Source of the DNA: Blastococcus sp. Marseille-P5729
GTDB lineage: Bacteria; Actinomycetota; Actinomycetes; Mycobacteriales; Antricoccaceae
Direction of reading: 5' to 3'
Length of the DNA stretch: 64,000 nt
NCBI RefSeq assembly: GCF_900292035.1
Contig: NZ_OMPO01000002.1
Span: 806,001 to 870,000, forward strand
Under the pieces are notes generated by a model. That model had not been told where the DNA came from. It worked only from the letters and a program-made list of their open reading frames with translations, and did no database searches. A program made the translations under genes and the position numbers. Below are positions 1 through 64,000 of this stretch, piece by piece. Position 1 is the stretch's first letter. Each line of letters begins with the position of its first letter.

Positions 1-2
1 GG

Positions 3-857
3 ACGATCACGCTCACGACCCCCTTCGTCCCGCCGGAGCCAGACGTCGCGAAGTGGCGCAACATCACCTTCAAGCCAGTGGCTTCGGACGACGGAGACAT
101 GGCTGAACTGACCGTCTCGGTTGATGACAACCTCCACGGCGCGTACGGGCTGCTTACGAGCATCGCCGACGAGCTCCAGATCGAGGGCGAGCCCCTCGCC
201 GTGGCCGTGGCATCGGCCATCCAGAGACACCGAGGAATGTTCGCAGGCAAGGCCGGTCTCAGTCCCGACAAGGAGATTGGCCTCTTCGGCGAGCTCCTCG
301 TCCTTGAGTACCTGATCAACAAGATCGGCGCCGGCCCGGCGGTGGCATCCTGGCAAGGGCCCCTTTCGGAGGAGCACGATTTCGTCTTCGGCGAGGTTCA
401 CCTAGAAATCAAAACGACATCTGGGGAGCAGCGTCGTCACATGACGCACGGCTTCACCCAGCTCGTTCCTCTGCGCGGCGTACCGCTCAGCTTGGTCTCG
501 ATTCAGCTGACGCGCAGCAACATCGAAGGCGGGCGCACCCTGTCGCAGCTGGTGTCGCAGATCCGCGCGAAGTCCGGCGGCCACCGCCCGAAGGTCGACG
601 AAGCTCTCGAAGCCGTTGGTTGGAGGGACGACGACGCCGAGCTCTACTCAACGTTCTGGGCCAAGCGCAGTGAGTTCAGGGCATACGACGTCGATGACCG
701 GTTCCCGGCACTGACCCTCGACCGACTCGGCCAGGTCGTCCCGAACATCAAGGTTGTGTCGGACCTCTCGTACAGAGTGGACGTCACCCACTTTCAGAAC
801 CACACGTTGCCTGGCGCGCTTGCCGCACTTGTCGAACCCCCGGAGATTGCCGAATGA
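3..857 (+). CDS. PD-(D/E)XK nuclease, DUF4420 family (5' end outside window)
   Basis: This is a predicted restriction-type endonuclease of the DUF4420 / PD-(D/E)XK family. The frame is open to the left edge, so the true start lies upstream; the GTG at 78 is only the first in-frame start codon in the window. The nuclease core is visible: a helix with GELLVLEYL (about 288-315), then HDFVFGEVHLEIKTT (about 378-420), which supplies the catalytic D and the E-x-K pair. It overlaps the next gene by ATGA at 854-857, which implies translational coupling. DUF4420 nucleases are known partners of Z1 ATPases and DNA methylases in predicted restriction operons, and the Z1 gene follows here. Any methylase or GHKL ATPase would lie left of the window. 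Confidence in the family is high; the biochemical activity is inferred. Confidence 0.85.
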   Translation, partial: TITLTTPFVPPEPDVAKWRNITFKPVASDDGDMAELTVSVDDNLHGAYGLLTSIADELQIEGEPLAVAVASAIQRHRGMFAGKAGLSPDKEIGLFGELLVLEYLINKIGAGPAVASWQGPLSEEHDFVFGEVHLEIKTTSGEQRRHMTHGFTQLVPLRGVPLSLVSIQLTRSNIEGGRTLSQLVSQIRAKSGGHRPKVDEALEAVGWRDDDAELYSTFWAKRSEFRAYDVDDRFPALTLDRLGQVVPNIKVVSDLSYRVDVTHFQNHTLPGALAALVEPPEIAE

Positions 858-3856
858 GCCTCGCTGCTCCCAGCCTGTCCCAGCCGCTGAAGAATCTTCT
901 TCAGGGCCTCGCGGAGCAGGCTCCTATTCCCGTGCTGCCCATGCTGAGTGGCTTCGCCGGCCAGCCGGTTTCGGAGGACGACCTGGTTGCCTTCGTGCAG
1001 CAGGCGCCGCCGAACGACCCCGGCATGATCCAGCTCCGCCTCGCTCTCGCGAAGTGGGACGCGAGCAACGATCTGAAGTTGATCGGAGCCGACGGGCAGG
1101 AGACCGGGTCGGGCACCATCGCTCGACGAATCGCCGTGGTCAAGAACCTCGGCTTGAGTGACGAGGCGGAAGGTGTGCTCCGGGAGAAGATTCCCGTCCA
1201 CGTCGAGGGTGCCATCGTCATCTCGAGGGAGTTCGAGCCCTGGTACGAGGAGGTGCGCCACCAGCGCAGCACCATGTACTGGGACCACTACGAGAAGTAC
1301 CTCGCCCAGGAGAAGAAGTGGCCGGCGGCCTCGATCACGACCATCGATCAGAGTACGGACGCTGTCGTTGAGCGCCTGACGGACCCGACGCGCCCCGACA
1401 TCAAGCGCACGAAGGGCCTTGTCGTCGGCTACGTACAGAGTGGAAAGACTGCCAACTTCACGGGCGTCATCGCGAAGGCGATCGATGCGGGCTATCGACT
1501 GGTCATCGTCATGACCGGAACCATCGAGATCTTGCGCGCGCAGACCCAGCGGCGCATTGACATGGAGCTCATGGGTGTCGAGAACGTCATCGCAGGGCAA
1601 GATCCGAACGATCCCGAGGTTGCCAAGGGTCTCGACTACCAGCAGGACGAGGACTGGCTGGCAGACAAGTTCGTGCGGCATGGCCAGGAGGCCCTCAACC
1701 AGCCTGGGGTCGCTCGCATTCGTCGCGTGACCACTCACAAGGGTGACTACAAGAGCCTGCCGCAGGGGATGTCCCAGCTCCGGTATGAGCGCCACGACAA
1801 GTCGAAGCCGCTGAACGCGGAGGAGAACCTCTTCCACACCGACGCCTACGTCGTGATCGTCAAGAAGAACTCGGCGCCACTAAAGAAGCTGATCAAGGAT
1901 CTCAAGCCGATGCAGGCCATGCTCAACGAGCTGCCGGCCCTGATCATCGACGACGAGTCAGATGTCGCATCGGTCAACACTAAGGACCCGAAGAAGTCCA
2001 AGGACCGCACGATCATCAACAAGCTCATCACGGAGATCATGGAGATCGTTCCGCGGGCCCAGTACGTCGGCTACACGGCCACCCCGTTCGCGAACGTGTT
2101 CATTGACCCCGACGAGACCGACAAGGTCGATCTCTTCCCGTCTGACTTCGTGTTGTCGCTTCCTCGGCCTCCGGAGTACATGGGCGTCCAGGAGTTCCAC
2201 GACATCGATCCGGACTGGGAGAGCGCTCCGAAGACGGTCGCCACGTCGAACGAGCTTGCCTATGTGCGTGCAGTGTCTGGCGACCCCGACGTAGATCCGG
2301 CACTGCACAAGGACGAGTTGCGGCTGGCGCTCGACGCGTGGGTGCTCAGCGGTGCCATCAAGAAGTACCGCGAGGCGAAGACCGGGAGCATTTTTCGGCA
2401 CCACACCATGTTGGTCCACGAGGACGTGCGCAATGCCTTGCACGTCGACTCCGCGTCCATCGTCCGCGGCTTGTGGAACACCGGCAAGTTCACGTCTGGT
2501 GAGGGACTCGCGAGGCTTCGGAAGCTCTTCGACGACGACTACGCAGACGTGATGGCAGCTCGGGCTGGCGGTGAGCCCGTGCCCGCATCATTCAACGAGT
2601 TGAAGCCCTACATCCCTGAAGCGATCGCCGAAATGACGAGTGGGGGTGCGGACCCGGTGCTGATCGTCAACTCTGACAAGGAAGCCCAAGCCCAGCAGGA
2701 GGCACTCGACTTCGACAAGGGCCGGGTCTGGCGCATCCTCATCGGTGGCGCGAAGCTCAGCCGTGGCTTCACCGTCGAGGGGCTCACGATTTCCTACTTC
2801 CGGCGCAAGGCCGGACAGGCCGACACGCTGATGCAGGCGGGTCGATGGTTCGGATTCCGGGAGGGTTACCGCGACCTGGTGCGTCTCTACATCCGACGTG
2901 ACCACAAGGTGGATCTGTACGAGGCGTTCGAAGCGCTTCTCCTCGACGAGGAAGCATTCCGCGACGAGCTGGGTAAGTACGCCGGCCTCGACGAGGACGG
3001 GAAGCCGCTCGTGGAGCCCCGTCAGATCCCGCCGCTCGTTAGCCAGCACCTGCCTTGGCTGAAGCCGACCGCCCGCAACAAGATGTTCAACGCGGTCGTC
3101 AAGGCGCGCGCTTCGGTCGGCACCTTCCACCAATTGTCGTCGATCCCGCCGCGGCCAACGGCGCCAGCCACTCCCAAGGAGCAAGCCAAGTTCAGGGCTC
3201 AGCACAAGGCGAACCTGGACAACGTTGTCCTGCCATTGCTCGCGTTGGCCGACCACGCGGCAGTCCTCCCGTACGTCGACTCGGATGGCACGAACAAAGA
3301 GCAGCACGCGCGGGTCGGGCTCATTGACGCCGACGAGTTCCTGAAGCTGTTCGACAAGCTGGCGTGGCACGAGAACTATCTGAGTGTGATCGATCCTCTG
3401 CGCGCGTTCATCGCTACCGCGACGCAGAAGGGGCGCATCAAGGACTGGGCGATCATCTGGCCGCAGCGTGCTGCGTCCGGTCGAGATCTGGAGTTCAGTG
3501 AGCTGTCCGTCCCCGCCCCGATCTTCAAGCGCGCGCGACGTCAGCCGCCGCGTATCGACTTCACCGGTGAGAACAAGCGCAACATCCTCGCTGCCGGCGC
3601 GGTGCCGTCGGGCAGCTCGCTGCCTGGCCTCGGCAAGAGCGATACCCGCGGTGTACTTGTGGTCTCGCTTGTGGCGGATCGCGACGAGACATCCGAGGCC
3701 GAAGCGGTGGCGCGCGACGAAGTCGTGGGACTGATTTCGCTCCGGGTTCCCGACAAGTCGGTTCAGAGCAAGAGGGACCACATCCAGTACGGAGTGGTGA
3801 TCCCGGCCAAGGCCGACGAGGTGGCGGTGGACGTCGACGCTCAGAAGGCAGGCTGA
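854..3856 (+). CDS. Z1 domain protein, helicase-like ATPase of a restriction/defence operon
   Basis: This 1000-residue protein matches the Z1 family, a superfamily-2-like helicase/ATPase group found in predicted restriction operons. Seen in the sequence are a Walker A loop GYVQSGKT (residues 192-199), a Walker B/DE box LIIDDESDVASVN (about residue 363), a YTATPFANVF segment typical of motif III, and a motif VI-like stretch with QADTLMQAGRWFG (about residues 655-670) that carries the arginine finger. The ATG lies inside the stop codon of the DUF4420 gene, and the next gene starts 9 bp downstream, so the three genes form one operon. The likely role is ATP-driven DNA translocation or remodelling coupled to cleavage by the DUF4420 nuclease. 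The family call is firm; the mechanism is inference. Confidence 0.9.
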   Translation: MSLAAPSLSQPLKNLLQGLAEQAPIPVLPMLSGFAGQPVSEDDLVAFVQQAPPNDPGMIQLRLALAKWDASNDLKLIGADGQETGSGTIARRIAVVKNLGLSDEAEGVLREKIPVHVEGAIVISREFEPWYEEVRHQRSTMYWDHYEKYLAQEKKWPAASITTIDQSTDAVVERLTDPTRPDIKRTKGLVVGYVQSGKTANFTGVIAKAIDAGYRLVIVMTGTIEILRAQTQRRIDMELMGVENVIAGQDPNDPEVAKGLDYQQDEDWLADKFVRHGQEALNQPGVARIRRVTTHKGDYKSLPQGMSQLRYERHDKSKPLNAEENLFHTDAYVVIVKKNSAPLKKLIKDLKPMQAMLNELPALIIDDESDVASVNTKDPKKSKDRTIINKLITEIMEIVPRAQYVGYTATPFANVFIDPDETDKVDLFPSDFVLSLPRPPEYMGVQEFHDIDPDWESAPKTVATSNELAYVRAVSGDPDVDPALHKDELRLALDAWVLSGAIKKYREAKTGSIFRHHTMLVHEDVRNALHVDSASIVRGLWNTGKFTSGEGLARLRKLFDDDYADVMAARAGGEPVPASFNELKPYIPEAIAEMTSGGADPVLIVNSDKEAQAQQEALDFDKGRVWRILIGGAKLSRGFTVEGLTISYFRRKAGQADTLMQAGRWFGFREGYRDLVRLYIRRDHKVDLYEAFEALLLDEEAFRDELGKYAGLDEDGKPLVEPRQIPPLVSQHLPWLKPTARNKMFNAVVKARASVGTFHQLSSIPPRPTAPATPKEQAKFRAQHKANLDNVVLPLLALADHAAVLPYVDSDGTNKEQHARVGLIDADEFLKLFDKLAWHENYLSVIDPLRAFIATATQKGRIKDWAIIWPQRAASGRDLEFSELSVPAPIFKRARRQPPRIDFTGENKRNILAAGAVPSGSSLPGLGKSDTRGVLVVSLVADRDETSEAEAVARDEVVGLISLRVPDKSVQSKRDHIQYGVVIPAKADEVAVDVDAQKAG

Positions 3857-3865
3857 GTCCCTCGA

Positions 3866-6004
3866 ATGGTGGATCCAGACTTCGAGTTCCTCGACCTTCG
3901 GCCGCGCAACTGGGCAGACGCCTTCCCGTGGCTCCCCGGCAAGGCGTCGAGTGAGGGGGGCACAAAGGACGCGTGGTGGAGCAGTCCGATCGATGATGCT
4001 GAGTTAGCGGCACGCGCGGCGCTCATAGGCAAGGTCGTTGAGCTAGCCATCGACCACCTCGGGAAGTGGACGATCGGCGAGGTCTTTCCTGGTCTCGCCC
4101 CGGACATTTCCCTTGCGATGTTGGACCTTCCGGTGCGCGCGAAGAACGTTCTCAATCGCGAACAGCTGCTGCTGACAGCGGATCTGGCCGATGTGTCTCT
4201 CGAGGAGCTGCTCGCCTTCCGCAACGCTGGCATTGGGACCGTCAGGTCGATTCTTCAGCAGCTCGCCGAGCTGTCCACCTCCCTACCACAGGCCTCCGCT
4301 CCGCTGCAGTCTTCGGGTGGGATCGAGACCGCATCTCCTTCGAACGCGTGGCTGGGCGATCTCATCCGGGATCTCGAGACCCTCGCAGAGTGGAACCTCA
4401 GCCTTGGACGCGCTGACAGTGGCCTCCTGGGGGAGCTCCCTCTAGGAGCTCCGCCGGATGCGGTCGCCGCGCGCAAGAGACTGCTCGCACTGAGCGCCGG
4501 CGAGGTTCTCCCATCGACTGACGTCAACGTGGCGGACGCGCTTGAGGCCGCGATCTACGGGTTGGATCAGCGGTACCAGAAGATCCTACGGGATCGTGTG
4601 TTTGCCTGGGAGCCCCTGACCCTCGAGGAGCTCGGTCAGGAGTTCGGGGTGACTCGCGAGCGTGTGAGACAAGTTGAGGTAAAGGCTCGCGCCAAGCTCG
4701 ACGATCTCGTCACTGCGGCCAACTCCGTCGGCCGTGCCGCAGACTTCGTTCGCACGCAGATTCGCGGCGTCCGCCCCCTCCAAGAGTTGCTTGATCAGGC
4801 ACCCGCGCTGGCCCACGAAGTGGTCTCCGTGGGTCAGCCCACGTGGAGGGTGATCGACGTCTTGGATGACGCGTATGAGATCGCCGACGGTTGGTGTGCC
4901 GAGCCAAGCTTCGAGGCAGCGCGACGCGACACGTCGGTCTTCCTCGACGAGTTGGCAGACTCGTACGGGGTGGTCCGCTTGGCCGACGTCTCCCTATCCG
5001 GGGACGAGGCCGGCTCCCTGCCGTGGTTGAAGGAATGGCTGATCTATCTGGGGTACGAGGTCAGAGACCAGTTCGTTCTCCTCAAGACGGCGTCGCTCAA
5101 TGACATGGCTGCGGCCATCCTGTCGATCGAGGGGGCGCCACTGACCTTCGATGAATTGCACAAGAAGGTGGGACGCGGAGCTGCAGGAAGCCTCCGCAAC
5201 CAGGTGAGCACCGATCCGGTCTTCACCAAGATAGACCGTGAGCACTTCGCTCTGACCGAGTGGGGACTTGAGGGCTACACGAATATTCGGGGCGAGATCG
5301 GCAAACTTCTCGAGCAGGCCGATGGCGAGTTGCCGCTGGCCACAGTGGTCGAGTCGCTGGTCGGCAGGTTCGGGGTCTCTGCGAACTCGGTCGCGGTCTA
5401 CGCAGGCAGCCCGCCGTACAACGTGATGAACGGAATCGTTCGGACCGAGACGGGACAGTTGGCCGGCGGGGGAAGAAATCCTGCAAAGGTGCAGCGCTAC
5501 TACCGTCGAGGAGGCGACTGGCTCTATCGCACTACGGTGACGTTCGATCACCTACGGGGCAGTGGGTGGCCGGCATCAACGGCCTTGTCCACGATCCTCC
5601 GTATGGCGCCGGGGGAGTACGCCGAGCTGTCGTCCAGACTCGGCCCCCAGAAGTTCTCCTACAAGACTCACCAGCCGTCATTCGGAAGCATCAAGCGCTT
5701 CCTCGAGGACATGGACTTGGGGATCGGTGACGAGATCTTCCTAGTCTTCAAGAAAGACGGTTCCTTCGATGTCGAGAAGCTTCCAGACGTGCCAGACGTG
5801 CCAGACGGCCGCATGGCCCAGGCGCTGCGACTCGTCGGAGCCGACATATCCCTCGATGTTGCGGATGCGATTGCGGCGCTCGGTTCGGCGATCAAGTTCG
5901 CGCCCGACGCGGACATCGTCTCAATTGCGCATGGATACAAGGCGCGCCGCGAGCAGCACATTCATGACCTAATCCTTGGTTTGGAACCGAGTTCGGACGA
6001 GTGA
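3866..6004 (+). CDS. RNAP alpha-CTD-like / sigma region 4-like / HARE-HTH-like fusion protein
   Basis: This 712-residue protein appears to be built of DNA-binding modules. Residues about 84-134 resemble the RNA polymerase alpha C-terminal domain (LDLPVRAKNVLN followed by ELLAFRNAGIGTVRSIL). Residues about 225-281 resemble sigma-70 region 4, with the signature GVTRERVRQVEVKARAKL. Residues about 408-470 (AAAILSIEGAPLTFDELHKKV) and 473-530 look like HARE-HTH winged-helix units. No sigma region 2 is visible, so it is unlikely to be a complete sigma factor. It starts 9 bp after the Z1 gene. HARE-HTH and sigma4-like domains have been noted in predicted restriction systems, so a target-recognition or promoter-sensing role is plausible but unproven. 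A 9-bp unit is repeated three times near 5783-5809 (PDVPDVPDG). Confidence 0.75.
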   Translation: MVDPDFEFLDLRPRNWADAFPWLPGKASSEGGTKDAWWSSPIDDAELAARAALIGKVVELAIDHLGKWTIGEVFPGLAPDISLAMLDLPVRAKNVLNREQLLLTADLADVSLEELLAFRNAGIGTVRSILQQLAELSTSLPQASAPLQSSGGIETASPSNAWLGDLIRDLETLAEWNLSLGRADSGLLGELPLGAPPDAVAARKRLLALSAGEVLPSTDVNVADALEAAIYGLDQRYQKILRDRVFAWEPLTLEELGQEFGVTRERVRQVEVKARAKLDDLVTAANSVGRAADFVRTQIRGVRPLQELLDQAPALAHEVVSVGQPTWRVIDVLDDAYEIADGWCAEPSFEAARRDTSVFLDELADSYGVVRLADVSLSGDEAGSLPWLKEWLIYLGYEVRDQFVLLKTASLNDMAAAILSIEGAPLTFDELHKKVGRGAAGSLRNQVSTDPVFTKIDREHFALTEWGLEGYTNIRGEIGKLLEQADGELPLATVVESLVGRFGVSANSVAVYAGSPPYNVMNGIVRTETGQLAGGGRNPAKVQRYYRRGGDWLYRTTVTFDHLRGSGWPASTALSTILRMAPGEYAELSSRLGPQKFSYKTHQPSFGSIKRFLEDMDLGIGDEIFLVFKKDGSFDVEKLPDVPDVPDGRMAQALRLVGADISLDVADAIAALGSAIKFAPDADIVSIAHGYKARREQHIHDLILGLEPSSDE

Positions 6005-6038
6005 CCTTGGCATCCAGAGTACGGGCGCCTGTTCACAG

Positions 6039-6149
6039 GTGCATCTCATCGCAGCCGACGGCAGCCGGCGGCGTCGCACCGTTGAGGGCACCGACACCTC
6101 GGCCGCAGATATTCAGGAGATCTGTCGCGAATTAGCGCGTCGGTGGTGA
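6039..6149 (+). other. short ORF or gene-end remnant downstream of the defence operon
   Basis: A 36-codon frame starting at GTG 6039 encodes a basic peptide (VHLIAADGSRRRRTVEGTDT, continuing to ELARRW). It reads like the C-terminal end of a larger protein rather than a free-standing gene, and no Shine-Dalgarno sequence precedes it. It occupies most of the 230 bp between the sigma4-like gene and the IS3 element. It may be the surviving tail of a gene cut when the element arrived. Confidence 0.25.
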
Positions 6150-6234
6150 GGCACGATTCCTAGTCGGGTCTCAAGGGAATCGCTCGCGCATCGGGCTTGC
6201 GCGAGCCTGTTGCCTTTTCAGGCAACGATCTCGA

Positions 6235-6261
6235 TGAACCGCCCCGGCAAGTCCAGAGACT
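6235..6261 (+). repeat. IS3 left terminal inverted repeat
   Basis: This is the left end of the element. Compared with the reverse complement of 7568-7594 it differs at three positions (AA versus GT after CCGGC, and one A/G), which is typical of IS3 ends. Confidence 0.85.
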
Positions 6262-6285
6262 CCGTTCCTTGGGAAGGATGGAGTC

Positions 6286-6612
6286 ATGTCTGGGAGTACG
6301 TCGAAGAGGTACCCGGCCGAGCTGCGTGAGCGGGCGGTCCGGATGGTCACCGAGATTCGGGCCGACCACGAGTCGGAATGGGCGGCGATGAGCAAGGTCG
6401 CTGAACTGCTCGGGGTCGGGACGCCGGAGACGGTCCGGAAGTGGTGTCGGCAGGCCGAGGTCGATGCCGGCAGGCGCCCCGGGGTGACCTCGGAGGAGTC
6501 GGCGGAGTTGAAGCGGTTGAAGCGGGAGAACGCCGAGTTGAAGCGGGCCAACGCGATTCTCAAGAGCGCGTCGGTTTTCTTCGCAGCCGAACTCGACCGG
6601 CCACAGCGCTGA
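6286..6612 (+). CDS. IS3-family transposase OrfA
   Basis: This is a 108-residue DNA-binding protein. It has the helix-turn-helix of the transposase_8 family (PAELRERAVRMVTEIRADHE, then VAELLGVGTPETVRKW) and a C-terminal leucine-zipper-like coiled coil (ELKRLKRENAELKRANAILK). It ends with the standard IS3 OrfA tail (FFAAELDRPQR). The string GGTTTTC near 6578-6584 is a candidate slippage site for making the OrfAB fusion. The frame looks intact. Confidence 0.92.
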   Translation: MSGSTSKRYPAELRERAVRMVTEIRADHESEWAAMSKVAELLGVGTPETVRKWCRQAEVDAGRRPGVTSEESAELKRLKRENAELKRANAILKSASVFFAAELDRPQR

Positions 6613-6614
6613 TC

Positions 6615-7565
6615 GTGCGCTACATCGACGAGCACGTCGGTGAGCGCCACGATGACGGTCTGCGATGGGGTGTCGAGTCGATCTGTGCCGCGCTCACCGA
6701 GCTCGGCGCCAAGATCGCCCCCGCGACCTACTACGAGCACCGCCACCGCAAGCCGACCGCCCGCGAGGTGCGCGACGAGGAACTGAAGCCGAAGGTCGCC
6801 GAGGTCCACGCGGCGAACTACGGCGTCTACGGCGCGCGGAAGGTGTGGCTGACGCTCAACCGGGAGCGGGCCGCAGATGCGCCGCCGATCGCGCGCTGCA
6901 CCGTGGAGCGGCTCATGGGTGAGCTCGGCCTGGCCGGCGCGGTGCGGGGCAAGGCCAAGCGCACCACGATCAGCGACCCGAAGGCGCCGAAGCCACTGGA
7001 TCTCGTCGACCGGAGCTTCCGGCCGTTAGCACCCGATCGGCTCTGGGTGGCGGACTTCACCTACTGCTCGACGTGGTCGGGCTGGTGCTACACCGCGTTC
7101 GTGATCGACGCCTACGCCCGGCGGATCCTGGGCTGGTCGGTAGCGACCACGATGACCAGCCAGCTCGTCGTGGACGCCGTTGAACAGGCGATCTGGACCC
7201 GCGGCCGCGAAGGGCGTGACCTGGCCGGACTGGTTGCGCACCATGACCACGGCACGCAGTACCTGTCCGTGGCCTACTCCGAGAAGCTCGACGCCGCCGG
7301 GATCAAGCCTTCGACCGGCGCGGTGGGCTCGTCCTACGACAACGCACTGGCCGAATCGATCATCGGGCTTTACAAGACCGAGCTGGTCAAGAAGCAGCGG
7401 CCGTGGAAGGGCTTCGACGACCTCGAGGTCGCCACCGCTGAATGGGTGGACTGGTACAACCACCGCCGGCCCCACGAGTACTGCGACGACCTCACGCCCG
7501 TCGAGGCAGAGGCCGCTCACTACGCTCACCACGAGACCCCAGCAACCGTTGGAGTCTCAAGCTAG
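6615..7565 (+). CDS. IS3-family transposase OrfB (DDE integrase)
   Basis: This is the catalytic part of the IS3 transposase, about 316 residues when read from the GTG just after the OrfA stop; the frame is open further upstream to 6441, as needed for a -1 frameshift fusion. The DDE residues are in place: WVADFTY (first Asp), AHHDHGTQYLS (second Asp) and NALAESIIGLYKTEL (Glu). A helix-turn-helix-like HTH_21 segment (NYGVYGARKVWLTLNRE) precedes the integrase core. It ends with the usual HRRPHEYCDDLTPVEAE segment. The gene looks intact and potentially active. Confidence 0.92.
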   Translation: MRYIDEHVGERHDDGLRWGVESICAALTELGAKIAPATYYEHRHRKPTAREVRDEELKPKVAEVHAANYGVYGARKVWLTLNRERAADAPPIARCTVERLMGELGLAGAVRGKAKRTTISDPKAPKPLDLVDRSFRPLAPDRLWVADFTYCSTWSGWCYTAFVIDAYARRILGWSVATTMTSQLVVDAVEQAIWTRGREGRDLAGLVAHHDHGTQYLSVAYSEKLDAAGIKPSTGAVGSSYDNALAESIIGLYKTELVKKQRPWKGFDDLEVATAEWVDWYNHRRPHEYCDDLTPVEAEAAHYAHHETPATVGVSS

Positions 7566-7567
7566 AA

Positions 7568-7594
7568 AGTCTCCGGACACGCCGGGGCGGTTCA
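7568..7594 (-). repeat. IS3 right terminal inverted repeat
   Basis: This is the right end of the element, the inverse of 6235-6261 with three mismatches. It begins two bases after the orfB stop codon. Confidence 0.85.
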
Positions 7595-7737
7595 CCCGGG
7601 ACTCGATGTTGCTTACGGCTCGAGCCCAGTCACAGTCCATGGCAGCGCGCACCGGGATTCGGTCTCTACTCAGTCTGGCGCCGACCCGGCCTAGTTTCAA
7701 CTGGCCGAACGAACACGGAAGCTTGTGGTTCTATCAA

Positions 7738-7833
7738 CGCGTGCACGAACCGATCCCGTCGCCCGATCGGGATCCGCACGAGACAGGGCAGGCTGGAGTC
7801 CTCGTCGGGGTTGCGCGCAATCAGCAGCGGCCC
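7738..7833 (-). pseudogene. fragment of an ERCC4-domain nuclease gene (N-terminal end)
   Basis: On the minus strand this stretch encodes PLLIARNPDEDSSLPCLVRIP, nearly identical to the N-terminus of the intact ERCC4 protein encoded at 33412-34245 (PLLIARNPDPASSLPYLVRIP). Similarity stops after about 30 codons and the nuclease core is absent. It lies about 145 bp from the IS3 right end, so it is probably debris of an older copy. Another scrap of the same family is at 24856-24900. Confidence 0.65.
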
Positions 7834-7886
7834 AACCCCATCAGGGTAGGCAGAATGCTCGCCCGCCGTGATCTGGGGCACATGAC

Positions 7887-7915
7887 TTGCCCCTGAAACG
7901 AGGCTCGTTTACTCT
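7887..7915 (+). promoter_or_regulatory. probable housekeeping-sigma promoter of the sulfur operon
   Basis: TTGCCC at 7887-7892 and TACTCT at 7910-7915 are separated by 17 bp. Transcription would begin about 7921, exactly where the SAM-IV aptamer begins. The assignment rests on this spacing and position. Confidence 0.55.
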
Positions 7916-7920
7916 TCAAC

Positions 7921-8050
7921 GAGGTCACGAGAATCGCCGCGAAGCCCTGGCTCGGCGATCGGCAACCCCCGCCTCGTGGTGGGGTGCTCCAGGTGAAGAC
8001 CTGGCCGGATCGCAACAGCGACCGGCAAGTACGAGTTCGCTCACGCGGGT
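7921..8050 (+). promoter_or_regulatory. SAM-IV riboswitch
   Basis: The sequence follows the actinobacterial SAM-IV aptamer closely. It opens with GAGGTCACGAG and continues with GAAGCCCTGGCTCGG, CGGCAACCCCC, GGTGGGGTGCTCC and GGTGAAGACCTGG, ending in a second hairpin with CCGGCAAG near 8022-8029. The closing stem P1 pairs AGGTC (7922-7926) with GACCT (7998-8002). SAM-IV riboswitches turn off sulfur and methionine genes when S-adenosylmethionine is plentiful. The genes downstream are flavin monooxygenases and an ABC importer, so the operon is expected to rise under sulfur or methionine limitation. The 3' boundary is approximate. Confidence 0.9.
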
Positions 8051-8065
8051 TAGGAGAAACCAGCC

Positions 8066-8182
8066 ATGGACGCCACGTCTGGTTTTCGCACCGCCCATTC
8101 ACGACCGATGACCGGTCACGAAGCCGCTTGGCGGCTGTACGTCGATCTGGCGCTCGTCGCCAGCATGCGCTGTTCGCGCTAA
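8066..8182 (+). CDS. putative sulfur-responsive leader peptide (38 aa)
   Basis: A short frame starts at ATG 8066 behind a good AGGAG (8052-8056) and encodes 38 residues ending RLYVDLALVASMRCSR. The RLYVDL...VAS..C ending matches the pattern I recall for actinobacterial putative leader peptides found upstream of sulfate, sulfonate and other sulfur-uptake operons. Such peptides are thought to act through ribosome stalling at cysteine codons; here a single Cys is third from the end. It lies between the SAM-IV riboswitch and the first structural gene (start 8329). No large hairpin was resolved downstream. Function is inferred from motif and position. Confidence 0.7.
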   Translation: MDATSGFRTAHSRPMTGHEAAWRLYVDLALVASMRCSR

Positions 8183-8328
8183 GAGCGCGTTCCGCCCGAC
8201 CTACACACCACACATCACCTCCTGACGGATAGTTCCGTCTCGTCGTAGCCGCCTCGGCAGCTTCGGCGATCTTCCTGCATTCCTTACGCAGCGGTGATGT
8301 GCCTTCCTACCTTGAGGTGCTTCCACGC

Positions 8329-9564
8329 ATGTCCAACAATCCGGCGACCCCGCCGTCCGCTTCCTCCGAACACATCAACCTCTCTGTCGCGCTCGACGGC
8401 GCGGGGTGGCATCCGGCCGCCTGGCGTGAGCCCGGAGCCCGTCCTGCCGACCTGTTCACAACCGCCTACTGGGCAGAGCTCGTCACCGAAGCCGAGCGCG
8501 GCCTGCTCGACTTCGTGACGATCGAGGACTCCCTCGGCATCCAGTCCGACCACTTCGGCGGGCCGCCCGACCACCGCACCGACCAGGTACGCGGGCGCCT
8601 CGACGCCTCGCTGATCGCGGCGGCGCTCGGGCCCATCACCTCCTCGATCGGCCTGGTCCCCACCGTCACCACCACCCACACCGAGCCGTTCCACATCTCC
8701 AAGTCCATCGCCACCCTGGACTTCGCGAGCCGCGGCCGCGCCGGATGGCGGGTGCAGGTCTCCGGCCGCGCCCACGAGGCCGCACACTTCGGCCGCCGCG
8801 ACATCCCCGAGCTCGACCGAAACTGGGCCACCCAGGAGGACTCCCGCCAGGCCATCCGCGAGCTGTTCGACGAGGCGGCCGACTCGATCGAGGTGGTCCG
8901 CCGGCTGTGGGACAGCTGGGAGGACGACGCCGAGATCCGCGACGAGGCGACCGGCCGCTTCATCGACCGCGACAAGCTGCACTACATCGATTTCGAGGGG
9001 TCGAAGTTCAGCGTCAAGGGCCCGTCCATCACACCGCGCCCGCCGCAGGGCCAGCCGGTCGTGACGGCTCTCGCGCACGCCGATATCCCCTACGAGCTGG
9101 CCGCTCGCGGCGCCGACCTGGTCTTCGTCACCCCGCAGGGCATCGACGACGTGCCCGCCCTGATCGGGCAGGTCCGCGCGGCCGAACAAGCGGTCGGCCG
9201 CACCAGTACGCCGCTGCTGATCAACGCAGACCTGCTGGTCGTCCTGGGCGACACCGAGAAGGACGCCCGTGACCGCCTGCGCCGCCTCGACGACACCGCG
9301 GGCGAGAAGCTCCGTTCCGACGCCGCGATCCTCGCGACTACCCCCGACCAGCTGGCAACGCTGCTCGTCGACTGGGCGGACGCCGGGTTGGACGGGTTCC
9401 GGTTGCGACCCGCGGTGCTACCAGACGACCTCGTCGCGATCACCCGCGGCGTCGTCCCCGCTCTCCAGTCGGCCGGCGCGTTCCGCCACACCTACGAGAC
9501 CACCACCCTCCGCGATCATCTCGGGCTCCCCGTAGCGGTCAACCGCTACGCCGCGATCGCCTAA
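8329..9564 (+). CDS. LLM-class flavin-dependent monooxygenase
   Basis: This is a 411-residue bacterial-luciferase-like (LLM) protein, related to the NtaA/SnaA/DszA group that uses reduced FMN to oxidise sulfur or nitrogen compounds. Recognisable segments are DFVTIEDSLGIQ, the beta-strand IGLVPTVTTTHTEPFHISKSIATLDFASRGRAGW, and RLWDSWEDDAE. I chose ATG 8329 (MSNNPATPP) because GAGG lies 11 bp upstream; a GTG at 8299 is also in frame. It is the first structural gene after the riboswitch and leader peptide and lies 19 bp before the next monooxygenase. It probably releases sulfur from an imported organosulfur compound; the substrate is unknown. Confidence 0.88.
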   Translation: MSNNPATPPSASSEHINLSVALDGAGWHPAAWREPGARPADLFTTAYWAELVTEAERGLLDFVTIEDSLGIQSDHFGGPPDHRTDQVRGRLDASLIAAALGPITSSIGLVPTVTTTHTEPFHISKSIATLDFASRGRAGWRVQVSGRAHEAAHFGRRDIPELDRNWATQEDSRQAIRELFDEAADSIEVVRRLWDSWEDDAEIRDEATGRFIDRDKLHYIDFEGSKFSVKGPSITPRPPQGQPVVTALAHADIPYELAARGADLVFVTPQGIDDVPALIGQVRAAEQAVGRTSTPLLINADLLVVLGDTEKDARDRLRRLDDTAGEKLRSDAAILATTPDQLATLLVDWADAGLDGFRLRPAVLPDDLVAITRGVVPALQSAGAFRHTYETTTLRDHLGLPVAVNRYAAIA

Positions 9565-9583
9565 GGGAAAGGGAACCACTTTC

Positions 9584-10984
9584 ATGAGCACCAGCAATCC
9601 ACGCAAGCAGATCATCCTCGGCGCGCACTTCCCCGGCGTCAACAACTCGACCGTCTGGCGTGATCCGGCGTCGGGCAGCCAGATCGACTTCTCGTCGTTC
9701 GAGCACCTCGCGCGGACCGCCGAGCGCGGCAAGTTCGACTTCTTTTTCCTCGCCGAGGGACTCCGGCTGCGCGAGCAGCGCGGGCTGATCCACGACCTGG
9801 ACGTCGTCGGGAGGCCCGATACGTTCGCCGTCCTCGCGGCACTCTCCTCAGTCACCAAGCATCTCGGCCTGGCCGGCACCATCAACGCGACCTTCAACGA
9901 GCCGTACGAGGTGGCGCGCCAGTTCGCGACCCTGGACCACCTCTCGGCAGGGCGAGCCGCCTGGAACGTCGTCACGAGCTCCGACGCGTTCACCGGCGAG
10001 AACTTCCGCCGCGGCGGATTCCTGCCGCACGCGGAGCGCTACGAGCGGGCGCGGGAGCATGTACAGACCGCGCGCGAGCTCTGGGACTCGTGGGCGCCCG
10101 ACGCCATCGCGGCGGACAAGGAGTCCGGCGCGTTCCTGCGCGACGGCCACGCCGGCGCGTTCGAGCACAACGGTAAGCAGTTCGCCATCTCCGGCCGATT
10201 CAACGTCCCGCGCAGCCCGCAAGGGCATCCAGTCATCCTCCAGGCTGGGGATTCCAGCGACGGCAGGGAATCGGCTGCCCAGTTCGCCGACGCGATCTTC
10301 ACCCGGCACGGGACGCTCGACGAAGGGATCGCGTTCACCAAGGACGTCAAGGCGCGCGCCGTGCGGTACGGCCGCCGGCCCGACGACCTGAAGGTGCTGC
10401 CAGGCGTCGGGTTCATCCTGGGCGACACCGACGCGGAGGCGGCCGAGATCGCTCGCGAGGTGCGGTTCCAGCAGGTGAGCCCGCAGACCGCGATCCTGCT
10501 CCTGGAGCAAGTATGGAACCGGGACCTCTCGTCGTACGACCCCGACGGCCCGCTGCCGGCTGAGGATCCCGACGTCGAGTCGATCTCCATCATCCAGGGA
10601 CGCGCCCGCCAGGTCGACAGCGTGCTCGATACCGCCCGCCGCTACCGAGAGCTCGCCGAGGCCAAGAACCTGAGCATCCGCGAGCTGATCGTCGAGGTGA
10701 CCAGCCGCGGGCTGTTCGTCGGTAGCCCGGCGACCATTGCCGACCAGCTCGACCAGTTCGTTCTCGCCGGGGCCAGCGACGGATTCATCCTCGTCCCGCA
10801 CATCGTCCCGGCGGGGCTGGATCCGTTCGTCGACAAGGTCGTCCCGCTCCTGCAGGAGCGCGGCGCCCTTCGCGCGGACTACACCCCCGGCGCCACCCTG
10901 CGCGACAACCTCGGTCTGCCCGCGGCCACCCCCGCGGAGCGCTGGTCGGCGCTGGCCAACGATCCCGCGGCCGCCGCGTCGTGA
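9584..10984 (+). CDS. NtaA/DszA-family FMN-dependent monooxygenase
   Basis: This 466-residue LLM-family monooxygenase has the typical length and motifs of the NtaA/SnaA/SoxA/DszA branch: an N-terminal QIILGAHFPGVN, KFDFFFLAEGLRLRE, RQFATLDHLSAGRAAWNVVTS, and HPVILQAGDSSDGRESAAQFAD. Members oxidise compounds such as nitrilotriacetate, dibenzothiophene sulfone or dimethylsulfone using FMNH2 from a partner reductase. The start has AAGGGAA upstream at 9566-9572. It follows the 8329 gene and overlaps the upstream extension of the SBP frame. Placement in a SAM-IV-controlled operon argues for organosulfur oxidation. Confidence 0.88.
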   Translation: MSTSNPRKQIILGAHFPGVNNSTVWRDPASGSQIDFSSFEHLARTAERGKFDFFFLAEGLRLREQRGLIHDLDVVGRPDTFAVLAALSSVTKHLGLAGTINATFNEPYEVARQFATLDHLSAGRAAWNVVTSSDAFTGENFRRGGFLPHAERYERAREHVQTARELWDSWAPDAIAADKESGAFLRDGHAGAFEHNGKQFAISGRFNVPRSPQGHPVILQAGDSSDGRESAAQFADAIFTRHGTLDEGIAFTKDVKARAVRYGRRPDDLKVLPGVGFILGDTDAEAAEIAREVRFQQVSPQTAILLLEQVWNRDLSSYDPDGPLPAEDPDVESISIIQGRARQVDSVLDTARRYRELAEAKNLSIRELIVEVTSRGLFVGSPATIADQLDQFVLAGASDGFILVPHIVPAGLDPFVDKVVPLLQERGALRADYTPGATLRDNLGLPAATPAERWSALANDPAAAAS

Positions 10985-11046
10985 CCACCGCTGACCGCTC
11001 TCCCACCACTCCCCTCACCGACCACCGCTACCGAAAGAGCACCACG

Positions 11047-12669
11047 ATGAACACCCCACGACCGGGACGCCGGCACCTGCTCGTCCCCGCCGCGCTGCTG
11101 ACCGCCGCGAGCCTCGCGCTCGCCGCCTGCGGCAGCGGAGCGAACGCCGAAGACTCGGCCGCCGGATCGCCCGTCAGCGGCGGAAAGGCGACCTTCGCAG
11201 TCAGCTCCGACGCCGGTTGCGTCGACCCCCAGCAGGTCGGCAGCAACGACACCATCTGGTCGACCCGGCAGATCGTGGACTCCCTCACCGACCAGAATCC
11301 GGAGACAGGCGAGATCGTTCCGTGGCTCGCCGAGTCGTGGGAGATCTCGGACGACACGAAGTCGTTCACCTTCCACCTGCGCAAGGGAGCGACGTTCTCC
11401 GACGGCGCGGTAGTGGACGCCGCTGCCGTGAAGGCGAACTTCGACCGCGCGGTCAACCTCGGCGCCCGCGCGACGCTGGCCCGCGGTTACCTGGCCGGCT
11501 ACGCGAGCAGCACGGTCGTCGACCCGCAGACCGTGACCGTAACGTTCAACCAGCCCAATGCGCAGTTCCTCCAGGCGACATCCACGCACAGCCTCGGCCT
11601 GCTCTCGCCGGCAAGCGTGGCGCTCAGCGACGACGAGCGCTGCAAGAGCGTCATCGGATCCGGACCCTTCGTCCTCGGCTCCTATACCCCGAACCAGTCC
11701 ATCGTGCTGACGAAGCGCGACGGCTACGACTGGGGATCGTCGCTGTGGAAGCACAAGGGCGAGGCATACCTCGACCAGGTCACCTTCCAGATCGTCCCCG
11801 AGTCAGGGGTGCGCGCGGGCAGCCTGCAGTCCGGTGAGGTCGATGCGATCAGCAGCATCGGCCCGCAGGACGAAGCGGCGTTCAAGGGCACCGACGTCGT
11901 CTTGCAGGACCGGTCCAACCCCGGCGTCGTGTTCAACCTGGGCTTCAACAACTCGCGCCCGCTCGGCGCCGACCCGGTGGTCCGCGAGGCGCTCTCCCTG
12001 GTCATCGATCGCCAGCAGGTCGTCGACACGGTCTACACGTCGCAGACCAAGCCGGCCACCAGCATCCTCGCGTCGACGACGCCGATGTACGCGTCGCAGA
12101 AGGACGCTCTCGGCAGCGATCCCAAGAAGGCGGCGAAGATCCTCGAGGACGCCGGCTGGGCGAAGGGCTCGGACGGCATCTACGCCAAGGACGGCCAGAA
12201 GCTCACGCTGACGGTCAGCTGGGCGGCGGTCATCGGCACGAACAAGCCCGCTCTCGAGCTGATCCAGCAGCAGGCGGCCGAGGCCGGGATCGACATCCAG
12301 CTCAAGGAGCTGCAGCTCACCGAGTCGACCTCGGTCGTGTCGTCGGGCGACTTCGACATCTACTGGGCCAACGTCACCCGGGCTGATCCGGACATCCTGC
12401 GCTCCAACTACTCGACGGCTCTGGCGAACAACTACCGGCTTCCGGCGTCCGATCTCGACGACGTCCTCACGGCGCAGGCATCGGAATCCGACCCGACGAA
12501 GCGCGCCGAGTACGCCGCACAGGCGCAGAAGCTGATCGTGGACAACTACTACGTCATTCCCGTCGTAGAGCTGACCACGGTGCTCGCGCACGGTGCGAAG
12601 ATCCACGAGATCACCTATGACGCGTCGTCGCGCATCCAGCTCTTCGACACGTGGGTCGACGCGGGGTGA
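11047..12669 (+). CDS. ABC transporter substrate-binding lipoprotein (SBP_bac_5, peptide/nickel type)
   Basis: This 540-residue extracellular binding protein is anchored as a lipoprotein. The start at ATG 11047 places a short basic N-region before a hydrophobic stretch and the lipobox LAAC; a GTG at 10981 would add 22 residues in front of the signal peptide and is less likely. Family marks include PWLAESWEISDDTKSFTFHLRKG and VREALSLVIDRQQVVDTVY. It delivers its ligand to the permeases encoded next. The ligand is probably a peptide-like or organosulfur molecule, judging from the operon, but the class binds very diverse compounds. Confidence 0.9.
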   Translation: MNTPRPGRRHLLVPAALLTAASLALAACGSGANAEDSAAGSPVSGGKATFAVSSDAGCVDPQQVGSNDTIWSTRQIVDSLTDQNPETGEIVPWLAESWEISDDTKSFTFHLRKGATFSDGAVVDAAAVKANFDRAVNLGARATLARGYLAGYASSTVVDPQTVTVTFNQPNAQFLQATSTHSLGLLSPASVALSDDERCKSVIGSGPFVLGSYTPNQSIVLTKRDGYDWGSSLWKHKGEAYLDQVTFQIVPESGVRAGSLQSGEVDAISSIGPQDEAAFKGTDVVLQDRSNPGVVFNLGFNNSRPLGADPVVREALSLVIDRQQVVDTVYTSQTKPATSILASTTPMYASQKDALGSDPKKAAKILEDAGWAKGSDGIYAKDGQKLTLTVSWAAVIGTNKPALELIQQQAAEAGIDIQLKELQLTESTSVVSSGDFDIYWANVTRADPDILRSNYSTALANNYRLPASDLDDVLTAQASESDPTKRAEYAAQAQKLIVDNYYVIPVVELTTVLAHGAKIHEITYDASSRIQLFDTWVDAG

Positions 12670-12676
12670 TGCGCCG

Positions 12677-13636
12677 ATGACCAGGTACCTCCTTCGTCGG
12701 GTCGCCCTCGCGGTCGGCGTGCTCTGGGCAGCGTTCACGGTGTCGTTCGTCGTGCTCTACCTGATCCCGGGCGACGCCGTCGACGCGATGGTCTCCGCCC
12801 AGGAAGTACCGCCTTCGGCAGCCGAGCTCGCCCAGCTGCGCGCACAGTACGGGGTCGACGAACCGTTGATCGTGCAGTACGGCGAACGGCTGTGGGCCGC
12901 GCTGCAGGGTGACTTCGGCGACTCGATCCAGACCGGCCGTTCGGTGACGTCGTCGATTGTCGACGCGCTTCCGAGCACGGCCGTGCTGGCTGGTGCCGCG
13001 CTGCTGCTGGCGATCCTCGGCGGCGGCCTGCTCGCCATCGTCGCCACGGCGACCGAGTCGCGGTGGGCGCGCCAGTTCCTCCTGGCGCTCCCGCCGCTGG
13101 CGGTCTCGCTCCCGACGTTCTGGGTCGGGCTCGTGCTGATCCAGGTGTTCAGCTTCCAGCTCGGCCTGTTCCCGTCGATCGGCGGCACCGGTCTGAATGC
13201 GCTGGTGCTGCCGGCAGTGACACTGGCGCTGCCGATCGGCGCCGTGATCGCCCAGATACTCGCAAAGTCGCTGAGCACCGCGCTCGACGACGCCTACGTG
13301 ACGACTGCTCGCGCGAAGGGGGTGAGCAGGGCCGGCATCCACTTCACGCACGCGCTGCGCAACGCCGCGTTGCCTGCGCTCACCGCCGTCGGCCTGCTGG
13401 TCGGGCAGCTGCTGGCCGGCTCAGTCGTGGTCGAGACCGTGTTCGCCAGGGCTGGGGTCGGCCGGCTCACCGTTCAGGGCGTCACGGCCCAGGACATTCC
13501 CCTCGTACAAGGAATCGTGGTGTTCGGCGCACTGGTGTTCGTAGCCACGAACCTGATCGTCGACCTGATCTACCCCGTGCTCGATCCCCGGATCACGGCG
13601 ACCAGCACCGCGACGCCGAGAAAGGTACCCGCATGA
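12677..13636 (+). CDS. ABC transporter permease, DppB type
   Basis: This 319-residue integral membrane protein has about six transmembrane segments. It starts MTRYLLRRVALAVGVLWAAF, the standard DppB/OppB opening, and continues with YLIPGDAVDAMVS, a conserved early segment of the family. The EAA-like cytoplasmic loop appears in DDAYVTTARAKGVSRAGIHFTHALRNA. The first in-frame ATG after the SBP stop is used (gap 7 bp). Its end overlaps the next permease start by ATGA. It forms the channel together with the DppC-type protein. Confidence 0.92.
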   Translation: MTRYLLRRVALAVGVLWAAFTVSFVVLYLIPGDAVDAMVSAQEVPPSAAELAQLRAQYGVDEPLIVQYGERLWAALQGDFGDSIQTGRSVTSSIVDALPSTAVLAGAALLLAILGGGLLAIVATATESRWARQFLLALPPLAVSLPTFWVGLVLIQVFSFQLGLFPSIGGTGLNALVLPAVTLALPIGAVIAQILAKSLSTALDDAYVTTARAKGVSRAGIHFTHALRNAALPALTAVGLLVGQLLAGSVVVETVFARAGVGRLTVQGVTAQDIPLVQGIVVFGALVFVATNLIVDLIYPVLDPRITATSTATPRKVPA

Positions 13637-14565
13637 CCGAGCTCGCCACCGCCACCCTCGTGCGGGACGTCGAACCGCCTGAGGTCACGGCCCCGCCGAG
13701 CACAGTGGTGGCGGCGGCGGACCCCACCGACCGTCGGCGCGGCCTACCCCGTTGGCTCCGGTTCGCGCTGGCCCGACCGGGCCTGATCATCAGCGTCGTC
13801 TTCCTCGCGCTGGTGCTCATCGCCTGCTTCGCCCCTTCCCTTCTAGCCTCGGGAAACCCGCTGACCGGGGAGCCGGCGGACCATCTCAAGGCACCGAGCC
13901 CGGCCCACCTGTTCGGAACCGATCACCTGGGTCGCGACGTGTTCACGCGGGTCGTGCACGGCACCTCGCTGTCGCTGCGATCGGCGCTGGTCGCCGTCAC
14001 GATCGCGCTCATCGTCGGCGGCCTGATGGGCCTCATCGCCGGAACCCTGGGCCGGTGGGTCGACGATGCGATCATGCGCTTCGTCGACGTCCTGCTCGCC
14101 ATCCCGGCGCTTCTGCTGTCGCTGGCGCTCATCACCGCCCTCGGCTACGGCACCGTGAACGTCGCGATCGCCGTGGCGATCGGCTCAATCGCCACGTTCG
14201 CGCGGATCGCTCGTTCGGAGACGTTGCGCGTGTCACGGGCGACGTACGTGGAGGCCGCGCGCTCCGTCGGATCACGGCCGTGGACGACGCTGCGGAGGCA
14301 CATCCTGCCCAACGCGATCGGCCCGATCCTCGCTCTCGCCGTGCTCGAGTTCGGCGTGGCCATCCTCGCGGTCGCATCGCTGAGCTTCCTGGGCTACGGC
14401 GCTCCCCCGCCGACGCCCGAATGGGGATCGATGGTCGCCGAGGGCCGCAACTACCTGGCCACCTCATGGTGGCTGACCACCTTGCCCGGCCTGACTGTCG
14501 CGGCGACCGTGCTCGCGGTGAACAGGGTGTCGCGGGCCCTCGACGGCGAATGGACGCGTGCGTGA
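13633..14565 (+). CDS. ABC transporter permease, DppC type
   Basis: This 310-residue membrane protein has a DppC/OppC N-terminal domain (PGLIISVVFLALVLIACFAP), the family motif HLFGTDHLGRDVFTRVVHG and an EAA loop (SRATYVEAARSVGSRPWTTLRRHILPN). It overlaps the upstream permease by 4 bp and touches the ATPase start by 1 bp (TGATG at 14563-14567). The N-terminus carries about 45 extra polar residues before the first membrane segment, which is common in this branch. Confidence 0.92.
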   Translation: MTELATATLVRDVEPPEVTAPPSTVVAAADPTDRRRGLPRWLRFALARPGLIISVVFLALVLIACFAPSLLASGNPLTGEPADHLKAPSPAHLFGTDHLGRDVFTRVVHGTSLSLRSALVAVTIALIVGGLMGLIAGTLGRWVDDAIMRFVDVLLAIPALLLSLALITALGYGTVNVAIAVAIGSIATFARIARSETLRVSRATYVEAARSVGSRPWTTLRRHILPNAIGPILALAVLEFGVAILAVASLSFLGYGAPPPTPEWGSMVAEGRNYLATSWWLTTLPGLTVAATVLAVNRVSRALDGEWTRA

Positions 14566-16214
14566 TGAGCAACAACGACCCATCGACCCTGCTGAAGGTC
14601 GACGGCCTGAAGGTGGGCTACCGGACGCGCAGCGGGCGGGTTCCCGCGCTGCGCGGCGTCGACCTGCGGATCGAGCGCGGCGAGGTGGTCGCGCTCGTCG
14701 GAGAGTCGGGCTCGGGCAAGAGCACACTCGCTCACGCCGTGATCGGGTTGCTGCCCCCGAACGCCGAGATCGAGGCGGGCTCCATCGCGTGGCGAGGAAC
14801 CGACGTCGCACATGCGTCGACCCGCGCCTACCGGCGAATCCGGGGCAAGGAGATCGGCCTCGTCCCGCAGGATCCGACCGTCTCGCTGAACCCGGTGCAG
14901 CGCATCGGGCGGCAGGTCGCCGAGGGGCTCCGCGTGCACGGACTGGCAGGCCGCCGTACCGCGGCGATCGAGGCGGTCGCCGCACTCGAGCGGGCCGGGC
15001 TGCCCGACCCCGAGGTGCGCGCCCGGCAGTATCCGCACGAGCTGTCCGGCGGGATGCGTCAGCGGGTGCTCATCGCGATCGCAACCGCCGCCGAGCCGCA
15101 GCTCCTCATCGCGGACGAACCGACCAGCGCCCTCGACGTGACCGTGCAGCGGCGGATCCTCGATCGCATCGAGGCGCTCCGCGCCGAGCGCGACATGTCG
15201 GTGCTGCTGGTAACCCACGACCTCGGGGTGGCCGCCGACCGCGCCCAGCGCATCGTCGTCATGTCACACGGCGCGATCGTGGAGCACGGCCGCACCGCCG
15301 ACGTCCTGCACGACCCGCAGCACGAGTACACCAAGCGGTTGCTGAGGGCCGCCCCCGGGCTCGAACTCGGCGGATTCGGCGTCCGGCGGCGTACCGCCCC
15401 GGCGCCCGCGAGCGACTCGGCGCCGCTCGTGCGGGCGACGAGCCTCGTCAAGGAGTTCCGGCTGCCCCACGGTGAGACGCTGCGCGCGGTCGACGACGTC
15501 ACCTTCGAGATCCCGAAGGGCCAGACCCTGGCCCTGGTGGGAGAGTCGGGATCCGGCAAATCAACGACCGCCCGCCTCGTCCTTGGCCTCACGCAGCCGA
15601 CGTCCGGAACAGTCGGCATCGGCGACACCGAGATCAGCGGTCTGCGCGGATCCGCGTGGCGGGAGGCACGACGCCATGCACAGCTGGTGTACCAGAACCC
15701 GTTCGCCTCGCTCGATCCCCGCTGGAACGCCGAGGAGATCGTCGGAGAGCCACTTCGCGTGTTCAAGGTCGGGACCCGCGCCGAGCGCCACGACCGGGTC
15801 GCGACGCTGATCGACCGCGTCGCGCTCCCGGCATCGACCTTGCAGCGCAAGCCGGCCGAGCTCTCCGGCGGGCAGCGGCAGCGGCTCGCGATCGCGCGGG
15901 CGCTCGCCCTGTCCCCTGAGCTCGTCGTTCTCGACGAACCGGTGTCGGCCCTCGACGTGTCGGTGCAGGCGCAGGTCCTCGACCTCCTGGTCGAGCTGCA
16001 GGCGGACCAGCAGCTGACCTACCTGTTCATCACTCACGACCTGGCGGTGGTCAGCCAGATCGCGCACCGGGCGGCGGTGATGCGCCGCGGCGCGATCGTC
16101 GAGACCGGGCCGGTCGACGAGCTGTTCTCCCGACCACAGCACGACTACACCCGCGACCTGCTGAATGCGATCGCCGGCCGCCACCTGCGCGACGCCGCCG
16201 CGGCGCGCTCCTGA
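14565..16214 (+). CDS. fused double ABC ATPase (DppD-DppF type)
   Basis: This 549-residue protein carries two complete ABC ATPase domains in one chain, replacing separate DppD and DppF subunits. The first half has Walker A GESGSGKSTLAHAV, signature ELSGGMRQRVLIAIA and Walker B LLIADEPTSALD. The second half has GESGSGKSTTARLV, ELSGGQRQRLAIARAL and LVVLDEPVSALD. Each half ends with the YTK/YTR region seen in oligopeptide ATPases (HEYTKRLL, HDYTRDLL). It powers the importer formed by the two preceding permeases. ATG 14565 begins within the TGA of the permease gene. Confidence 0.93.
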   Translation: MSNNDPSTLLKVDGLKVGYRTRSGRVPALRGVDLRIERGEVVALVGESGSGKSTLAHAVIGLLPPNAEIEAGSIAWRGTDVAHASTRAYRRIRGKEIGLVPQDPTVSLNPVQRIGRQVAEGLRVHGLAGRRTAAIEAVAALERAGLPDPEVRARQYPHELSGGMRQRVLIAIATAAEPQLLIADEPTSALDVTVQRRILDRIEALRAERDMSVLLVTHDLGVAADRAQRIVVMSHGAIVEHGRTADVLHDPQHEYTKRLLRAAPGLELGGFGVRRRTAPAPASDSAPLVRATSLVKEFRLPHGETLRAVDDVTFEIPKGQTLALVGESGSGKSTTARLVLGLTQPTSGTVGIGDTEISGLRGSAWREARRHAQLVYQNPFASLDPRWNAEEIVGEPLRVFKVGTRAERHDRVATLIDRVALPASTLQRKPAELSGGQRQRLAIARALALSPELVVLDEPVSALDVSVQAQVLDLLVELQADQQLTYLFITHDLAVVSQIAHRAAVMRRGAIVETGPVDELFSRPQHDYTRDLLNAIAGRHLRDAAAARS

Positions 16215-16235
16215 CCCGAAAGGCTTCACCCCTAC

Positions 16236-17363
16236 ATGAGCACCATCCCGTTGTCCGTTCTCGACCTCGCTCCCGTGATCGACGGATCGACCCCGTCGCA
16301 GGCGCTGCGCAACACCATCGACCTGGCCCAACGCGCCGAGGAGTTCGGCTACCACCGCTACTGGGTCGCAGAGCACCACTTCAACGAGGGCGTGGCCAGC
16401 TCGTCGCCGGCGGTGCTCGTCGGCCTGATCGCCTCCGCGACCAACCGGATCCGCGTGGGCTCGGGCGCCGTCCTCGCCGGGAACACCACCGCGGCGGTCG
16501 TCCTCGAGCAGTTCGCCACCATCGACGCCGTACACCCCGGACGCATCGACCTGGGGCTCGGCCGCAGCGGGCAGCGCCGCGCCGAAGCGCTCGCGGCGGT
16601 CGGCGCCCCGCCGGCGCGTCCGGCGAGGGAGGAGCGCGTCGTCAACGGGCTTCTGCTGCCCGCGCCGTTCGACATCACGAAGCAGCTCACGTCGTCCCGC
16701 GCACGCGCCGCCGACCAGCTGCTCCGTCAGGAGGGCGCGCAGTCACCGGCTTTCGCCGCGCAGGTCGACGACATCCAGGCGTTCATCGCCGGCACCTACC
16801 GCACCGCGGACGGAGAACCGGTCCTTCTGGTGCCGGGCAAGGGCGCGACCATCGAGGTGTGGCTGCTCGGCAGCAGCGGCGGAGAGAGCGCGCAGCTCGC
16901 CGGCGCCCGCGGACTGCCGTTCGCCGCGAACTACCACGTCGCGCCATCCGCCGTCCTCGACGCAGTCGAGGCCTACCGGGCCGCGTTCACGCCGTCCGAG
17001 AACCTCGCCCGGCCGTACGTCGTGGTGTCGGCAGACGTCGTCGTGGCCGAGACGGACGAACGCGCCCGCGAGCTCGCGTCGCCGTACGCCGCGTGGGTGC
17101 GCAGCATCCGCAGCGGGTCGGGCGCGATCCCGTTCCCGTCGCCGGCTCAGGTCGCGGGGCTGGAGTGGACGGCCGAGGACACCGCACTCGTCGACGACCG
17201 GGTCCGCACCCAGTTCGTCGGGTCGCCGGGCAGGGTCGCCGACCAGCTGCGCGTCCTGCAGGAGGCCACCGGCGCCGACGAGCTGCTCATCACCTCCGTC
17301 ACCCACGACCACGGCGACCGGATCCGCTCGCACGAGCTGCTCGCCACCGAATGGGACATCTGA
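16236..17363 (+). CDS. MsnO8-like LLM-class oxidoreductase
   Basis: This 375-residue luciferase-like oxidoreductase opens with LSVLDLAPVIDG and continues RYWVAEHHFNEGVASSSPAVLVG and RIRVGSGAVLAGNTTAAVVLEQFATIDAVHPGRIDLGLGRSG. Those segments are typical of the MsnO8/alkanal-monooxygenase-like subgroup. A GAAAGG lies about 12 bp upstream of ATG 16236, 21 bp after the ATPase stop. It is the third flavin oxidoreductase in the operon and probably processes a product or alternative substrate of the imported compound. Confidence 0.88.
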   Translation: MSTIPLSVLDLAPVIDGSTPSQALRNTIDLAQRAEEFGYHRYWVAEHHFNEGVASSSPAVLVGLIASATNRIRVGSGAVLAGNTTAAVVLEQFATIDAVHPGRIDLGLGRSGQRRAEALAAVGAPPARPAREERVVNGLLLPAPFDITKQLTSSRARAADQLLRQEGAQSPAFAAQVDDIQAFIAGTYRTADGEPVLLVPGKGATIEVWLLGSSGGESAQLAGARGLPFAANYHVAPSAVLDAVEAYRAAFTPSENLARPYVVVSADVVVAETDERARELASPYAAWVRSIRSGSGAIPFPSPAQVAGLEWTAEDTALVDDRVRTQFVGSPGRVADQLRVLQEATGADELLITSVTHDHGDRIRSHELLATEWDI

Positions 17364-17409
17364 GCCATACAACCGAAGTAGCATCACAACGAGAGGAAGA
17401 TCGATAACC

Positions 17410-18255
17410 ATGACGACGACAAGCTCCGCGACGGAGACCTTCGCCGACGAATGGCGGCAGTGGCACGCCGAGCACGAGAAGAACCGGGCCGACGGGCATG
17501 GCTTCCTCGCCATCACCGGCTTGTACTGGCTGAGCGCGGAGCCCACCACGCTGCCCGACGCGCCCGGAACCTGGATCACCGGGGAGAACGGCCCCGTCGT
17601 CGAGCTCGGGGAGTCGGAGAGCCTCACCGTCGGCGGCGAGCGCGTCACCGGCCGCCACGAGTTCGGACCGATCCCCGAGCGCGGCGGCGTCAATGCCGAG
17701 TTCGACGGCGGCGTGATCGAGGTGGCGCGCCGCGGAGGACGGGATCTGCTGCGCCCGCGGCGCCCCGACAACGCGTTCTTGAAGGAATACCAGGGGAATC
17801 CGGCCTTCAGCCCTGACCCCGCGTGGCGAGTCGACGCCCGCTTCGTGCCGTGGGACGAGCCCCGCGCCGTCACCGTGGGCGCGGCGGTCGACGACCTGCA
17901 GCATGTCTACGACTCGCCGGGCCAGGTCGAGTTCGAGATCGACGGTGAGACCCACCGGCTCACGACCTTCCCCGGCCACGAGCCGGGCTCGTTGTTCGTG
18001 CTGTTCACCGACCAGACCAGCGGGATCACGACGTACGGCGCGAACCGGAGCATCGCGATCGCCGCCCCGGACGCAGCCGGCCACACCGTGCTCGACTTCA
18101 ACCGCGCGGTGAACCTGCCGTGCGCGCACACCGACTTCGCGACCTGCCCGCTGCCGCCGGCGGAGAACCGGCTGCCGATCGCCGTCGAGGCCGGCGAGAA
18201 GACTCCGAAGTCCCGCCTGGTCGGAAAGGTCACCGACACCGGGATCACTCTCTGA
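17410..18255 (+). CDS. DUF1684 family protein
   Basis: This is a 281-residue soluble protein of the DUF1684 family. The recognisable core is FLAITGLYWLSAEP near the N-terminus, then RFVPWDEPRAV, SLFVLFTDQTSGITTYGANRS and LDFNRAVNLPCAHTDFATCPLPPAENRLPIAVEAGEK, the diagnostic C-terminal motif. A GAGAGGAAG sits upstream of ATG 17410. The family has no established biochemical role. It is the last gene of the riboswitch-led operon, so a link to sulfur or flavin chemistry is suggested by context only. Confidence 0.88.
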   Translation: MTTTSSATETFADEWRQWHAEHEKNRADGHGFLAITGLYWLSAEPTTLPDAPGTWITGENGPVVELGESESLTVGGERVTGRHEFGPIPERGGVNAEFDGGVIEVARRGGRDLLRPRRPDNAFLKEYQGNPAFSPDPAWRVDARFVPWDEPRAVTVGAAVDDLQHVYDSPGQVEFEIDGETHRLTTFPGHEPGSLFVLFTDQTSGITTYGANRSIAIAAPDAAGHTVLDFNRAVNLPCAHTDFATCPLPPAENRLPIAVEAGEKTPKSRLVGKVTDTGITL

Positions 18256-18290
18256 CTCACCGCTCGACGAGGGGGGACGTCGGGCTGGGT

Positions 18291-18398
18291 TCAGCAGGCG
18301 ATGACGACGGTGAGCAGGACGGCACTGTCGTCGAGCGCCTCGAGGTCATGACGGGCCGGCGGGATGATGAGCAAGTCGCCCGCCGGGCGCGTCTGCTG
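18291..18398 (-). pseudogene. C-terminal scrap of a cupin gene
   Basis: On the minus strand this encodes GDLLIIPPARHDLEALDDSA and then VLLTV before a stop, which is the typical end of a small cupin domain protein. The rest of the cupin barrel is missing because the sequence runs directly into the end of the 118-aa gene at 18406. It probably marks where the ATPase locus was joined to older chromosome. Confidence 0.55.
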
Positions 18399-18405
18399 GC
18401 ACAAA

Positions 18406-18762
18406 TCAGTCGCGCAACGCGGCGCGTGATCGTAGGTCAGCCACCAGCTCGACCGCGGCAGCAACCTCGGCGTGCGTTGGGCCGAGGTCATACGAGTGAT
18501 GGTGCGCGGCCTGTGACAGCGAGTCCCACGCGAACTGCGCCTTTCCTGCTACATCAGGAGAATCTCGGTACAGAACCTCGATGCAGCAGAGTCTCGTCCG
18601 CACGCTGGACCGTCCAGGGTCGGCGCCCTTCGCGCGAATCAACCCGACCAGCACATCCTCCAGCTCGGCCCGGGCGAGCCACCCGGCAGCGCGCACCGAG
18701 TGCGATCGCACATCCACCGATCCATCGAGCAGACCTCTCGCTTGCTCGAGCGGCGATCTCAT
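18406..18762 (-). CDS. small protein coupled to the SMC-like ATPase (unknown function)
   Basis: This is a 118-residue, mainly helical protein. Its ATG overlaps the end of the upstream ATPase gene by 4 bp (ATGA), so the two are translated together. The C-terminal half has RTRLCCIEVLYR and WDSLSQAAHHHSYDLGPTHAEV. The HHHSYDLGPT motif recurs, from memory, in small proteins next to defence-type ATPases. A HEPN-like four-helix fold is possible given the R...H spacing, but I cannot confirm it. It is the natural candidate for effector or regulator of the ATPase. Confidence 0.7.
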   Translation of the reverse strand: MRSPLEQARGLLDGSVDVRSHSVRAAGWLARAELEDVLVGLIRAKGADPGRSSVRTRLCCIEVLYRDSPDVAGKAQFAWDSLSQAAHHHSYDLGPTHAEVAAAVELVADLRSRAALRD

Positions 18763-21185
18763 CGGGCACCGGCCGCGAGGTCATCTACCGCGCTCTCGAC
18801 ATCTCGGCAGGCATCGATCGGGGCCACGCTTTCCAGCTGGGAGTGGATAGCGTTCGCGTGCTTCAGCGCCCTACGTCGGTGCGGGTACTGGTTCAGCCAT
18901 CCGGCCGGGTCGGCGCCGTCAGCCACCGCGAGCCCCAACCGTGCCCTAGTTTTCATCGCCGCGGCCCAGTTCTCCTCTACCTCCTGGTGGCTCGCTCCGC
19001 TTGAGAGGCCACGAGTGAAGTACACCTCGCGGCACTGCGCTTCTAGCGCCATGCGCAGCAGTCCGGGGAGCACCCGACGTAAAGTCTCGAGGTCGAGGCC
19101 CTCGTCCTTGGTGATTGCGAACGCATCTCGCAGATAGCGCTGCGCCGGGCTGAGGGCCACCACGGCGGTGACCTTCGAGTTCGCCTCACGGCGGATCTCG
19201 AGCACCTTCACGGGCACCTCCCGCGGCGCCCGGCGTACGGCGCTGGCGAATCGATCGTCGTGCGAGAACACTATGACTTGCCGGGTACGTGCGATTTCGA
19301 GCAACACATTCACCAGCCCGTCGACCTTCGCCGGGCCCATCGCCTGCACGGGGTCGTCGAGGACGACGAACCGGAACGGGCTCCGGGGCATTGTTGCTCG
19401 CGGAATGAAGAGCGCGAGGGCGAGAGAGTGCAGCTCACCTTGGCTCATCACCGATAGGGCGCCCACGTCTTCGCCGTCCACGGTGGCGGAGACGACGACG
19501 CGACGACGGGTGTTCGAGCCCTCCAGCGCCAGGCCGGCGATGTCGACATTGCTCTGCTGGCGAAGTCCTGCCCAGATCCGCTTCGCCTCCTCTGCGATCG
19601 GCAACACGCGTTCGTTCTTGAGCGCGATCTCGTTCGTCTTCAGCCACTGATGGGCATCCTTCGCAGCGCTTGCCTCCGGCTCGGACCTGTGCCACGCGTC
19701 GAGATCATCGACGAAGGTGGCGATCCGCGTCGCGATCGCTCCCCACGCATCGTCGAGCTCGTCGACGTACTGCTGGGTCGCGGTCTGGAGTTTCGCGAGG
19801 GCGTCGTCGAGCGGAGCGCGCTTCGTCTGGATGTGCTCCCTGAGCTCAAGCAGGTCTCCTGGCGCAGACGCCCAGTCTTGCCACGCGGTTCGAGTCGCCG
19901 CAGCGGGCCCGGTCAGTTCTACTGGCAGGTCGACGCTCAGTGCGGCCGGCGGATGCTGGATCACTCTCCGTGCGGCGTTGCCCGCATTCTGGTGCCGGTC
20001 TCTCGCGTCACGCAGGGCAGTCGCCGCTGACCGCTCCGCGGCACGCTCGGCCCTCAGCGTTGCGATGAGATCGCCGTCGACGGTGCCCACTCCGCAGACC
20101 GGACACTGTTGACGCCCCTCGTGCTCGTGCAGCGCGATCACCGCGTCGACGAGCTGCGCACGACGCTCGGCGGCGGCATCTGACCCGTGTGCCAGATCCG
20201 CGAAAGCGCCGACCGCGGCCTTCAGCTCGTCGGCCGCCTCGGCGCACTCCTGTTCGCTCGGCAACCGAAGCCGCAGCAAAGCGCGAACCTGCGCCGCTTG
20301 ACCGGTGTCACCCACACTCCCGATCGCCAGCTGGCGCAACTGGCCGGCATCCGGTTTCCGCTTCTTCAGCAGTGCGGCGGCCTGACGCGCGCGCTCGTCG
20401 TCCAGCGCCTCGAGCTGAGCCAGGAGGTCTTTCCTGTCCTTGGCGAGCTTGGCTTGTGGGGCGGACAGGCCTCTCTGATGTGCCTCGAGCCGCCTCACCG
20501 CGTCGCTCAGTTGGCCGATTCCGAGGACGGTTGAGATCTTGTCGTAGAGGTCCGCCGGTGCGGCGGCGAGTAGCGCGCCGAGCTCCTCGTATGTGAGCAA
20601 CGGACGGTACGTCTCCAGCGGGCCCGCCCAGCCGAGGCTGTCCATTCCGGGCTCCTGTTTGCCACCTTCGCGCTGGAGCGTCGTGCGCGGGGCCTCCAGG
20701 TCGGCATCGTCGGGCCAGTCGACGACGAGACGAGTGCGACCTACACCTTCCTCTACCAAGGTGACTTCAATGCGCGGATCGTCATGGCAGTGGACGTTGC
20801 GCCAGCGTTCCTTCCATTGCGTCGTCCGATTGCGCCACCTGAAGGTGGAACCCGTCAGCGCGACTTCGAGGCCTTCGGCGAAGCTCGACTTGCCCGACCC
20901 GTTACGGCCAGAAATGACGGTGAGCGACGGGCCGGGATCCAGATCAATTTGCGCCTCATCACCGATCCCGCGAAATGCGCGAACCTTGATCTGCTTGAGG
21001 AACGCGCCGACGGGCTCGACCGTATCGGCAGCCTTCGGCGCGGATTGCGGCGGCGTCCAGCCTGCCATGTCGGCCAGCGCGGCGTCGCCGTCGAGCGCCG
21101 CCATGATGAGCAGCTTCGCGTCGTCAGAGAGCCCGTCGTCCTCGTCGAGCCGGCGACTCACCCAGCTGTTCAGATCCTCGGTCAC
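18759..21185 (-). CDS. SMC/Rad50-like AAA ATPase with zinc-hook motif
   Basis: This is an 808-residue split ABC-type ATPase. The N-terminal lobe has FRGIGDEAQIDLDPGPSLTVISGRNGSGKSS (quoted in part; Walker A at residues 93-100). A central coiled-coil-rich region contains CPVCG near residue 358, a half zinc hook. The C-terminal lobe has VMSQGELHSLALALFIPR (signature), RFVVLDDPVQAMGPAKVDGL (Walker B and D-loop) and FSHDDRF. About 120 further residues form a helical tail. GTG 21185 is chosen for the GGGAGG just upstream; an ATG at 21245 is also in frame. The architecture resembles defence ATPases of the RloC/PrrC sort but no anticodon-nuclease domain is visible. It is divergent from the GmrSD-RAMA gene. 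Confidence 0.8.
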   Translation of the reverse strand: MTEDLNSWVSRRLDEDDGLSDDAKLLIMAALDGDAALADMAGWTPPQSAPKAADTVEPVGAFLKQIKVRAFRGIGDEAQIDLDPGPSLTVISGRNGSGKSSFAEGLEVALTGSTFRWRNRTTQWKERWRNVHCHDDPRIEVTLVEEGVGRTRLVVDWPDDADLEAPRTTLQREGGKQEPGMDSLGWAGPLETYRPLLTYEELGALLAAAPADLYDKISTVLGIGQLSDAVRRLEAHQRGLSAPQAKLAKDRKDLLAQLEALDDERARQAAALLKKRKPDAGQLRQLAIGSVGDTGQAAQVRALLRLRLPSEQECAEAADELKAAVGAFADLAHGSDAAAERRAQLVDAVIALHEHEGRQQCPVCGVGTVDGDLIATLRAERAAERSAATALRDARDRHQNAGNAARRVIQHPPAALSVDLPVELTGPAAATRTAWQDWASAPGDLLELREHIQTKRAPLDDALAKLQTATQQYVDELDDAWGAIATRIATFVDDLDAWHRSEPEASAAKDAHQWLKTNEIALKNERVLPIAEEAKRIWAGLRQQSNVDIAGLALEGSNTRRRVVVSATVDGEDVGALSVMSQGELHSLALALFIPRATMPRSPFRFVVLDDPVQAMGPAKVDGLVNVLLEIARTRQVIVFSHDDRFASAVRRAPREVPVKVLEIRREANSKVTAVVALSPAQRYLRDAFAITKDEGLDLETLRRVLPGLLRMALEAQCREVYFTRGLSSGASHQEVEENWAAAMKTRARLGLAVADGADPAGWLNQYPHRRRALKHANAIHSQLESVAPIDACRDVESAVDDLAAGAR

Positions 21186-21405
21186 AACGTCCTCCCGCAG
21201 GGCAGAAACTAGCCAGACCGTAACAGTGAGGGCCGACGGATCCACCGGCCCAACCCATCGGCCGCTGTCGGGTATGCGCTAACGATTACCTGGGTGCGCG
21301 GTCGTGGGTGCGGCCAGCATTAGCGGTCGACCCCGCCGCGACAACGCGCGTCCAGAAGATTGTCGGTGCTGTCAACCATCCCGCTGGTGGTGGGTTGGGA
21401 GGAGG

Positions 21406-23949
21406 GTGAGTGAAATCGTCGGCCGGAGCAGACAGTATGTAAGCGTGGACACCTACTTACGTTCTCCGCACGCGCTGTTCGCACTGAGCCAGAACTTCAA
21501 CATCCCACTCTTCCAGCGCAGATACGTCTGGACGGAGGAAGACCAGTGGGCACCACTGTGGTCCGACGTCCGCCGTACGGCTGAAGCGCGCGCGGGCGGA
21601 AATGCCGACGTCACACACTTCCTCGGGGCGGTCGTCCTGCAGGATCAAGGCGCCGTCGTCGGCGGCGTCCCGCAGTGGTCGGTCATTGACGGGCAGCAGC
21701 GGATCACGTCACTGCAGCTACTCATGGATGCGGCGGCGGCCGCGCTCGAGGAGCTCGAGCAGACCCGGCTGGCGAGCCGGCTGCGCAAGCTCACGCACAA
21801 CGACGCTGACGAGGTCGACGGCGATCTTCTCAAACTGAGACACTCGAACGCCGATCGCGAAGCATTCGACGAAGTCATGGAGGCGCCGGCGCCGGTCGAT
21901 CACTCCCGGTTGAAGTCCGGGAACACGCTCGTAGCGGCGGCGCACGCCTTCTTCACCGAACGGATCGCGCACTGGCTCCAGGAGAAGCCTGACGAGGATC
22001 AGGCCCAGTGGGCCAGCGCGCTCGCCGACACGCTCGCGTCGGCTCTACAGCTCGTGGTCATCGCGCTCAAGCCGGACGAGGATTCGCAAGAGATCTTCGA
22101 GACCCTCAACGCTCGGGGCACCCCGCTTCAGGCAGCGGACCTGATCAAGAACCTGCTGTTCCAGCGTCTAGTGAGCTCGGTGATGAGCCCCGAAGTCGCC
22201 TACCGCGAGTACTGGCGACTATTCGAGACACCCTTCTGGGAAAAGGAAGTAACCGTCGGCCGCGTCCGGACCACCCGCTCTGCGCTCTTTCTGAACCAGT
22301 GGCTCGTCAGCCGCGTCGGCGAGGACGTCGGCCCCAGGGCGTTCTTCCGCCGCTTCAAGCATTTCGTCGACCACGAGTTCGACGGCGACGCGGCCGAGAT
22401 CCTCAAGCTGCTGCACGGACAGGCGATCACTTACCAACGTTGGGTCGAGCGCGCTGCGTCGCAGGATCCCTCGATCGATCGCGTCTCCCTGTCCGTGTAT
22501 CGGATGGACGCCATAGGCCTTCAGATCGCCCGACCGATGCTGATCTGGCTACATCAGCCGGGGTTCGACGTTCCAGAGAACGAGCTCTCGATCGCGATCG
22601 ACGCTGTGGAGAGCTGGCTCGTTCGGCGAGCCATACTTCGACTATCGGCCTCCGATCTCGGTCGAATCGTCGCTCGTCTCATCAACCAGTTCCGCGACAC
22701 AACACCCGATGGCATCGGCACCAGGATCCGCAACGAACTAGCCCGCCTATCGACCGAGACCACCTACTGGCCGGACGATGACGAGATCCGTGACTTCTTA
22801 GCTACCGCACCCGTCTACAGTCACTACAGCGCGGCTCGGATGCGCATGCTGCTCGAAGCGGTCGAGGACGACGCCCGCGGGTTCAATTCGGGAAAGAGCA
22901 AGACTGGCGTCCGAACGTCACGCGGCATCATGGCGATTGAGCACGTGCTCCCCCGGCGATGGCAAACCAACTGGCCTGTTGCGACGCTCGCGGAGGAAGT
23001 GGAGCGAACAAATCACGTCCACCGGCTCGGCAACCTCACGTTACTCACGCACACTCTGAACTCGTCCGTGTCGAACGCGGCGTGGGGCTCGGACTCTGGT
23101 AAACGAGCGGCGCTCCGCAGGCACGACGTAATGCTCATGACCCGCAACTTGACGGACAGGGCCACCTGGGACGAGGCGGCCATTGACGGCCGCACTGAGG
23201 AGATGACCGCCGCGATTCTCGCCACGTGGCCAATCCCCGAGGAGCATAGTGGTCTGCCTGAGGCCAAGAAGCCCATGTCCACATATGTCAGCGTCAAAGA
23301 TCTCGTCGCGTCCGGCCGGCTCTTGCCGGGCACAGTCCTGAAGGCGCGCACCGGCGGAGAGGACGCCGAGATCACCGATCGTGGCGACATCCGCTACAAG
23401 GGCAGGCTGTATGACACCCCCTCAGGCGCAGGGAAAGCGGCCCTTGGCCGCACGGTTAATGGATGGCACTTCTGGCGCCTTGAGGACGGGCGGCGGCTCG
23501 TGGACGTGCGCATGGATCAAGCCCGAGCCGACGATGTGCGGGCATCCACTCGGGAACGCGGCCTGCGAGAAGTGACCGAATGGCTCCAGGCGAGGGGCTG
23601 GGCAGTCAACCAGGAGAAGACTGGTAATCGGCTCCGCTTGGTCGCGGAACGGGACGGGAAGCAACGAAGCCTGCGCGTTTCCACGAAGTCTGCCGCCAGC
23701 TGGCAGCTCAGCACGGCTGATGGAACGCCTGCCGTCGATTCATCCGGCTACTGGGCGTTCGTCGATCTTCAGTCGGCCGAGCCGACTGTCGTCGTCTACT
23801 CAGAGCAGAATATTCGCGACCTCATTGCAGTAGACGTAGCGGAGTACCTGGGTCAGCACGGCGGCAAGCGACCCGTCAACTCAAACAGCGAGCATTTCGC
23901 TCTTCACCCGTCTCGGCTCGCGTCCATCAATCCCCGTCTCGATTGGTGA
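21406..23949 (+). CDS. GmrSD-like DUF262/DUF1524 nuclease with RAMA domain
   Basis: This 847-residue protein (counted from GTG 21406) is a modification-dependent-type nuclease. The DUF262 ParB-like domain shows FNIPLFQRRYVW (residues about 31-42) and SVIDGQQRITSLQLL (about 92-106), the NTP-binding motif. The DUF1524 HNH-type domain shows IEHVLPRRW (about 511) and HRLGNLTLLTHTLNSS (about 537). A RAMA-like domain follows (about 627-710; ASGRLLPGTVLKAR, GRLYDTPSGAGKAALG, NGWHFWRLEDG), then an unassigned C-terminal domain ending HFALHPSRLASINPRLDW. The start is uncertain: GTG 21304, 21406 and 21445 are all in frame, and GGGAGGAGG at 21397-21405 is too close to 21406 to decide. RAMA domains are predicted readers of modified DNA, which fits GmrSD-type targeting. 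Confidence 0.85.
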   Translation: MSEIVGRSRQYVSVDTYLRSPHALFALSQNFNIPLFQRRYVWTEEDQWAPLWSDVRRTAEARAGGNADVTHFLGAVVLQDQGAVVGGVPQWSVIDGQQRITSLQLLMDAAAAALEELEQTRLASRLRKLTHNDADEVDGDLLKLRHSNADREAFDEVMEAPAPVDHSRLKSGNTLVAAAHAFFTERIAHWLQEKPDEDQAQWASALADTLASALQLVVIALKPDEDSQEIFETLNARGTPLQAADLIKNLLFQRLVSSVMSPEVAYREYWRLFETPFWEKEVTVGRVRTTRSALFLNQWLVSRVGEDVGPRAFFRRFKHFVDHEFDGDAAEILKLLHGQAITYQRWVERAASQDPSIDRVSLSVYRMDAIGLQIARPMLIWLHQPGFDVPENELSIAIDAVESWLVRRAILRLSASDLGRIVARLINQFRDTTPDGIGTRIRNELARLSTETTYWPDDDEIRDFLATAPVYSHYSAARMRMLLEAVEDDARGFNSGKSKTGVRTSRGIMAIEHVLPRRWQTNWPVATLAEEVERTNHVHRLGNLTLLTHTLNSSVSNAAWGSDSGKRAALRRHDVMLMTRNLTDRATWDEAAIDGRTEEMTAAILATWPIPEEHSGLPEAKKPMSTYVSVKDLVASGRLLPGTVLKARTGGEDAEITDRGDIRYKGRLYDTPSGAGKAALGRTVNGWHFWRLEDGRRLVDVRMDQARADDVRASTRERGLREVTEWLQARGWAVNQEKTGNRLRLVAERDGKQRSLRVSTKSAASWQLSTADGTPAVDSSGYWAFVDLQSAEPTVVVYSEQNIRDLIAVDVAEYLGQHGGKRPVNSNSEHFALHPSRLASINPRLDW

Positions 23950-24039
23950 GTGGCGCAAGTCCGGCCCACCGGCTCGCGACCGCCCGCTTCACCAGACGGA
24001 CCGATCACAGCTGGGGTCGTCTACGTGCTCGTCGCGAGT

Positions 24040-24700
24040 CCCGTCGGTCCACCGCTTCGGCCCCGTCCCGTCACAGACCGGGGTCAGGTCGATGATCCCC
24101 GTGACGAACTTGTCTTCGCGGCGGGTGTGACGCCGACAATGCTTCTCGACCCCGAGGACCTCGACGCCGTCCAGACGGGCCGGATCGTCGATCAGCAGCC
24201 GGTGTCCTTCAGCCAGGACGGCGTCGTTGGCGGTGTGCCACGCCACTCCCAGCCCCCGGCGACGCGAGCCATGGACAGGTGCTGGACCACGATGCCGACC
24301 AGGGCCCAGGCTAGCCCGCCCCGGGAGATCTTCGCCCGCAGCTCGGCCGCGGCAGTGGTGTCCTGACGCCACACATGCGAGCACTCCGCGCACCGGTACC
24401 GGCGCACCGTGACCAGCAGGGTGGTGGGGGCCATCCGAACGGCGCGTGCGTGAACCGGCGGACGACGGTGTCCCTGGCTACGCCTTGGCAGCCGCAGCGG
24501 CGGCACCAATCCGTCCGGGTCGACCACCCGGCAGGCGAGCACCGCCCGGTCGGGTTTGAGCAGCTGGCGGGTCACCTTCAGGCCGAGCTCGTCCAGCCGG
24601 GTGCAGGTGCCCAGGTTGGGGTAGGCGAAGGTAGTAGCGTCACGCAGGTCGAGGTCTTTCGGATGGGCGGTGTAAGAACTCCCATCTTCGGAAGACCTCG
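24040..24700 (-). pseudogene. ISL3-family transposase remnant, frameshifted and truncated
   Basis: The minus strand encodes the N-terminal part of an ISL3 transposase: TRLDELGLKVTRQLLKPDRA, VRRYRCAECSHVWRQDTTAA (zinc ribbon), and LAWALVGIVVQHLSMARVAGG. A frameshift near 24255 moves the frame to LGVAWHTANDAVLAEGHRLL, RLDGVEVLGVEKH and GIIDLTPVCDGTG. Similarity ends near 24040, so most of the catalytic region is lost. Its outer end is marked by the inverted-repeat-like sequence at 24731-24758. Confidence 0.8.
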
Positions 24701-24730
24701 ACCCTCATCCAGCCAGCGACGCGCGGGGCG

Positions 24731-24758
24731 ACCTCTACACGGTCAAATGCGAAGAGCC
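24731..24758 (-). repeat. ISL3 terminal inverted repeat of the minus-strand remnant
   Basis: Read on the minus strand this is GGCTCTTCGCATTTGACCGT followed by GTAGAGGT, the form of ISL3-family ends in actinobacteria. It lies upstream of the truncated transposase; no partner repeat was found on the other side. Confidence 0.6.
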
Positions 24759-24855
24759 GGGGAACCTCACCGACGTTCATGCGCCCCGATGTAACCGAGG
24801 ATGTCGCTGACACGACGACCCCTCATGGGTACGAGAGTCGCTGCGCACTCAGCCG

Positions 24856-24900
24856 GTCATCTTCAACGAAGTTGGCGTAGTCGCCGACCGGGAGCGCGAT
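24856..24900 (-). pseudogene. ERCC4 nuclease gene scrap
   Basis: The minus strand reads IALPVGDYANFVEDDR, against RALPVGDYASFVEADL in the intact ERCC4 protein encoded at 33412-34245. GDY lies in the ERCC4 nuclease core. Only about 15 codons are recognisable, trapped between two ISL3 remnants of opposite orientation. Confidence 0.55.
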
Positions 24901-24957
24901 ATCCGGTGCGCGAACAGCAGGTGCGCCATCTCCCGCGGGAGCGTTCTCTTCAGCCGT

Positions 24958-25245
24958 GGATGCGGCCGGAAGAACGAACCTCTCTACGGGATCCGCACGA
25001 TCCTGCGCTGCGGCGCCGAGATCCCTGAGATCAAGCGGCTCGGGGAAACGCTCAGCAACGGAGGGAGGCGTTCTTGGCCTACTTCGACACCGGCCGCGCC
25101 AGCAACGACGGCACCGAAGCGATCAACGGGCTGATCGAACTCGACCGTCGCGTCGCCCACGGATTCCGCAACCGCGACCACTACCGACTACGCATGCTGC
25201 TCACCGGCGGCGGACTGGCCCACCCCACCTCAGATAGGAAGAGCC
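24958..25245 (+). pseudogene. second ISL3-family transposase remnant, internally deleted
   Basis: The plus strand encodes GRKNEPLYGIRTILRCGAE joined directly to IPEIKRLGETLSNGG, then after a frameshift AYFDTGRASNDGTEAINGL and GFRNRDHYRLRMLLTGGGL. These are separated pieces of an ISL3 transposase C-terminal region, so an internal deletion and a frameshift have removed function. GATAGGAAGAGCC at 25233-25245 looks like its right terminal repeat. It is a different ISL3 member from the minus-strand remnant at 24040-24700. Confidence 0.75.
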
Positions 25246-25327
25246 TGAATGGTCATGTCTTTCGACCGGGTGGTCACCGTCAGGAAGCCGCACGCGGGGA
25301 TACGCACGGGGCGCTACATCGCGACGT

Positions 25328-26542
25328 CTACTCTTTTGCCAGTTCACACGGAATTGTCTTCGTCGTGGCAACTAACGCTGTGGGGTGCCCATAACCGATG
25401 TAGCCGCATTCATTGATGTCGTCGACATGCCCTCGAATGAGTACCCACATCGCAGGCTTCGTTATCTCTGCCAAGGTTTCCGCGCTCACTGACCGTTTCT
25501 CGAATCCACCATTGGCCGCGACCTGATACTCAGTCTTTCCGAGTCCCTCGAATTTCGTCTTCACAACGATGTTAGGCCCGAATTCAGGAGTGTCCGACCA
25601 AGTACTGTCTTCCAGGTTGGAGACCACCGGCTGACAGTACGCCTTGCCGAGGTAGCCCTTAACCCATGGATCGCTCGCGGGGAAGTCCTTGCACATCGCA
25701 GAGTCAATATCCCAGACCGGAAACACATAGAAACCTTGCATGTCCTGCAGCCACACAGAGGCTGAGGTTTTGACCTCGTAGCTCATGTCGAACAATGCGT
25801 CGGCGTGTGATGCTGGTGCAATCGTGAATGCCGAGAATTCAACGGTAATCCGCTCGGAACCGGTGCCATTGACCAGGAATTCGTAGGTCAGCCTGTCTGA
25901 TTCGGGCTGACTTGCGCCAGTGTTTGCCGGAACCGAGGGGACTGCCGTTCCCGTGCGGTATACCGGCGTATCACCTGCCGAATTCGGAAGAAGTATGAAC
26001 ACGGTGTCCGTCTCCATGCCGGCGGAGTTCTTGCTTGTGAGCATGAACTCTTCACTCATCGGCGAGCCGAACTTCGGCTCGCCCGACTCGAGGACTTCAT
26101 AGTCAACCGTGATGTCTAAGCCGTCAACTGTGATCGTCTCCAATATGCAGGGAACCCACATCCACGTGTTTAGCCCAGCGTAGGTCGTGTAGTACGACCC
26201 ACACATCGCATATAGCCCTAGCGTTGAGGTGCCATAGAGGTTGCGTTTGTACGCCGGGAAACAGGAAGTTTGGCCAGCCTCGTCTGAGGACACGCCGCTT
26301 TCAGTCAGGAGCGCGTGGAAAGCGCTAGTGATCGTGGGCTCAATCTCGGACCAGTTGACAACACGTTGCCCTCCCGGAAGCCCCGCTTCAACAGATCCAT
26401 GATCTTCAGTAGCCGTCGCTACAGCTTCAGCGCTTGCCCCTGGAGTCGAGCTACCGTTCCGATTCTCTCCGTTATCCCCGGTCGATGGGCCCGAGCACGC
26501 CACGAGACATAACCACGCGACCAAGAGCACCAATATACGCAT
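25328..26542 (-). CDS. large secreted lipoprotein of unknown function
   Basis: This is a 404-residue lipoprotein. ATG 26542 is preferred because AAGGAG lies 8 bp upstream; the GTG at 26551 would touch that site. The signal MRILVLLVAWLCLVAC ends in a lipobox Cys, followed by a Ser/Gly/Asn-rich linker. The mature part is beta-rich with several Cys pairs (SCFPAYKR, YAMCGSYY, VPCILE, MCKDF, AYCQP, NECGYIGYG), suggesting an extracytoplasmic disulfide-bonded domain. I do not recognise the family. Base composition looks lower in GC than in the flanking metabolic genes. It is transcribed in the same direction as the hydrolase gene upstream and may belong to the same acquired island. Confidence 0.75.
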   Translation of the reverse strand: MRILVLLVAWLCLVACSGPSTGDNGENRNGSSTPGASAEAVATATEDHGSVEAGLPGGQRVVNWSEIEPTITSAFHALLTESGVSSDEAGQTSCFPAYKRNLYGTSTLGLYAMCGSYYTTYAGLNTWMWVPCILETITVDGLDITVDYEVLESGEPKFGSPMSEEFMLTSKNSAGMETDTVFILLPNSAGDTPVYRTGTAVPSVPANTGASQPESDRLTYEFLVNGTGSERITVEFSAFTIAPASHADALFDMSYEVKTSASVWLQDMQGFYVFPVWDIDSAMCKDFPASDPWVKGYLGKAYCQPVVSNLEDSTWSDTPEFGPNIVVKTKFEGLGKTEYQVAANGGFEKRSVSAETLAEITKPAMWVLIRGHVDDINECGYIGYGHPTALVATTKTIPCELAKE

Positions 26543-26724
26543 GTAGTCCACTCCTTAGGAATTAGGTCCGCCGACTTGTAATTCGGCGTTGTCATTTGTT
26601 GGAATTCAGTTAGCCCGAGATGCGACGAGCTGGCAATTTTCGGTACGAATGGCGGCACGATGAGCAAAGCGCCACTTTAGGGACGAGCCTCCACGCAGGG
26701 CATCGGTGAGGACGTGCTCGATGT

Positions 26725-28383
26725 CTAGCCCGTGAAGGTGACTCCGGCGGAATTGAGCTTGAAGGCAGCGCCGCTGACCGAGTTGGAGCACGTGACTCCA
26801 TCCTTCGCCATCGCGCAACTGATGTTCCCGTATTTCAGAGTCTTCCCGTATGGCAACACGTCGTAGGTGAACCCGTCCTTGACGATCTGCTCACCGAATC
26901 CGCCTGCGTTCCACGCTTGATTTACTGGCCACGAGGCGATTCCACCCGCGCACATCCATCCGGCCTTGTCGCCGAGTACGATCCAGCCTGGGCTTATTGA
27001 GCCCCCACCGTCCGGGCAGACCTCTTGCCAGGTTGGAGCTATCGCTGAAGCGCCTGCTGTGAGGTCACATATTGCACCCGGGTCGTCATCCAGTTTCTCC
27101 AAGGCGCAGGTGAGGCTACCAAGTGGGCTACTGAACTGCGCCCCGCCAAACGGCTCGACGTCGAGCGTCTGCCCTTGGGACGGCGGATCGAGCGCGAGAC
27201 CGTTTATCGTGTCTACGACTCGCTGAGCGACATCCGGGTGATTAACAATTCGAGAGTGCCCACACGGCGCTGACTGTGAAGCAACCACGCCGAGTGCGGC
27301 GTACTTGGCGTCGCCGACCTTCTTCGTGAAAAGACTGGCGAACAGGTCGGCGCCGTCACCAACGAGCTCAAGACCCGCGCCCGCCAGGCGCGCGAAATCA
27401 CGCGCGGCGCCTTCCAATCCCTTTCCAGACACTAGCTCGTCCGAACTCACCCGACAGGCAATCGTGTGCATCGCCGACCCGACCCCCGGTTTTGGCTGGG
27501 GGGACCCGGCTGAGGCGTTGTAGCCGTGCTGTGATACGTCTCCTACGATCCCGTCGCTGAGCAGGTCGATGTCGTTGTTCGGGATGGGAAAACCGAACAG
27601 CAATTTCTCGACGATTACCCGACCTTGGATCTGGATAACCGGGATGCCCTCAGGCAAGTAGGGTGGTCGGGCACACCCGGCTGGCAGGGGATGCTGGTCG
27701 TCGTAGAGCGACAAACAGGTCGCGGCGCGCGTTCCGAGATGAGGCACCGCGCCGATATCCTCGGCCTTCGTCATCGTTTGGTAGAAGAGTTCCCCGGCCT
27801 GCTTGAATTCCGCTAGCGTTCCGCCGAAAGGCGAGCCTCGATGTGGAGTGTCGATAGTGATGACTGCTCCAACCCGATCGGGCGAAGCCGGTTGGCCTAC
27901 TCCACCGTTGGTCACATCATTCAGTGCGAACCGGGCCAGTATGCCCCCCATCGAATGGGCAACGATCACTACCTTCCCCGATCCACCGACCGCCCGATGT
28001 GACTCAGAGACTGCTTCTATGAACAGAGCAAGGCAGTCTGAGGTCCCCGGTTCATCGGCCCACCGACCATTGGACTTGCTGTAGTCAAAGAGGAAGATCG
28101 CGAGGTCCGGCTCACGCTCCAACAGGTTCTCACCGAGTTGCTGCATGTCCGAAGCAGACGCTGTCCATCCGTGTACGAGCACCACAACTCGCCCGCCCGA
28201 CGACATCTCCGACCAGACATCTGACGATCCCTCGACGTTGCTTGGGCACAACTCAACGAACGTTTCGTAAGCCTGATTCGCGAAGGCAGGTCTCGCAGCG
28301 ATGATCGGCGCCGTTAGCGCAACCAGCAGACCAAAGACCAAGAGCACCGGACTGATACGCCAACGGACAGAACTCGCGCTCAT
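26725..28383 (-). CDS. secreted alpha/beta hydrolase (lipase/PGAP1-like) with DUF6636-like C-terminal domain
   Basis: This is a 552-residue exported hydrolase. ATG 28383 overlaps the stop of the upstream gene by ATGA and is followed by a signal peptide ending ARPAFANQ. The alpha/beta-hydrolase domain has the oxyanion-hole segment VVVLVHGWTASASDMQQL and the nucleophile elbow VIVAHSMGGILARF, with VITIDTPHRGSPFGG downstream. The last 150 residues form a Cys-rich domain (FSSPLGSLTCAL, AICDLT, GWMCAGG, LPYGKTLKYGNISCAM, GVTCSNSVSGAAFKLN) like DUF6636 modules of actinobacterial secreted proteins. It probably cleaves an ester or lipid outside the cell; the substrate is unknown. Confidence 0.85.
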   Translation of the reverse strand: MSASSVRWRISPVLLVFGLLVALTAPIIAARPAFANQAYETFVELCPSNVEGSSDVWSEMSSGGRVVVLVHGWTASASDMQQLGENLLEREPDLAIFLFDYSKSNGRWADEPGTSDCLALFIEAVSESHRAVGGSGKVVIVAHSMGGILARFALNDVTNGGVGQPASPDRVGAVITIDTPHRGSPFGGTLAEFKQAGELFYQTMTKAEDIGAVPHLGTRAATCLSLYDDQHPLPAGCARPPYLPEGIPVIQIQGRVIVEKLLFGFPIPNNDIDLLSDGIVGDVSQHGYNASAGSPQPKPGVGSAMHTIACRVSSDELVSGKGLEGAARDFARLAGAGLELVGDGADLFASLFTKKVGDAKYAALGVVASQSAPCGHSRIVNHPDVAQRVVDTINGLALDPPSQGQTLDVEPFGGAQFSSPLGSLTCALEKLDDDPGAICDLTAGASAIAPTWQEVCPDGGGSISPGWIVLGDKAGWMCAGGIASWPVNQAWNAGGFGEQIVKDGFTYDVLPYGKTLKYGNISCAMAKDGVTCSNSVSGAAFKLNSAGVTFTG

Positions 28384-28817
28384 GGTCCTCTCCGAACTGT
28401 CGCTGTGATTCGCCATGCTCCGTCTCGGTGCCCGAGATACACGTCCCACGAATCGGCCAAACGGTCGGCCACCACCACTGACGTAGAGTCGTCGATCGGT
28501 TCCACGGTGGACAAGTCGAAGGCCAGGGGGTCGGATTGCAGGCCCAAAACCAGTTCCGTCGGCAACTGGCCATCGACGGCGTCGAAGCACGCCCGAACCC
28601 GGTCTGGATCACCGGAGCTGAGTTCAGCGGCCAGGTTCAGTAAAACGTCAGCTGGCGGGGCGCCGCTCGATGGCGATTCTGTATTGGTGGCTGTTGGCGA
28701 GCCTCTGGACGCGCTCGGTGTCGAGCCTCGACTACCGTCAACCGAGAGCCACAGGCCAACGGCAAGGACGACGGCGACGACTGCCGCTATCCACCAACGT
28801 CGGGCCATGCGTTTCAT
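28380..28817 (-). CDS. membrane-anchored small protein, translationally coupled to the hydrolase
   Basis: This is a 145-residue protein. ATG 28817 is preceded by GAGGAGG at 6-bp spacing. It has a short basic N-tail, one transmembrane helix (WWIAAVVAVVLAVGLWLSV), a Ser/Thr/Pro-rich linker and a roughly 85-residue external domain with FDAVDGQLPTELVLG and WDVYLGHRDGAWRITATV. The ending resembles NTF2/SnoaL-like or Mce-associated folds, but this is only a structural guess. ATGA overlap with the hydrolase implies a functional pair. Confidence 0.75.
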   Translation of the reverse strand: MKRMARRWWIAAVVAVVLAVGLWLSVDGSRGSTPSASRGSPTATNTESPSSGAPPADVLLNLAAELSSGDPDRVRACFDAVDGQLPTELVLGLQSDPLAFDLSTVEPIDDSTSVVVADRLADSWDVYLGHRDGAWRITATVRRGP

Positions 28818-29237
28818 CGCCAACCTCCTCGCGGTCGAAGCGATGCAAACCCTACTTACCCCTCGCATCGAAAGTGCCCGTTCTATCGCGGTCATCTCGC
28901 GCCTCGGCATGCTTTAGCGTCAGAGCCAAAAAGGTCCATCTGGGCAAGGAGCAGGGGATACCGAAATCAAGTGGTGCGCGAGATGTCCCTCGTGTTACGC
29001 AGCAAGTTCTCCTGTGCCAGTCAACGGAGTGCAACGCTTGGTCGACGGCGTAGCAAGCGCCCACGGCCCAGAATTCAGTTCAGAACTGTCGATGGCGAAA
29101 TCACCTCATTCGTGACCTGCCTGGTGGACAGTTGCACTATGCGGCCAGCGGCGCAGTCACAATCTGCAGTGGCTTTGGCTGTGGGCGTGACCTCGGAACA
29201 ACGATCCTCCGCACTAAGCGTCGAGTCGACGCACGCC
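28818..29237. other. intergenic region without a supported gene
   Basis: About 420 bp separate the coupled small gene/hydrolase pair from the end of the histidine kinase gene. No frame here has a convincing start, RBS or recognisable product. Promoter sequences for the minus-strand pair should lie in the part near 28820-28950, but no clear -35/-10 pair stood out. Confidence 0.5.
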
Positions 29238-29262
29238 CCACCGGCCCCGTTGCGGGGGCGGT
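29238..29262 (-). terminator. stem-loop after the histidine kinase gene
   Basis: On the minus strand CACCG-CCCCCG pairs with CGGGGC-CGGTG around a CAA loop, a stem of about 11 bp that starts 4 nt after the kinase stop codon. No T-run follows, as is common for high-GC actinobacterial terminators. Confidence 0.6.
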
Positions 29263-29265
29263 GCT

Positions 29266-30519
29266 TCAGTTGTCCACCACATCGGTGGCCGGCGGTGACG
29301 CGAAGGTCGATCCGGAACCCCGCAACTCGATGACGGCTCCCTCACCAGGCTCCGAGTCGATTGTCACCTCAATACCGAGAAGCTGACATTGTCCGACGAC
29401 TTGCTCGGTGAGTCCAAATCCCATCGGTGCCGTCGCGTCGAAGCCCACCCCGTCGTCTCGCACAACCAGGGCCCACTCGTGGTCGGAGGCCGTCGCATGA
29501 ATAGTCACGGCACCCGCGTTCGCGTGCTGACGAATGTTGTCCAGCAACGTCCGCAAGGCAGACGCCGTAGTGGCCTGCGCGTCGGTCGTAAGCGGCCGCT
29601 CGTTCGCTAGCAGAGTGTTGATCGCCAGCGGCAAGTCGCCGTAAGCAGCGGTGGTTGCCGCGACAATCTCGTGCAACGTTCGCTCGCGGCTCTGATCATT
29701 GGTGGTGTACACCCGCCGCCGCAGCTCACGGCTCATGGACTGCGCCTGAGCCCGTAGGATCCGATCGAGATCAGGGTCTGCATTCTCTCCCAGCATGGCC
29801 AGGAAGCCTGCAGTGTCGTGCAACACGATCCGCTGAGCAGCTCGTTCCTCGGCGATCGCGGCGTCCGTCGCAAGCCTCGCGTTCAGTTCCCGAGCCCGGT
29901 TCAAATGCCGCGCTAGCGATCGTAGATAGGTCGCGACTATGAACACCGCAGGGACGAGGCACAGGAATGCGACCGTGTTCACGAACGCAGACTGCACTTC
30001 ACTCTCCGTCGGCGGGGCGAGGGTCCCGATAAGGTAAGCAACTGCCGACGAGACAGACAGGATCGCGATCTGGATCGGGCGGTTGACGGAGAGTGCCACA
30101 TAGCAAGCAACTGACATCCCCGCAGCAAACTGCCACTGACTCCATGAGCCCACGTGACCGCTGGTCCACCAGATAGCCGGGTGCACGAGAATGAATAGCC
30201 CGAACCCGGCGTCGAGCAACGCTTGCCGCCCTGGCGGGACCGTTCCGCGTATCGCCGCAGCCACCGTCACCAAAGTCGATTCCGCGATGAACGCGAGGGC
30301 GATAAGGAGCGTAGCGAGCGGGGTGTCAGCAGCCTTCATGATCATCGGTAATGAGAGGGCGCTCTGGATTACCGCCGTCAGGCGCACGAACGCTGCCGCG
30401 AGTATCAGCGAACGCTCGGCACTCGCGCGAGCGTCAAACCCGATGTTCGGTAACCAGGATCGAATAGCGTGGCGACCTCCCCCACCCAGTGCCGAACCGC
30501 TATCCATCACGGCCATCAC
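29266..30519 (-). CDS. NarL-type sensor histidine kinase
   Basis: This 417-residue membrane kinase has about six transmembrane helices in the first 200 residues. A HisKA_3-like dimerisation segment follows, with the likely phospho-acceptor His234 in RIVLHDTAGFL. The ATPase domain shows an N-box-like LRTLLDNIRQHANAGAVTI, the G1 box VVRDDGVGFDA and the G2 box GFGLTEQV. GTG 30519 or ATG 30516 can serve as start; neither has a strong RBS. It lies 55 bp downstream of the response regulator gene, so the two form a two-component system. The signal may come from the lipoprotein/hydrolase island on either side. Confidence 0.87.
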   Translation of the reverse strand: MMAVMDSGSALGGGGRHAIRSWLPNIGFDARASAERSLILAAAFVRLTAVIQSALSLPMIMKAADTPLATLLIALAFIAESTLVTVAAAIRGTVPPGRQALLDAGFGLFILVHPAIWWTSGHVGSWSQWQFAAGMSVACYVALSVNRPIQIAILSVSSAVAYLIGTLAPPTESEVQSAFVNTVAFLCLVPAVFIVATYLRSLARHLNRARELNARLATDAAIAEERAAQRIVLHDTAGFLAMLGENADPDLDRILRAQAQSMSRELRRRVYTTNDQSRERTLHEIVAATTAAYGDLPLAINTLLANERPLTTDAQATTASALRTLLDNIRQHANAGAVTIHATASDHEWALVVRDDGVGFDATAPMGFGLTEQVVGQCQLLGIEVTIDSEPGEGAVIELRGSGSTFASPPATDVVDN

Positions 30520-30574
30520 GTGCGCTCATGCGATTAGTGAACAAGACGCTCGCGGGACACACAACCTGACGGGA

Positions 30575-31231
30575 TCAGCCGTCGAGAAGATCGCCCGGTC
30601 CAACGCCCAGATGTCGTTCTAGGTCGGCCGCGGAGTGGTTTGTCAGATAGTCGGAGAATGCCAGGCTGACCCTGTTCATGTAGTCCTGGGCTGTGCGTTC
30701 TGAAATGTTGAGTCGCTTGGCGATGCTCTTGAACGGTTCACCTCGGGCGCGGGCCGATAGCACCTCACGTTGGCGCGTCGACAGCTCGCGCATATGGCCC
30801 GATGCACGGATGGCCTCAGCAAGCCCGGCCAGTGCCACCGATAGCACTTTCGCGCCGCGGGCCACCTCCTCAATAGCAGCCTCGATGTGACTGATCGGCT
30901 CCGACTTGTGCACGAGTCCAAAGGCGCCCGCTGAATAACATCGAGCGAGAACGAGTAGCCGGTGTTCGTTGGTGTACAGCAGAACGCGATACCCGGCGGC
31001 GCTTATTGCTCGGACCGCAGCTGCGCCGTTGAGCCCGTTCCGCGTTCCGCCAATTCCATTGAGATTGAGGTCGAGGACGACTACGTCGCAGCTGGGGCGA
31101 TCGTCGAGGAGCCGCTCGGCCGACATGTAGGTACCGGCCACTCTGACCCTCGAAAAGAGCTTCGCCGCACCTTCGCGGATCAAGGTGTCGTCGTCCACCA
31201 CGACGACGCGGCGTTCGGGGGCGGGCTGCAT
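30575..31231 (-). CDS. NarL/LuxR-family response regulator
   Basis: This 218-residue regulator has a receiver domain with acidic pair VVVDDDTLIRE, phospho-acceptor Asp54 in VVLDLNLNG, and the conserved Lys in GLVHKSE. The C-terminal LuxR-type helix-turn-helix is LSTRQREVLSARARGEPFKS followed by IAKRLNISERTAQDYMNRV. ATG 31231 places the receiver domain at residue 8 and is preceded by GAGGAG; an ATG at 31279 gives an implausible Arg-rich extension. It pairs with the kinase downstream. In the second helix the usual TV.. is replaced by TAQDYMNR, so DNA recognition may be unusual. Confidence 0.87.
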   Translation of the reverse strand: MQPAPERRVVVVDDDTLIREGAAKLFSRVRVAGTYMSAERLLDDRPSCDVVVLDLNLNGIGGTRNGLNGAAAVRAISAAGYRVLLYTNEHRLLVLARCYSAGAFGLVHKSEPISHIEAAIEEVARGAKVLSVALAGLAEAIRASGHMRELSTRQREVLSARARGEPFKSIAKRLNISERTAQDYMNRVSLAFSDYLTNHSAADLERHLGVGPGDLLDG

Positions 31232-31406
31232 GCTCCTCACATTATTCCGTCGTCTGGGTACGCGAGCCCGTAGTTCCACGGGCAGTTGATGGACAAATCA
31301 TAGGCGACGAGACACCGTCCAGGTGCCCGTCATATCGCGGTAATTTCCTTCGTGCCAGAACCATACCGTCAGACTCGTTGAACTCCCGACCAGAAGGAGC
31401 ACGCTG

Positions 31407-31784
31407 ATGGTAGACCCGCGCGAAAGGGTTAATGCCGAACGATTCGAGGTGAACTCAACGCTTCCGCCAGACAGTATTGTCAAGGCCGGCCGCCTAGCAG
31501 CGCAATCGAGCAAGACCACGATGACTTCAACCGTTCACGAGGACCGAGTGGCGGCGGATCACGTCAATTACGTGGTGAAGGGACCGGGCGGGTTCGTCAC
31601 CCAGATGAGGATGAGCGTCCACTGGAGCGACGCCGTAGATGGGCGACGGCGAGTCACGCTTGAGATTGACGAGTTCAAGGTAATACGTCAGTACTACCTG
31701 AGCGTTATTCCCGGCCCAAGGGTGATCCCTGCACTCAAATCGCTTCGAAAGTTCTCGACGCTGATGAGAGAGAAGCTGGCCTAG
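31407..31784 (+). CDS. conserved-looking small cytoplasmic protein, unknown function
   Basis: This is a 125-residue protein without a signal peptide. ATG 31407 follows AGGAG at 7 bp. The central part alternates beta-strand-like segments (VNYVVKGPGGFVTQMRMSVHW, quoted in part, and RRRVTLEIDEFKVI) and ends with a basic helix. It is divergent from the response regulator, and 175 bp of shared upstream DNA would allow control by it. No family recognised. Confidence 0.6.
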   Translation: MVDPRERVNAERFEVNSTLPPDSIVKAGRLAAQSSKTTMTSTVHEDRVAADHVNYVVKGPGGFVTQMRMSVHWSDAVDGRRRVTLEIDEFKVIRQYYLSVIPGPRVIPALKSLRKFSTLMREKLA

Positions 31785-31919
31785 GCCGTAATTCCTGGTG
31801 CGCTAATACACGCCGGGCATCTCAGTTAACGACACAGTTGCAGTCCGCTTCGAAACGCCCTCTCAATTTGATTCGATGCCCGCTACCGAGTCCCTCATGA
31901 GCATTAAGAAGGTAAGCAA

Positions 31920-32246
31920 ATGAAGTTCAAGGCCCGAACTCTCGCAACATCAGTCGCCGTCGTGGCACTCGGAACGGCGGGGTGCTCAAGCACCGATGCC
32001 GGGAAGACTACCTGCTCCGAGTGGCACGCGCTCGACCGCGATTCGATTAATGTCGCACAGCCATGGAGCGATGAGCAGGAGACGATTTTGAAGGAGATGC
32101 TGGTCGATCACGAAAAAGACGACGGCCAACTGTCAGGAAACCTGGAGTACGCCGCGATCCAGGTCGCCGAGTTCTGCGGCGTAGATGGATCTGGTCAGTA
32201 TAAGAACGCTGATCAGCCGATCGAGGACGGAGTCGATTGGTCATGA
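31920..32246 (+). CDS. small lipoprotein, unknown function
   Basis: This 108-residue lipoprotein has a signal MKFKARTLATSVAVVALG and lipobox TAGC. The mature domain has conserved-looking Cys and Trp positions (TCSEWHALDRDS, VAEFCGVDG) and a helical acidic centre. AAGAAGGTAAG lies just upstream of the start. Its stop overlaps the next start (ATGA at 32243-32246). It resembles small actinobacterial lipoproteins that begin C.EW..L, but I cannot name a family. Confidence 0.7.
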   Translation: MKFKARTLATSVAVVALGTAGCSSTDAGKTTCSEWHALDRDSINVAQPWSDEQETILKEMLVDHEKDDGQLSGNLEYAAIQVAEFCGVDGSGQYKNADQPIEDGVDWS

Positions 32247-33115
32247 TGCGCCCGGCCAGACGCAGTTTGAACTCCGAGCCCGACGAGCGGCGGATAACCC
32301 GGCTGATCGTCGCCTGCGCGGCGGCCACCAGCGCAGCCTGTGCAGGGGAAGGGCCAGAAGGCGATGCATCAACGCCCGGTGCTCCTACGTCGTTCGCGGG
32401 GGCCATCATCGATGACACCTGGGTGCCGATCGGGCATCCCTGTATGTTGCTCTCTCAGGCGGACATCGACGACGTGATCGGTCCCGGTTTCACGCTCGGT
32501 GTCAGCCATGAGGATTGCCTCGCGGAGAGAACCGCCGGCGGCACCAGCTACATCTCCGTCGACACCTCCGGCGCCCGGACCGACACTGGCGCGCAGATCG
32601 CCCCTGCGGATATCGAGTCAGGCGATATCGCGTTCCTGAACGAGGCCGATCGAAACGGCGCGTGCGTACCCGAGGGAGACCGCTGCTGGGCGAGTGGAGT
32701 GGTCAATCAGATGCGGATTACCGTCGCGGTCAAGGGCGTGCCCGATCCACAGTCCGCGAGCATCGAGCTCCTCGATCGCGCCATGAGCAACGCCCCTGCC
32801 GATTGCGCGATGCTGACTTCAGCTGAGAAGTCCATCGCCATCGACCAGGTCGAGAGGTTCCTGTCTGCGGCGATCGCGCACGATGAGGACGAGCTAAGCG
32901 CACTCCGTGCCCCTTGGTACGACAAGGGTGCGGAGTCGCCGCTTGATCCGGAGGCCGCCGAGACGTACCAGGAGGTTCTGGATCACGGCAGCACCGGATG
33001 GGAAGTCACTGCGGAGGACCCGTGCGCGAACCAGTTGTACGTGCGGTTCGACGACGTGGGTTGGGGAATCGGCGTCTATCGCGGCCCGACCGGATACCTG
33101 ATCAACGACACGTGA
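32243..33115 (+). CDS. secreted or lipoprotein-like protein, possibly DUF3558-related
   Basis: This 290-residue protein has an N-terminal hydrophobic stretch with Cys (LIVACAAATSAACAGEG), consistent with a lipoprotein signal, although a basic stretch of about 20 residues precedes it. The mature part has PCMLLSQADIDDVIGPGF and EDCLAER.AGGTSYISVDTS, similar to the C.LL...D.....G pattern of DUF3558 lipoproteins, then a second domain (EKSIAIDQVERFLSAAI; NQLYVRFDDVGWGIGVYRG). ATG 32243 overlaps the preceding lipoprotein stop. It belongs to the surface-protein island with the two-component system. Confidence 0.65.
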   Translation: MMRPARRSLNSEPDERRITRLIVACAAATSAACAGEGPEGDASTPGAPTSFAGAIIDDTWVPIGHPCMLLSQADIDDVIGPGFTLGVSHEDCLAERTAGGTSYISVDTSGARTDTGAQIAPADIESGDIAFLNEADRNGACVPEGDRCWASGVVNQMRITVAVKGVPDPQSASIELLDRAMSNAPADCAMLTSAEKSIAIDQVERFLSAAIAHDEDELSALRAPWYDKGAESPLDPEAAETYQEVLDHGSTGWEVTAEDPCANQLYVRFDDVGWGIGVYRGPTGYLINDT

Positions 33116-33411
33116 GCCGCCGGAAGCGTCATGTATGCATGGTCATCGCCCGCGGCGTCAAGTCCGTCGCCGAAGAACTGACGGCGCAGGCTGTGATCGT
33201 CATTCACCGCGAGACCGCCGCAGTGATCGCTGACATGGGCTATTCATAACACCTGCGGGAATCACGAGACTGACTCAGGACTCATAGCTGGCCCGAATGA
33301 CGTGGGGTTGGTTGGCTGAACATCACCGATGCTGTTTGTGCGCAATCCTTGTTGTTGCAGGGACGTATAGATCGCCAGCTACCGCTCGTGGATACGTGAG
33401 TCGCGGGGCAC
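33116..33411. other. intergenic region with only a doubtful 36-codon frame
   Basis: The plus strand holds one short open frame (33141-33249, MVIARGVKSVAEELTAQAVI and a short tail) without RBS or recognisable family. I treat it as non-coding or a remnant. The segment separates the lipoprotein island from the ERCC4 gene on the other strand. Confidence 0.4.
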
Positions 33412-34245
33412 TCAGCCGTCTTGCTCGGGCAGGATGCGGTGCGCCTGCTCGCCCATCAGTCGCTCGCGGACCGCGGAGCCGAGAAAGCGGAAGGTCCACT
33501 CCTGCGCGAGGGCCCGGTTCTCCAGGAACAGGATCGGTACTGACGGCCACCGCACCTGGCACTCGCCGAGCATCTCCGCGACCACGGCCGGGCGCACGTG
33601 ATCGAGCTTGAAGACCGCCGAGTACCGGTCCTCCACCACGACGGCGGCGGACGGCGCGGTCGCCAGATCGGCCAGCCGATAGGCCAGCCGGCCCGACGTC
33701 AACGAGCCCGCGAGATCAGCCAGCGACTTGCGCTCCACCACCGCGACGAGATCAGCCTCGACGAAGCTCGCGTAGTCGCCGACCGGCAGCGCCCGCTTGA
33801 CCGTGGTCGCCTGCTGATGGCTGAACTTCCACGCGTACCGCTCGCGGGTGTCGACCACGATCTCCAGCGAGTCGAGCCCGCCGGCCCTCGCCGTCGGCAG
33901 CGCAACATTCGGCCGCGCGGCCTTCGCCACCCGGGCGGTCTGCCAAAAGATCATCTCGCGGCCGCGAGCACGCGTCATCACGAACTGCGATCGCGCGTCC
34001 CTGGTGCGATCGGCCACAACGTCGATGGCCGCGCCTCGTCGCGAGCACTCCCGCAATGCCACTGTCTCGACGATCTCGGCGTCCGCTGGCCATGGCTCGT
34101 CATGGCGGTGGCAGTAGACCTTCGACGTCCGCGGCCACGTCTCCCTGGTGCGCAGCACGATCCCGTCGCCGAGCGGGATGCGCACGAGATAAGGCAGGCT
34201 CGAGGCCGGGTCCGGGTTTCGCGCGATGAGCAGCGGTTCTCGCAT
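33412..34245 (-). CDS. ERCC4-domain nuclease-like protein
   Basis: This 277-residue protein has an ERCC4/XPF-type nuclease domain in its C-terminal two-thirds: SLEIVVDTRERYAWKF, VKRALPVGDYASFVEAD, LVAVVERKSLADLAGSL and AAVVVEDRYS. The D-T-R-E-R ... G-D-Y ... V-x-E-R-K-S series is the catalytic signature. The N-terminal 110 residues are a separate actinobacterial region starting REPLLIARNPDPASSLPYLV. It is a single-gene unit. Fragments of the same family at 7738-7833 and 24856-24900 show that copies have been scattered and lost nearby. Likely a structure-specific DNA nuclease; cellular role unknown. Confidence 0.85.
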   Translation of the reverse strand: MREPLLIARNPDPASSLPYLVRIPLGDGIVLRTRETWPRTSKVYCHRHDEPWPADAEIVETVALRECSRRGAAIDVVADRTRDARSQFVMTRARGREMIFWQTARVAKAARPNVALPTARAGGLDSLEIVVDTRERYAWKFSHQQATTVKRALPVGDYASFVEADLVAVVERKSLADLAGSLTSGRLAYRLADLATAPSAAVVVEDRYSAVFKLDHVRPAVVAEMLGECQVRWPSVPILFLENRALAQEWTFRFLGSAVRERLMGEQAHRILPEQDG

Positions 34246-34541
34246 GCGGCCACGCTACACACTCGTCAACGTAACCACGGTGACGCGAGGTGGCGATCAC
34301 GAACTTTAGGCCCGCCCGATCGCATGGCTTCTGCCGGAGCCGCTCCCCGTCTGCTTGGCCAAGGTTTATCAGATGCGATAAGGCCGCATGGTGGGTGGAG
34401 GACGTGCCGCGCTCGGCGGCACGTCTCCAGGACCTCGTTCCGGTCGAGGTCCTGGAGAGGTGCGTATCGACGGTCGGCTGCTGCGAATACGGTCGTCGAC
34501 GCGTGCACCCAGCTCGCCGACAAGCTGCTACGACGGAAGGG

Positions 34542-34781
34542 GTGGTGGTCGCGATCCGCAATGTCGACGTCGACCCCGACGCCCCGATCGCGACGTGGCC
34601 GTACGAAGCACTCGTCACGCTCATCGAACGCGGCGGCATCACCGACTGGGCCATCCTCGCCCGGGCCATCAATCGCCAGCCCTGGGGAATCGTCGCCCGC
34701 CAGATCGAGGAGTACCTCGCCTACAGCCGGCCGTACGGCGTCGCGCCGCTGACTTCGGATCCCGCCGGCACGGACGCTTGA
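34542..34781 (+). CDS. small conserved helical protein or remnant
   Basis: The frame from GTG 34542 encodes 79 residues with DPDAPIATWPYEALVTLIER, ITDWAILARAINRQPWG and VARQIEEYLAYSRPYGV. This W-P-Y-E-A-L...PWG.VARQ.E.YL pattern recurs in small actinobacterial proteins of unknown function with a helix-turn-helix look. Upstream in-frame sequence to 34290 has no convincing homology, so the gene may be 5'-truncated. GGAAGG lies directly upstream of the proposed GTG. Confidence 0.5.
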   Translation: MVVAIRNVDVDPDAPIATWPYEALVTLIERGGITDWAILARAINRQPWGIVARQIEEYLAYSRPYGVAPLTSDPAGTDA

Positions 34782-34837
34782 ACTGTGCTGATTCCGGGCG
34801 AGATCGAACTGCAACAACACAACGGGCCCGTGGAGCA

Positions 34838-34946
34838 TCGACGTACTTCTTCACTGCTTCGGCGATCTTGTCGAGATCGGGCCCACCCCGGGATCACTTC
34901 GACGATGTCCTCTTAACGCACGAACTGCGCAGCCGCAAGTTGAGTC
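34838..34946 (-). pseudogene. duplicated fragment of the F420-dependent oxidoreductase gene
   Basis: The minus strand contains DLDKIAEAVKKYVDA and upstream nucleotides that match the C-terminal part of the intact gene at 35672-36652 (NLDKIAEAVKKYVDAGF). A cleavage-site-like match runs for about 100 bp with substitutions and small gaps, destroying the frame. It is a decayed partial duplication about 930 bp from the source. Confidence 0.75.
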
Positions 34947-34978
34947 CCGCATAGTGGTGTAGCGCGGTCGCCGAGATC

Positions 34979-35006
34979 GTCCGCCCCGCGCCAGCGGGGA
35001 TGATCC
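34979..35006 (+). repeat. solitary type I-E CRISPR-like repeat
   Basis: This 28-bp sequence starts GTC, contains CCCCGCGCCAGCGGGG (the same 16-bp palindromic core as the E. coli type I-E repeat) and ends ATGATCC, the form of actinobacterial type I-E repeats. No second copy occurs about 61 bp to either side, and no cas gene is in the window. It may be an array relic or a chance hairpin. Confidence 0.45.
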
Positions 35007-35096
35007 AAGGCCCAGCGTCGCCACTCCACTCGGCACCGCTCGCTGCGGTTCTCTGGTCGCGGACCACAACGAGCGCTCCGGTCGAGGGCCAGTGGG

Positions 35097-35501
35097 TTAC
35101 TCGATGGTGATCTCTTCGTAGGTGACGGTCCAGGTGGAGCCGCGTGCGGTCGTGAAACTGGCGGGCTTCCCGTTGGCGACGTGGAAGCCGGTTCGGGGCT
35201 GGTCGTCGTCGGAGTCGATCGGAGTAACCGGCTCGCCGATAGCTACCTCGGCGCTCTCCTCGCCGACCTCGCCCACCGTGAAGGTCATCTGAGCCCCGTC
35301 CTGATCATCCACGGTGATGCTCCGCCCCTCGTCGGCATACAGCTGCACCTTCACAGCGGCCTCCGGGGATTCGATGCGCAGCAGGAAAGTCGCGCTGCTC
35401 GGCCCCGGATCGCTTCCACCACCGCACCCGGCCAGCCCGACCAGGGCGAGCGACAACGTCGCAGCGAGAAGCAGTAGGGAACGGAAAGGGTGACTGTGCA
35501 T
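35097..35501 (-). CDS. small lipoprotein (paralogue of the one at 43956)
   Basis: This 134-residue lipoprotein has a signal ending LVGLAGC. The mature domain is beta-rich: ATFLLRIESPEAAVKVQL, AQMTFTVGEVGEESAEVAIG and the ending TTARGSTWTVTYEEITIE. The protein encoded at 43956-44372 shares FLLRI.S, F.VANG.PA.F, and G.TWTV.YEEI..E, so the two are paralogues 8.5 kb apart on the same strand. No characterised family comes to mind. It probably sits on the outer face of the membrane. Confidence 0.78.
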   Translation of the reverse strand: MHSHPFRSLLLLAATLSLALVGLAGCGGGSDPGPSSATFLLRIESPEAAVKVQLYADEGRSITVDDQDGAQMTFTVGEVGEESAEVAIGEPVTPIDSDDDQPRTGFHVANGKPASFTTARGSTWTVTYEEITIE

Positions 35502-35671
35502 GAATATTCAGACCGCGATTCGCGATGACGGTTCCGTCGAACACCTCACGCCCGGGCCGTGATTGAGGCGCTCGGAGCGCGGCGACTCATCCATCAGCCG
35601 CAGCTCGACGATAAACCGGGTCAAGCGCTCATAGCAGCAGCAACGTCGAGGTTCGCGCTCCCGCGGGAGCC

Positions 35672-36652
35672 CTACAGCGCTCGCAGCTTCTCCAGCAGCG
35701 GTCCGGCTGCCTCGGTCAGGAACTGCTCCTGGCGTTCGTCGCCGACCTGCACGAGCGCGACATCGGTGAATCCGGCATCGACGTACTTCTTCACGGCTTC
35801 GGCGATCTTGTCGAGATTCGGCCCGCACGGAATCGCCCCGGCGACGTCCTCCTCACGCACGAACTGCGCGGCCGCGTCGAACCCCGCCGGCGTAGGCAGG
35901 TCGGCATTGACCTCCCATCCCCCGCCGAACCAGCGGAACAGCTCGTGCGCGCGCGTGACCGCTTCCTCCTCCGACGGCGCCCAGGACACCGGGATCTGAC
36001 CGATGGCGCGCGCCTTGCCGGGGATCTGAGCAGCGCCCGAGACGGCATTCCACTGCGTGATGAGCTCGGCGTCCGGCTGGACAGCGATCAGGTGGTCGGC
36101 CAGCTCGGCGAACTGCTCGATCCCCTTCTCACCCGACACCGCGACGCCGATGTCCAGCCCCTGCTCCGGCACATCCCAGAGCTTCGCGGTGTCGACGCTG
36201 AAGTAGTCGCCCTCGTGCGTCACCATTTCGCCGGTCAGCAGCTTGCGGATGATCTCGATCGCCTCGGCGAGCATCTCTTGCCGCACGTGCGCGCCGGGCC
36301 AGCCCTCACCGACCACGTGCTCGTTCAGCCGCTCGCCGCTTCCGAGCCCGAGAGTGAAGCGCCCATCGGCCAGGATCTGCACGGTCGCCGCCTTCTGCGC
36401 GACCACGGCCGGGTGGTAGCGGACCGTCGGGCAGGTCACGTAGGTCATCAGCTCGACCCGCTCGGTGGCGTGCGCGACGGCTCCGAGCACGCTCCACGCG
36501 TACGGCGAATGCCCCATCTCCTCCAGCCACGGGAAGTAATGGTCGCTCATCACCTCGAAGTCGAAGCCCGCCTGCTCGGCGCCCTGCGCGTACCCGACCA
36601 GTTGCTTCGGACCGCTCTGCTCGGTCATCAACGTGTACCCGAACCGCGTCAT
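35672..36652 (-). CDS. F420-dependent LLM-class oxidoreductase (TIGR03557 type)
   Basis: This 326-residue protein is of the luciferase-like family that uses coenzyme F420. It begins TRFGYTLMTEQSGPKQLVGY and continues FDFEVMSDHYFPWLEEMGHS, VELMTYVTCPTVRYHPAVVAQ, and the F420-type motif FTLGLGSGERLNEHVVG. The family is related to F420-dependent glucose-6-phosphate dehydrogenase but its usual substrates are undefined. A decayed copy of its C-terminal part is at 34838-34946. It stands alone, divergent from nothing obvious. Confidence 0.88.
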   Translation of the reverse strand: MTRFGYTLMTEQSGPKQLVGYAQGAEQAGFDFEVMSDHYFPWLEEMGHSPYAWSVLGAVAHATERVELMTYVTCPTVRYHPAVVAQKAATVQILADGRFTLGLGSGERLNEHVVGEGWPGAHVRQEMLAEAIEIIRKLLTGEMVTHEGDYFSVDTAKLWDVPEQGLDIGVAVSGEKGIEQFAELADHLIAVQPDAELITQWNAVSGAAQIPGKARAIGQIPVSWAPSEEEAVTRAHELFRWFGGGWEVNADLPTPAGFDAAAQFVREEDVAGAIPCGPNLDKIAEAVKKYVDAGFTDVALVQVGDERQEQFLTEAAGPLLEKLRAL

Positions 36653-36822
36653 CGCTCTCTCCCTGCACGTCGGCGTCCTTGTTGCTTCTCCAGGGCCTGG
36701 CTCTCGCCAAGATCCCGGTGGGTTCTTCCCGTGATGCCCGATCCAGCCGACGCTAAACGACCGGGCCGGCGAGTCGGGTGCGTCGATACGCCTTTGGCAT
36801 CAACGACCGCGTCCAGCGGAGT

Positions 36823-37381
36823 TCACGCATGAAATCCCTCGGGCCCGTGATTGTGGATCTCGCGCGTCGCGCCGGCCCCGATCGCGCCAAGATCCCCTGG
36901 ATGTAAAGGATGTGCTGATAGACGGGATCGACCGGGCCGAGCGTCGCCCACGACTGCCGCAGCGAGATCCCCGATGCCGCTGACACCAGCTGGCTCGACT
37001 CTCGCCCCGGCGGCCACGGGCACCAGTCGGCGTACGCCGGCATGACCAGCACGACCCGGCGTGGATTCGGTACCCCGTTCAGCAGCTGGCCGAGCTCGTC
37101 GGTGCTGAACACCTCGTCCGTCGTCCGCTGCGTGATCACGATGTCGCACGCGGCGAGCAGGTCCTTGAGCCGGCCCCGGTCAACGACGGGGTCGATCAGG
37201 CTGAGCGACTTGTTGCGGTCCCACATCGCGAATCCCGGCGCGTCGCGGCGGGGCACACGGTCCGCCGACTCGTGCTCGACGCGGACGACGTTCGCCCCGA
37301 ATCGGCCAGCAGCATCGTGGTCATCGCCGGCGCGACGCCCGTGGAGAGGTCGAGAACCCTCAGATCGTCGAGTGCCGCCAT
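36823..37381 (-). pseudogene. CaiB/BaiF CoA-transferase gene, truncated and frameshifted
   Basis: The frame from ATG 37381 encodes MAALDDLRVLDLSTGVAPAM and TTMLLAD, then shifts to FGANVVRVEHESADRVPRRD, FAMWDRNKSLSLI and LLAACDIVITQRTTDEVF, typical of the N-terminal region of class III CoA transferases. A second frameshift occurs around HILYIQG (near 36900). The usual 380-400 residues are cut to about 180. It is non-functional. Confidence 0.8.
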
Positions 37382-37465
37382 CCGTGCTGTCCCCCACCGT
37401 GTCCGAGCCGGGCTTTTCGCAGACGTACCCGATCGCGCGAACCCGTCACCCGGTGCCGCTGACGC

Positions 37466-37711
37466 TCAGCCCTCCTGCAGCTCCACCCGCACGCGCTGCC
37501 ACTCGGCCCAGACGTTCTCGGGATCGATGTCGTCGTACCCGCGGCTCGCCGCCAGTGCCCGCTCCATCGACCGCGGCACCATCATGGCCACCGAGCTGTC
37601 GCGGATCTCGATGACCTCCTGCTCGGTCAGCGGCTCGCCCTTCGCGTTCTCGCGGTTGAGCAGGACGGCGATCAGCGCGGGCGTGAAGCTCGGGACGAGG
37701 TCGTCAGTCAT
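37466..37711 (-). CDS. small conserved actinobacterial protein, unknown function
   Basis: This 81-residue acidic helical protein starts MTDDLVPSFTPALIAVLLNR and continues GEPLTEQEVIEIRDSSVAMM, with WAEWQRVRVELQEG at the end. The composition looks like a genuine gene. A family name is not known to me. It stands between the CoA-transferase pseudogene and another small gene on the same strand. Confidence 0.65.
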   Translation of the reverse strand: MTDDLVPSFTPALIAVLLNRENAKGEPLTEQEVIEIRDSSVAMMVPRSMERALAASRGYDDIDPENVWAEWQRVRVELQEG

Positions 37712-37733
37712 GTCCTCATCCTGCCTTGCCGAG

Positions 37734-38090
37734 TCAGCCGATCCCTGCGGCGTCGTCGAGATGCTGGAGCAGCTCGTGGGCCGCGAGCTCGACCGACTTG
37801 TGGTGCCATTCGGACGCGCGGTAGACGCAGGCGATCAGCGCCGAGCGGTGGACCCGCCGGAAGTCGCCGAAGCCGAAGGCATACCGAGCCTTGGTCTCGT
37901 CGTTCGCGCCCTCGGTGAGGCCGAGGTGCCAGGCGGCGTATTCCTCCCAGGAATGCCGTTCCAGATAGTCGTTCTGGTCATCGGCCGAGGGTTGGACCTC
38001 GTTCCAGACGCTCTTGAGCACGTACTGCTTCTTGTCGATGAGCTCACGGGCCTTCGCCACCGCTGAGCTGTTGACGCTGTACTTGGCCAT
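37734..38090 (-). CDS. small conserved protein, unknown function
   Basis: This 118-residue protein starts at ATG 38090 (MAKYSVNSSAVAKARELIDK). It contains EVQPSADDQNDYLERHSWEE, AWHLGLTEGANDETKARYAF and FGDFRRVHRSALIACVYRA. This matches a conserved hypothetical family of actinobacteria and proteobacteria seen as stand-alone genes; no function is established. An upstream in-frame extension to 38522 is low-complexity and not supported. The 54-bp inverted repeat at 38165-38218 lies 75 bp upstream. Confidence 0.75.
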   Translation of the reverse strand: MAKYSVNSSAVAKARELIDKKQYVLKSVWNEVQPSADDQNDYLERHSWEEYAAWHLGLTEGANDETKARYAFGFGDFRRVHRSALIACVYRASEWHHKSVELAAHELLQHLDDAAGIG

Positions 38091-38164
38091 GGCCTCATCG
38101 TGACCGGGTCGGCGTACGGACGCCGTAGGCTCGCGACCGGCCACGCCGTCCGCCCGGCGTAGTC

Positions 38165-38218
38165 TGAGGCATCGGCGCCAACGCCACCGACGTTGGTGGT
38201 GTTGGCGCGAATGCCTCA
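38165..38218. repeat. 24-bp imperfect inverted repeat
   Basis: TGAGGCAT...GCGCCAAC.CCACC at 38165-38188 is matched by its complement at 38195-38218 with three mismatches around a 6-nt loop. It lies between the minus-strand gene at 37734 and the plus-strand TauE remnant. It could be a terminator hairpin, an operator, or the end of a small mobile element. Confidence 0.6.
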
Positions 38219-38280
38219 TGTTCACGGGCTGTCCGGGTAGCGCCCGGTGGTACGCCGCACCGTGGAACACTGGCGTCGAC

Positions 38281-38674
38281 ATGACTCCCCTGCTGATCGC
38301 GTCCTTCTGCATCCTGGCCTTCGCCGCGGCTGCCCAAGCCACGACCGGCTTCGGGTTCGCGCTGGTCGGCGTCCGCTGCTCACGCTGGCGGCAGATCCAC
38401 AGACAGCCGTCGTCACGATCACCACCGTCAACCTCGTCCTCGTGGTGATGATCGCGATCCGCGTGCGTGCGCACATCGAGTGGATCAGCCGCGGTGATCA
38501 CCGGGACGAGCCTGTTCGGCATCCCGCTCGGTCTCTACGTGCTCGCCACCTTTGACGAGAGACCGCTGACGATCATCATCGCGTTCGTCGTGCTGGCATT
38601 CACCGTCTTCCTCGCCGTCGGCCAGCAGATCGCCCGCATCACCCGTAACGAGGCCGCAGTCGGCGTGACCAGCG
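38281..38674 (+). pseudogene. TauE/SafE-family transporter gene, frameshifted and truncated
   Basis: Three consecutive frames encode MTPLLIASFCILAFAAAAQA and TTGFGFALVGV, then PLLTLAADPQTAVVTITTVN and LVLVVMIAIRVRAHIEWIS, then TSLFGIPLGLYVLATFDERP and LTIIIAFVVLAFTVFLAVGQ. Together they are the N-terminal half of a sulfite-exporter TauE/SafE-type membrane protein with two frameshifts (near 38372 and 38490). The 3' half is replaced by a VapC sequence. It is not functional. Confidence 0.75.
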
Positions 38675-39061
38675 GCGTCCGCCGCACTCAAGCTGCTCGT
38701 TCGAGAAGCCGAGACCGACGCGCTGTTGGAGACACTCTCCTCGCAGGAGCCCGATCTGGCTGCCTGCTATTTGCTGGAAGCCGAGGTACGTCGCGCCGGA
38801 ACGCGACTGCCAGGGGTGCAGCAGAGTGCGATCACGGCGGTTCTCGACGGCGTCGCTCTCCACGAGACGCCGCCCTCGCTCTACCGCGAAGCAGGACTCC
38901 TACCTGGCGACCGATTGCGGTCGCTCGAGGCGATCCACCTCGCTGCCGCCGTGCGCCTGGGTGCTGAGCGAGTCGCAACCTACGACCAGAGCATGCAGGA
39001 AGCGGCCGCGGCAATCGGACTAATCTGTATCGCCCCTGGCGGTGAGGTACGGCCGGGCTAG
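38675..39061 (+). pseudogene. VapC-type PIN-domain toxin lacking its N-terminus
   Basis: The frame from about 38678 encodes SAALKLLVREAETDALLETL, LEAEVRRAGTRLPGVQ, LEAIHLAAAVRLGAERVATY and DQSMQEAAAAIGL, the body of a type II toxin PIN RNase. The opening M-x-x-x-D-T that carries the first catalytic Asp is missing, and TGA at 38666 closes the frame. TTG 38726 is the first possible internal start. No antitoxin gene is adjacent, consistent with a dead copy. Confidence 0.75.
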
Positions 39062-39080
39062 GCGGGCACGTTTCGTGAGC

Positions 39081-39107
39081 TGTCACAAACTCCGTCCGTG
39101 CGGTGTC
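39081..39107 (+). promoter_or_regulatory. ECF41-type promoter
   Basis: TGTCACA at 39081-39087 and TGTC at 39104-39107 are separated by 16 bp. This fits the published ECF41 consensus (TGTCACA, about 16 bp, CGTC). It lies 41 bp upstream of the carboxymuconolactone-decarboxylase gene, the standard target of ECF41 sigma factors. Confidence 0.75.
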
Positions 39108-39147
39108 GTATGCGCAACCGACACCCAACCCGACGGAGGTGGGCGAG

Positions 39148-39747
39148 ATGCCCAGCACGAGCAAGTTCCGGATCCCGAAGGCCGCGATCAAAGGCGTCCA
39201 CGGCGCCGCAATGCGGATCGCAGCGAAGAAGATGTTCGGTGGCCAGATACCGGACGTCGCCTACGTCTTGATGCACCACAAGCCGATCCTGCGAGCGTCC
39301 TCGTCGTTCGGCATGAAGGTGCAGCAGTGGAAAGAGCTCGATGCCGACCTCACGAGCTACGCACTCATGGCCAGCGCCGGGAGCATCGGCTGCTCCTGGT
39401 GCCTGGATTTCGGTTACTTCATGGCACACAACGACGGCCTGGACCTCGCCAAGGTCCGCGAGGTGCCGCGGTGGCGCGAATCCGATGTCTTCACGCCGCT
39501 TGAGGGGGAGGTCATGGAGTACGCCGAGGCGATGACGGCAACTCCACCGACTGTGACGGACGAGATGGTGCACAGCCTCGTCTCGCAGCTCGGGCCCGCC
39601 GCGGTCGTCGAGCTGACCCAGGTGATCGCGTTCGAGAACATGACCTCACGGTTCAACTCGGCGGTCGGGCTGGCCAGCCAGGGGTTCTCCGACGTCTGCG
39701 AGCTTCCACTGGCACAGCCCACCGGCGCCGCCGACACGGCACCATGA
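39148..39747 (+). CDS. carboxymuconolactone decarboxylase-family (AhpD-like) protein
   Basis: This 199-residue CMD-family protein starts at ATG 39148, with GGAGG 8 bp upstream; ATG 39103 lies within the promoter and is rejected. The AhpD-like redox motif is present as SIGCSWCLDFGYFMAH (Cys-x-x-Cys with downstream His). The C-terminal half includes ELTQVIAFENMTSRFNSAVG. It is the classical partner and target of ECF41 sigma factors (COE group). It probably acts in an oxidative or organic peroxide-type response; the substrate is unknown. Confidence 0.9.
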   Translation: MPSTSKFRIPKAAIKGVHGAAMRIAAKKMFGGQIPDVAYVLMHHKPILRASSSFGMKVQQWKELDADLTSYALMASAGSIGCSWCLDFGYFMAHNDGLDLAKVREVPRWRESDVFTPLEGEVMEYAEAMTATPPTVTDEMVHSLVSQLGPAAVVELTQVIAFENMTSRFNSAVGLASQGFSDVCELPLAQPTGAADTAP

Positions 39748-39751
39748 ACTC

Positions 39752-40624
39752 ATGACCGACACCGACCCGTTCCTCGTGCACCGGAACCTGCTGTTCACGG
39801 TCGCCTACGAGATGCTGGGCTCGGCGGCCGACGCCGAGGACGTGCTGCAGGAGGCCTGGCTGCGGTGGGCGGACGCCGATCGCAGCCAGGTCCGCGATGC
39901 ACGCGCCTACCTGGTGCGCATCACGACCCGTCTTGCGCTGAACCGGTTGCGCACCACTGCACGACGTCGCGAGGTGTACGTCGGCCCATGGCTGCCCGAA
40001 CCGCTGCTCACCGCACCAGACGTCGCCGATGACGTCGAGCTGGCCGACAGCGTCTCCACCGCGATGCTCGTGGTGCTCGGGACCCTGCCGGCCACCGAGC
40101 GCGCGGTGTTCATCCTGCGGGAGGTCTTCGACCTGCCGTACGGCGAGATCGCCGAGACGCTGGGAAAGACGCCGGATGCAATCCGCCAGATCGCGCTTCG
40201 GGCGCGCCGGCACGTCGCCGATCGCCGTCCTCGCCAGCGGGTTGATCCCGCGCAGCACCGCGAGATCACCGAGCAGCTCATGAACGCCGTCGTCACCGGC
40301 GACCTCGACTCGCTCATGCGCGTCCTGGCGCCGGACGTCGTCCTGGTCACCGATGGTGGCGGGGTCAAGAAGGCCGCGCTGCGCCCGATCCAGGGTGTGG
40401 AGAAGGTGCTGCGGTTCATCGCCGGCGTGACCCCGAAGGACGCCGTGGTCCACGCAGAGCCGGTGCTCATCAACGGGCACCCCGGCGTCCAGTTCCTCTT
40501 CGACGGCGAGATCGACACCGTCGTGACGACTCGCGTCGAGGACGGCGTGGTGACGGCGCTCTATCTGGTCCGCAACCCGGCCAAGCTGGAGCGCATCACC
40601 CAGGAGACCCCGCTGACGCGGTGA
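39752..40624 (+). CDS. sigJ: ECF41-family RNA polymerase sigma factor (SigJ-like)
   Basis: This 290-residue extracytoplasmic-function sigma factor starts 4 bp after the CMD gene. Region 2 shows RNLLFTVAYEMLGSAADAED and VLQEAWLRWADAD; region 4 shows LPATERAVFILREVFDLPYG and EIAETLGKTPDAIRQIALRA. A SnoaL-like C-terminal domain of about 100 residues follows, with the ECF41 signature TDGGGVKKAA and a late RNPAKL motif. In this group the extension replaces an anti-sigma factor. The matching promoter is at 39081-39107, so the pair is likely autoregulated. Confidence 0.92.
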   Translation: MTDTDPFLVHRNLLFTVAYEMLGSAADAEDVLQEAWLRWADADRSQVRDARAYLVRITTRLALNRLRTTARRREVYVGPWLPEPLLTAPDVADDVELADSVSTAMLVVLGTLPATERAVFILREVFDLPYGEIAETLGKTPDAIRQIALRARRHVADRRPRQRVDPAQHREITEQLMNAVVTGDLDSLMRVLAPDVVLVTDGGGVKKAALRPIQGVEKVLRFIAGVTPKDAVVHAEPVLINGHPGVQFLFDGEIDTVVTTRVEDGVVTALYLVRNPAKLERITQETPLTR

Positions 40625-40648
40625 TGCTAGCGCTCAGGCGCTGCCCTC

Positions 40649-40733
40649 TCAGGCATGGTTGGCGTAGATGTCGCGGTACAGCCGCAATGCGCTCTCCCGG
40701 AGCGCATTGCGGGGTCGGCACCGGCGAGTCACG
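40649..40733 (-). pseudogene. C-terminal tail of the IS110-split FAD oxidoreductase
   Basis: The minus strand encodes RPRNALRESALRLYRDIYAN and HA before a stop, the expected end of a DAO-type FAD oxidoreductase. The rest of the gene lies beyond the IS110 element at 42202-43279 on the same strand. Confidence 0.65.
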
Positions 40734-40739
40734 TCGGCT

Positions 40740-42200
40740 CGAGCTCCCCGTTACCTTCTTCGTGACCCCGTACGGCGGGGTTCTGGTCGCCAGGGTCGGC
40801 ATGACTCAAAGCCCCTGTCTCTTGCATGATCCGGGGGGTGTTGTCACCGATTCTGGTGGCGTTGGCTGACCGCTGATAGGGACAGGGCCGCCCTTGGGTA
40901 GGTCTCTTCGTAACGTGGGTGCCGGCTTCCTTCGCCAGACGTGCGACCAGCACCTGCAACGAGCGGAGAGGAATGAACGATGCCGCGACCTGAGTATGCC
41001 GTGTTCCTTGGTCTGGACGTCGGCAAGCAGGAGCACCACGCCTGCGGGCTGGGCCCGGATGGCAAGCGCGTCCACGACGGGCCTCTGCCGCAGTCCGAAG
41101 CAAGGATCGGCGAGATCCTGGAAGATCTCAGCGGGCGCGGCCGGGTGCTGGTGGTGGTAGACCAGCCCGCGTCGATCGGCGCGCTGGCGGTGACCGTTGC
41201 GCGGTCGCTGGGCGTCGATGTGGCCTACTTGCCCGGGCTGGCGATGCGACGGATCGCGGATCTGCATCCGGGCAACGCGAAGACCGATGCTCGGGACGCC
41301 TACGTGATCGCCGAGGCGGCCAGGACGATGCCGCACGCGTTGCGTCGCGTTGACGCTGGCGATGAAGCGCTCGCCGATCTAGAGGTCATCGTGGGGTTCG
41401 ATGATGACCTGGCCGGTGAGGTCACCCGGATCAGTAACCGCATCCGCGGCCTGCTCACCCAGGTCCATCCAGCGCTGGAACGCGTGCTGGGTCCCAAGGT
41501 CCAGCACCGAGCGGTGCTCGAGCTGCTGCAGCGCTTCGGTGGACCTCAGGGACTCGCGAAGGCGACCCGGCGTCAACTCATCGCCGCGACGAAGGTGCGT
41601 GCGCCACGCTCATACGAACGCCTCGTCGACGCGGTGGTGAAGGCGCTGACCGAGCAGACGGTGAGCGTGCCGGGCACTCGGGCGGCCGAACTCGTGCTGC
41701 CACAACTCGCCGTGACCCTCGGTGGGCTGCTCGACCAACGCGAACAAGCGGCTAAACAGATCGAGGAGATGCTCGATCCGCACCCTCTTTCCCGGGTCCT
41801 GACCTCGATGCCGGGGATCGGAGTCAGGACCGGCGCACGGATCCTCCTCGAGGTCGGTGACGGCTCGGCCTTCCCCACCAGCGGACACCTCGCGGCCTAC
41901 GCCGGGCTCGCGCCGGTGACCCGCAGATCGGGCACGTCGATCCGAGGGGAACACCCCAGCCGGGCCGGGAACAAACAACTCAAGCGAGCGTTCTTCCTGG
42001 CCGCTTTCGCATCTCTTTCTGACCCGACCAGCCGGGTCTACTACGACCGCAAACGCGCCGCCGGGAAGAAGCACAACGCCGCCCTGATATGCCTCGCCCG
42101 GCGCAGAGTCGACGTACTCCACGCCATGCTCAAGAACGGCACCCTCTACGAAACGAGACAATCCTCAGCTCCGGCAGCTTGACGAACCTGATAGGGACAC
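40740..42200 (+). mobile_element. IS110-family insertion sequence
   Basis: The element carries one transposase gene (40980-42182) and no long inverted repeats, as usual for IS110. A 12-bp direct repeat CTGATAGGGACA occurs upstream (40873-40884) and at the right end (42189-42200). The left boundary is uncertain and lies between about 40734 and 40873, because coding sequence of the interrupted gene resumes at 40733. The 110-240 bp noncoding left end and the very short right end match the IS110 subgroup whose left end encodes a bridge RNA. It interrupts an FAD oxidoreductase gene. Confidence 0.8.
40980..42182 (+). CDS. IS110-family DEDD transposase
   Basis: This 400-residue transposase has the RuvC-like DEDD N-terminal domain (VFLGLDVGKQEHHACGLG, quoted in part; VVVDQPASIGALAV; NAKTDARDAYVIAEAARTM) and the C-terminal Transposase_20 domain with LTSMPGIGVRTGARILLEVG and the Ser-containing FPTSGHLAAYAGLAPVTRRS. 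The gene is complete. AGCGGAGAGG lies just upstream of ATG 40980. It is expected to act with a bridge RNA encoded in the adjacent noncoding end, as shown for IS621; that RNA is not resolved here. Confidence 0.93.
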   Translation: MPRPEYAVFLGLDVGKQEHHACGLGPDGKRVHDGPLPQSEARIGEILEDLSGRGRVLVVVDQPASIGALAVTVARSLGVDVAYLPGLAMRRIADLHPGNAKTDARDAYVIAEAARTMPHALRRVDAGDEALADLEVIVGFDDDLAGEVTRISNRIRGLLTQVHPALERVLGPKVQHRAVLELLQRFGGPQGLAKATRRQLIAATKVRAPRSYERLVDAVVKALTEQTVSVPGTRAAELVLPQLAVTLGGLLDQREQAAKQIEEMLDPHPLSRVLTSMPGIGVRTGARILLEVGDGSAFPTSGHLAAYAGLAPVTRRSGTSIRGEHPSRAGNKQLKRAFFLAAFASLSDPTSRVYYDRKRAAGKKHNAALICLARRRVDVLHAMLKNGTLYETRQSSAPAA

Positions 42201-42201
42201 C

Positions 42202-43279
42202 CCCCCCCGAAGCTCTGCGCCGTCGACCATGGCTGCGGCCAGCCTTCGAGCGGCACCCTCGGCGTGGGTTACCAACAGTGCCTGCGCAACCCACACGTTC
42301 GGCTGCTCGGGATGCCGGCCCAGGAAAGGCCGGTTGTCCGGCGTCATCGCGAAGACGCCATTGACTCGCCGCTCGGGCGCGAACCTGACCTCGGCGCGCA
42401 GCAGTCGCTGAGCCGTCTCGATCACGGCTTCGAATTCCGCGGTCCAGGCGAGGCCCGCGCCGCCGTCCAGCTCACCCTGCGAGACCGGAACCGGCCGATG
42501 GCCGTAGCTGCCGATGCCGACCCGGTCGCCGTGCACACGCGCGTAGACGTGGTGCTCCGGCCACCGCACGAACGGCCCGTCGTTCCACCGCGCCGACGGC
42601 ACGTCATAGGCGTATGGATGCGCAACCGGGACCAGCGGCAGCTCCAGCCCCGTCAAGCCGGTCAGCGTCGGCCCCCCCAAACGCCACCCGCGAGGACGAC
42701 GTCGTCGGCGGCGTACCGGCCACCGGGGCCTGTGTCGACGACGACCCGCGATCCCCGCTGCTCGATGGCGGTGACCTCCCGGGCGGGGACGAATCGGGCG
42801 CCGAGCGACGTCGCCGCCGACCGAAGCGCACGGGTCACGGCCATCACGTCTACCGACCCATCATCGACGAAATGGCCCATCGCGGTCACCTGCTCGGCGT
42901 CGACGAATGAGACGACCGACTCGGGAAGGCCCGCTGCGGACACCACGTCGGCCCGGAGCCCCGCTGCGCGGGCCGCCTCGGCGCGACGCTCGACCTCGGC
43001 AGCTCCCTCTTCCGAGGTGGCAAGCTCCAGCCCTCCAGAACGGCGAAAGCCGCGCGGGGCCGTGTCGTAGACCGCCGCCGAATCACGCGCCAGCTAGGTC
43101 AGGATCGGTACGTCGTTGTACAGCCCGACGAAACTGGGCGCGAACGCCGTCGATCCCTTCGGTTCATGGGGATCGCGGTCGAGCACGGTGACGTCGGCAC
43201 CACGTTCGGCCAGCGCGTGCGCCAGCGAGATTCCGACGATTCCGGCGCCCACGACAATGACCTCCCGTCCCACCGGCAC
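42202..43279 (-). pseudogene. FAD-dependent oxidoreductase gene (DAO type), triply inactivated
   Basis: From GTG 43279 the minus strand encodes VIVVGAGIVGISLAHALAER (FAD-binding Gly motif). An in-frame TAG at 43094-43096 follows, where the frame otherwise continues LARDSAAVYDTAPRGFRRSG. A G7 run at about 42675-42683 causes a frameshift into TGLTGLELPLVPVAHPYAYD, VYARVHGDRVGIGSYGHR and MTPDNRPFLGRHPEQPNVWV. The gene is then split by IS110; its last codons lie at 40649-40733. Members oxidise amines such as glycine or sarcosine, but this copy is dead. Confidence 0.85.
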
Positions 43280-43353
43280 TCTCTCATCGCTCGCTGAACG
43301 CCGTCCGCCATCGTACGAGAGGCAGCGCGCGCGACGGCGCATACGGTGGGTGG

Positions 43354-43923
43354 ATGACAGACGCAATGATTCTGCTTCCGACCAGCATCGATCTCGTCTC
43401 CGAGCAGGTCGAGGCGACCACGGACGACGGCTGGAGCTCACCTTCCCCGTGCGAGGGGTGGAGCGCCGTCGACGTCCTCGCTCACGCGACCGGAACCCTG
43501 CAGACGGCGATCGGGAGCATGGGTGGCGGCGACTCCGCGGCCGCTCCGGCGGATGCCGCCAATGCGTCGGCCATGTCGGAGGTCGTGACGCAGTGGGAGG
43601 AGACCGCCGCCAAGGCCGCCGACACCATCGTGGCCGCGTCCCCGGACCAGTCCGTCAGCACCCCGGACGGCGAGGTTCCGCTCAGCGAGGAGCTCGCGCT
43701 GCCAGCCGCCGACCTCGCCGTTCACGCCTGGGACCTCGCCGCTGCCGGCGGCCGCCGACTCGATCTCCCCGACGACCTGATCGAGCACGTCGAACGCGTC
43801 GTCGCGAACATCCCGCCTGCGCAGCTCCGCTCCGACGGCCTGTTCGGGCCTGAGGTCGACGCACCGGCGGACGCCAGCCGCACCGAGAAGCTCATGGCCT
43901 ATCTCGGACGCCGCCGTCCGTAG
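43354..43923 (+). CDS. TIGR03086 / mycothiol-dependent maleylpyruvate isomerase-like (DinB fold) protein
   Basis: This 189-residue protein has the DinB-like four-helix N-terminal pattern: TTDDGWSSPSPCEGWSAVDV, LAHATG and later LPAADLAVHAWDLAAAGGRR. The W..PSPC.GW....L..H motif and the later D..VH.WDLA..G supply the metal-binding His residues of the family. Such proteins are numerous in mycothiol-producing actinobacteria, where some act as MSH-dependent transferases or isomerases. It is a single gene; the specific reaction is unknown. Confidence 0.85.
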   Translation: MTDAMILLPTSIDLVSEQVEATTDDGWSSPSPCEGWSAVDVLAHATGTLQTAIGSMGGGDSAAAPADAANASAMSEVVTQWEETAAKAADTIVAASPDQSVSTPDGEVPLSEELALPAADLAVHAWDLAAAGGRRLDLPDDLIEHVERVVANIPPAQLRSDGLFGPEVDAPADASRTEKLMAYLGRRRP

Positions 43924-43955
43924 TCTCGCGGCCGACGACTCGGTCTCGTAGCCGG

Positions 43956-44372
43956 CTACTCGACGGAGATCTCCTCGTAGCTAACCGTCCACGTCGTGCC
44001 GGTCTCGGAGACGAACTTCGCCGGATCGCCGTTCGCGACGGTGAAGTCGGTGCGCGGCTCACTGCCAGGGTCATCCGCCGGTGTCACCGGCGGGTCGACT
44101 CGGATGTCGGCTGTGCCGTCCCCGACATCCACGACAGTGATTGCCAGGTCGCCACCGCTGCCGTCCGTGACGCTCTGCCCGCGTCCCTTGATTGCTGGGA
44201 TCTTCCACTTGTCTGTCGATGCGTCCGACTGGATGCGAAGCAGGAAGGGCGACCGTTCGTCGCTGCCCGGATCGGCTCCACCCGAATCGCTCGCACAGGC
44301 GACGAGACCAAGCAGGGTCAACGCAAGCAGCGGCACGATCAGTCGTGCAGCGCGCAGGAGTCGGCTAGGCAT
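43956..44372 (-). CDS. small lipoprotein (paralogue of the one at 35097)
   Basis: This 138-residue lipoprotein has a signal ending LTLLGLVAC. The mature part, SPFLLRIQSDASTDKW, then DLAITVVDVGDGTADIRV, and the ending GTTWTVSYEEISVE, matches the 35097-35501 protein throughout, with shared FLLRI and TWTV.YEEI..E motifs. The function is not known. It faces the fragment of an alpha/beta hydrolase gene on its upstream side. Confidence 0.78.
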   Translation of the reverse strand: MPSRLLRAARLIVPLLALTLLGLVACASDSGGADPGSDERSPFLLRIQSDASTDKWKIPAIKGRGQSVTDGSGGDLAITVVDVGDGTADIRVDPPVTPADDPGSEPRTDFTVANGDPAKFVSETGTTWTVSYEEISVE

Positions 44373-44439
44373 GGCGTCTCAGACCCTAACCGGCCAGAAT
44401 TCGTTCCGGACCGTGGTGCGGGCACTGGGGGCTTCCGTC

Positions 44440-44890
44440 GTCTCCACTGCGCTCGGCGTCGCTCGTTCCTCGCACGCCTCGCTCCGGTCGACGATCAAAC
44501 AAGGACGGCCGTTCGGCCTGCACCCACCGCATCGTGTTGCTGGCACCGATCCGGTCGTGCTCACCCAGGACCTTGATGTGCTCGGCATGCCCCTGTGGAT
44601 CCTTCGCCAGCATCTGCAGCCTCGCCGGGCCGAAGCCGTACCACGACGCGACCTCCTCCGAGCCGTCGTCGCGGAACGAGTCAGCGAGCTTCTGGCCTCC
44701 GCCCGGAAGGTCGCCTCCTGGTCGGGATGCGCGCCGTACCCACAGCCGGCCGCCACCAGCCCGAGCACGCGGTCCGGATGCCGCATGCCGATGTGCAGCG
44801 TCGCGAAACCACCCATCGAGTTGCCGACGAAGAACGCTTTGTTCGCCCCGATCGCATCCAGGACGACGATATTCGATCTGCTGCCCGCCC
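44440..44890 (-). pseudogene. alpha/beta hydrolase gene fragment
   Basis: The minus strand encodes VVLDAIGANKAFFVGNSMGG and FATLHIGMRHPDRVLGLVAA (nucleophile elbow GNSMGG), then after a frameshift near 44695 LADSFRDDGSEEVASWYGFG and ARLQMLAKDPQGHAEHIKVL. The N-terminal strands and the catalytic His region are missing or altered. It lies directly downstream of SelO on the same strand and is not functional. Confidence 0.7.
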
Positions 44891-44948
44891 TGCGCAGCAG
44901 GATTGACCGCAGACTGCGGGCCACGACCGGCCGAAACGAGACCCGGGG

Positions 44949-46484
44949 TCAGGTGCCGCAGAACGTGACGTAGCGGTCGGTGAAGCCGTCCGGCGCCGGC
45001 TCGGCGTACCGCTCGAGCCCCGGACGCTCGGTGAACGGGTCGGTGACTGCGTCAAGCAGCTGCTCGAACGGGCCCAGCTCACCGTCGACGGCTGCCTGCA
45101 GCGCCTGCTCGACCAGGTGGTTGCGCGGGATGTAGACCGGGTTGACGGCGTCCATCTGCTTCGCCGTAGTCGCGTGGTCCTGCTCGCCGAGGCGATCGAG
45201 CCACTTCGCCTGCCACGCGTCGTACGTCGTGACGTCGGTGATGCGCTCGCGGACAGCGTCCGCCTCACCCCCGAGCACCTTCGCGAGGCGTCTGAAGGTG
45301 CCGGTGAAGTCAGCCTGGTTGAGCTTCATGATCGACAGCAGCTCGTCGACCAGCTGCTGATCGGCGGCGTCCTTGCCCTGGAGGCCGAGCTTCGCGCGGA
45401 ACCGACGGAGGTAGGCGTCGCTGCACTGCGGTGCGAAGGCCTCGACGCGGCGGGTCGCGTCGGCGATGGCGTCGTCGATCGCCTGCTTGCGGACATCCTC
45501 GTCCTGCGACGTCTCTGCCGGCCTGCGGCCGTCATCGACGACCGTGTTGTCGGCGATGAGGGGGACGAGGGTTTCGGCGAGGAGGCTGAGGTTCCAGACC
45601 GCGATCGGCGGCTGGTTGGCGTAGCGGTACCGGCCGCCGGTGTCGATCGAGCTGAACACTCGCTGGTCGTCGTACGCGTCCATGAACGCGCAGGGCCCGT
45701 AGTCGATCGTCTCGCCGGAGATCGTCATGTTGTCGCTGTTCATCACGCCGTGGATGAATCCGATGCTCATCCAGGCGGCGATCAGCTCAGCCTGCCGCGT
45801 CACCACCGCCGAGAGGAACCCGGCGTGGTCTCCGGCGTCGAGCTCTGGGTAGTGTCGCGCGATCGCGTAGTCGGCCAGCTTGCGCACGTGCTCGGGGCTG
45901 CCGTGATGGTTGGCCATCTCGAAGGTCCCGACCCGCAGATGGGACGACGCCACCCGGGTCAGGATCGCCCCGGGGAGCATTCCTTGCTCTCGCAGCACCG
46001 TCTCCCCCGTCGTCACGGCCGCGAGCGCGCGCGTGGTCGGGATGCCGAGTGCGTGCATCGCCTCGCCGACGACGTACTCACGTAGCACCGGGCCCAGCAC
46101 CGCCTTGCCGTCGCCACCGCGGGAGAACGGCGTCCGGCCCGATCCCTTGAACGAGATGTCGCGGCGATTGCCGTTGCCATCGATGAGCTCCCCCAGCAGG
46201 ACGGCGCGGCCGTCTCCGAGCATCGGGCTGAGGTAGCCGAACTGATGACCGGAGTAGGCCTGCGCGATGGGCTCGGCACCGTCCGGCACCGTGTTACCGA
46301 CCAGCACGGCGAGCCCGTCGTCGGAACGCAGCCACGACGGATCGAGCGCCAGCTCGCCGGCCAGGGCGTCGTTCAGCGCCACCAGCGTGGGGTCGGGTGA
46401 GGCGGCCGGCTGCCAGGGCTCGTAGTACCCCTCGAGCTCGCGCGCGTAGGTGTTGTCGAACGCCCAGTGCATCGCCGTCGTCAT
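44949..46484 (-). CDS. selO: SelO family protein adenylyltransferase
   Basis: This 511-residue protein is full length for the SelO/UPF0061 pseudokinase family, which transfers AMP to protein Ser/Thr/Tyr. Motifs include [40 protein letters not shown] and [56 protein letters not shown] and YGPCAFMD. The C-terminus YVTFCGT carries the Cys that corresponds to the selenocysteine region of some homologues. Single gene, divergent from pntA. Known role in other bacteria: AMPylation linked to redox stress. Confidence 0.93.
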
Positions 46485-46711
46485 CGGTCCAGGCTGCCAC
46501 GGTTCGGCGAGGCCGGGGGCGCGGCGAAAACTACGTGTATCTGGCGCCCCAAGTGCAATATGCGCTTCAACGGCCGGATTCCCGTAGTTTTGGTCGGCCT
46601 GTTGGCCCCGCGTTGTTAGTCAGCAGCCCTTTTCGCGGGGTGCTCTCGGTCATGGCGCAAACACCTGGGATGCTGGAGAGTGGACGTTTGAGGAATGTGA
46701 AGGGGCTGGCT

Positions 46712-48238
46712 GTGCGGATTGGCGTACCCAAGGAACTCCACGAGCCGTTGGTAGCGGCGACCGGCAAGACGGTCGCGCAGCTCATCGGGCTCGGCTACGA
46801 AGTGATCGTCGAGCGCGGCGCCGGCGCGGACGCCGACCAGCCCGACACCGCTTATCACGGCTCCGGCGCGATCATCGGCAGCGCCGACGACGTATGGGCC
46901 AGTGACATCGTCATCAAGGTCGAGGCCCCCACCGACGAGGAGATCGCCAAGCTCCGGCCCGGCACCACCCTCATCGCACAGATGGCACCGGCCCGCAGCC
47001 CCGAGCTGCTGGAGAAGCTGCAGCGTCAGGGCGTCACTGCCTTGGCGATGGACGCCGTCCCCCGCATCTCGCGCGCCCAGTCGATGGACGTCCTCTCCTC
47101 CGTCGCCAACGTCGCCGGCTACCGCGCCGTCGTCGAGGCCGCCCACGAGTTCAAGCGCCAGTTCACCGGCCAGGTCACCGCCGCCGGCAAGATCCCACCG
47201 GCCCGCGTGTTCGTCGTCGGCGCCGGCGTGGCCGGGCTGGCGGCGATCGGCGCGGCGGGCAGCATGGGTGCCATCGTCCGCGCCTTCGACGTCCGCCCCG
47301 AGGTCGCCGAGCAGGTCGAGTCGATGGGCGCCGAGTTCGTCACGGTCGACATGGAGCAGCAGGTCAGCTCCGACGGCTACGCAAAGGAGATGACCGCCGA
47401 GCAGGAGGCCGCGACGGCCGCGATGTACGACGAGGAGGCCCGCAAGGCCGACATCGTCATCACCACCGCGCTGATCCCCGGCCGCCCGGCTCCCCGGCTG
47501 ATTAAGGCCGAGACCATCGCGGCGATGCATCCCGGTTCGGTGGTCGTCGACATGGCGGCGGCGTACGGCGGCAACGCGGCCGGCACCAAGGCTGGCGAGA
47601 AGGTCGTCACCGACAACGGCGTCACCCTGATCGGCTACACGAACCTCGCCGCGCGCCTGGCCGCGCAGACCTCGCAGCTCTACGGCACCAATATCGTCAA
47701 CCTGTTCAAACTCATCACCCCCGAGAAGAACGGCGTGATGAGCCTCGACATGGACGACGTGATCGTCCGCGGCATCACCGCCGTCCACAACGGCGAGGGC
47801 ATGTGGCCGCCGCCGCCCGTGCAGGTCTCGGCCACCCCCAGCGCCGCCCCGGTCGCCGCGCTCGCCCCACCGGAGGCCGAGAAGAAACAGGCCGACCCGC
47901 GCCGCAAGGTGTTCGCCGCGGCCCTCGGGGCCGTGCTGTTCGCGCTCGTCGCGGCGTACAGCCCGCCGAGCTTCCTCGGGCACTTCACGGTGTTTGCGCT
48001 GGCGATCTTCGTCGGCTACTACGTGATCAGCAACGTCACCCACGCGCTGCACACACCGCTGATGAGCGAGACCAACGCGATCTCCGGCATCATCCTCGTC
48101 GGCGGACTGCTGCAGGTCGGCAGCGACAACCTCGCCGTCACGATCATCGCGCTCATCGCCGTACTCGTCGCCAGCATCAACATCTTCGGCGGCTTCCTGG
48201 TGACCCTGCGCATGCTCAAGATGTTCCAGAAGGACTAG
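46712..48238 (+). CDS. pntA: NAD(P) transhydrogenase subunit alpha
   Basis: This 508-residue subunit of the proton-translocating transhydrogenase fuses the NAD(H)-binding dI domain to the first membrane segments. GTG 46712 ([20 protein letters not shown]) is chosen because it matches the family N-terminus and AAGGGG lies about 7 bp upstream; earlier in-frame ATGs at 46653 and 46668 give non-homologous extensions. The nucleotide-binding motif is [20 protein letters not shown]. About residues 395-505 hold a Pro-rich linker and four hydrophobic segments ([17 protein letters not shown] onward). It is followed after 6 bp by pntB. Confidence 0.92.
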
Positions 48239-48244
48239 CCCCGA

Positions 48245-49705
48245 ATGACGACTCACATCCTCGCCGCCGTCGGTACCCAGGCCGACGGCTCGGTCCTCTC
48301 CGGACTGGTCACTGCCGCCTACATCATCGCCGCGGTGCTGTTCATCGCCGCCCTCGCCGGGCTCTCCAAGCACGAGACCGCGCGGGCAGGTAACTACGCC
48401 GGCATGGTCGGCATGGTCATCGCGCTGGTCGCGACCATCGTCCTCGCCGCACGCAACAGTGAGCGCCCCGCCGCCATCACCCTCGCCCTGATCATCGTCG
48501 CGATGCTGATCGGCGCGTTCATCGGCTTCTGGCGGGCCCGCACCGTCGAGATGACCGGGATGCCGGAGCTGGTCGCGCTGCTGCACAGCTTCGTGGGCCT
48601 GGCCGCCGTCCTCGTCGGCTACAACTCCTACCTGGAGACCGACCACTCCGTCGGCGGCTCGTTGGCCACCATCCACTCGGTCGAGGTCTTCCTCGGCGTG
48701 TTCATCGGCGCCATCACCTTCACCGGCTCGATCGTCGCCTTCCTCAAGCTCAGCGCCAAGATGAAGTCCGCGCCGATGATGCTGCCGGGCCGGCACATGC
48801 TGAACCTGGGCATCATCCTGGCCTCGGTGGCGCTGATGGTGTGGTTCACCCTCGACACCAGCGACGCGGCGATCATCCCGCTGCTGATCATGACCGTGCT
48901 CGCCCTGCTGCTCGGCTTCCATCTCGTGGCGGCGATTGGCGGCGGCGACATGCCCGTCGTCGTGTCGATGCTCAACAGTTACTCCGGCTGGGCCGCGGCC
49001 GCGGCAGGCTTCATGCTGGGCAACGACCTGCTGATCATCCCCGGTGCGCTCGTGGGCTCGTCCGGCGCGATCCTCTCCTACATCATGTGCAAGGCGATGA
49101 ACCGCTCGTTCGTCTCCGTCATCGCCGGCGGGTTCGGCTCGGACGGCGCAGTGTCGGACGACGGCCGCGACTACGGCGAGCACCGCGAGATCGACGCCGC
49201 CGGCGCCGCCCAGCTGCTGGCCGACGCCCAGTCGGGGGGCATCACGCCCGGCTACGGCATGGCGGTGGCCCAGGCGCAGTACCCGGTCGCCGAGCTCACC
49301 AAGCGGCTGCGCGACCAGGGGGTCGACGTCCGGTTCGGCATCCACCCGGTCGCTGGCCGCCTGCCCGGTCACATGAACGTGCTGCTGGCCGAGGCCAAGG
49401 TGCCCTACGACGTCGTCCTCGAGATGGATGAGATCAACGACGACTTCCCCGATACGGACGTCGTCCTGGTCATCGGCGCCAACGACACCGTGAACCCGGC
49501 GGCGCTCGAGGAGCCCAACAGCCCGATCGCCGGCATGCCGGTGCTCGAGGTGTGGAACGCCCGCGACGTCATCGTGTTCAAGCGGTCGATGGCGGCCGGG
49601 TACGCCGGCGTGCAGAACCCGCTGTTCTTCCGCGAGAACACCCAGATGCTGTTCGGGGACGCCAAGGACCGCGTCGAGGACATCGTCGCCGCGCTCCCGA
49701 AGTGA
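48245..49705 (+). CDS. pntB: NAD(P) transhydrogenase subunit beta
   Basis: This 486-residue subunit has about eight or nine transmembrane helices, then the NADP(H)-binding dIII domain. Typical dIII motifs are [51 protein letters not shown]-like [20 protein letters not shown], and the terminal [17 protein letters not shown]. The membrane core contains [15 protein letters not shown]. With pntA it makes NADPH from NADH using the proton gradient. Both genes overlap in function and are 6 bp apart. Confidence 0.95.
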
Positions 49706-49756
49706 CGGCCGCTGCTGCCCGACCGCCCATCGGCCCGGGCCCCCTACAGTAGGGCC

Positions 49757-50473
49757 GTGGCCAAGCCAAGACCTGACTCAGAGATAGAGCGTGCGCTGAT
49801 CGTGGTGGCGCACCCCGACGACGCCGACTTCGGCGCCGCGGGCACCGCCGCCGGCTGGGTAGAGGCCGGCATCGAGGTCACCCTCCTGTGCGTTACGCAC
49901 GGCGAGCAGGGCGCCCACCCGGACGCCGACATCACCACGATCCCGGCGCTGCGGGAGAAGGAGCAGCGGGCCGCGAGCGCCCGGGTCGGGATCACCGACG
50001 TCCGCTGGCTCGAAGGCTTCCGCGACGGCTGGGTCGAGCCGAGCTTCGACCTGCAGCGGGCGATCGTGAAGGTGATCCGCGAGGTGCGGCCGCAGCGGGT
50101 GATCACCCAGAGCCCGGAGCGCTTCTACGACCGGCTGCAGGCCTCGCACCCCGACCATCTGGCGACCGGTGAGGCGACGATTCGGGCGTGCTATCCGGCG
50201 TCCGAGAACCCCTTCGCGTGGCCCGAGCTGGGCCTGCCGTTCTGGCACGTCGGCGAGATCTGGCTGATAGCGCACCCCGCACCGGACCACGCTGTCGACA
50301 TCACCGACCGGTTCCCCCGCAAGATCGCCGCGCTGCGCGAGCACGTCTCGCAGACCGGCCACCGCGCCGACCTCGAGGAGCTGGTCGCGGGGATGAGCTA
50401 CGGCCTCGGCAGGCTGATGGGGTTGCCCGAGGGCAGGATGGCCGAAGCCTTCAAGGTCATCACCCTGAACTAG
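49757..50473 (+). CDS. PIG-L/LmbE-family deacetylase
   Basis: This 238-residue predicted zinc-dependent N-deacetylase has the metal motif VVAHPDDADFGAAG and the distal HPDHLATGEATIRACYP; ITDVRWLEGFRDGWVEP lies between them. Its actinobacterial relatives include MshB and Mca of mycothiol metabolism, but the length and motifs do not identify which substrate is used here. GTG 49757 is the start. Terminator-like hairpins follow at 50517-50615. Confidence 0.9.
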   Translation: MAKPRPDSEIERALIVVAHPDDADFGAAGTAAGWVEAGIEVTLLCVTHGEQGAHPDADITTIPALREKEQRAASARVGITDVRWLEGFRDGWVEPSFDLQRAIVKVIREVRPQRVITQSPERFYDRLQASHPDHLATGEATIRACYPASENPFAWPELGLPFWHVGEIWLIAHPAPDHAVDITDRFPRKIAALREHVSQTGHRADLEELVAGMSYGLGRLMGLPEGRMAEAFKVITLN

Positions 50474-50516
50474 GTTCCGCTACGACCGCGGCCCAGCCCG
50501 GCGCGCCGGTCGATTT

Positions 50517-50560
50517 CGCCCGTTCGTCGACGAGCGCCGTACCGCGCTCGTCGATGGGCG
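50517..50560. terminator. stem-loop between convergent genes (first)
   Basis: CGCCC...GTCGACGAGCG at 50517-50536 pairs with CGCTCGTCGA.GGGCG at 50545-50560 with a small bulge. It lies between the convergent PIG-L and LLM genes and may terminate either. Confidence 0.5.
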
Positions 50561-50590
50561 CAGAAAGGACCAACCGGGAGGGTGACATTT

Positions 50591-50615
50591 GTGGTGCGAA
50601 CTGCTTTCGCACCAC
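50591..50615. terminator. stem-loop between convergent genes (second)
   Basis: GTGGTGCGAA at 50591-50600 pairs perfectly with TTCGCACCAC at 50606-50615 around a 5-nt loop. TTT precedes it on the plus strand, giving AAA after the stem on the minus strand, so direction is ambiguous. It lies 21 bp from the end of the minus-strand LLM gene. Confidence 0.55.
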
Positions 50616-50635
50616 GACCAAGAGCCCGCCTGCGG

Positions 50636-51670
50636 TCAGGCGAGAAGCTCGCGGACCATCGGGATGACCTTGGTGCCGTAGAGCTCGATCGAGCTCATCA
50701 GCTGCTCGTGCGGCATCGCGCCGTTGGCGTACTTCAGGTCGAAGCGCTCCAGCGACAGCGCCTGCGCCGTGGCGGCGATCTTCCTCGCGACCGTCTCGGG
50801 CGAGCCGACGTACAACGCGCCGTCCTCGACCTCGGCCTCGAACTCGGCCCGGTTCGTCGGGGGCCAGCCGCGCTCACGACCGATGCGGTCGCGGTTGGCC
50901 TTGAAGTGCGGGAACAGCTCATCGCGAGCCTGCTCGTCGGTGGCCGCGATGTGCCCGGGCGAGTGGACGCCGACCGGCAGCTCGCCGTTGAGCAGGTCGC
51001 CGGTACCGAGCTCGCGCGTCGCGCGTCGGTAGAGGTCGGCGTACGGCGCGAACCGGTGCGCGGAGCCGCCGATGATCGCCAGCATCATCGGGATCCCGTA
51101 GCGGGCCGCGCGGATCACCGACTCGGGTGATCCTCCGACGCCGATCCAGGTGCGCAGCCGGCCGGACTCGGTCTTCGGGAAGACCTCGACCTCGCGCAAT
51201 GGCGGGCGGATGGTGCCCTCCCAGGTGACCGGCTCCTCGTCGAGCAGCCGGGAGAACAGGTCGAGCTTCTCGTTGAACAGCACCTCGTAGTCGGCCAGAT
51301 CAAGCCCGTACAGCGGGAAGGACTCGGTGAACGAGCCGCGCCCGAGCTGCACCTCGGCGCGGCCGTTGGAAAGAGCATCGAGGGTCGCGAATCGCTCGAA
51401 CACCCGGATCGGATCGTCGGAGGACAGCACGGTGACTCCGGTGGCGAGCAGAATCTGCTTCGTGCGCGATGCAGCCGCCGCGAGCACGACCTCGGGGGCT
51501 GTGACGGCGTAGTCGTCGCGATGGTGCTCCCCTACCGCGAAGGCGCGGACGCCGACCGAGTCGGCAAGCACTGCTTGGTCGACGATGTCGCGCAGCACCT
51601 CGGCGTACGAGAGCTTCTCGCCTTCGGCATCGACAGTCACGTCACCGAAGGTGCCCAGCCCGAAGTCCAT
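50636..51670 (-). CDS. LLM-class flavin-dependent oxidoreductase
   Basis: This 344-residue luciferase-like protein contains AFAVGEHHRDDYAVTAPEVV, ILLATGVTVLSSDDPIRVFE, RFATLDALSNGRAEVQLGRG, and WIGVGGSPESVIRAARYGIP. The GEHHRDDYA and GRGSFTESFPL strings are typical of this widespread actinobacterial branch (CE1758/alkanal-monooxygenase-like). GAGGATCG is just upstream of ATG 51670. The substrate and whether FMN or F420 is used are unknown. Single gene. Confidence 0.88.
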   Translation of the reverse strand: MDFGLGTFGDVTVDAEGEKLSYAEVLRDIVDQAVLADSVGVRAFAVGEHHRDDYAVTAPEVVLAAAASRTKQILLATGVTVLSSDDPIRVFERFATLDALSNGRAEVQLGRGSFTESFPLYGLDLADYEVLFNEKLDLFSRLLDEEPVTWEGTIRPPLREVEVFPKTESGRLRTWIGVGGSPESVIRAARYGIPMMLAIIGGSAHRFAPYADLYRRATRELGTGDLLNGELPVGVHSPGHIAATDEQARDELFPHFKANRDRIGRERGWPPTNRAEFEAEVEDGALYVGSPETVARKIAATAQALSLERFDLKYANGAMPHEQLMSSIELYGTKVIPMVRELLA

Positions 51671-51701
51671 CGATCCTCCATTAGTTCAATGTTCAATAAG
51701 T

Positions 51702-52709
51702 CTACCCCGCGGGCCGGATCCGGAGGGCGGCGGCGTCTCGAGAGCGGGGCTGCCACCCCTCTGCGGCAGCCCGACGGGTGAGTGACGCCAAGGCGGTGTT
51801 CACCGGCGTCGGTACGCCGTGCACCCGGCCCAGCCGTACGATCTCGCCGTTGATGTAGTCCGTCTCGACCGATCCGGTACCACGCGCGATGGACTGATAG
51901 GTCGATGAGCCCATCTCCTCGGGCGCTCCCGGCACCGACGCGATCTGCGCTCGCAGCCGATTGGCGCTCTCCTCCTCGTCGTCCACGACCGCCTCGCCGG
52001 TTGCCGCGAGCACGGCGCGCGCCTCGGCTTGCGCGTCCTTGATCAGCCGCTTGCTGGCCTCGCTGCGCACGAACAGGGCGTCGATCGCGTTGACCATGTT
52101 CGAGACCAGCTTGCGCCGTTTCCAGGCCATCACGTCGTCCGGCAGTGGCACCGAGAGCCGCGCAGACTCCCAGTCCCGAGCAACCTCGCGCGCAAGGTCG
52201 TCCGGCCCGTCGCCGCGGTAGCGGCCGAGGTGAAACACGCCGGAGACGGGGGTGTAGCGAGCCACGATCTCGCCAGGAGTCACATGGGTCGCGGGGCACC
52301 AGACGCAAACGCCGTACACCCTCTCGAAGTACCGCAGCGCGAGGTCCTCAGCGGCCAGACCGTTCGTGAGACAGAGGATCGGCAGCAAGTCCCCCGCCGT
52401 CCCCAGCGTCTCGGCGCCGGAGCGGACCGGGACGTCGGCCCAGGCGGCGAGCGCCTCGGCCGCCTGCTGGGTCTTGACCGCGAGCACGAGGACGTCGTCC
52501 GGACCGAGCTCCGCCTGTTCGGGTGATGCCCACACAGTGGCGCGCACCTCGATGGTCTCGTCGGGAGTGCGCAGAGTCATCCCGTCGCGGACGAGCACCT
52601 CGCCGTGCTCTCCCCGAGCCACCCACACCACCGGAATGTCGTGCTGTGCCAGGCGGCCCCCGACCGTGCCGCCGATCGCCCCGGTCCCCATGATCACGTA
52701 TCGCCGCAT
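51702..52709 (-). CDS. ketopantoate reductase-family (PanE/ApbA-like) dehydrogenase
   Basis: This 335-residue NADP-dependent dehydrogenase begins with the Rossmann motif MRRYVIMGTGAIGGTVGGRL and continues to the catalytic region around MAWKRRKLVSNMVNAIDALF and the ending GSVETDYINGEIVRLGRVHG. Those match the PanE/ApbA superfamily, including the conserved Lys (KLVSNM). True pantothenate synthesis is possible but many paralogues act on other 2-oxo acids. It overlaps no neighbour and is oriented away from the EEP gene. Confidence 0.85.
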   Translation of the reverse strand: MRRYVIMGTGAIGGTVGGRLAQHDIPVVWVARGEHGEVLVRDGMTLRTPDETIEVRATVWASPEQAELGPDDVLVLAVKTQQAAEALAAWADVPVRSGAETLGTAGDLLPILCLTNGLAAEDLALRYFERVYGVCVWCPATHVTPGEIVARYTPVSGVFHLGRYRGDGPDDLAREVARDWESARLSVPLPDDVMAWKRRKLVSNMVNAIDALFVRSEASKRLIKDAQAEARAVLAATGEAVVDDEEESANRLRAQIASVPGAPEEMGSSTYQSIARGTGSVETDYINGEIVRLGRVHGVPTPVNTALASLTRRAAAEGWQPRSRDAAALRIRPAG

Positions 52710-52779
52710 GCGATCAGTCTCTCAGCGTCAGCGCCCCTTCGCTCGCCACGCCGTCCGGTCGCCGGGGCAAGATGGGGCG

Positions 52780-53763
52780 GTGCGCGGACGTTGGGCGGGG
52801 TGGACGGTCACGATCGCCGTTGTCATCCTGGCGTTGCTGACCGTCGATCCGGCCAGCCTGGGGTTGTCGACGTACGAGCCCTTCGCGCAGGTGATCGCGA
52901 TGCGGGGACTGCTGTCGCTGGTGCTGCTGATGGCCGCGTTCGCGGCCGGGCTGTGCGCGGTGCTCGTGCTGCATCGCGGCGAGGCGCGCCCGGTCCGACT
53001 AGGCATCACCTTCCTGGTGCTGCTGGCCGTCGGCGTCGTCCACGCGGGCGTAGTCGTTGCGCGGGGCCCGTCCGCGGCGGCCGCGCTGCCGGAGGGCAAG
53101 CCGGACGGCGCCGTCGACGTCCTCGCCTTCAACGCCCTGCACCAGGGAGCCTCCATCGAGGACGTCGTCCGCGCTCTCGACGAGCACCGCCCCGACGTCG
53201 CCGTGCTCCCCGAGGTCGCCGAGTCGCGGGCGGAGACGATCATCAAGAACGCAGCCGGCGACTTTGCCCTGTTCATGGGGCGCGGACGGTATGGCCGCTC
53301 CGTGCCCACCGCCTTGCTGATCGCCCACACGCTGGGCGAGTACGAGCGCATCGACGGGCCCGACACGGCCCTGGGCACCGTCGGCGCGGAACCGGCGAAC
53401 GGAGACGGCCCGGTGCTCTACGGCGTCCACACGATGTCGCCGGTCGGTGAGCGGATGCCGACCTGGCGCGCCGACCTCGAACTGGTCACCGGCCTGTGCA
53501 GCGGCACCGACGGAATCATCATGGCCGGGGACTTCAACGCCACCTTCGATCATGCGCCGATGCGGGAGACCACCTGCGTGGACGGGTCGGTCGGCGACGG
53601 CGGCGTGGGCACCTGGCCGACCGGCTTTCCGCGGGTACTCGGCGCCTCGATCGACCACGTGCTGGTCGATCCGGATCGCTGGCAGCCGTCGGGGTCCGCC
53701 GTCTTTGAGGTCCCCGGCAGCGACCATCGCGGCGTGGTGGTGCGGTTACGGCCGAAGCAGTAG
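52780..53763 (+). CDS. membrane-anchored endonuclease/exonuclease/phosphatase (EEP) family protein
   Basis: This 327-residue protein has three N-terminal transmembrane helices (about residues 5-95) and an extracytoplasmic EEP domain. The domain shows VDVLAFNALHQGASIEDVVR, DVAVLPEVAES, GIIMAGDFNATFDHAPMRET, and IDHVLVDPD ... GSDHRGVVVRL, which supply the Asn, Glu, Asp-Asn and Asp-His catalytic set. GTG 52780 is the start that fits the first membrane helix. Its family cleaves phosphodiesters (nucleases, sphingomyelinases, inositol phosphatases); the substrate here is unknown. Confidence 0.87.
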   Translation: MRGRWAGWTVTIAVVILALLTVDPASLGLSTYEPFAQVIAMRGLLSLVLLMAAFAAGLCAVLVLHRGEARPVRLGITFLVLLAVGVVHAGVVVARGPSAAAALPEGKPDGAVDVLAFNALHQGASIEDVVRALDEHRPDVAVLPEVAESRAETIIKNAAGDFALFMGRGRYGRSVPTALLIAHTLGEYERIDGPDTALGTVGAEPANGDGPVLYGVHTMSPVGERMPTWRADLELVTGLCSGTDGIIMAGDFNATFDHAPMRETTCVDGSVGDGGVGTWPTGFPRVLGASIDHVLVDPDRWQPSGSAVFEVPGSDHRGVVVRLRPKQ

Positions 53764-53796
53764 GCGGTGCAGCTCACGGCGGCATACCCTTGATCC

Positions 53797-54345
53797 GTGC
53801 CATCGCTACGCGACCGCCGTCTGTGGATCGTGCTGTTCACGATCATCATCGGACTGCTCGCCATGCACGGCCCCACCTTCGTGACGTTCGCAGGCACAGC
53901 AACCGCTGCGTCGGTTCATTCGTTCGCCGAGGACGGCGCCGCGGGGCACGTGGGCAGTGCTCATGCAGTCATCATCGCGCCCGCCACTGGCGACCATGCA
54001 GCCGTGGAAGTCATGGGTACTGCGGACGCGGTCATCGGGTCTACTGGTGGGGACCATGCAGCCGTGGATCGCCCGCCGGCGCATGTCGGCACCAGTCACG
54101 TCGACGCGGCGGACGCCGCGGCACCAGAAGGTCACGACCACGACTCCGCAGCGCATCTGCTGCACCTGTGCGCCGCGGTTCTGCTCGCCCTCGTCGTCCT
54201 CGGCCTAGCGCTGCTGTTGCGCCGCCGCCCTCGGATACTCGATCTGCTTCCCGCGCCCCGCGGCCCCGGACCCATCCGGCAAGACCGCCATCCTCCCCCC
54301 CATGGGGCCGCCCTGCTGAACCGCCTGTGCGTGAGCCTGACCTGA
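53797..54345 (+). CDS. DUF6153-like membrane protein
   Basis: This 182-residue protein has an N-terminal hydrophobic segment (WIVLFTIIIGLLAMHG), a His/Asp/Ala-rich external loop and a second transmembrane helix (HLLHLCAAVLLALVVLGLAL) before a Pro-rich tail. The pattern GDHAAV occurs twice because of an imperfect 60-bp duplication (53992-54007 and 54052-54067 are the identical cores). Proteins of this type (DUF6153) are commonly found just before DUF305 genes, as here. A metal-related function is suspected but not shown. Confidence 0.75.
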   Translation: MPSLRDRRLWIVLFTIIIGLLAMHGPTFVTFAGTATAASVHSFAEDGAAGHVGSAHAVIIAPATGDHAAVEVMGTADAVIGSTGGDHAAVDRPPAHVGTSHVDAADAAAPEGHDHDSAAHLLHLCAAVLLALVVLGLALLLRRRPRILDLLPAPRGPGPIRQDRHPPPHGAALLNRLCVSLT

Positions 54346-54402
54346 GCCTGGTCGCCACACGACCAACAACAGCTCAGAACGCTTACCCATAGGAGAAACA
54401 GC

Positions 54403-54981
54403 ATGAAGAAGTACCTAGCAGTCCTCGCCGCCGTCCTCACGGCACTATTGGTCGCAGGCTGCGGCTCGAACGCGGACACCGCCAGCGAGTCGTCGTCCGC
54501 CGCGTCGGAGGAGCACAACACGCAGGACGTGATGTTTGCGCAGATGATGGTCCCGCACCACCAGCAGGCCATCGAGATGGCCGACATGGTGCCGGGGCGC
54601 GGCGCGAGCCCGCAGCTCGAGTCGCTCGCCGAGCAGATCAAGAACGCCCAGCAACCCGAGATCGACGAGATGACCGGGTGGTTGGAGTCGTGGGACCAGA
54701 ACGTTCCCGACCCGGACTCGTCCATGGGTGATCACGCCGGTCACGCCGGGATGGGCGGCATGATGACGGACGAGCAGATGACCGCGCTGGAGGCGGCGTC
54801 CGGCCCCGAGTTCGAGAAGATGTGGCTGGAGATGATGATCCAGCACCACGCAGGGGCGGTGCAGATGGCCGAGGAGCAGAAGGAGTACGGCCAGTACGAG
54901 CCGGCGATGGCGATGGCCGACGAGATCATCAAGAGCCAGCAGGCCGAGATCGATCAGATGGAAGAGATGTTGGCCTCGTAG
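54403..54981 (+). CDS. DUF305 family lipoprotein
   Basis: This 192-residue lipoprotein has the signal MKKYLAVLAAVLTALLVAGC. The mature part contains two ferritin-like DUF305 repeats: DVMFAQMMVPHHQQAIEMAD and KMWLEMMIQHHAGAVQMAEE, each with the M...HH..A..MA motif, separated by a Met/Gly/His-rich linker (DHAGHAGMGGMMTDEQMT). AGGAGAAACAGC lies upstream of ATG 54403. DUF305 proteins are linked to copper handling or stress. It is followed by a strong hairpin at 55015-55070. Confidence 0.92.
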   Translation: MKKYLAVLAAVLTALLVAGCGSNADTASESSSAASEEHNTQDVMFAQMMVPHHQQAIEMADMVPGRGASPQLESLAEQIKNAQQPEIDEMTGWLESWDQNVPDPDSSMGDHAGHAGMGGMMTDEQMTALEAASGPEFEKMWLEMMIQHHAGAVQMAEEQKEYGQYEPAMAMADEIIKSQQAEIDQMEEMLAS

Positions 54982-55014
54982 CTCGACATTCCACGGCGGG
55001 CACGGCAGGCCCGA

Positions 55015-55070
55015 CCCGCGGTGCTTCCTGGTGCGCTACGCGAGCGATAGCGCGCCAGGAGCACCGCGGG
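55015..55070. terminator. large stem-loop between convergent genes
   Basis: CCCGCGGTGCTTCCTGGTGCG at 55015 onward (22 bp in all) pairs with the mirror stretch ending at 55070 with one mismatch and one bulge around an 11-nt loop. It lies between the DUF305 gene and the convergent hydroquinone-reductase-like gene. It probably stops transcription from both sides. Confidence 0.65.
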
Positions 55071-55126
55071 TGGTGCCGTGCGGATGTGCGGCGTGCGGGA
55101 GTGCCGCGCGGGGGTGCTCCAGTCGG

Positions 55127-56152
55127 TCAGCGCACCCAGGACGGCGGCTGCTCGTCCTCGCGGACCGGGGGCGGCGGCGTGCCGTCACCGAACGGCCGGC
55201 CGCCGAGCGACTCCCGGCCGTGCTCGGTCAGCCACGCGTCGAGGTTCGGGCCCTTCGGGATGATCCCGCTCGGGTTGATGTCCGTGTGGACGACGTAGTA
55301 GTGCGCCTTGATCTGCTCGAAGTCAGTCGTATCGCCGAAGCCAGGCGTCTGGTACAGGTCGCGCGCATAGCCCCAAAGCGCGGGCATCTCGGCGAGCTTG
55401 TTGCGGTTGGTCTTGAAATGCCCGTGATAGACAGGATCGAAGCGCGCGAGCGTGGTGAACAGTCGCACGTCGGCCTCGGTGATCTGCTCGCCCATCAGGT
55501 AGCGGCGATCGGTCAGCCGCTCCTCGAGCCAGTCCAGCGCCGTCCAGAGCCGGTCGTACGCCGCGTCGTAGGACTCCTGCGATCCGGCGAATCCGCACCG
55601 GTAGACGCCGTTGTTGACCTCGGTGTAGATGCGCTGCATGACGTCGTCCATCTCGTCGCGCAGGTCCTCCGGGTAGAGGTCCGGCGCGCCGTCGCGGTGG
55701 AACTCGCGCCATTCGCTGGAGAAGTCCAGGGTGATCTGCGCGAAGTCGTTGGTGACCACCTCGCCGCTGGGGACGTCGACGATCGCGGGGACGGTGATCC
55801 CCTTCGAGTAATCGGGGAAGCGCTTGAGGTAGGCGTCCTTGATGCGCGGGATCTGCAGGACGGGGTCCACGCCGCCTGGATCGAGATCGAAGGTCCACGA
55901 GTCGGGGTCGTGCGTGGGGCCCGGCAGGCCGACGCTGATGGCGTCCTCCAGGCCGAGCAGCCGCCGGACGATCAGGGTGCGGTTCGCCCACGGGCACGCC
56001 CGCGCGGCCACGAGACGGTAGCGACCGGCCTCGACCTTCCACCCGCTGGAGCCGTCCGCGGTGATGCGGTCATCGATGTACGTGGTGTCGCGGGTGAACT
56101 CCTTGCCCGGCACGGAGTAGACACCGCCCTTGCTGTGCTCTTCGTTCGCCAT
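55127..56152 (-). CDS. glutathionyl-hydroquinone reductase-like (Xi-class GST) protein
   Basis: This 341-residue protein is of the ECM4/YqjG-like Xi-class GST family. It has the catalytic loop RACPWANRTLIVRRLLGLED (Cys attack site), GITVPAIVDVPSGEVVTNDF in the thioredoxin-like part, and the helical part AYDRLWTALDWLEERLTDRR and ITEADVRLFTTLARFDPVYH. In proteobacteria these reduce glutathionyl-hydroquinones; in actinobacteria, which use mycothiol, the thiol partner is probably mycothiol. ATG 56152 is followed by ANEEHSKGG. A transcription start between this gene and 56171 would need to be very short. Confidence 0.88.
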   Translation of the reverse strand: MANEEHSKGGVYSVPGKEFTRDTTYIDDRITADGSSGWKVEAGRYRLVAARACPWANRTLIVRRLLGLEDAISVGLPGPTHDPDSWTFDLDPGGVDPVLQIPRIKDAYLKRFPDYSKGITVPAIVDVPSGEVVTNDFAQITLDFSSEWREFHRDGAPDLYPEDLRDEMDDVMQRIYTEVNNGVYRCGFAGSQESYDAAYDRLWTALDWLEERLTDRRYLMGEQITEADVRLFTTLARFDPVYHGHFKTNRNKLAEMPALWGYARDLYQTPGFGDTTDFEQIKAHYYVVHTDINPSGIIPKGPNLDAWLTEHGRESLGGRPFGDGTPPPPVREDEQPPSWVR

Positions 56153-56170
56153 ACCTCAATAGTTGCACCT

Positions 56171-56824
56171 TCAACTACTTTTCGCCACCCCGCCCTTGGC
56201 CCGATTCACCCCTGCGTCTTTGACGGGTTGGCGCAGTACGGTCCGGAGCTTCTCCTGCGGCACCCGGCGGGGGTCGCTCAGGTAAATCTCATGGTGCGGC
56301 CCGTTCCAGGTCAGCCCGCGCGACGGCATGATCTCGTGATGCAGCCGGGCGAGGGTCGGCGCCTCGTCGTCATAGCTGCCGATGTGCATGATCTGCAGCG
56401 AGCGTCCCTCGTCGAGCTCGATCGCCCGCACGTCGGCGATCCGCAGCTCCGGCTTGGTCTCCCGCGCCTTTGCCAGACCGGCGTCGACGTCCCCGACGGG
56501 CACCTGCTCGGGCAGCGGGATCAGCATCGTCCAGTCCCAGTCCGCCTTGCGGCCGCCTGCGAACGCTGTCGGGTCGTCACTCGACCACAAGCCCTCCAGC
56601 GGACCCACCACGAAGTCCACGCCCGATTCTGACCGCGCGGTGAACTTGACGGCGTACGCCGCCGCGTACAGCGCCGGCACGGCCGAGGCGTACTCCTTTG
56701 CGTGGTTCGGGTCGCCATGCCCGTCGATCGCGAGATAACGCATGAGCGGCACGTGCACCTCGACGAAGTTGCGGACGCCGGGCCGGTACAGGTCCTTGCG
56801 ATCCTTCTTGAGGTCGATCTTCAC
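56171..56824 (-). CDS. GyrI-like small-molecule-binding domain protein
   Basis: This 217-residue stand-alone GyrI-like protein starts VKIDLKKDRKDLYRPGVRNF (GTG 56824), then VPLMRYLAIDGHGDPNHAKE, FVVGPLEGLWSSDDPTAF, and MHIGSYDDEAPTLARLHHEI. The domain binds drugs or metabolites in BmrR-type regulators, and the single-domain forms are known as well. Its GTG overlaps the stop of the truncated MerR-type frame (GTGA). The two may be the separated halves of one regulator or a newly formed pair. Confidence 0.87.
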   Translation of the reverse strand: MKIDLKKDRKDLYRPGVRNFVEVHVPLMRYLAIDGHGDPNHAKEYASAVPALYAAAYAVKFTARSESGVDFVVGPLEGLWSSDDPTAFAGGRKADWDWTMLIPLPEQVPVGDVDAGLAKARETKPELRIADVRAIELDEGRSLQIMHIGSYDDEAPTLARLHHEIMPSRGLTWNGPHHEIYLSDPRRVPQEKLRTVLRQPVKDAGVNRAKGGVAKSS

Positions 56825-56961
56825 GCTGCGGCCTCGTAGTAGCTGTAGCCGCTCGACTCGTCGACCCTGGTCGGGTGAAGCAGCCCGAGGCGGTCGTATT
56901 GCCGAAGCACCCAGGCCGAGACCCCGCCGAGTCGCGCGAAGTCACCGATCGTCAGGGACAT
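56821..56961 (-). CDS. short MerR-type helix-turn-helix frame, probably truncated
   Basis: From ATG 56961 this frame encodes 46 residues: MSLTIGDFARLGGVSAWVLR, QYDRLGLLHPTRVDESSGYS and YYEAAA. That is the first half of a MerR DNA-binding domain; it stops where the second helix-turn-helix and dimer helix should begin. The stop overlaps the GTG of the GyrI-like gene. It is too short to bind DNA like normal MerR proteins, so it is either a remnant or an unusual minimal HTH. Confidence 0.7.
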   Translation of the reverse strand: MSLTIGDFARLGGVSAWVLRQYDRLGLLHPTRVDESSGYSYYEAAA

Positions 56962-57018
56962 GAGTCGACCTTACGAACGCACGGCGAGGCGCACCAGGTC
57001 TCGCCCCGAGTCCAGCCG

Positions 57019-57933
57019 CTACGCGAAGGCCTCCATGACGCGACGCGCACCGCCGAGATGCCCGCCCTTGACCGCGCCCGGAACCAGAATCGGCGTCGTC
57101 ACGCCGGCCTCGACCCAAGCCGCGGTGCGATCGCGCACCTCTTCCGCGCTCCCGTACAGCGTGAAGCTCGACAGCCATCGCTCGCTCATCAGCGACGGGA
57201 TGGCCTTCTGATCGCCGTCCTCGATCGCCTTCTCGAAGGCGTCCATCTCCTGCTCGAACCCGGCGGTGCGCCAGTAGTTGCGATAGTTCGGCAGCATCGC
57301 GTAGCCGACGAGCGACTCGCGGTGCCGATTGGCGGCGGCCTCCTTGTCGTCGTCCACGATGGTGGGGATCATGTTGGCCACGATGTGCCCTGACTCGCGC
57401 CGTTCCGCCGGGATCCGGCCCACGGCACGCGCGGCGTCGTTCAGGCAGATGTTCGCGAAGATCGTTCCTTGGCCGAGCTCGGTGCTCAGCGCGATCATCT
57501 TGTCCCGCAGCGCGGCGAACAGCAGCGGCGGCAGGCCCAGGTCGCGGTCGCCGGGCTTCGGATCATTGGCGCGGAGGTCCTCGACGTACTGCCGCAGGTC
57601 GGCCAGCGGCTTGCCGCGGTTGACCACGCCCATCCGGTCCAGCGCAGGCTCGTGGCTGACCCCCAGACCGAGCAGGAACCGGCCGCCGGACACCTCGTTC
57701 AGGTACGAGGAGTAGCTGGCCAGAGCCGAGGCGTTCTGCAGGTAGATCGGCTGGATCGACGTCGCGATCTTGTTCTCGGTCGCGACCGCGAGGGAGCCGC
57801 ACAGGCCGAGCGCCTCGCCGGGGCTCTGTATGAACAGTCCGGCGAACCCCCGCCTGTCAGCTTCCTGGGCGAGCTCGATGGTCTGGCGCCGACGTCCGGG
57901 AACGGCGATGAGTGAGAGTGCAGGCGGCGTCAC
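57019..57933 (-). CDS. LLM-class flavin-dependent oxidoreductase
   Basis: This 304-residue luciferase-like oxidoreductase starts at GTG 57933 (TPPALSLIAVPGRRRQTIEL), with GAGGA 7 bp upstream; an ATG at 57987 would add 18 residues. Motifs are DRRGFAGLFIQSPGEALGLC, KIATSIQPIYLQNASALASY and SGGRFLLGLGVSHEPALDRM. It follows the typical TIGR03617/F420-type pattern in which the substrate is unknown. It is divergent from the acyl-CoA dehydrogenase gene. Confidence 0.87.
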   Translation of the reverse strand: MTPPALSLIAVPGRRRQTIELAQEADRRGFAGLFIQSPGEALGLCGSLAVATENKIATSIQPIYLQNASALASYSSYLNEVSGGRFLLGLGVSHEPALDRMGVVNRGKPLADLRQYVEDLRANDPKPGDRDLGLPPLLFAALRDKMIALSTELGQGTIFANICLNDAARAVGRIPAERRESGHIVANMIPTIVDDDKEAAANRHRESLVGYAMLPNYRNYWRTAGFEQEMDAFEKAIEDGDQKAIPSLMSERWLSSFTLYGSAEEVRDRTAAWVEAGVTTPILVPGAVKGGHLGGARRVMEAFA

Positions 57934-58091
57934 GATGGCGTCCTCGTCGATCGGTGGAAGAGTTGAGCCAACACTAGTGCCGACCACCCGCGCCGGTGCA
58001 GGGTCGGCTCCAGCGAGGACGCCTCTGGACAGAGGTAGTTAGCAGTGCGAAACTGCTCGTCACGTCGTCCGCGAGACCTGGGAGCCAGCAC

Positions 58092-59240
58092 ATGGAGCGC
58101 AATCTGTACGAGCAGGAGCACGAGGACTTCCGCCAGATGGTGCGGTCCTTCATGGAGAAGGAGGTCGCTCCGCACAACGAGGAGTGGCTCGACGACAAGA
58201 TAGTGCCCAAGTCGCTGTTCACCAAGGCCGCCGAGATCGGGCTCATGGGGCTGAACGTGCCCGAGGAGTACGGCGGCGCCGGCGAGGTCGGCTACCGCTA
58301 CAACCAGATCATCTCCGAGGAGACCGCCCGCGTCGGCGGGCACCTGGGCGGCATGCGGGTGCACACCGACGTCTGCCTGCCCTACATCCTCGAGTACGCC
58401 AATGACGAGCAGAAGCAGCGCTGGTTGCCGAAGATCGCCGAGGGCAAGGGGATGCTCTCGATCGCGATGACCGAGCCGGGCACCGGCTCTGACCTCGCCG
58501 GCATCAAGACCAACGCCAAGCTGGACGGCGACCACTGGGTGCTCAACGGCGCGAAGACCTTCATCACCGGGGGCGCGAACGCCGACCTCGTCATCGTCGT
58601 CGCGCGGACGTCGACCGACCCGGAGAACCGCCGCAAGGGCCTGAGCCTGCTGGTCGTCGAGGACGGCATGGAGGGCTTCGAGAAGGGCCGGCTGCTGAAC
58701 AAGATCGGCCTGCCGCTGCAGGACACCGTCGAGCTGTCATTCACCGACGTGCACGTGCCGACGGCGAACCTCCTCGGCGAGGAGGGCGAGGCGTTCAGCT
58801 ACCTCGGCCACAACCTCCCGCAGGAGCGACTGTCGATCGCCTCGGGCGCGCTGGTCGCGTGCGAGGCGGCGCTGAACTACACCTTGGAGTACGTCAAGGA
58901 ACGCGAGGTCTTCGGCAAGGCGCTGGCGACCTTCCAGAACACCAAGTTCGAACTGGCCGCGATCGAGGCCAAGATCGAGGCCGCCCGGGCCATGGTCGAC
59001 CGCGCCGTCCTGCTGCACGAGGAGGGCAAGCTGACGCCGGTCGACGCCGCCAAGGCCAAGCTGTTCTGTACCGAGCTGCAGGGCGAGGTCGTGGACCGCT
59101 GCCTGCAGCTGTTCGGCGGGTTCGGCTACATGCTCGAGTACCCCATCGCGCGGCTCTACACCGACGCCCGCGTCACCCGGATCTACGGCGGGACGTCGGA
59201 GATCATGAAGACGATCATCGCCAAATCTCTCGGCATCTAA
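58092..59240 (+). CDS. acyl-CoA dehydrogenase
   Basis: This 382-residue flavoprotein oxidises acyl-CoA thioesters to enoyl-CoA. ATG 58092 (MERNLYEQEHEDFRQMVRSF) matches family N-termini; the upstream frame is not conserved. Motifs are LPKIAEGKGMLSIAMTEPGT and GSDLAGIKT (FAD loop), LGHNLPQERLSIASGALVAC, REVFGKALATFQNTKFELAA and the terminal RLYTDARVTRIYGGTSEIMK. The catalytic base Glu expected in the conserved helix is consistent with YGGTSEIMK. Substrate chain length is not deducible. Single gene with its own promoter region. Confidence 0.93.
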   Translation: MERNLYEQEHEDFRQMVRSFMEKEVAPHNEEWLDDKIVPKSLFTKAAEIGLMGLNVPEEYGGAGEVGYRYNQIISEETARVGGHLGGMRVHTDVCLPYILEYANDEQKQRWLPKIAEGKGMLSIAMTEPGTGSDLAGIKTNAKLDGDHWVLNGAKTFITGGANADLVIVVARTSTDPENRRKGLSLLVVEDGMEGFEKGRLLNKIGLPLQDTVELSFTDVHVPTANLLGEEGEAFSYLGHNLPQERLSIASGALVACEAALNYTLEYVKEREVFGKALATFQNTKFELAAIEAKIEAARAMVDRAVLLHEEGKLTPVDAAKAKLFCTELQGEVVDRCLQLFGGFGYMLEYPIARLYTDARVTRIYGGTSEIMKTIIAKSLGI

Positions 59241-59304
59241 GGGTCCTCGCCCCGGTTTTCGAACGGCACGCCGTGGAATCCGCGCGATCCGTTCCACGAT
59301 CGGG

Positions 59305-60027
59305 TCAGCGTCGGGCGGGGCGGCGGTCGAGGCGGCGGCGCAGCATCCAGCGCCAGCCGTTGCGCAGGTACCACTGCCAGCGCTGCCGCGCGGTGAAGCT
59401 CGGCAGACCATCGGGGACGACGACCTCCGGCGGGGCCAGTCCCCACCGCTCGGCGAGGGCCACGGCGTACCGCTCGGCGTAGTAGTAGTGCCCGGCCTGC
59501 GAGAGGTGGGTCCCGTCCGGCCCCGTGACGTGGTTTCCTGGCCACGGCACGTGGATGCCGCCCGCCGCCGTTGATCGTGCCGCGATGAGCCGGTTGACCA
59601 GCGCCCCCTGCCGATCCCACGCCCGCATCGCCCAGGACGGGCCGGGCAGGACCGACGAGATCCGCGGCAGCTCCATCGTCAGCGGAGAGCCGCCGGCCTC
59701 CTGTACCGCGTCGAACACGCGGGTCACCGCAGCGCGCGTCTGATCGAGGGTGTACGACGACCGCAGGACGTCGTTCCCGCCGATCCACAGGCACACCAGG
59801 TCCCCCGGCCGGATGTCGGCCTGCGGCAACTGGCTGGCGAGCACGTCCTGCGAGGTCACTCCGATGCTCGCCAGGCGTGAGGTGAGCGTCGCGTCGGTGC
59901 CCATCAGGCGCAGCAGGTCGACCATGATCTCGTGCCATGGCACCAGCGGGTCGTTGCTCCACACGTCGGCGATCGCGGCGGTCAGCGAGTCGCCCAGCCC
60001 GTGGACGACGACCCGCTCGGGCCTCAT
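59305..60027 (-). CDS. SGNH/GDSL-type hydrolase
   Basis: This 240-residue esterase-like protein starts at ATG 60027, overlapping the stop of the glycosyltransferase gene by ATGA. Blocks of the SGNH family are VVVHGLGDSLTAAIA (catalytic Ser), LVCLWIGGNDVLRSS (Gly and Asn of the oxyanion hole) and GPDGTHLSQAGHYYYAERYA (Asp and His). No signal peptide is visible, so it is probably cytoplasmic. In the glycan operon it likely removes acyl groups or adds them in a modification step. Confidence 0.9.
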   Translation of the reverse strand: MRPERVVVHGLGDSLTAAIADVWSNDPLVPWHEIMVDLLRLMGTDATLTSRLASIGVTSQDVLASQLPQADIRPGDLVCLWIGGNDVLRSSYTLDQTRAAVTRVFDAVQEAGGSPLTMELPRISSVLPGPSWAMRAWDRQGALVNRLIAARSTAAGGIHVPWPGNHVTGPDGTHLSQAGHYYYAERYAVALAERWGLAPPEVVVPDGLPSFTARQRWQWYLRNGWRWMLRRRLDRRPARR

Positions 60028-61151
60028 CGCTCGTACCCGGCCAGCAGCTGCCGCGCCGCCTCCTCCCACGTGTAGCTCGCGGCGGACGCCGCCGACCCGG
60101 CCCGTGCCCGGGGATCGCGCCGCAGCGCCAGCGCGGCCTCGCCGAAGCCCTGTGCAGTGCCCGGCGCGGGGCGAGTCTGCGGGATCTCGCTGATCGACCC
60201 GGACTCGCGGCAGACCACCGGTAGCCCGCACGCCATTGCCTCGAGCGCGCTGACCCCGAAGGTTTCGAAAGGACCGGGCGCGACAAACACGTCCGCGGAG
60301 CGCAGCAGCTCGGCCATCCGGTGTGGACCATCGACGTACCCGACCATGCGGGCATGCGGGTGGCGAGCGACCTGCGCCGCCTCCGGTCCCGAGCCGATCA
60401 CGATCAGCTCGACGTCCACCCCGGTGCCGGCGATGTACTCCGCGGCCCGGGCGCTCAGCGTCGGGTCCTTCTCTGCGGAGAGCCGCCCGGCGTGCACCAG
60501 CCGAATCCCACCCGCGGTGGGTTTTGCCTCGCTATCCCCACCTGCGGTGGGTCTTGCCTCGCTAGAGCGAGTCGTAACGTCCCGCAGGTGGAAGATCGAG
60601 TGGTCGACGCCCCACGGGATGACGCTCACGTCGATGCCGGCGTCGGCGTACGGCGTGGCGGCGAACTCGCTCGGCGCGACGACGGCATCGACGGAGCGGC
60701 CTAGTCGCGCCAGCCAGCGCAAGGTCGGTCGCGCCGCTACGGGCAGCCGGCTCCAGAAGGCCGCGAGCAGGTCGAGCCGCTCGTGCGCGACCAGCACCGA
60801 CCGGATGCCGCGCCCGCGACACTCGCCGCCCACCCAGGCGAGCGTCAGCTGGTCGTGCACCTCGACGACGTCCGGGCGCACCTCGTCGATCAGGGACCGG
60901 ATCGCTGGCCGGCTGAGCACCAGACGGTAGGGCTGTCCGGGGGCGAGCGGCATCCCGGGCAGCGTGCCGACGTCCAGCACCCCCGGCACCGCCTCGATGC
61001 CGGACGACGGTCCCGGGACGACGATCGTGCTGTGCACCCCTAGGTCGGCGTGGGCGTGCGACAACCGCCGCATGACGGTGCGTATGCCGCCGCTGGTGGG
61101 TGATACGAAGTTGGCCAGGCGCAGGACCTTCAGACGGCGATCAGCGGGCAC
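60024..61151 (-). CDS. GT4-family glycosyltransferase
   Basis: This 375-residue retaining glycosyltransferase has a GT-B fold. The N-terminal part has RLANFVSPTSGGIRTVMRRL; the donor-binding half has HAGRLSAEKDPTLSARAAEY, LIVIGSGPEAAQVARHPHAR and VFVAPGPFETFGVSALEAMA followed by CGLPVV (the E-x7-E motif). It belongs with the second glycosyltransferase and the sugar dehydrogenase in one operon. An in-frame 30-bp tandem duplication (60507-60564) puts SEARPTAGGD and SEAKPTAGGI between the two halves. Confidence 0.9.
   Translation of the reverse strand: MPADRRLKVLRLANFVSPTSGGIRTVMRRLSHAHADLGVHSTIVVPGPSSGIEAVPGVLDVGTLPGMPLAPGQPYRLVLSRPAIRSLIDEVRPDVVEVHDQLTLAWVGGECRGRGIRSVLVAHERLDLLAAFWSRLPVAARPTLRWLARLGRSVDAVVAPSEFAATPYADAGIDVSVIPWGVDHSIFHLRDVTTRSSEARPTAGGDSEAKPTAGGIRLVHAGRLSAEKDPTLSARAAEYIAGTGVDVELIVIGSGPEAAQVARHPHARMVGYVDGPHRMAELLRSADVFVAPGPFETFGVSALEAMACGLPVVCRESGSISEIPQTRPAPGTAQGFGEAALALRRDPRARAGSAASAASYTWEEAARQLLAGYER
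60507..60564. repeat. in-frame 30-bp tandem repeat with hairpin units
   Basis: Units at 60507-60534 and 60537-60564 match at 26 of 28 positions with a period of 30 bp. Each holds the palindrome CCCACC-CGC-GGTGGG or its CTG variant. The repeat keeps the reading frame of the glycosyltransferase, adding SEA(R/K)PTAGG twice before the donor-binding half. Confidence 0.75.
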
Positions 61152-62238
61152 TCAACGCCTCGTCGTACGACGACAGCAGGGACTGCATGCTCGACTCCCA
61201 CGTCCGGTGTCCCACGGTTGCCGCGATGGCCGTGGGCTCACGCTGCGCCACTGACAGCTCGGCGAGGGCGGCAGCCCGCAGCGCCGCGGCGTCCCCGCCG
61301 GTGAAGTGCCGGCCCGAGACGCCGGGGACGACGAGCTCGGTGCTGCCCGATCCGGCGTCCGGCACGATGCACGGCACCCCAGACGAGAGTGCCTCGAGCA
61401 CGACCTGGGACAGCGTCTCCCCGCGGCCGGGATGCACGAACAGGTCCAGAGACGACACGGCCTTCGGGTAGGCCGGTCCGGTGAGCTTTCCGGTGAACTC
61501 CGCCTCGGGCATGAGCCGTTCGAGCCTGGCCCGCGCGGGGCCGTCGCCGATGATCTTCAGCTGCGTGCCCTCGATACCGCGCAACGCGGCGAGCAGGTCG
61601 AGCTCCTTCTCACCGGCGAGGCGGCCTGCGTAGCCGATGGTCCGCGGACGGCCGTTCGTGGCGGCGAGACGCTCGTTCCGACGGTGCGGAGTGAACCGGA
61701 TGGTGTCGATGGCCCGCAGCCATTCCCGCGGGACCGGGGATCCCCAGCGGCGCAGGGTGTTGAGTGCGTACTGCGAGCAGGCGACGTTGATGGTGGCCAT
61801 GGAGTGCAGTGCCCGCTGCACCTTGCTCGCGGCGCGAGAGGTGACGGCGGTGCCCGGCAGCCCGCGCATCACCTGGGTGCTGAAGGCGGTGAAGTCGGTC
61901 AGGTAGGCGGCGACAGCGGGGACGGCGTGACGGCGGGCAGCGCGCAGCGCGCTGTAGCCGACCGACAGCGGCGAGGCGACGTGTATCAGGTCGGGGCGCC
62001 ACTGCTGGATCATCCGGACGGTCTTCGCACCCAGCCGGCCGACGGTGTATTCCTGCGTGGGGCCGACGCGCATCGACTTCGCGGGGTGCAGCTCCTCGCC
62101 CGGCGACTGGTCGGTGACCGGCGCGATCACGCGCGTCTCGTGCCCTCGCGCGCGCAGCTCCTGCACCAGGCGCACGCTCGAGGTGGCCACGCCGTTCATC
62201 GCCGGCGGCCACGACTCGGTCACGAAGACGATCTTCAC
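61141..62238 (-). CDS. GT4-family (PimB-like) glycosyltransferase
   Basis: This 365-residue glycosyltransferase begins VKIVFVTESWPPAMNGVATS (GTG 62238), the opening of PimB/MgtA-like GT4 enzymes. It continues IHVASPLSVGYSALRAARRH, TIGYAGRLAGEKELDLLAAL, IIGDGPARARLERLMPEA and DLFVHPGRGETLSQVVLEAL followed by SSGVPCIV (donor site). GTGA overlap with the UDP-sugar dehydrogenase and 11 bp overlap with the next transferase show a single operon. Acts on the cytoplasmic face in glycolipid or cell-surface polysaccharide synthesis; the acceptor is unknown. Confidence 0.92.
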   Translation of the reverse strand: MKIVFVTESWPPAMNGVATSSVRLVQELRARGHETRVIAPVTDQSPGEELHPAKSMRVGPTQEYTVGRLGAKTVRMIQQWRPDLIHVASPLSVGYSALRAARRHAVPAVAAYLTDFTAFSTQVMRGLPGTAVTSRAASKVQRALHSMATINVACSQYALNTLRRWGSPVPREWLRAIDTIRFTPHRRNERLAATNGRPRTIGYAGRLAGEKELDLLAALRGIEGTQLKIIGDGPARARLERLMPEAEFTGKLTGPAYPKAVSSLDLFVHPGRGETLSQVVLEALSSGVPCIVPDAGSGSTELVVPGVSGRHFTGGDAAALRAAALAELSVAQREPTAIAATVGHRTWESSMQSLLSSYDEALSAR

Positions 62239-63605
62239 CCGCCGACCGCCCACGCCTGAGCATCGACATCGACATCGAAGAAAGTCGATGCGAGGGGTCT
62301 CCCCCACGCGCGATAGCTCCACCCTGCCCGGCTCCACTGCTCGGGCTTGAGGCCGTGACGGCCGTCGATGATCCGCCGGCGACGTACGACGCGGCCGAGT
62401 GACTCGGGGTCCAACTCGCGATAGTCGGGCCACTCGGTGAGGTGCAGGACGACGTCTGCCCCGCGCGCGGCCCGTAGGACGTCGCGCTCGTACCGAAGCC
62501 GCGGGTGCGCCTTCTTCGCGTTGTCGATGGCGAGCGGGTCGTGCACGGTGACCCGGGCGCCGAGGGCGTCACAGATCCGGGCCACGTCCAGAGCGGGCGA
62601 CTCGCGGACGTCGTCCGTGTGCGGCTTGAAGGCCGCTCCCAGCACCGTGATGTTCTTGCCCATCAGGTCCCCGTCGCACATGTCGAGGGCGAGCTCGACG
62701 ACGTTGGTGCGGGCCTTGCCGTTGACCTGCTCGACGGCGCGCATCATCGTCACGGCGGGCTCGGCGCCGTACTCCTCGGCGCGCGCTTGGAAGCCGGCGA
62801 GGTCCTTGGGCAGACACCCTCCCCCGAACCCGAGCCCGGCCGACAGGAACTGGTGACCGATGCGCGCGTCCATGCCGATCGCCTCGGCGAGCGCGACGAC
62901 GTCCGCCCCGGACTGCTCACACAGCTCGGCGACCGCGTTGATGAATGAGATCTTCGTGGCCAGAAAGGCGTTGGCGGCCACCTTGACCAGCTCGGCGGTC
63001 GCGTAGTCGACCACCAGACGCTGGGTGCCGCGTGAGTACTGCGGCGCAAAAATCTCATCGAGCACGTCCACGTCGTCCTGAGGGCGGCTGCCGCCGGTCC
63101 CGTAGACGATCCGGTCCGGGTTGAGCGTGTCGTGTACGCACCGGCCTTGGCGGACGAACTCCGGGCTCCACGCCAGGCGCACCTCGCGGCCCGCGGCCTG
63201 ACGCAGCGCGGTCGACAGCAGGGCTGCGGTTCCGACCGGGACGGTTGACTTGCCGACCACCAGGGCGTCCGGCTTCAGATAGGGCACCAGGCCGAGCGCG
63301 GCGTCGAAGACGTGCGACGTGTCGGTCTCGCGCCCATCGGCACTCTGCGGAGTCCCGACGCACAGGAAGTGGACGTCGCAGTCGGCGAGGTCGGCGACGC
63401 GGTGCGTGAAGGTGATCCGCCGACGCGCGGCGCGGAAGACCTCCTCCAGCCCCGGCTCGAAGAACGGCAGCCGGCCCTTGCGGAGACCATCGACGCGATG
63501 CCGGTCGATGTCGATGCCGACGACCTCGAACCCTTCGTGAGCGAGGCAGATCGCGTGGACGAGGCCGAGATACCCCAGACCGCTGACCGAGATTCGACGG
63601 CTCAT
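62235..63605 (-). CDS. UDP-glucose/GDP-mannose dehydrogenase family protein
   Basis: This 456-residue NAD-dependent dehydrogenase oxidises the C6 of a nucleotide sugar to a uronic acid. ATG 63605 has GGAGGAG upstream. The N-terminus is RRISVSGLGYLGLVHAICLA with HEGFEVVGIDID; the substrate part is LAWSPEFVRQGRCVHDTLNP; the catalytic Cys is in LGFGGGCLPKDLAGFQ. The C-terminal domain has NITVLGAAFKPHTDDVRESP. It is the first gene of the glycan operon and probably supplies UDP-glucuronate or GDP-mannuronate to the two glycosyltransferases. Confidence 0.93.
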   Translation of the reverse strand: MSRRISVSGLGYLGLVHAICLAHEGFEVVGIDIDRHRVDGLRKGRLPFFEPGLEEVFRAARRRITFTHRVADLADCDVHFLCVGTPQSADGRETDTSHVFDAALGLVPYLKPDALVVGKSTVPVGTAALLSTALRQAAGREVRLAWSPEFVRQGRCVHDTLNPDRIVYGTGGSRPQDDVDVLDEIFAPQYSRGTQRLVVDYATAELVKVAANAFLATKISFINAVAELCEQSGADVVALAEAIGMDARIGHQFLSAGLGFGGGCLPKDLAGFQARAEEYGAEPAVTMMRAVEQVNGKARTNVVELALDMCDGDLMGKNITVLGAAFKPHTDDVRESPALDVARICDALGARVTVHDPLAIDNAKKAHPRLRYERDVLRAARGADVVLHLTEWPDYRELDPESLGRVVRRRRIIDGRHGLKPEQWSRAGWSYRAWGRPLASTFFDVDVDAQAWAVGG

Positions 63606-63845
63606 CGTTGCTCCTCCCGCGGCGTCCGACTCGGACGCCGACCGAGGCCACGTGTGGCAGCCTCGGGAACATTGCATGCGCGTCGCACGTCGCGATGGCG
63701 AACACCACGTGATGTCAGATGAACGCTCAGAAGAACATCGATGCACCCATTGATTCGCCTCTCGTCGATATTATGGTGCGGGGAATCGACGTCCGATCGG
63801 TCCGCGCGCAACCGCCCGGCGTCTGAGGCGGTGGAGGATGTTCAG

Positions 63846-64000
63846 ATGAGGTTCGGCAAGAGCGCCATCGCCGCGACGATCGCCGCTGTAACCGCGTTCG
63901 GCGCGGGCTGTAACGAAACCACCGGCGGAGCTGGCTCGCCGTCGCCCGACTCCAGCTCGTCGTCCGGGCCCGGTTCGTCGTCCGAGGCCGGCCCGTCCAC
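63846..64000 (+). CDS. lipoprotein, truncated by the right edge
   Basis: A frame starting at ATG 63846 behind GGAGG (63832-63836) encodes the signal MRFGKSAIAATIAAVTAFGA, with lipobox Cys at residue 22 (GAGC), then a Ser/Pro/Gly-rich linker. Only the first 51 codons are in the window, so the mature domain is unknown. It is divergent from the glycan operon; 240 bp of intergenic DNA (63606-63845) must hold both promoters. Confidence 0.75.
   Translation, partial: MRFGKSAIAATIAAVTAFGAGCNETTGGAGSPSPDSSSSSGPGSSSEAGPS

What the first reader, a model, noticed from the sequence alone, without database searches (positions are those of the whole stretch)
7887..8328. Stacked control: SAM-IV riboswitch followed by a cysteine-type leader peptide
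One 440-bp leader carries a promoter, a clear SAM-IV aptamer and then a 38-aa frame ending RLYVDLALVASMRCSR with a good RBS. Such peptides are usually reported on their own. Together they could sense both S-adenosylmethionine and cysteine (or ribosome stalling) in front of an organosulfur operon.
Basis: partly seen in the sequence, partly recalled or inferred. Interest (0 to 1): 0.75.

Follow-up and report, generated by a model that had tools for sequence, protein, structure and literature searches.

The report
SAM riboswitch stacked on cysteine leader
In front of a sulfur-scavenging operon, an RNA sensor for S-adenosylmethionine is followed by a tiny gene whose translation probably stalls when cysteine runs short; the same two-sensor arrangement recurs in dozens of other actinobacterial leaders, suggesting a common two-input sulfur switch that I did not find described.

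Summary
A SAM-IV aptamer (Rfam RF00634, 93.3 bits, cut-off 38) lies at 7923-8037. A 38-codon ORF (8066-8182) ending RLYVDLALVASMRCSR starts 28 nt later, before a two-monooxygenase/ABC-transporter operon. The ORF is real: its tract HEAAWRLYVDLxLVASMRC varies at one residue among three congeners. It is no isolated case. Of 170 SAM-IV aptamers sampled in its order, 69 are followed by a short Cys ORF (shuffles 3.6, antisense 3, TPP-riboswitch control 0/30). A strict R-x-x-[VIL]-D-[LF]-x(6-9)-C rule, applied afterwards to Streptomycetaceae, gives 24/73 (shuffles about 0). The uORF occupies the place, about 34 nt after the aptamer, where genes start in simple SAM-IV loci. The Cys codon at D+9 is UGU in 49/50 uORFs although UGU is about 3% of Cys codons there. 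In one congener the same promoter, peptide and operon exist without the aptamer, so the parts are separable. Best reading: low SAM permits uORF translation, low Cys stalls the ribosome at UGU, and only both together give full expression. SAM gating and the final step (Rho or RNA fold) are inferred. Known parts, in a recurrent serial arrangement for which I found no prior report.

The parts
7887..7915 (+). candidate promoter: TTGCCC (7887-7892), 17-nt spacer, TACTCT (7910-7915); expected start about 7921-7923
   Evidence: conserved as TTGnnn-17-TA(C/G)T(C/G)T in both congeners; not flagged by the sigma-70 scan
7923..8037 (+). SAM-IV riboswitch aptamer
   Evidence: RF00634 93.3 bits, cut-off 38; G000:C2:813923-814037
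7973..7977 (+). P3-loop side (CUCGU) of the candidate aptamer pseudoknot
   Evidence: pairs with 8031-8035; CUCGC/GCGAG in L011 is a compensatory change (sequences)
8031..8035 (+). 3' tail side (ACGAG) of the candidate pseudoknot
   Evidence: sequences
8052..8056 (+). Shine-Dalgarno AGGAG of the leader ORF
   Evidence: sequence; AGGAG kept in L011 and in L234
8066..8182 (+). leader ORF, 38 codons, diverged R-x-H-V-D-L-x-R-V-x-S-A-L-C leader peptide
8171..8173 (+). UGU cysteine codon, 9 residues after the motif Asp; proposed stall site
   Evidence: UGU at this position in 49/50 uORFs of the order and 13/13 leaders without SAM-IV, 24/24 in Streptomycetaceae
8175..8189 (+). hairpin CGCGCU-AAG-AGCGCG overlapping the uORF stop codon (UAA 8180-8182)
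   Evidence: sequence identical and folded alike in L011, not kept in L234
8211..8219 (+). 5' arm of a long-range helix closing the leader spacer
   Evidence: CACAUC/GAUGUG core invariant in three congeners and in all three predicted folds
8293..8301 (+). 3' arm of the same helix (GGUGAUGUG)
8314..8319 (+). candidate Shine-Dalgarno GAGGTG of the first operon gene
   Evidence: sequence; start ATG 8329 agrees with homologues, which align from residue 1-16
8329..9564 (+). luciferase-like monooxygenase, NtaA/DmoA type
   Evidence: PF00296; TIGR03860 270.4 bits, just under its 279.7 cut-off
9584..10984 (+). second NtaA/DmoA-type monooxygenase
   Evidence: PF00296, TIGR03860 422.5 bits
11047..12669 (+). 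ABC transporter substrate-binding lipoprotein, family 5
   Evidence: PF00496
12671..16214 (+). ABC transporter: two permeases (12671-13636, 13633-14565) and a two-domain ATPase (from about 14571)
   Evidence: PF00528, PF00005

Best explanation
This leader is a two-input control element in which a SAM-IV riboswitch and a cysteine-sensing leader peptide act in series. Transcription starts at the aptamer. The first ORF after the aptamer is the 38-codon leader ORF, so the riboswitch most likely acts on its translation: when SAM is plentiful the leader ORF is not translated and the operon stays off. When SAM is low, ribosomes translate it. If charged tRNA-Cys is plentiful they finish and leave, and the operon stays low. 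If it is scarce they stall at the near-invariant UGU codon (8171-8173), and the stalled ribosome allows expression of the organosulfur monooxygenase/transporter operon. The logic is NOT SAM AND uncharged tRNA-Cys. The last step is probably prevention of Rho-dependent termination in the C-rich spacer, with release of the structured spacer (helix 8211-8219/8293-8301) as the alternative. Shown: the parts, their conservation, recurrence of the pair, and the codon choice. Inferred: SAM gating of the leader ORF, stalling, and the output step.
For: (1) Aptamer intact by Rfam score. (2) Leader ORF under selection as a peptide in three congeners. (3) The pair recurs: 69/170 SAM-IV loci against 3.6 in shuffles and 3 antisense. 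Strict motif: 50/170 and 24/73 against about 0.1 in shuffles. TPP-riboswitch control 0/30. (4) Leader-ORF starts cluster 30-38 nt after the aptamer, close to gene starts in simple loci (median 40 nt); a gene more than 100 nt away goes with a leader ORF (60/80 against 1/67, Fisher 2e-22). (5) By gene class: monooxygenase LLM1 13/17, permease type 13/14, metY 11/40, aminotransferase-V 1/40. (6) Cys codon UGU in 49/50 although UGU is about 3% of Cys codons in those genes; other Cys codons of the same ORFs 9/43 UGU. (7) Own genome has a canonical relative of the peptide before a cysE-like gene, without SAM-IV. (8) The first 78 nt after the leader ORF are C-rich and G-poor (C-G +0.18, against -0.01 upstream, p 2e-13), as expected of Rho loading sites.
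Against: Secondary-structure modelling does not show the Shine-Dalgarno masked when P1 is formed, though pseudoknots were not modelled. No family-wide pairing between leader-ORF end, spacer and gene RBS was found, so the output step is open. The peptide has one Cys, not a run. In some Streptomyces leaders a stop codon or another residue replaces the Cys, so charging of tRNA-Cys cannot be the whole story for the family. No expression data.
Confidence: 0.68

Rival explanations
1. Both elements work but in parallel: SAM-IV controls the operon by its own platform, independently of the leader ORF, and the leader ORF is a separate Cys attenuator.
For: The elements occur alone elsewhere: leader without SAM-IV in G003, before a cysE-like gene in the own genome, and before Streptomyces, Frankia and Pseudonocardia orthologues; SAM-IV alone before metY and aminotransferase genes.
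Against: Only 14 nt lie between aptamer and leader RBS and no terminator-like site is on that strand there; the leader ORF sits where the regulated gene starts in simple loci.
Confidence: 0.17
2. The peptide is an arrest peptide whose nascent chain senses a small molecule or a slow UGU/stop codon, rather than a plain monitor of tRNA-Cys charging. (This concerns the peptide only and is partly compatible with the best explanation.)
For: Fourteen-residue motif with fixed D-to-C distance (48/50); codon-level invariance of UGU and bias of neighbouring AGC-GCG-CTC codons; Streptomyces variants RRLHIDLLRVSSAY-stop keep the motif without Cys.
Against: Gene contexts (cysE-like, metY, sulfur transport) and poly-Cys relatives in equivalent positions point to Cys itself.
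Confidence: 0.3
3. The leader ORF is not translated; the conserved tract is a structural RNA or protein-binding site.
For: The last 21 nt up to UGU are identical in three congeners including synonymous sites, and neighbouring codons are biased in the family.
Against: Across the family the Asp codon is GAC 30/GAT 22 and Arg codons vary while amino acids are kept; start, frame and stop are kept in L011, and the frame and C-terminus in L234; antisense and shuffle controls are near zero.
Confidence: 0.04
4. Only one element is active at this locus: the aptamer is decaying (it is missing in G003), or the diverged peptide no longer stalls.
For: G003 lacks any SAM-IV but keeps the operon and leader; own peptide deviates from the consensus (LYVDLALVASMRC instead of RHVDLQRVSSALC).
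Against: 93.3-bit aptamer with a compensated pseudoknot pair; peptide tract conserved in all three congeners.
Confidence: 0.12

Closest known systems
SAM-IV riboswitch (Rfam RF00634)
   Same: Aptamer scores as a full-length member; upstream of sulfur genes.
   Different: Usually noted directly as the element of an enzyme gene (for example O-acetylhomoserine sulfhydrylase in M. avium, PMC3774663); here the next ORF is a leader peptide.
NCBIfam NF042934 'putative leader peptide' (cis_reg_atten) and the Ms4527A/Ms5788A Cys-rich leader families
   Same: Motif Arg-x-x-Val-Asp-Leu...Cys with Cys near the C-terminus; tandem uORFs L012 (29.3 bits) and L153 (34.4 bits) exceed the 27-bit cut-off, as does the own-genome cysE-type leader (36.1).
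   Different: The window peptide and its two congener orthologues give no hit; it follows a riboswitch.
Polycysteine leaderless short ORFs of mycobacteria (Canestrari et al. 2020, doi 10.1111/mmi.14498; text not held, content from memory)
   Same: Cys codons in a short upstream ORF; stalled ribosome changes access to the downstream gene.
   Different: Those ORFs are leaderless and carry Cys runs; here the ORF has an RBS, one Cys, and a SAM aptamer in front.
SAM-I/T-box(Met) tandems (PMC9481103)
   Same: SAM aptamer in series with a sensor of tRNA charging; NOT A AND B logic; before metX/metY.
   Different: T-box RNA instead of a translated peptide, methionine instead of cysteine, 7 examples listed in that order.
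Riboswitch-controlled uORFs of M. tuberculosis: B12/ppe2 (PMC11260477) and Mbox/pe20 with Rho-dependent termination (PMC12810186)
   Same: A riboswitch acts on a translated short ORF rather than directly on the gene; Rho in the Mbox case.
   Different: Neither abstract nor the passages found present the ORF as a sensor of a second metabolite.

Membership tests
SAM-IV riboswitch RF00634 | covariance-model score above 38 bits over the full model | tested here: met
   93.3 bits, positions 1-116
SAM-IV riboswitch RF00634 | loop-tail pseudoknot | tested here: met
   CUCGU/ACGAG in window, CUCGC/GCGAG in L011, compensatory; two sequences only, read by eye
SAM-IV riboswitch RF00634 | binds SAM | not testable with these tools
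   needs in-line probing or ITC
NF042934 leader peptide | profile score above 27 bits | tested here: not met
   no hit for the window peptide or its orthologues
NF042934-like leader peptide (works like) | R-x-x-V-D-L motif with Cys 9 residues after Asp | tested here: met
   R-L-Y-V-D-L-A-L-V-A-S-M-R-C; profile built from other loci scores it 14.9 bits, above all 5000 shuffles of itself (best 13.9)
NF042934-like leader peptide (works like) | UGU codon at the Cys | tested here: met
   TGT 8171-8173, also in L011 and L234
Polycysteine leaderless short ORF | leaderless start and run of Cys codons | tested here: not met
   RBS AGGAG and aptamer in front; one Cys
Rho-dependent attenuator | C-rich, G-poor unstructured loading site | tested here: inconclusive
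   family spacers C-rich; own spacer is strongly folded (z -3.75)
Classical hairpin attenuator | leader-ORF end pairs with spacer, spacer pairs with RBS or terminator | tested here: not met
   no excess pairing in 38 loci (mean z -0.04 and +0.33); no + strand terminator-like site at 7500-8700

The most novel reading that the evidence does not exclude
Actinobacteria use a widespread, modular two-input RNA gate for sulfur scavenging: a SAM riboswitch controls whether a leader ORF is translated, and a codon- and nascent-chain-dependent stall at one invariant UGU codon in that ORF reads cysteine, so that operons open only when both SAM and cysteine are low. It would be a common natural case of a riboswitch gating a ribosome-stalling sensor.
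Probability: 0.45. Interest if true: 0.85.

Novelty: new variant of a known kind. Interest (0 to 1): 0.77.

Why it matters
It links two separately known sensors into one circuit that recurs in many sulfur operons of two large actinobacterial groups, including a poly-Cys form before metY in Mycobacterium-type genomes. It makes directly testable how a riboswitch and a ribosome-based sensor combine. The near-invariant rare UGU codon gives a one-base handle: a synonymous UGU-to-UGC change predicts altered sensitivity without changing the peptide. The natural absence of the aptamer in a congener is a ready-made control.

Tried and rejected
Family-wide classical attenuation (leader-ORF end with spacer, spacer with RBS): no excess pairing in 38 loci. 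Masking of the Shine-Dalgarno by P1 formation: not seen in secondary-structure models. An anti-SD CACCTCC in the own spacer: absent in L011 and L234, so dropped. Pairing of uORF AGCAUGCG with the gene start CGCAUG: weaker in L011, dropped (sequence comparison). The sigma-70 scan found no promoter. A gapped pattern search in 395 genomes was badly specified, did not even match the window, and is void. Canestrari 2020, D'Halluin 2023 and Weinberg 2008 are not held.

Full report
CHECK OF THE OBSERVATION. The Rfam scan of the whole window gives one hit above threshold, SAM-IV RF00634 at 7923-8037, 93.3 bits against 38. The leader ORF 8066-8182 reads MDATSGFRTAHSRPMTGHEAAWRLYVDLALVASMRCSR, with AGGAG at 8052-8056. 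A start at 7921-7923, exactly before the aptamer, is therefore likely. The operon behind it has two NtaA/DmoA-type luciferase-like monooxygenases, a family-5 binding protein, two permeases and a two-domain ATPase.

CONSERVATION IN THE GENUS. The own genome (G000, 3.33 Mb) holds five SAM-IV elements. The orthologous leader in G002 (L011, 98.5 bits) keeps aptamer and peptide: 7 synonymous and 6 non-synonymous codon differences, with only synonymous ones from residue 17 to the Cys. The candidate pseudoknot has changed on both sides, CUCGU/ACGAG to CUCGC/GCGAG. G003, same genus, has no SAM-IV match at all, yet it has the same operon at 78% identity, the same promoter, and the peptide MRTVHSVISAAPTHNQQNMTDHEAAWRLYVDLGLVASMRCRP with UGU. 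The aptamer is simply absent between promoter and ORF. The two sensors are separable modules.

RECURRENCE. Among 170 SAM-IV loci drawn from the order, 69 have a short ORF within 140 nt ending in a V-D-L...C motif or in clustered Cys. Dinucleotide shuffles give 3.6 +/- 1.7 and the antisense strand 3. The rule was set after seeing examples, and 28 genomes were chosen mainly because they carry several SAM-IV copies, so the fraction is not an unbiased estimate, and related genomes are not independent. As checks: TPP-riboswitch loci of 18 of the same genomes give 0/30. A stricter rule applied afterwards to Streptomycetaceae gives 24/73 against 0-1 in shuffles, and to the order sample 50/170 against 0-1. 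Named examples include Streptomyces sp. NBC_00620 (L073, both strands) and Nakamurella leprariae (G121, identified by its contig length 223203). The split by gene is sharp: monooxygenase 13/17, permease type 13/14, metY 11/40, and 1/40 for the aminotransferase-V gene, which serves as an internal negative control. Where the homology-assigned gene lies more than 100 nt from the aptamer, a Cys uORF is present in 60 of 80; where it is nearer, in 1 of 67 (Fisher 2e-22). The motif-type uORF starts 30-38 nt (quartiles) after the aptamer; simple genes start at a median of 40 nt. The uORF has taken the place of the regulated gene's start. This is the main argument that the riboswitch acts on it.

THE PEPTIDE. 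The consensus of 50 uORFs is R-[R]-H-[IV]-D-L-x-R-V-x-S-A-L-C with Cys nine residues after Asp in 48. The window peptide has R, V, D, L, V, S and C in register. A profile of the others ranks it above all 5000 of its shuffles, narrowly (14.9 against 13.9 bits); NCBIfam NF042934 does not detect it although it detects tandem uORFs such as L012 and L153. I therefore call it a diverged relative that works alike, not a scored member. The own genome has a canonical copy, VTAVAFETAYRRRHVDLLRVSSALCR, without SAM-IV, before what reads as a serine acetyltransferase (cysE-like) gene (the gene name is from inspection of its sequence, not from a family search), which ties the family to cysteine.

THE CODON. 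The Cys codon is UGU in 49 of 50 uORFs, while UGU is about 3% of Cys codons in the genes of these loci and 13% in all genes sampled. Other Cys codons of the same uORFs are UGU in 9 of 43. Leaders without SAM-IV have it in 13 of 13, Streptomycetaceae tandems in 24 of 24 distinct loci. The neighbouring Ser AGC, Ala GCG and Leu CTC are also biased. So codon or nucleotide identity at the stall site is selected, not only the residue. My inference is slower decoding by wobble at UGU; a role in RNA structure is not excluded. Streptomyces-type leaders L073(-), L069(-) and L362 end RRLHIDLLRVSSAY-stop, and L355 and L363 have no Cys at that position, with the motif intact; this favours a contribution of the nascent chain.

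OUTPUT STEP. Spacers after the uORF are C-rich and G-poor (C-G +0.18 against -0.01 upstream of the aptamers, p 2e-13), as expected of Rho loading. No family-wide pairing supports hairpin attenuation. The own spacer is unusual: it folds strongly (z -3.75) into a branched structure closed by CACAUCACC/GGUGAUGUG, a helix whose CACAUC/GAUGUG core is kept in all three congeners. Which of the two matters here is open.

RELATION TO KNOWN SYSTEMS. Riboswitch-controlled uORFs are known in M. tuberculosis for B12 (PMC11260477) and Mbox with Rho (PMC12810186). SAM-I/T-box(Met) tandems with equivalent logic are known in few copies (PMC9481103, where the word peptide does not occur). Cys-codon leader peptides in Actinobacteria were predicted in 2005 (PMC1262725). 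No paper in the held library contains SAM-IV, uORF and Mycobacterium together, and three relevant papers were not held, so absence of a prior report is not proven.

VERDICT. The finding is real and more general than stated. Architecture: near certain. Cys sensing at UGU: likely. SAM gating of the uORF: probable, from position only. Output mechanism: undecided.

Noticed in passing
L004 (G000:C1, SAM-IV at 1153419-1153534, minus): A second tandem in the own genome: SAM-IV followed by a candidate ORF ending RMCCCR (no clear RBS), then a substrate-binding lipoprotein gene at +258; L017 in G004 has the equivalent with ...TRCCCPLTR.
   Followed up: partly
L002 (G000:C1, SAM-IV at 1260010-1260125, minus): SAM-IV followed at +24 by a 23-codon ORF ...RRFTIDYGRLRTTCS with a strong RBS and a UGU Cys codon, gene only at +413: possibly a further degenerate leader.
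   Followed up: partly
L073 minus strand (SAM-IV 2226-2371), L069 minus strand (1789-1934), L362: Streptomyces-type leaders where the Cys codon is replaced by a stop: RRLHIDLLRVSSAY-stop directly behind SAM-IV.
   Followed up: partly
L364 (G000:C2:690349-690390, minus): Canonical leader peptide VTAVAFETAYRRRHVDLLRVSSALCR without SAM-IV upstream of a cysE-like gene in the own genome.
   Followed up: yes
window 6286-7565: Transposase pair with HTH_Tnp_1 and integrase-core domains (IS3-like) directly upstream of the leader's promoter region.
   Followed up: no
L152-L159, L164: Sulfur gene regions in Nakamurella-type and related genomes carry several SAM-IV elements within 20 kb, often divergent pairs about 150-350 nt apart, many with their own leader peptide.
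   Followed up: partly
L005 and L014: SAM-IV directly before small genes of unknown function with related sequence (GYRMHFIHGRQLGETWWGWRD / GHTMHWVHAKQVGKTPWGWRD).
   Followed up: no
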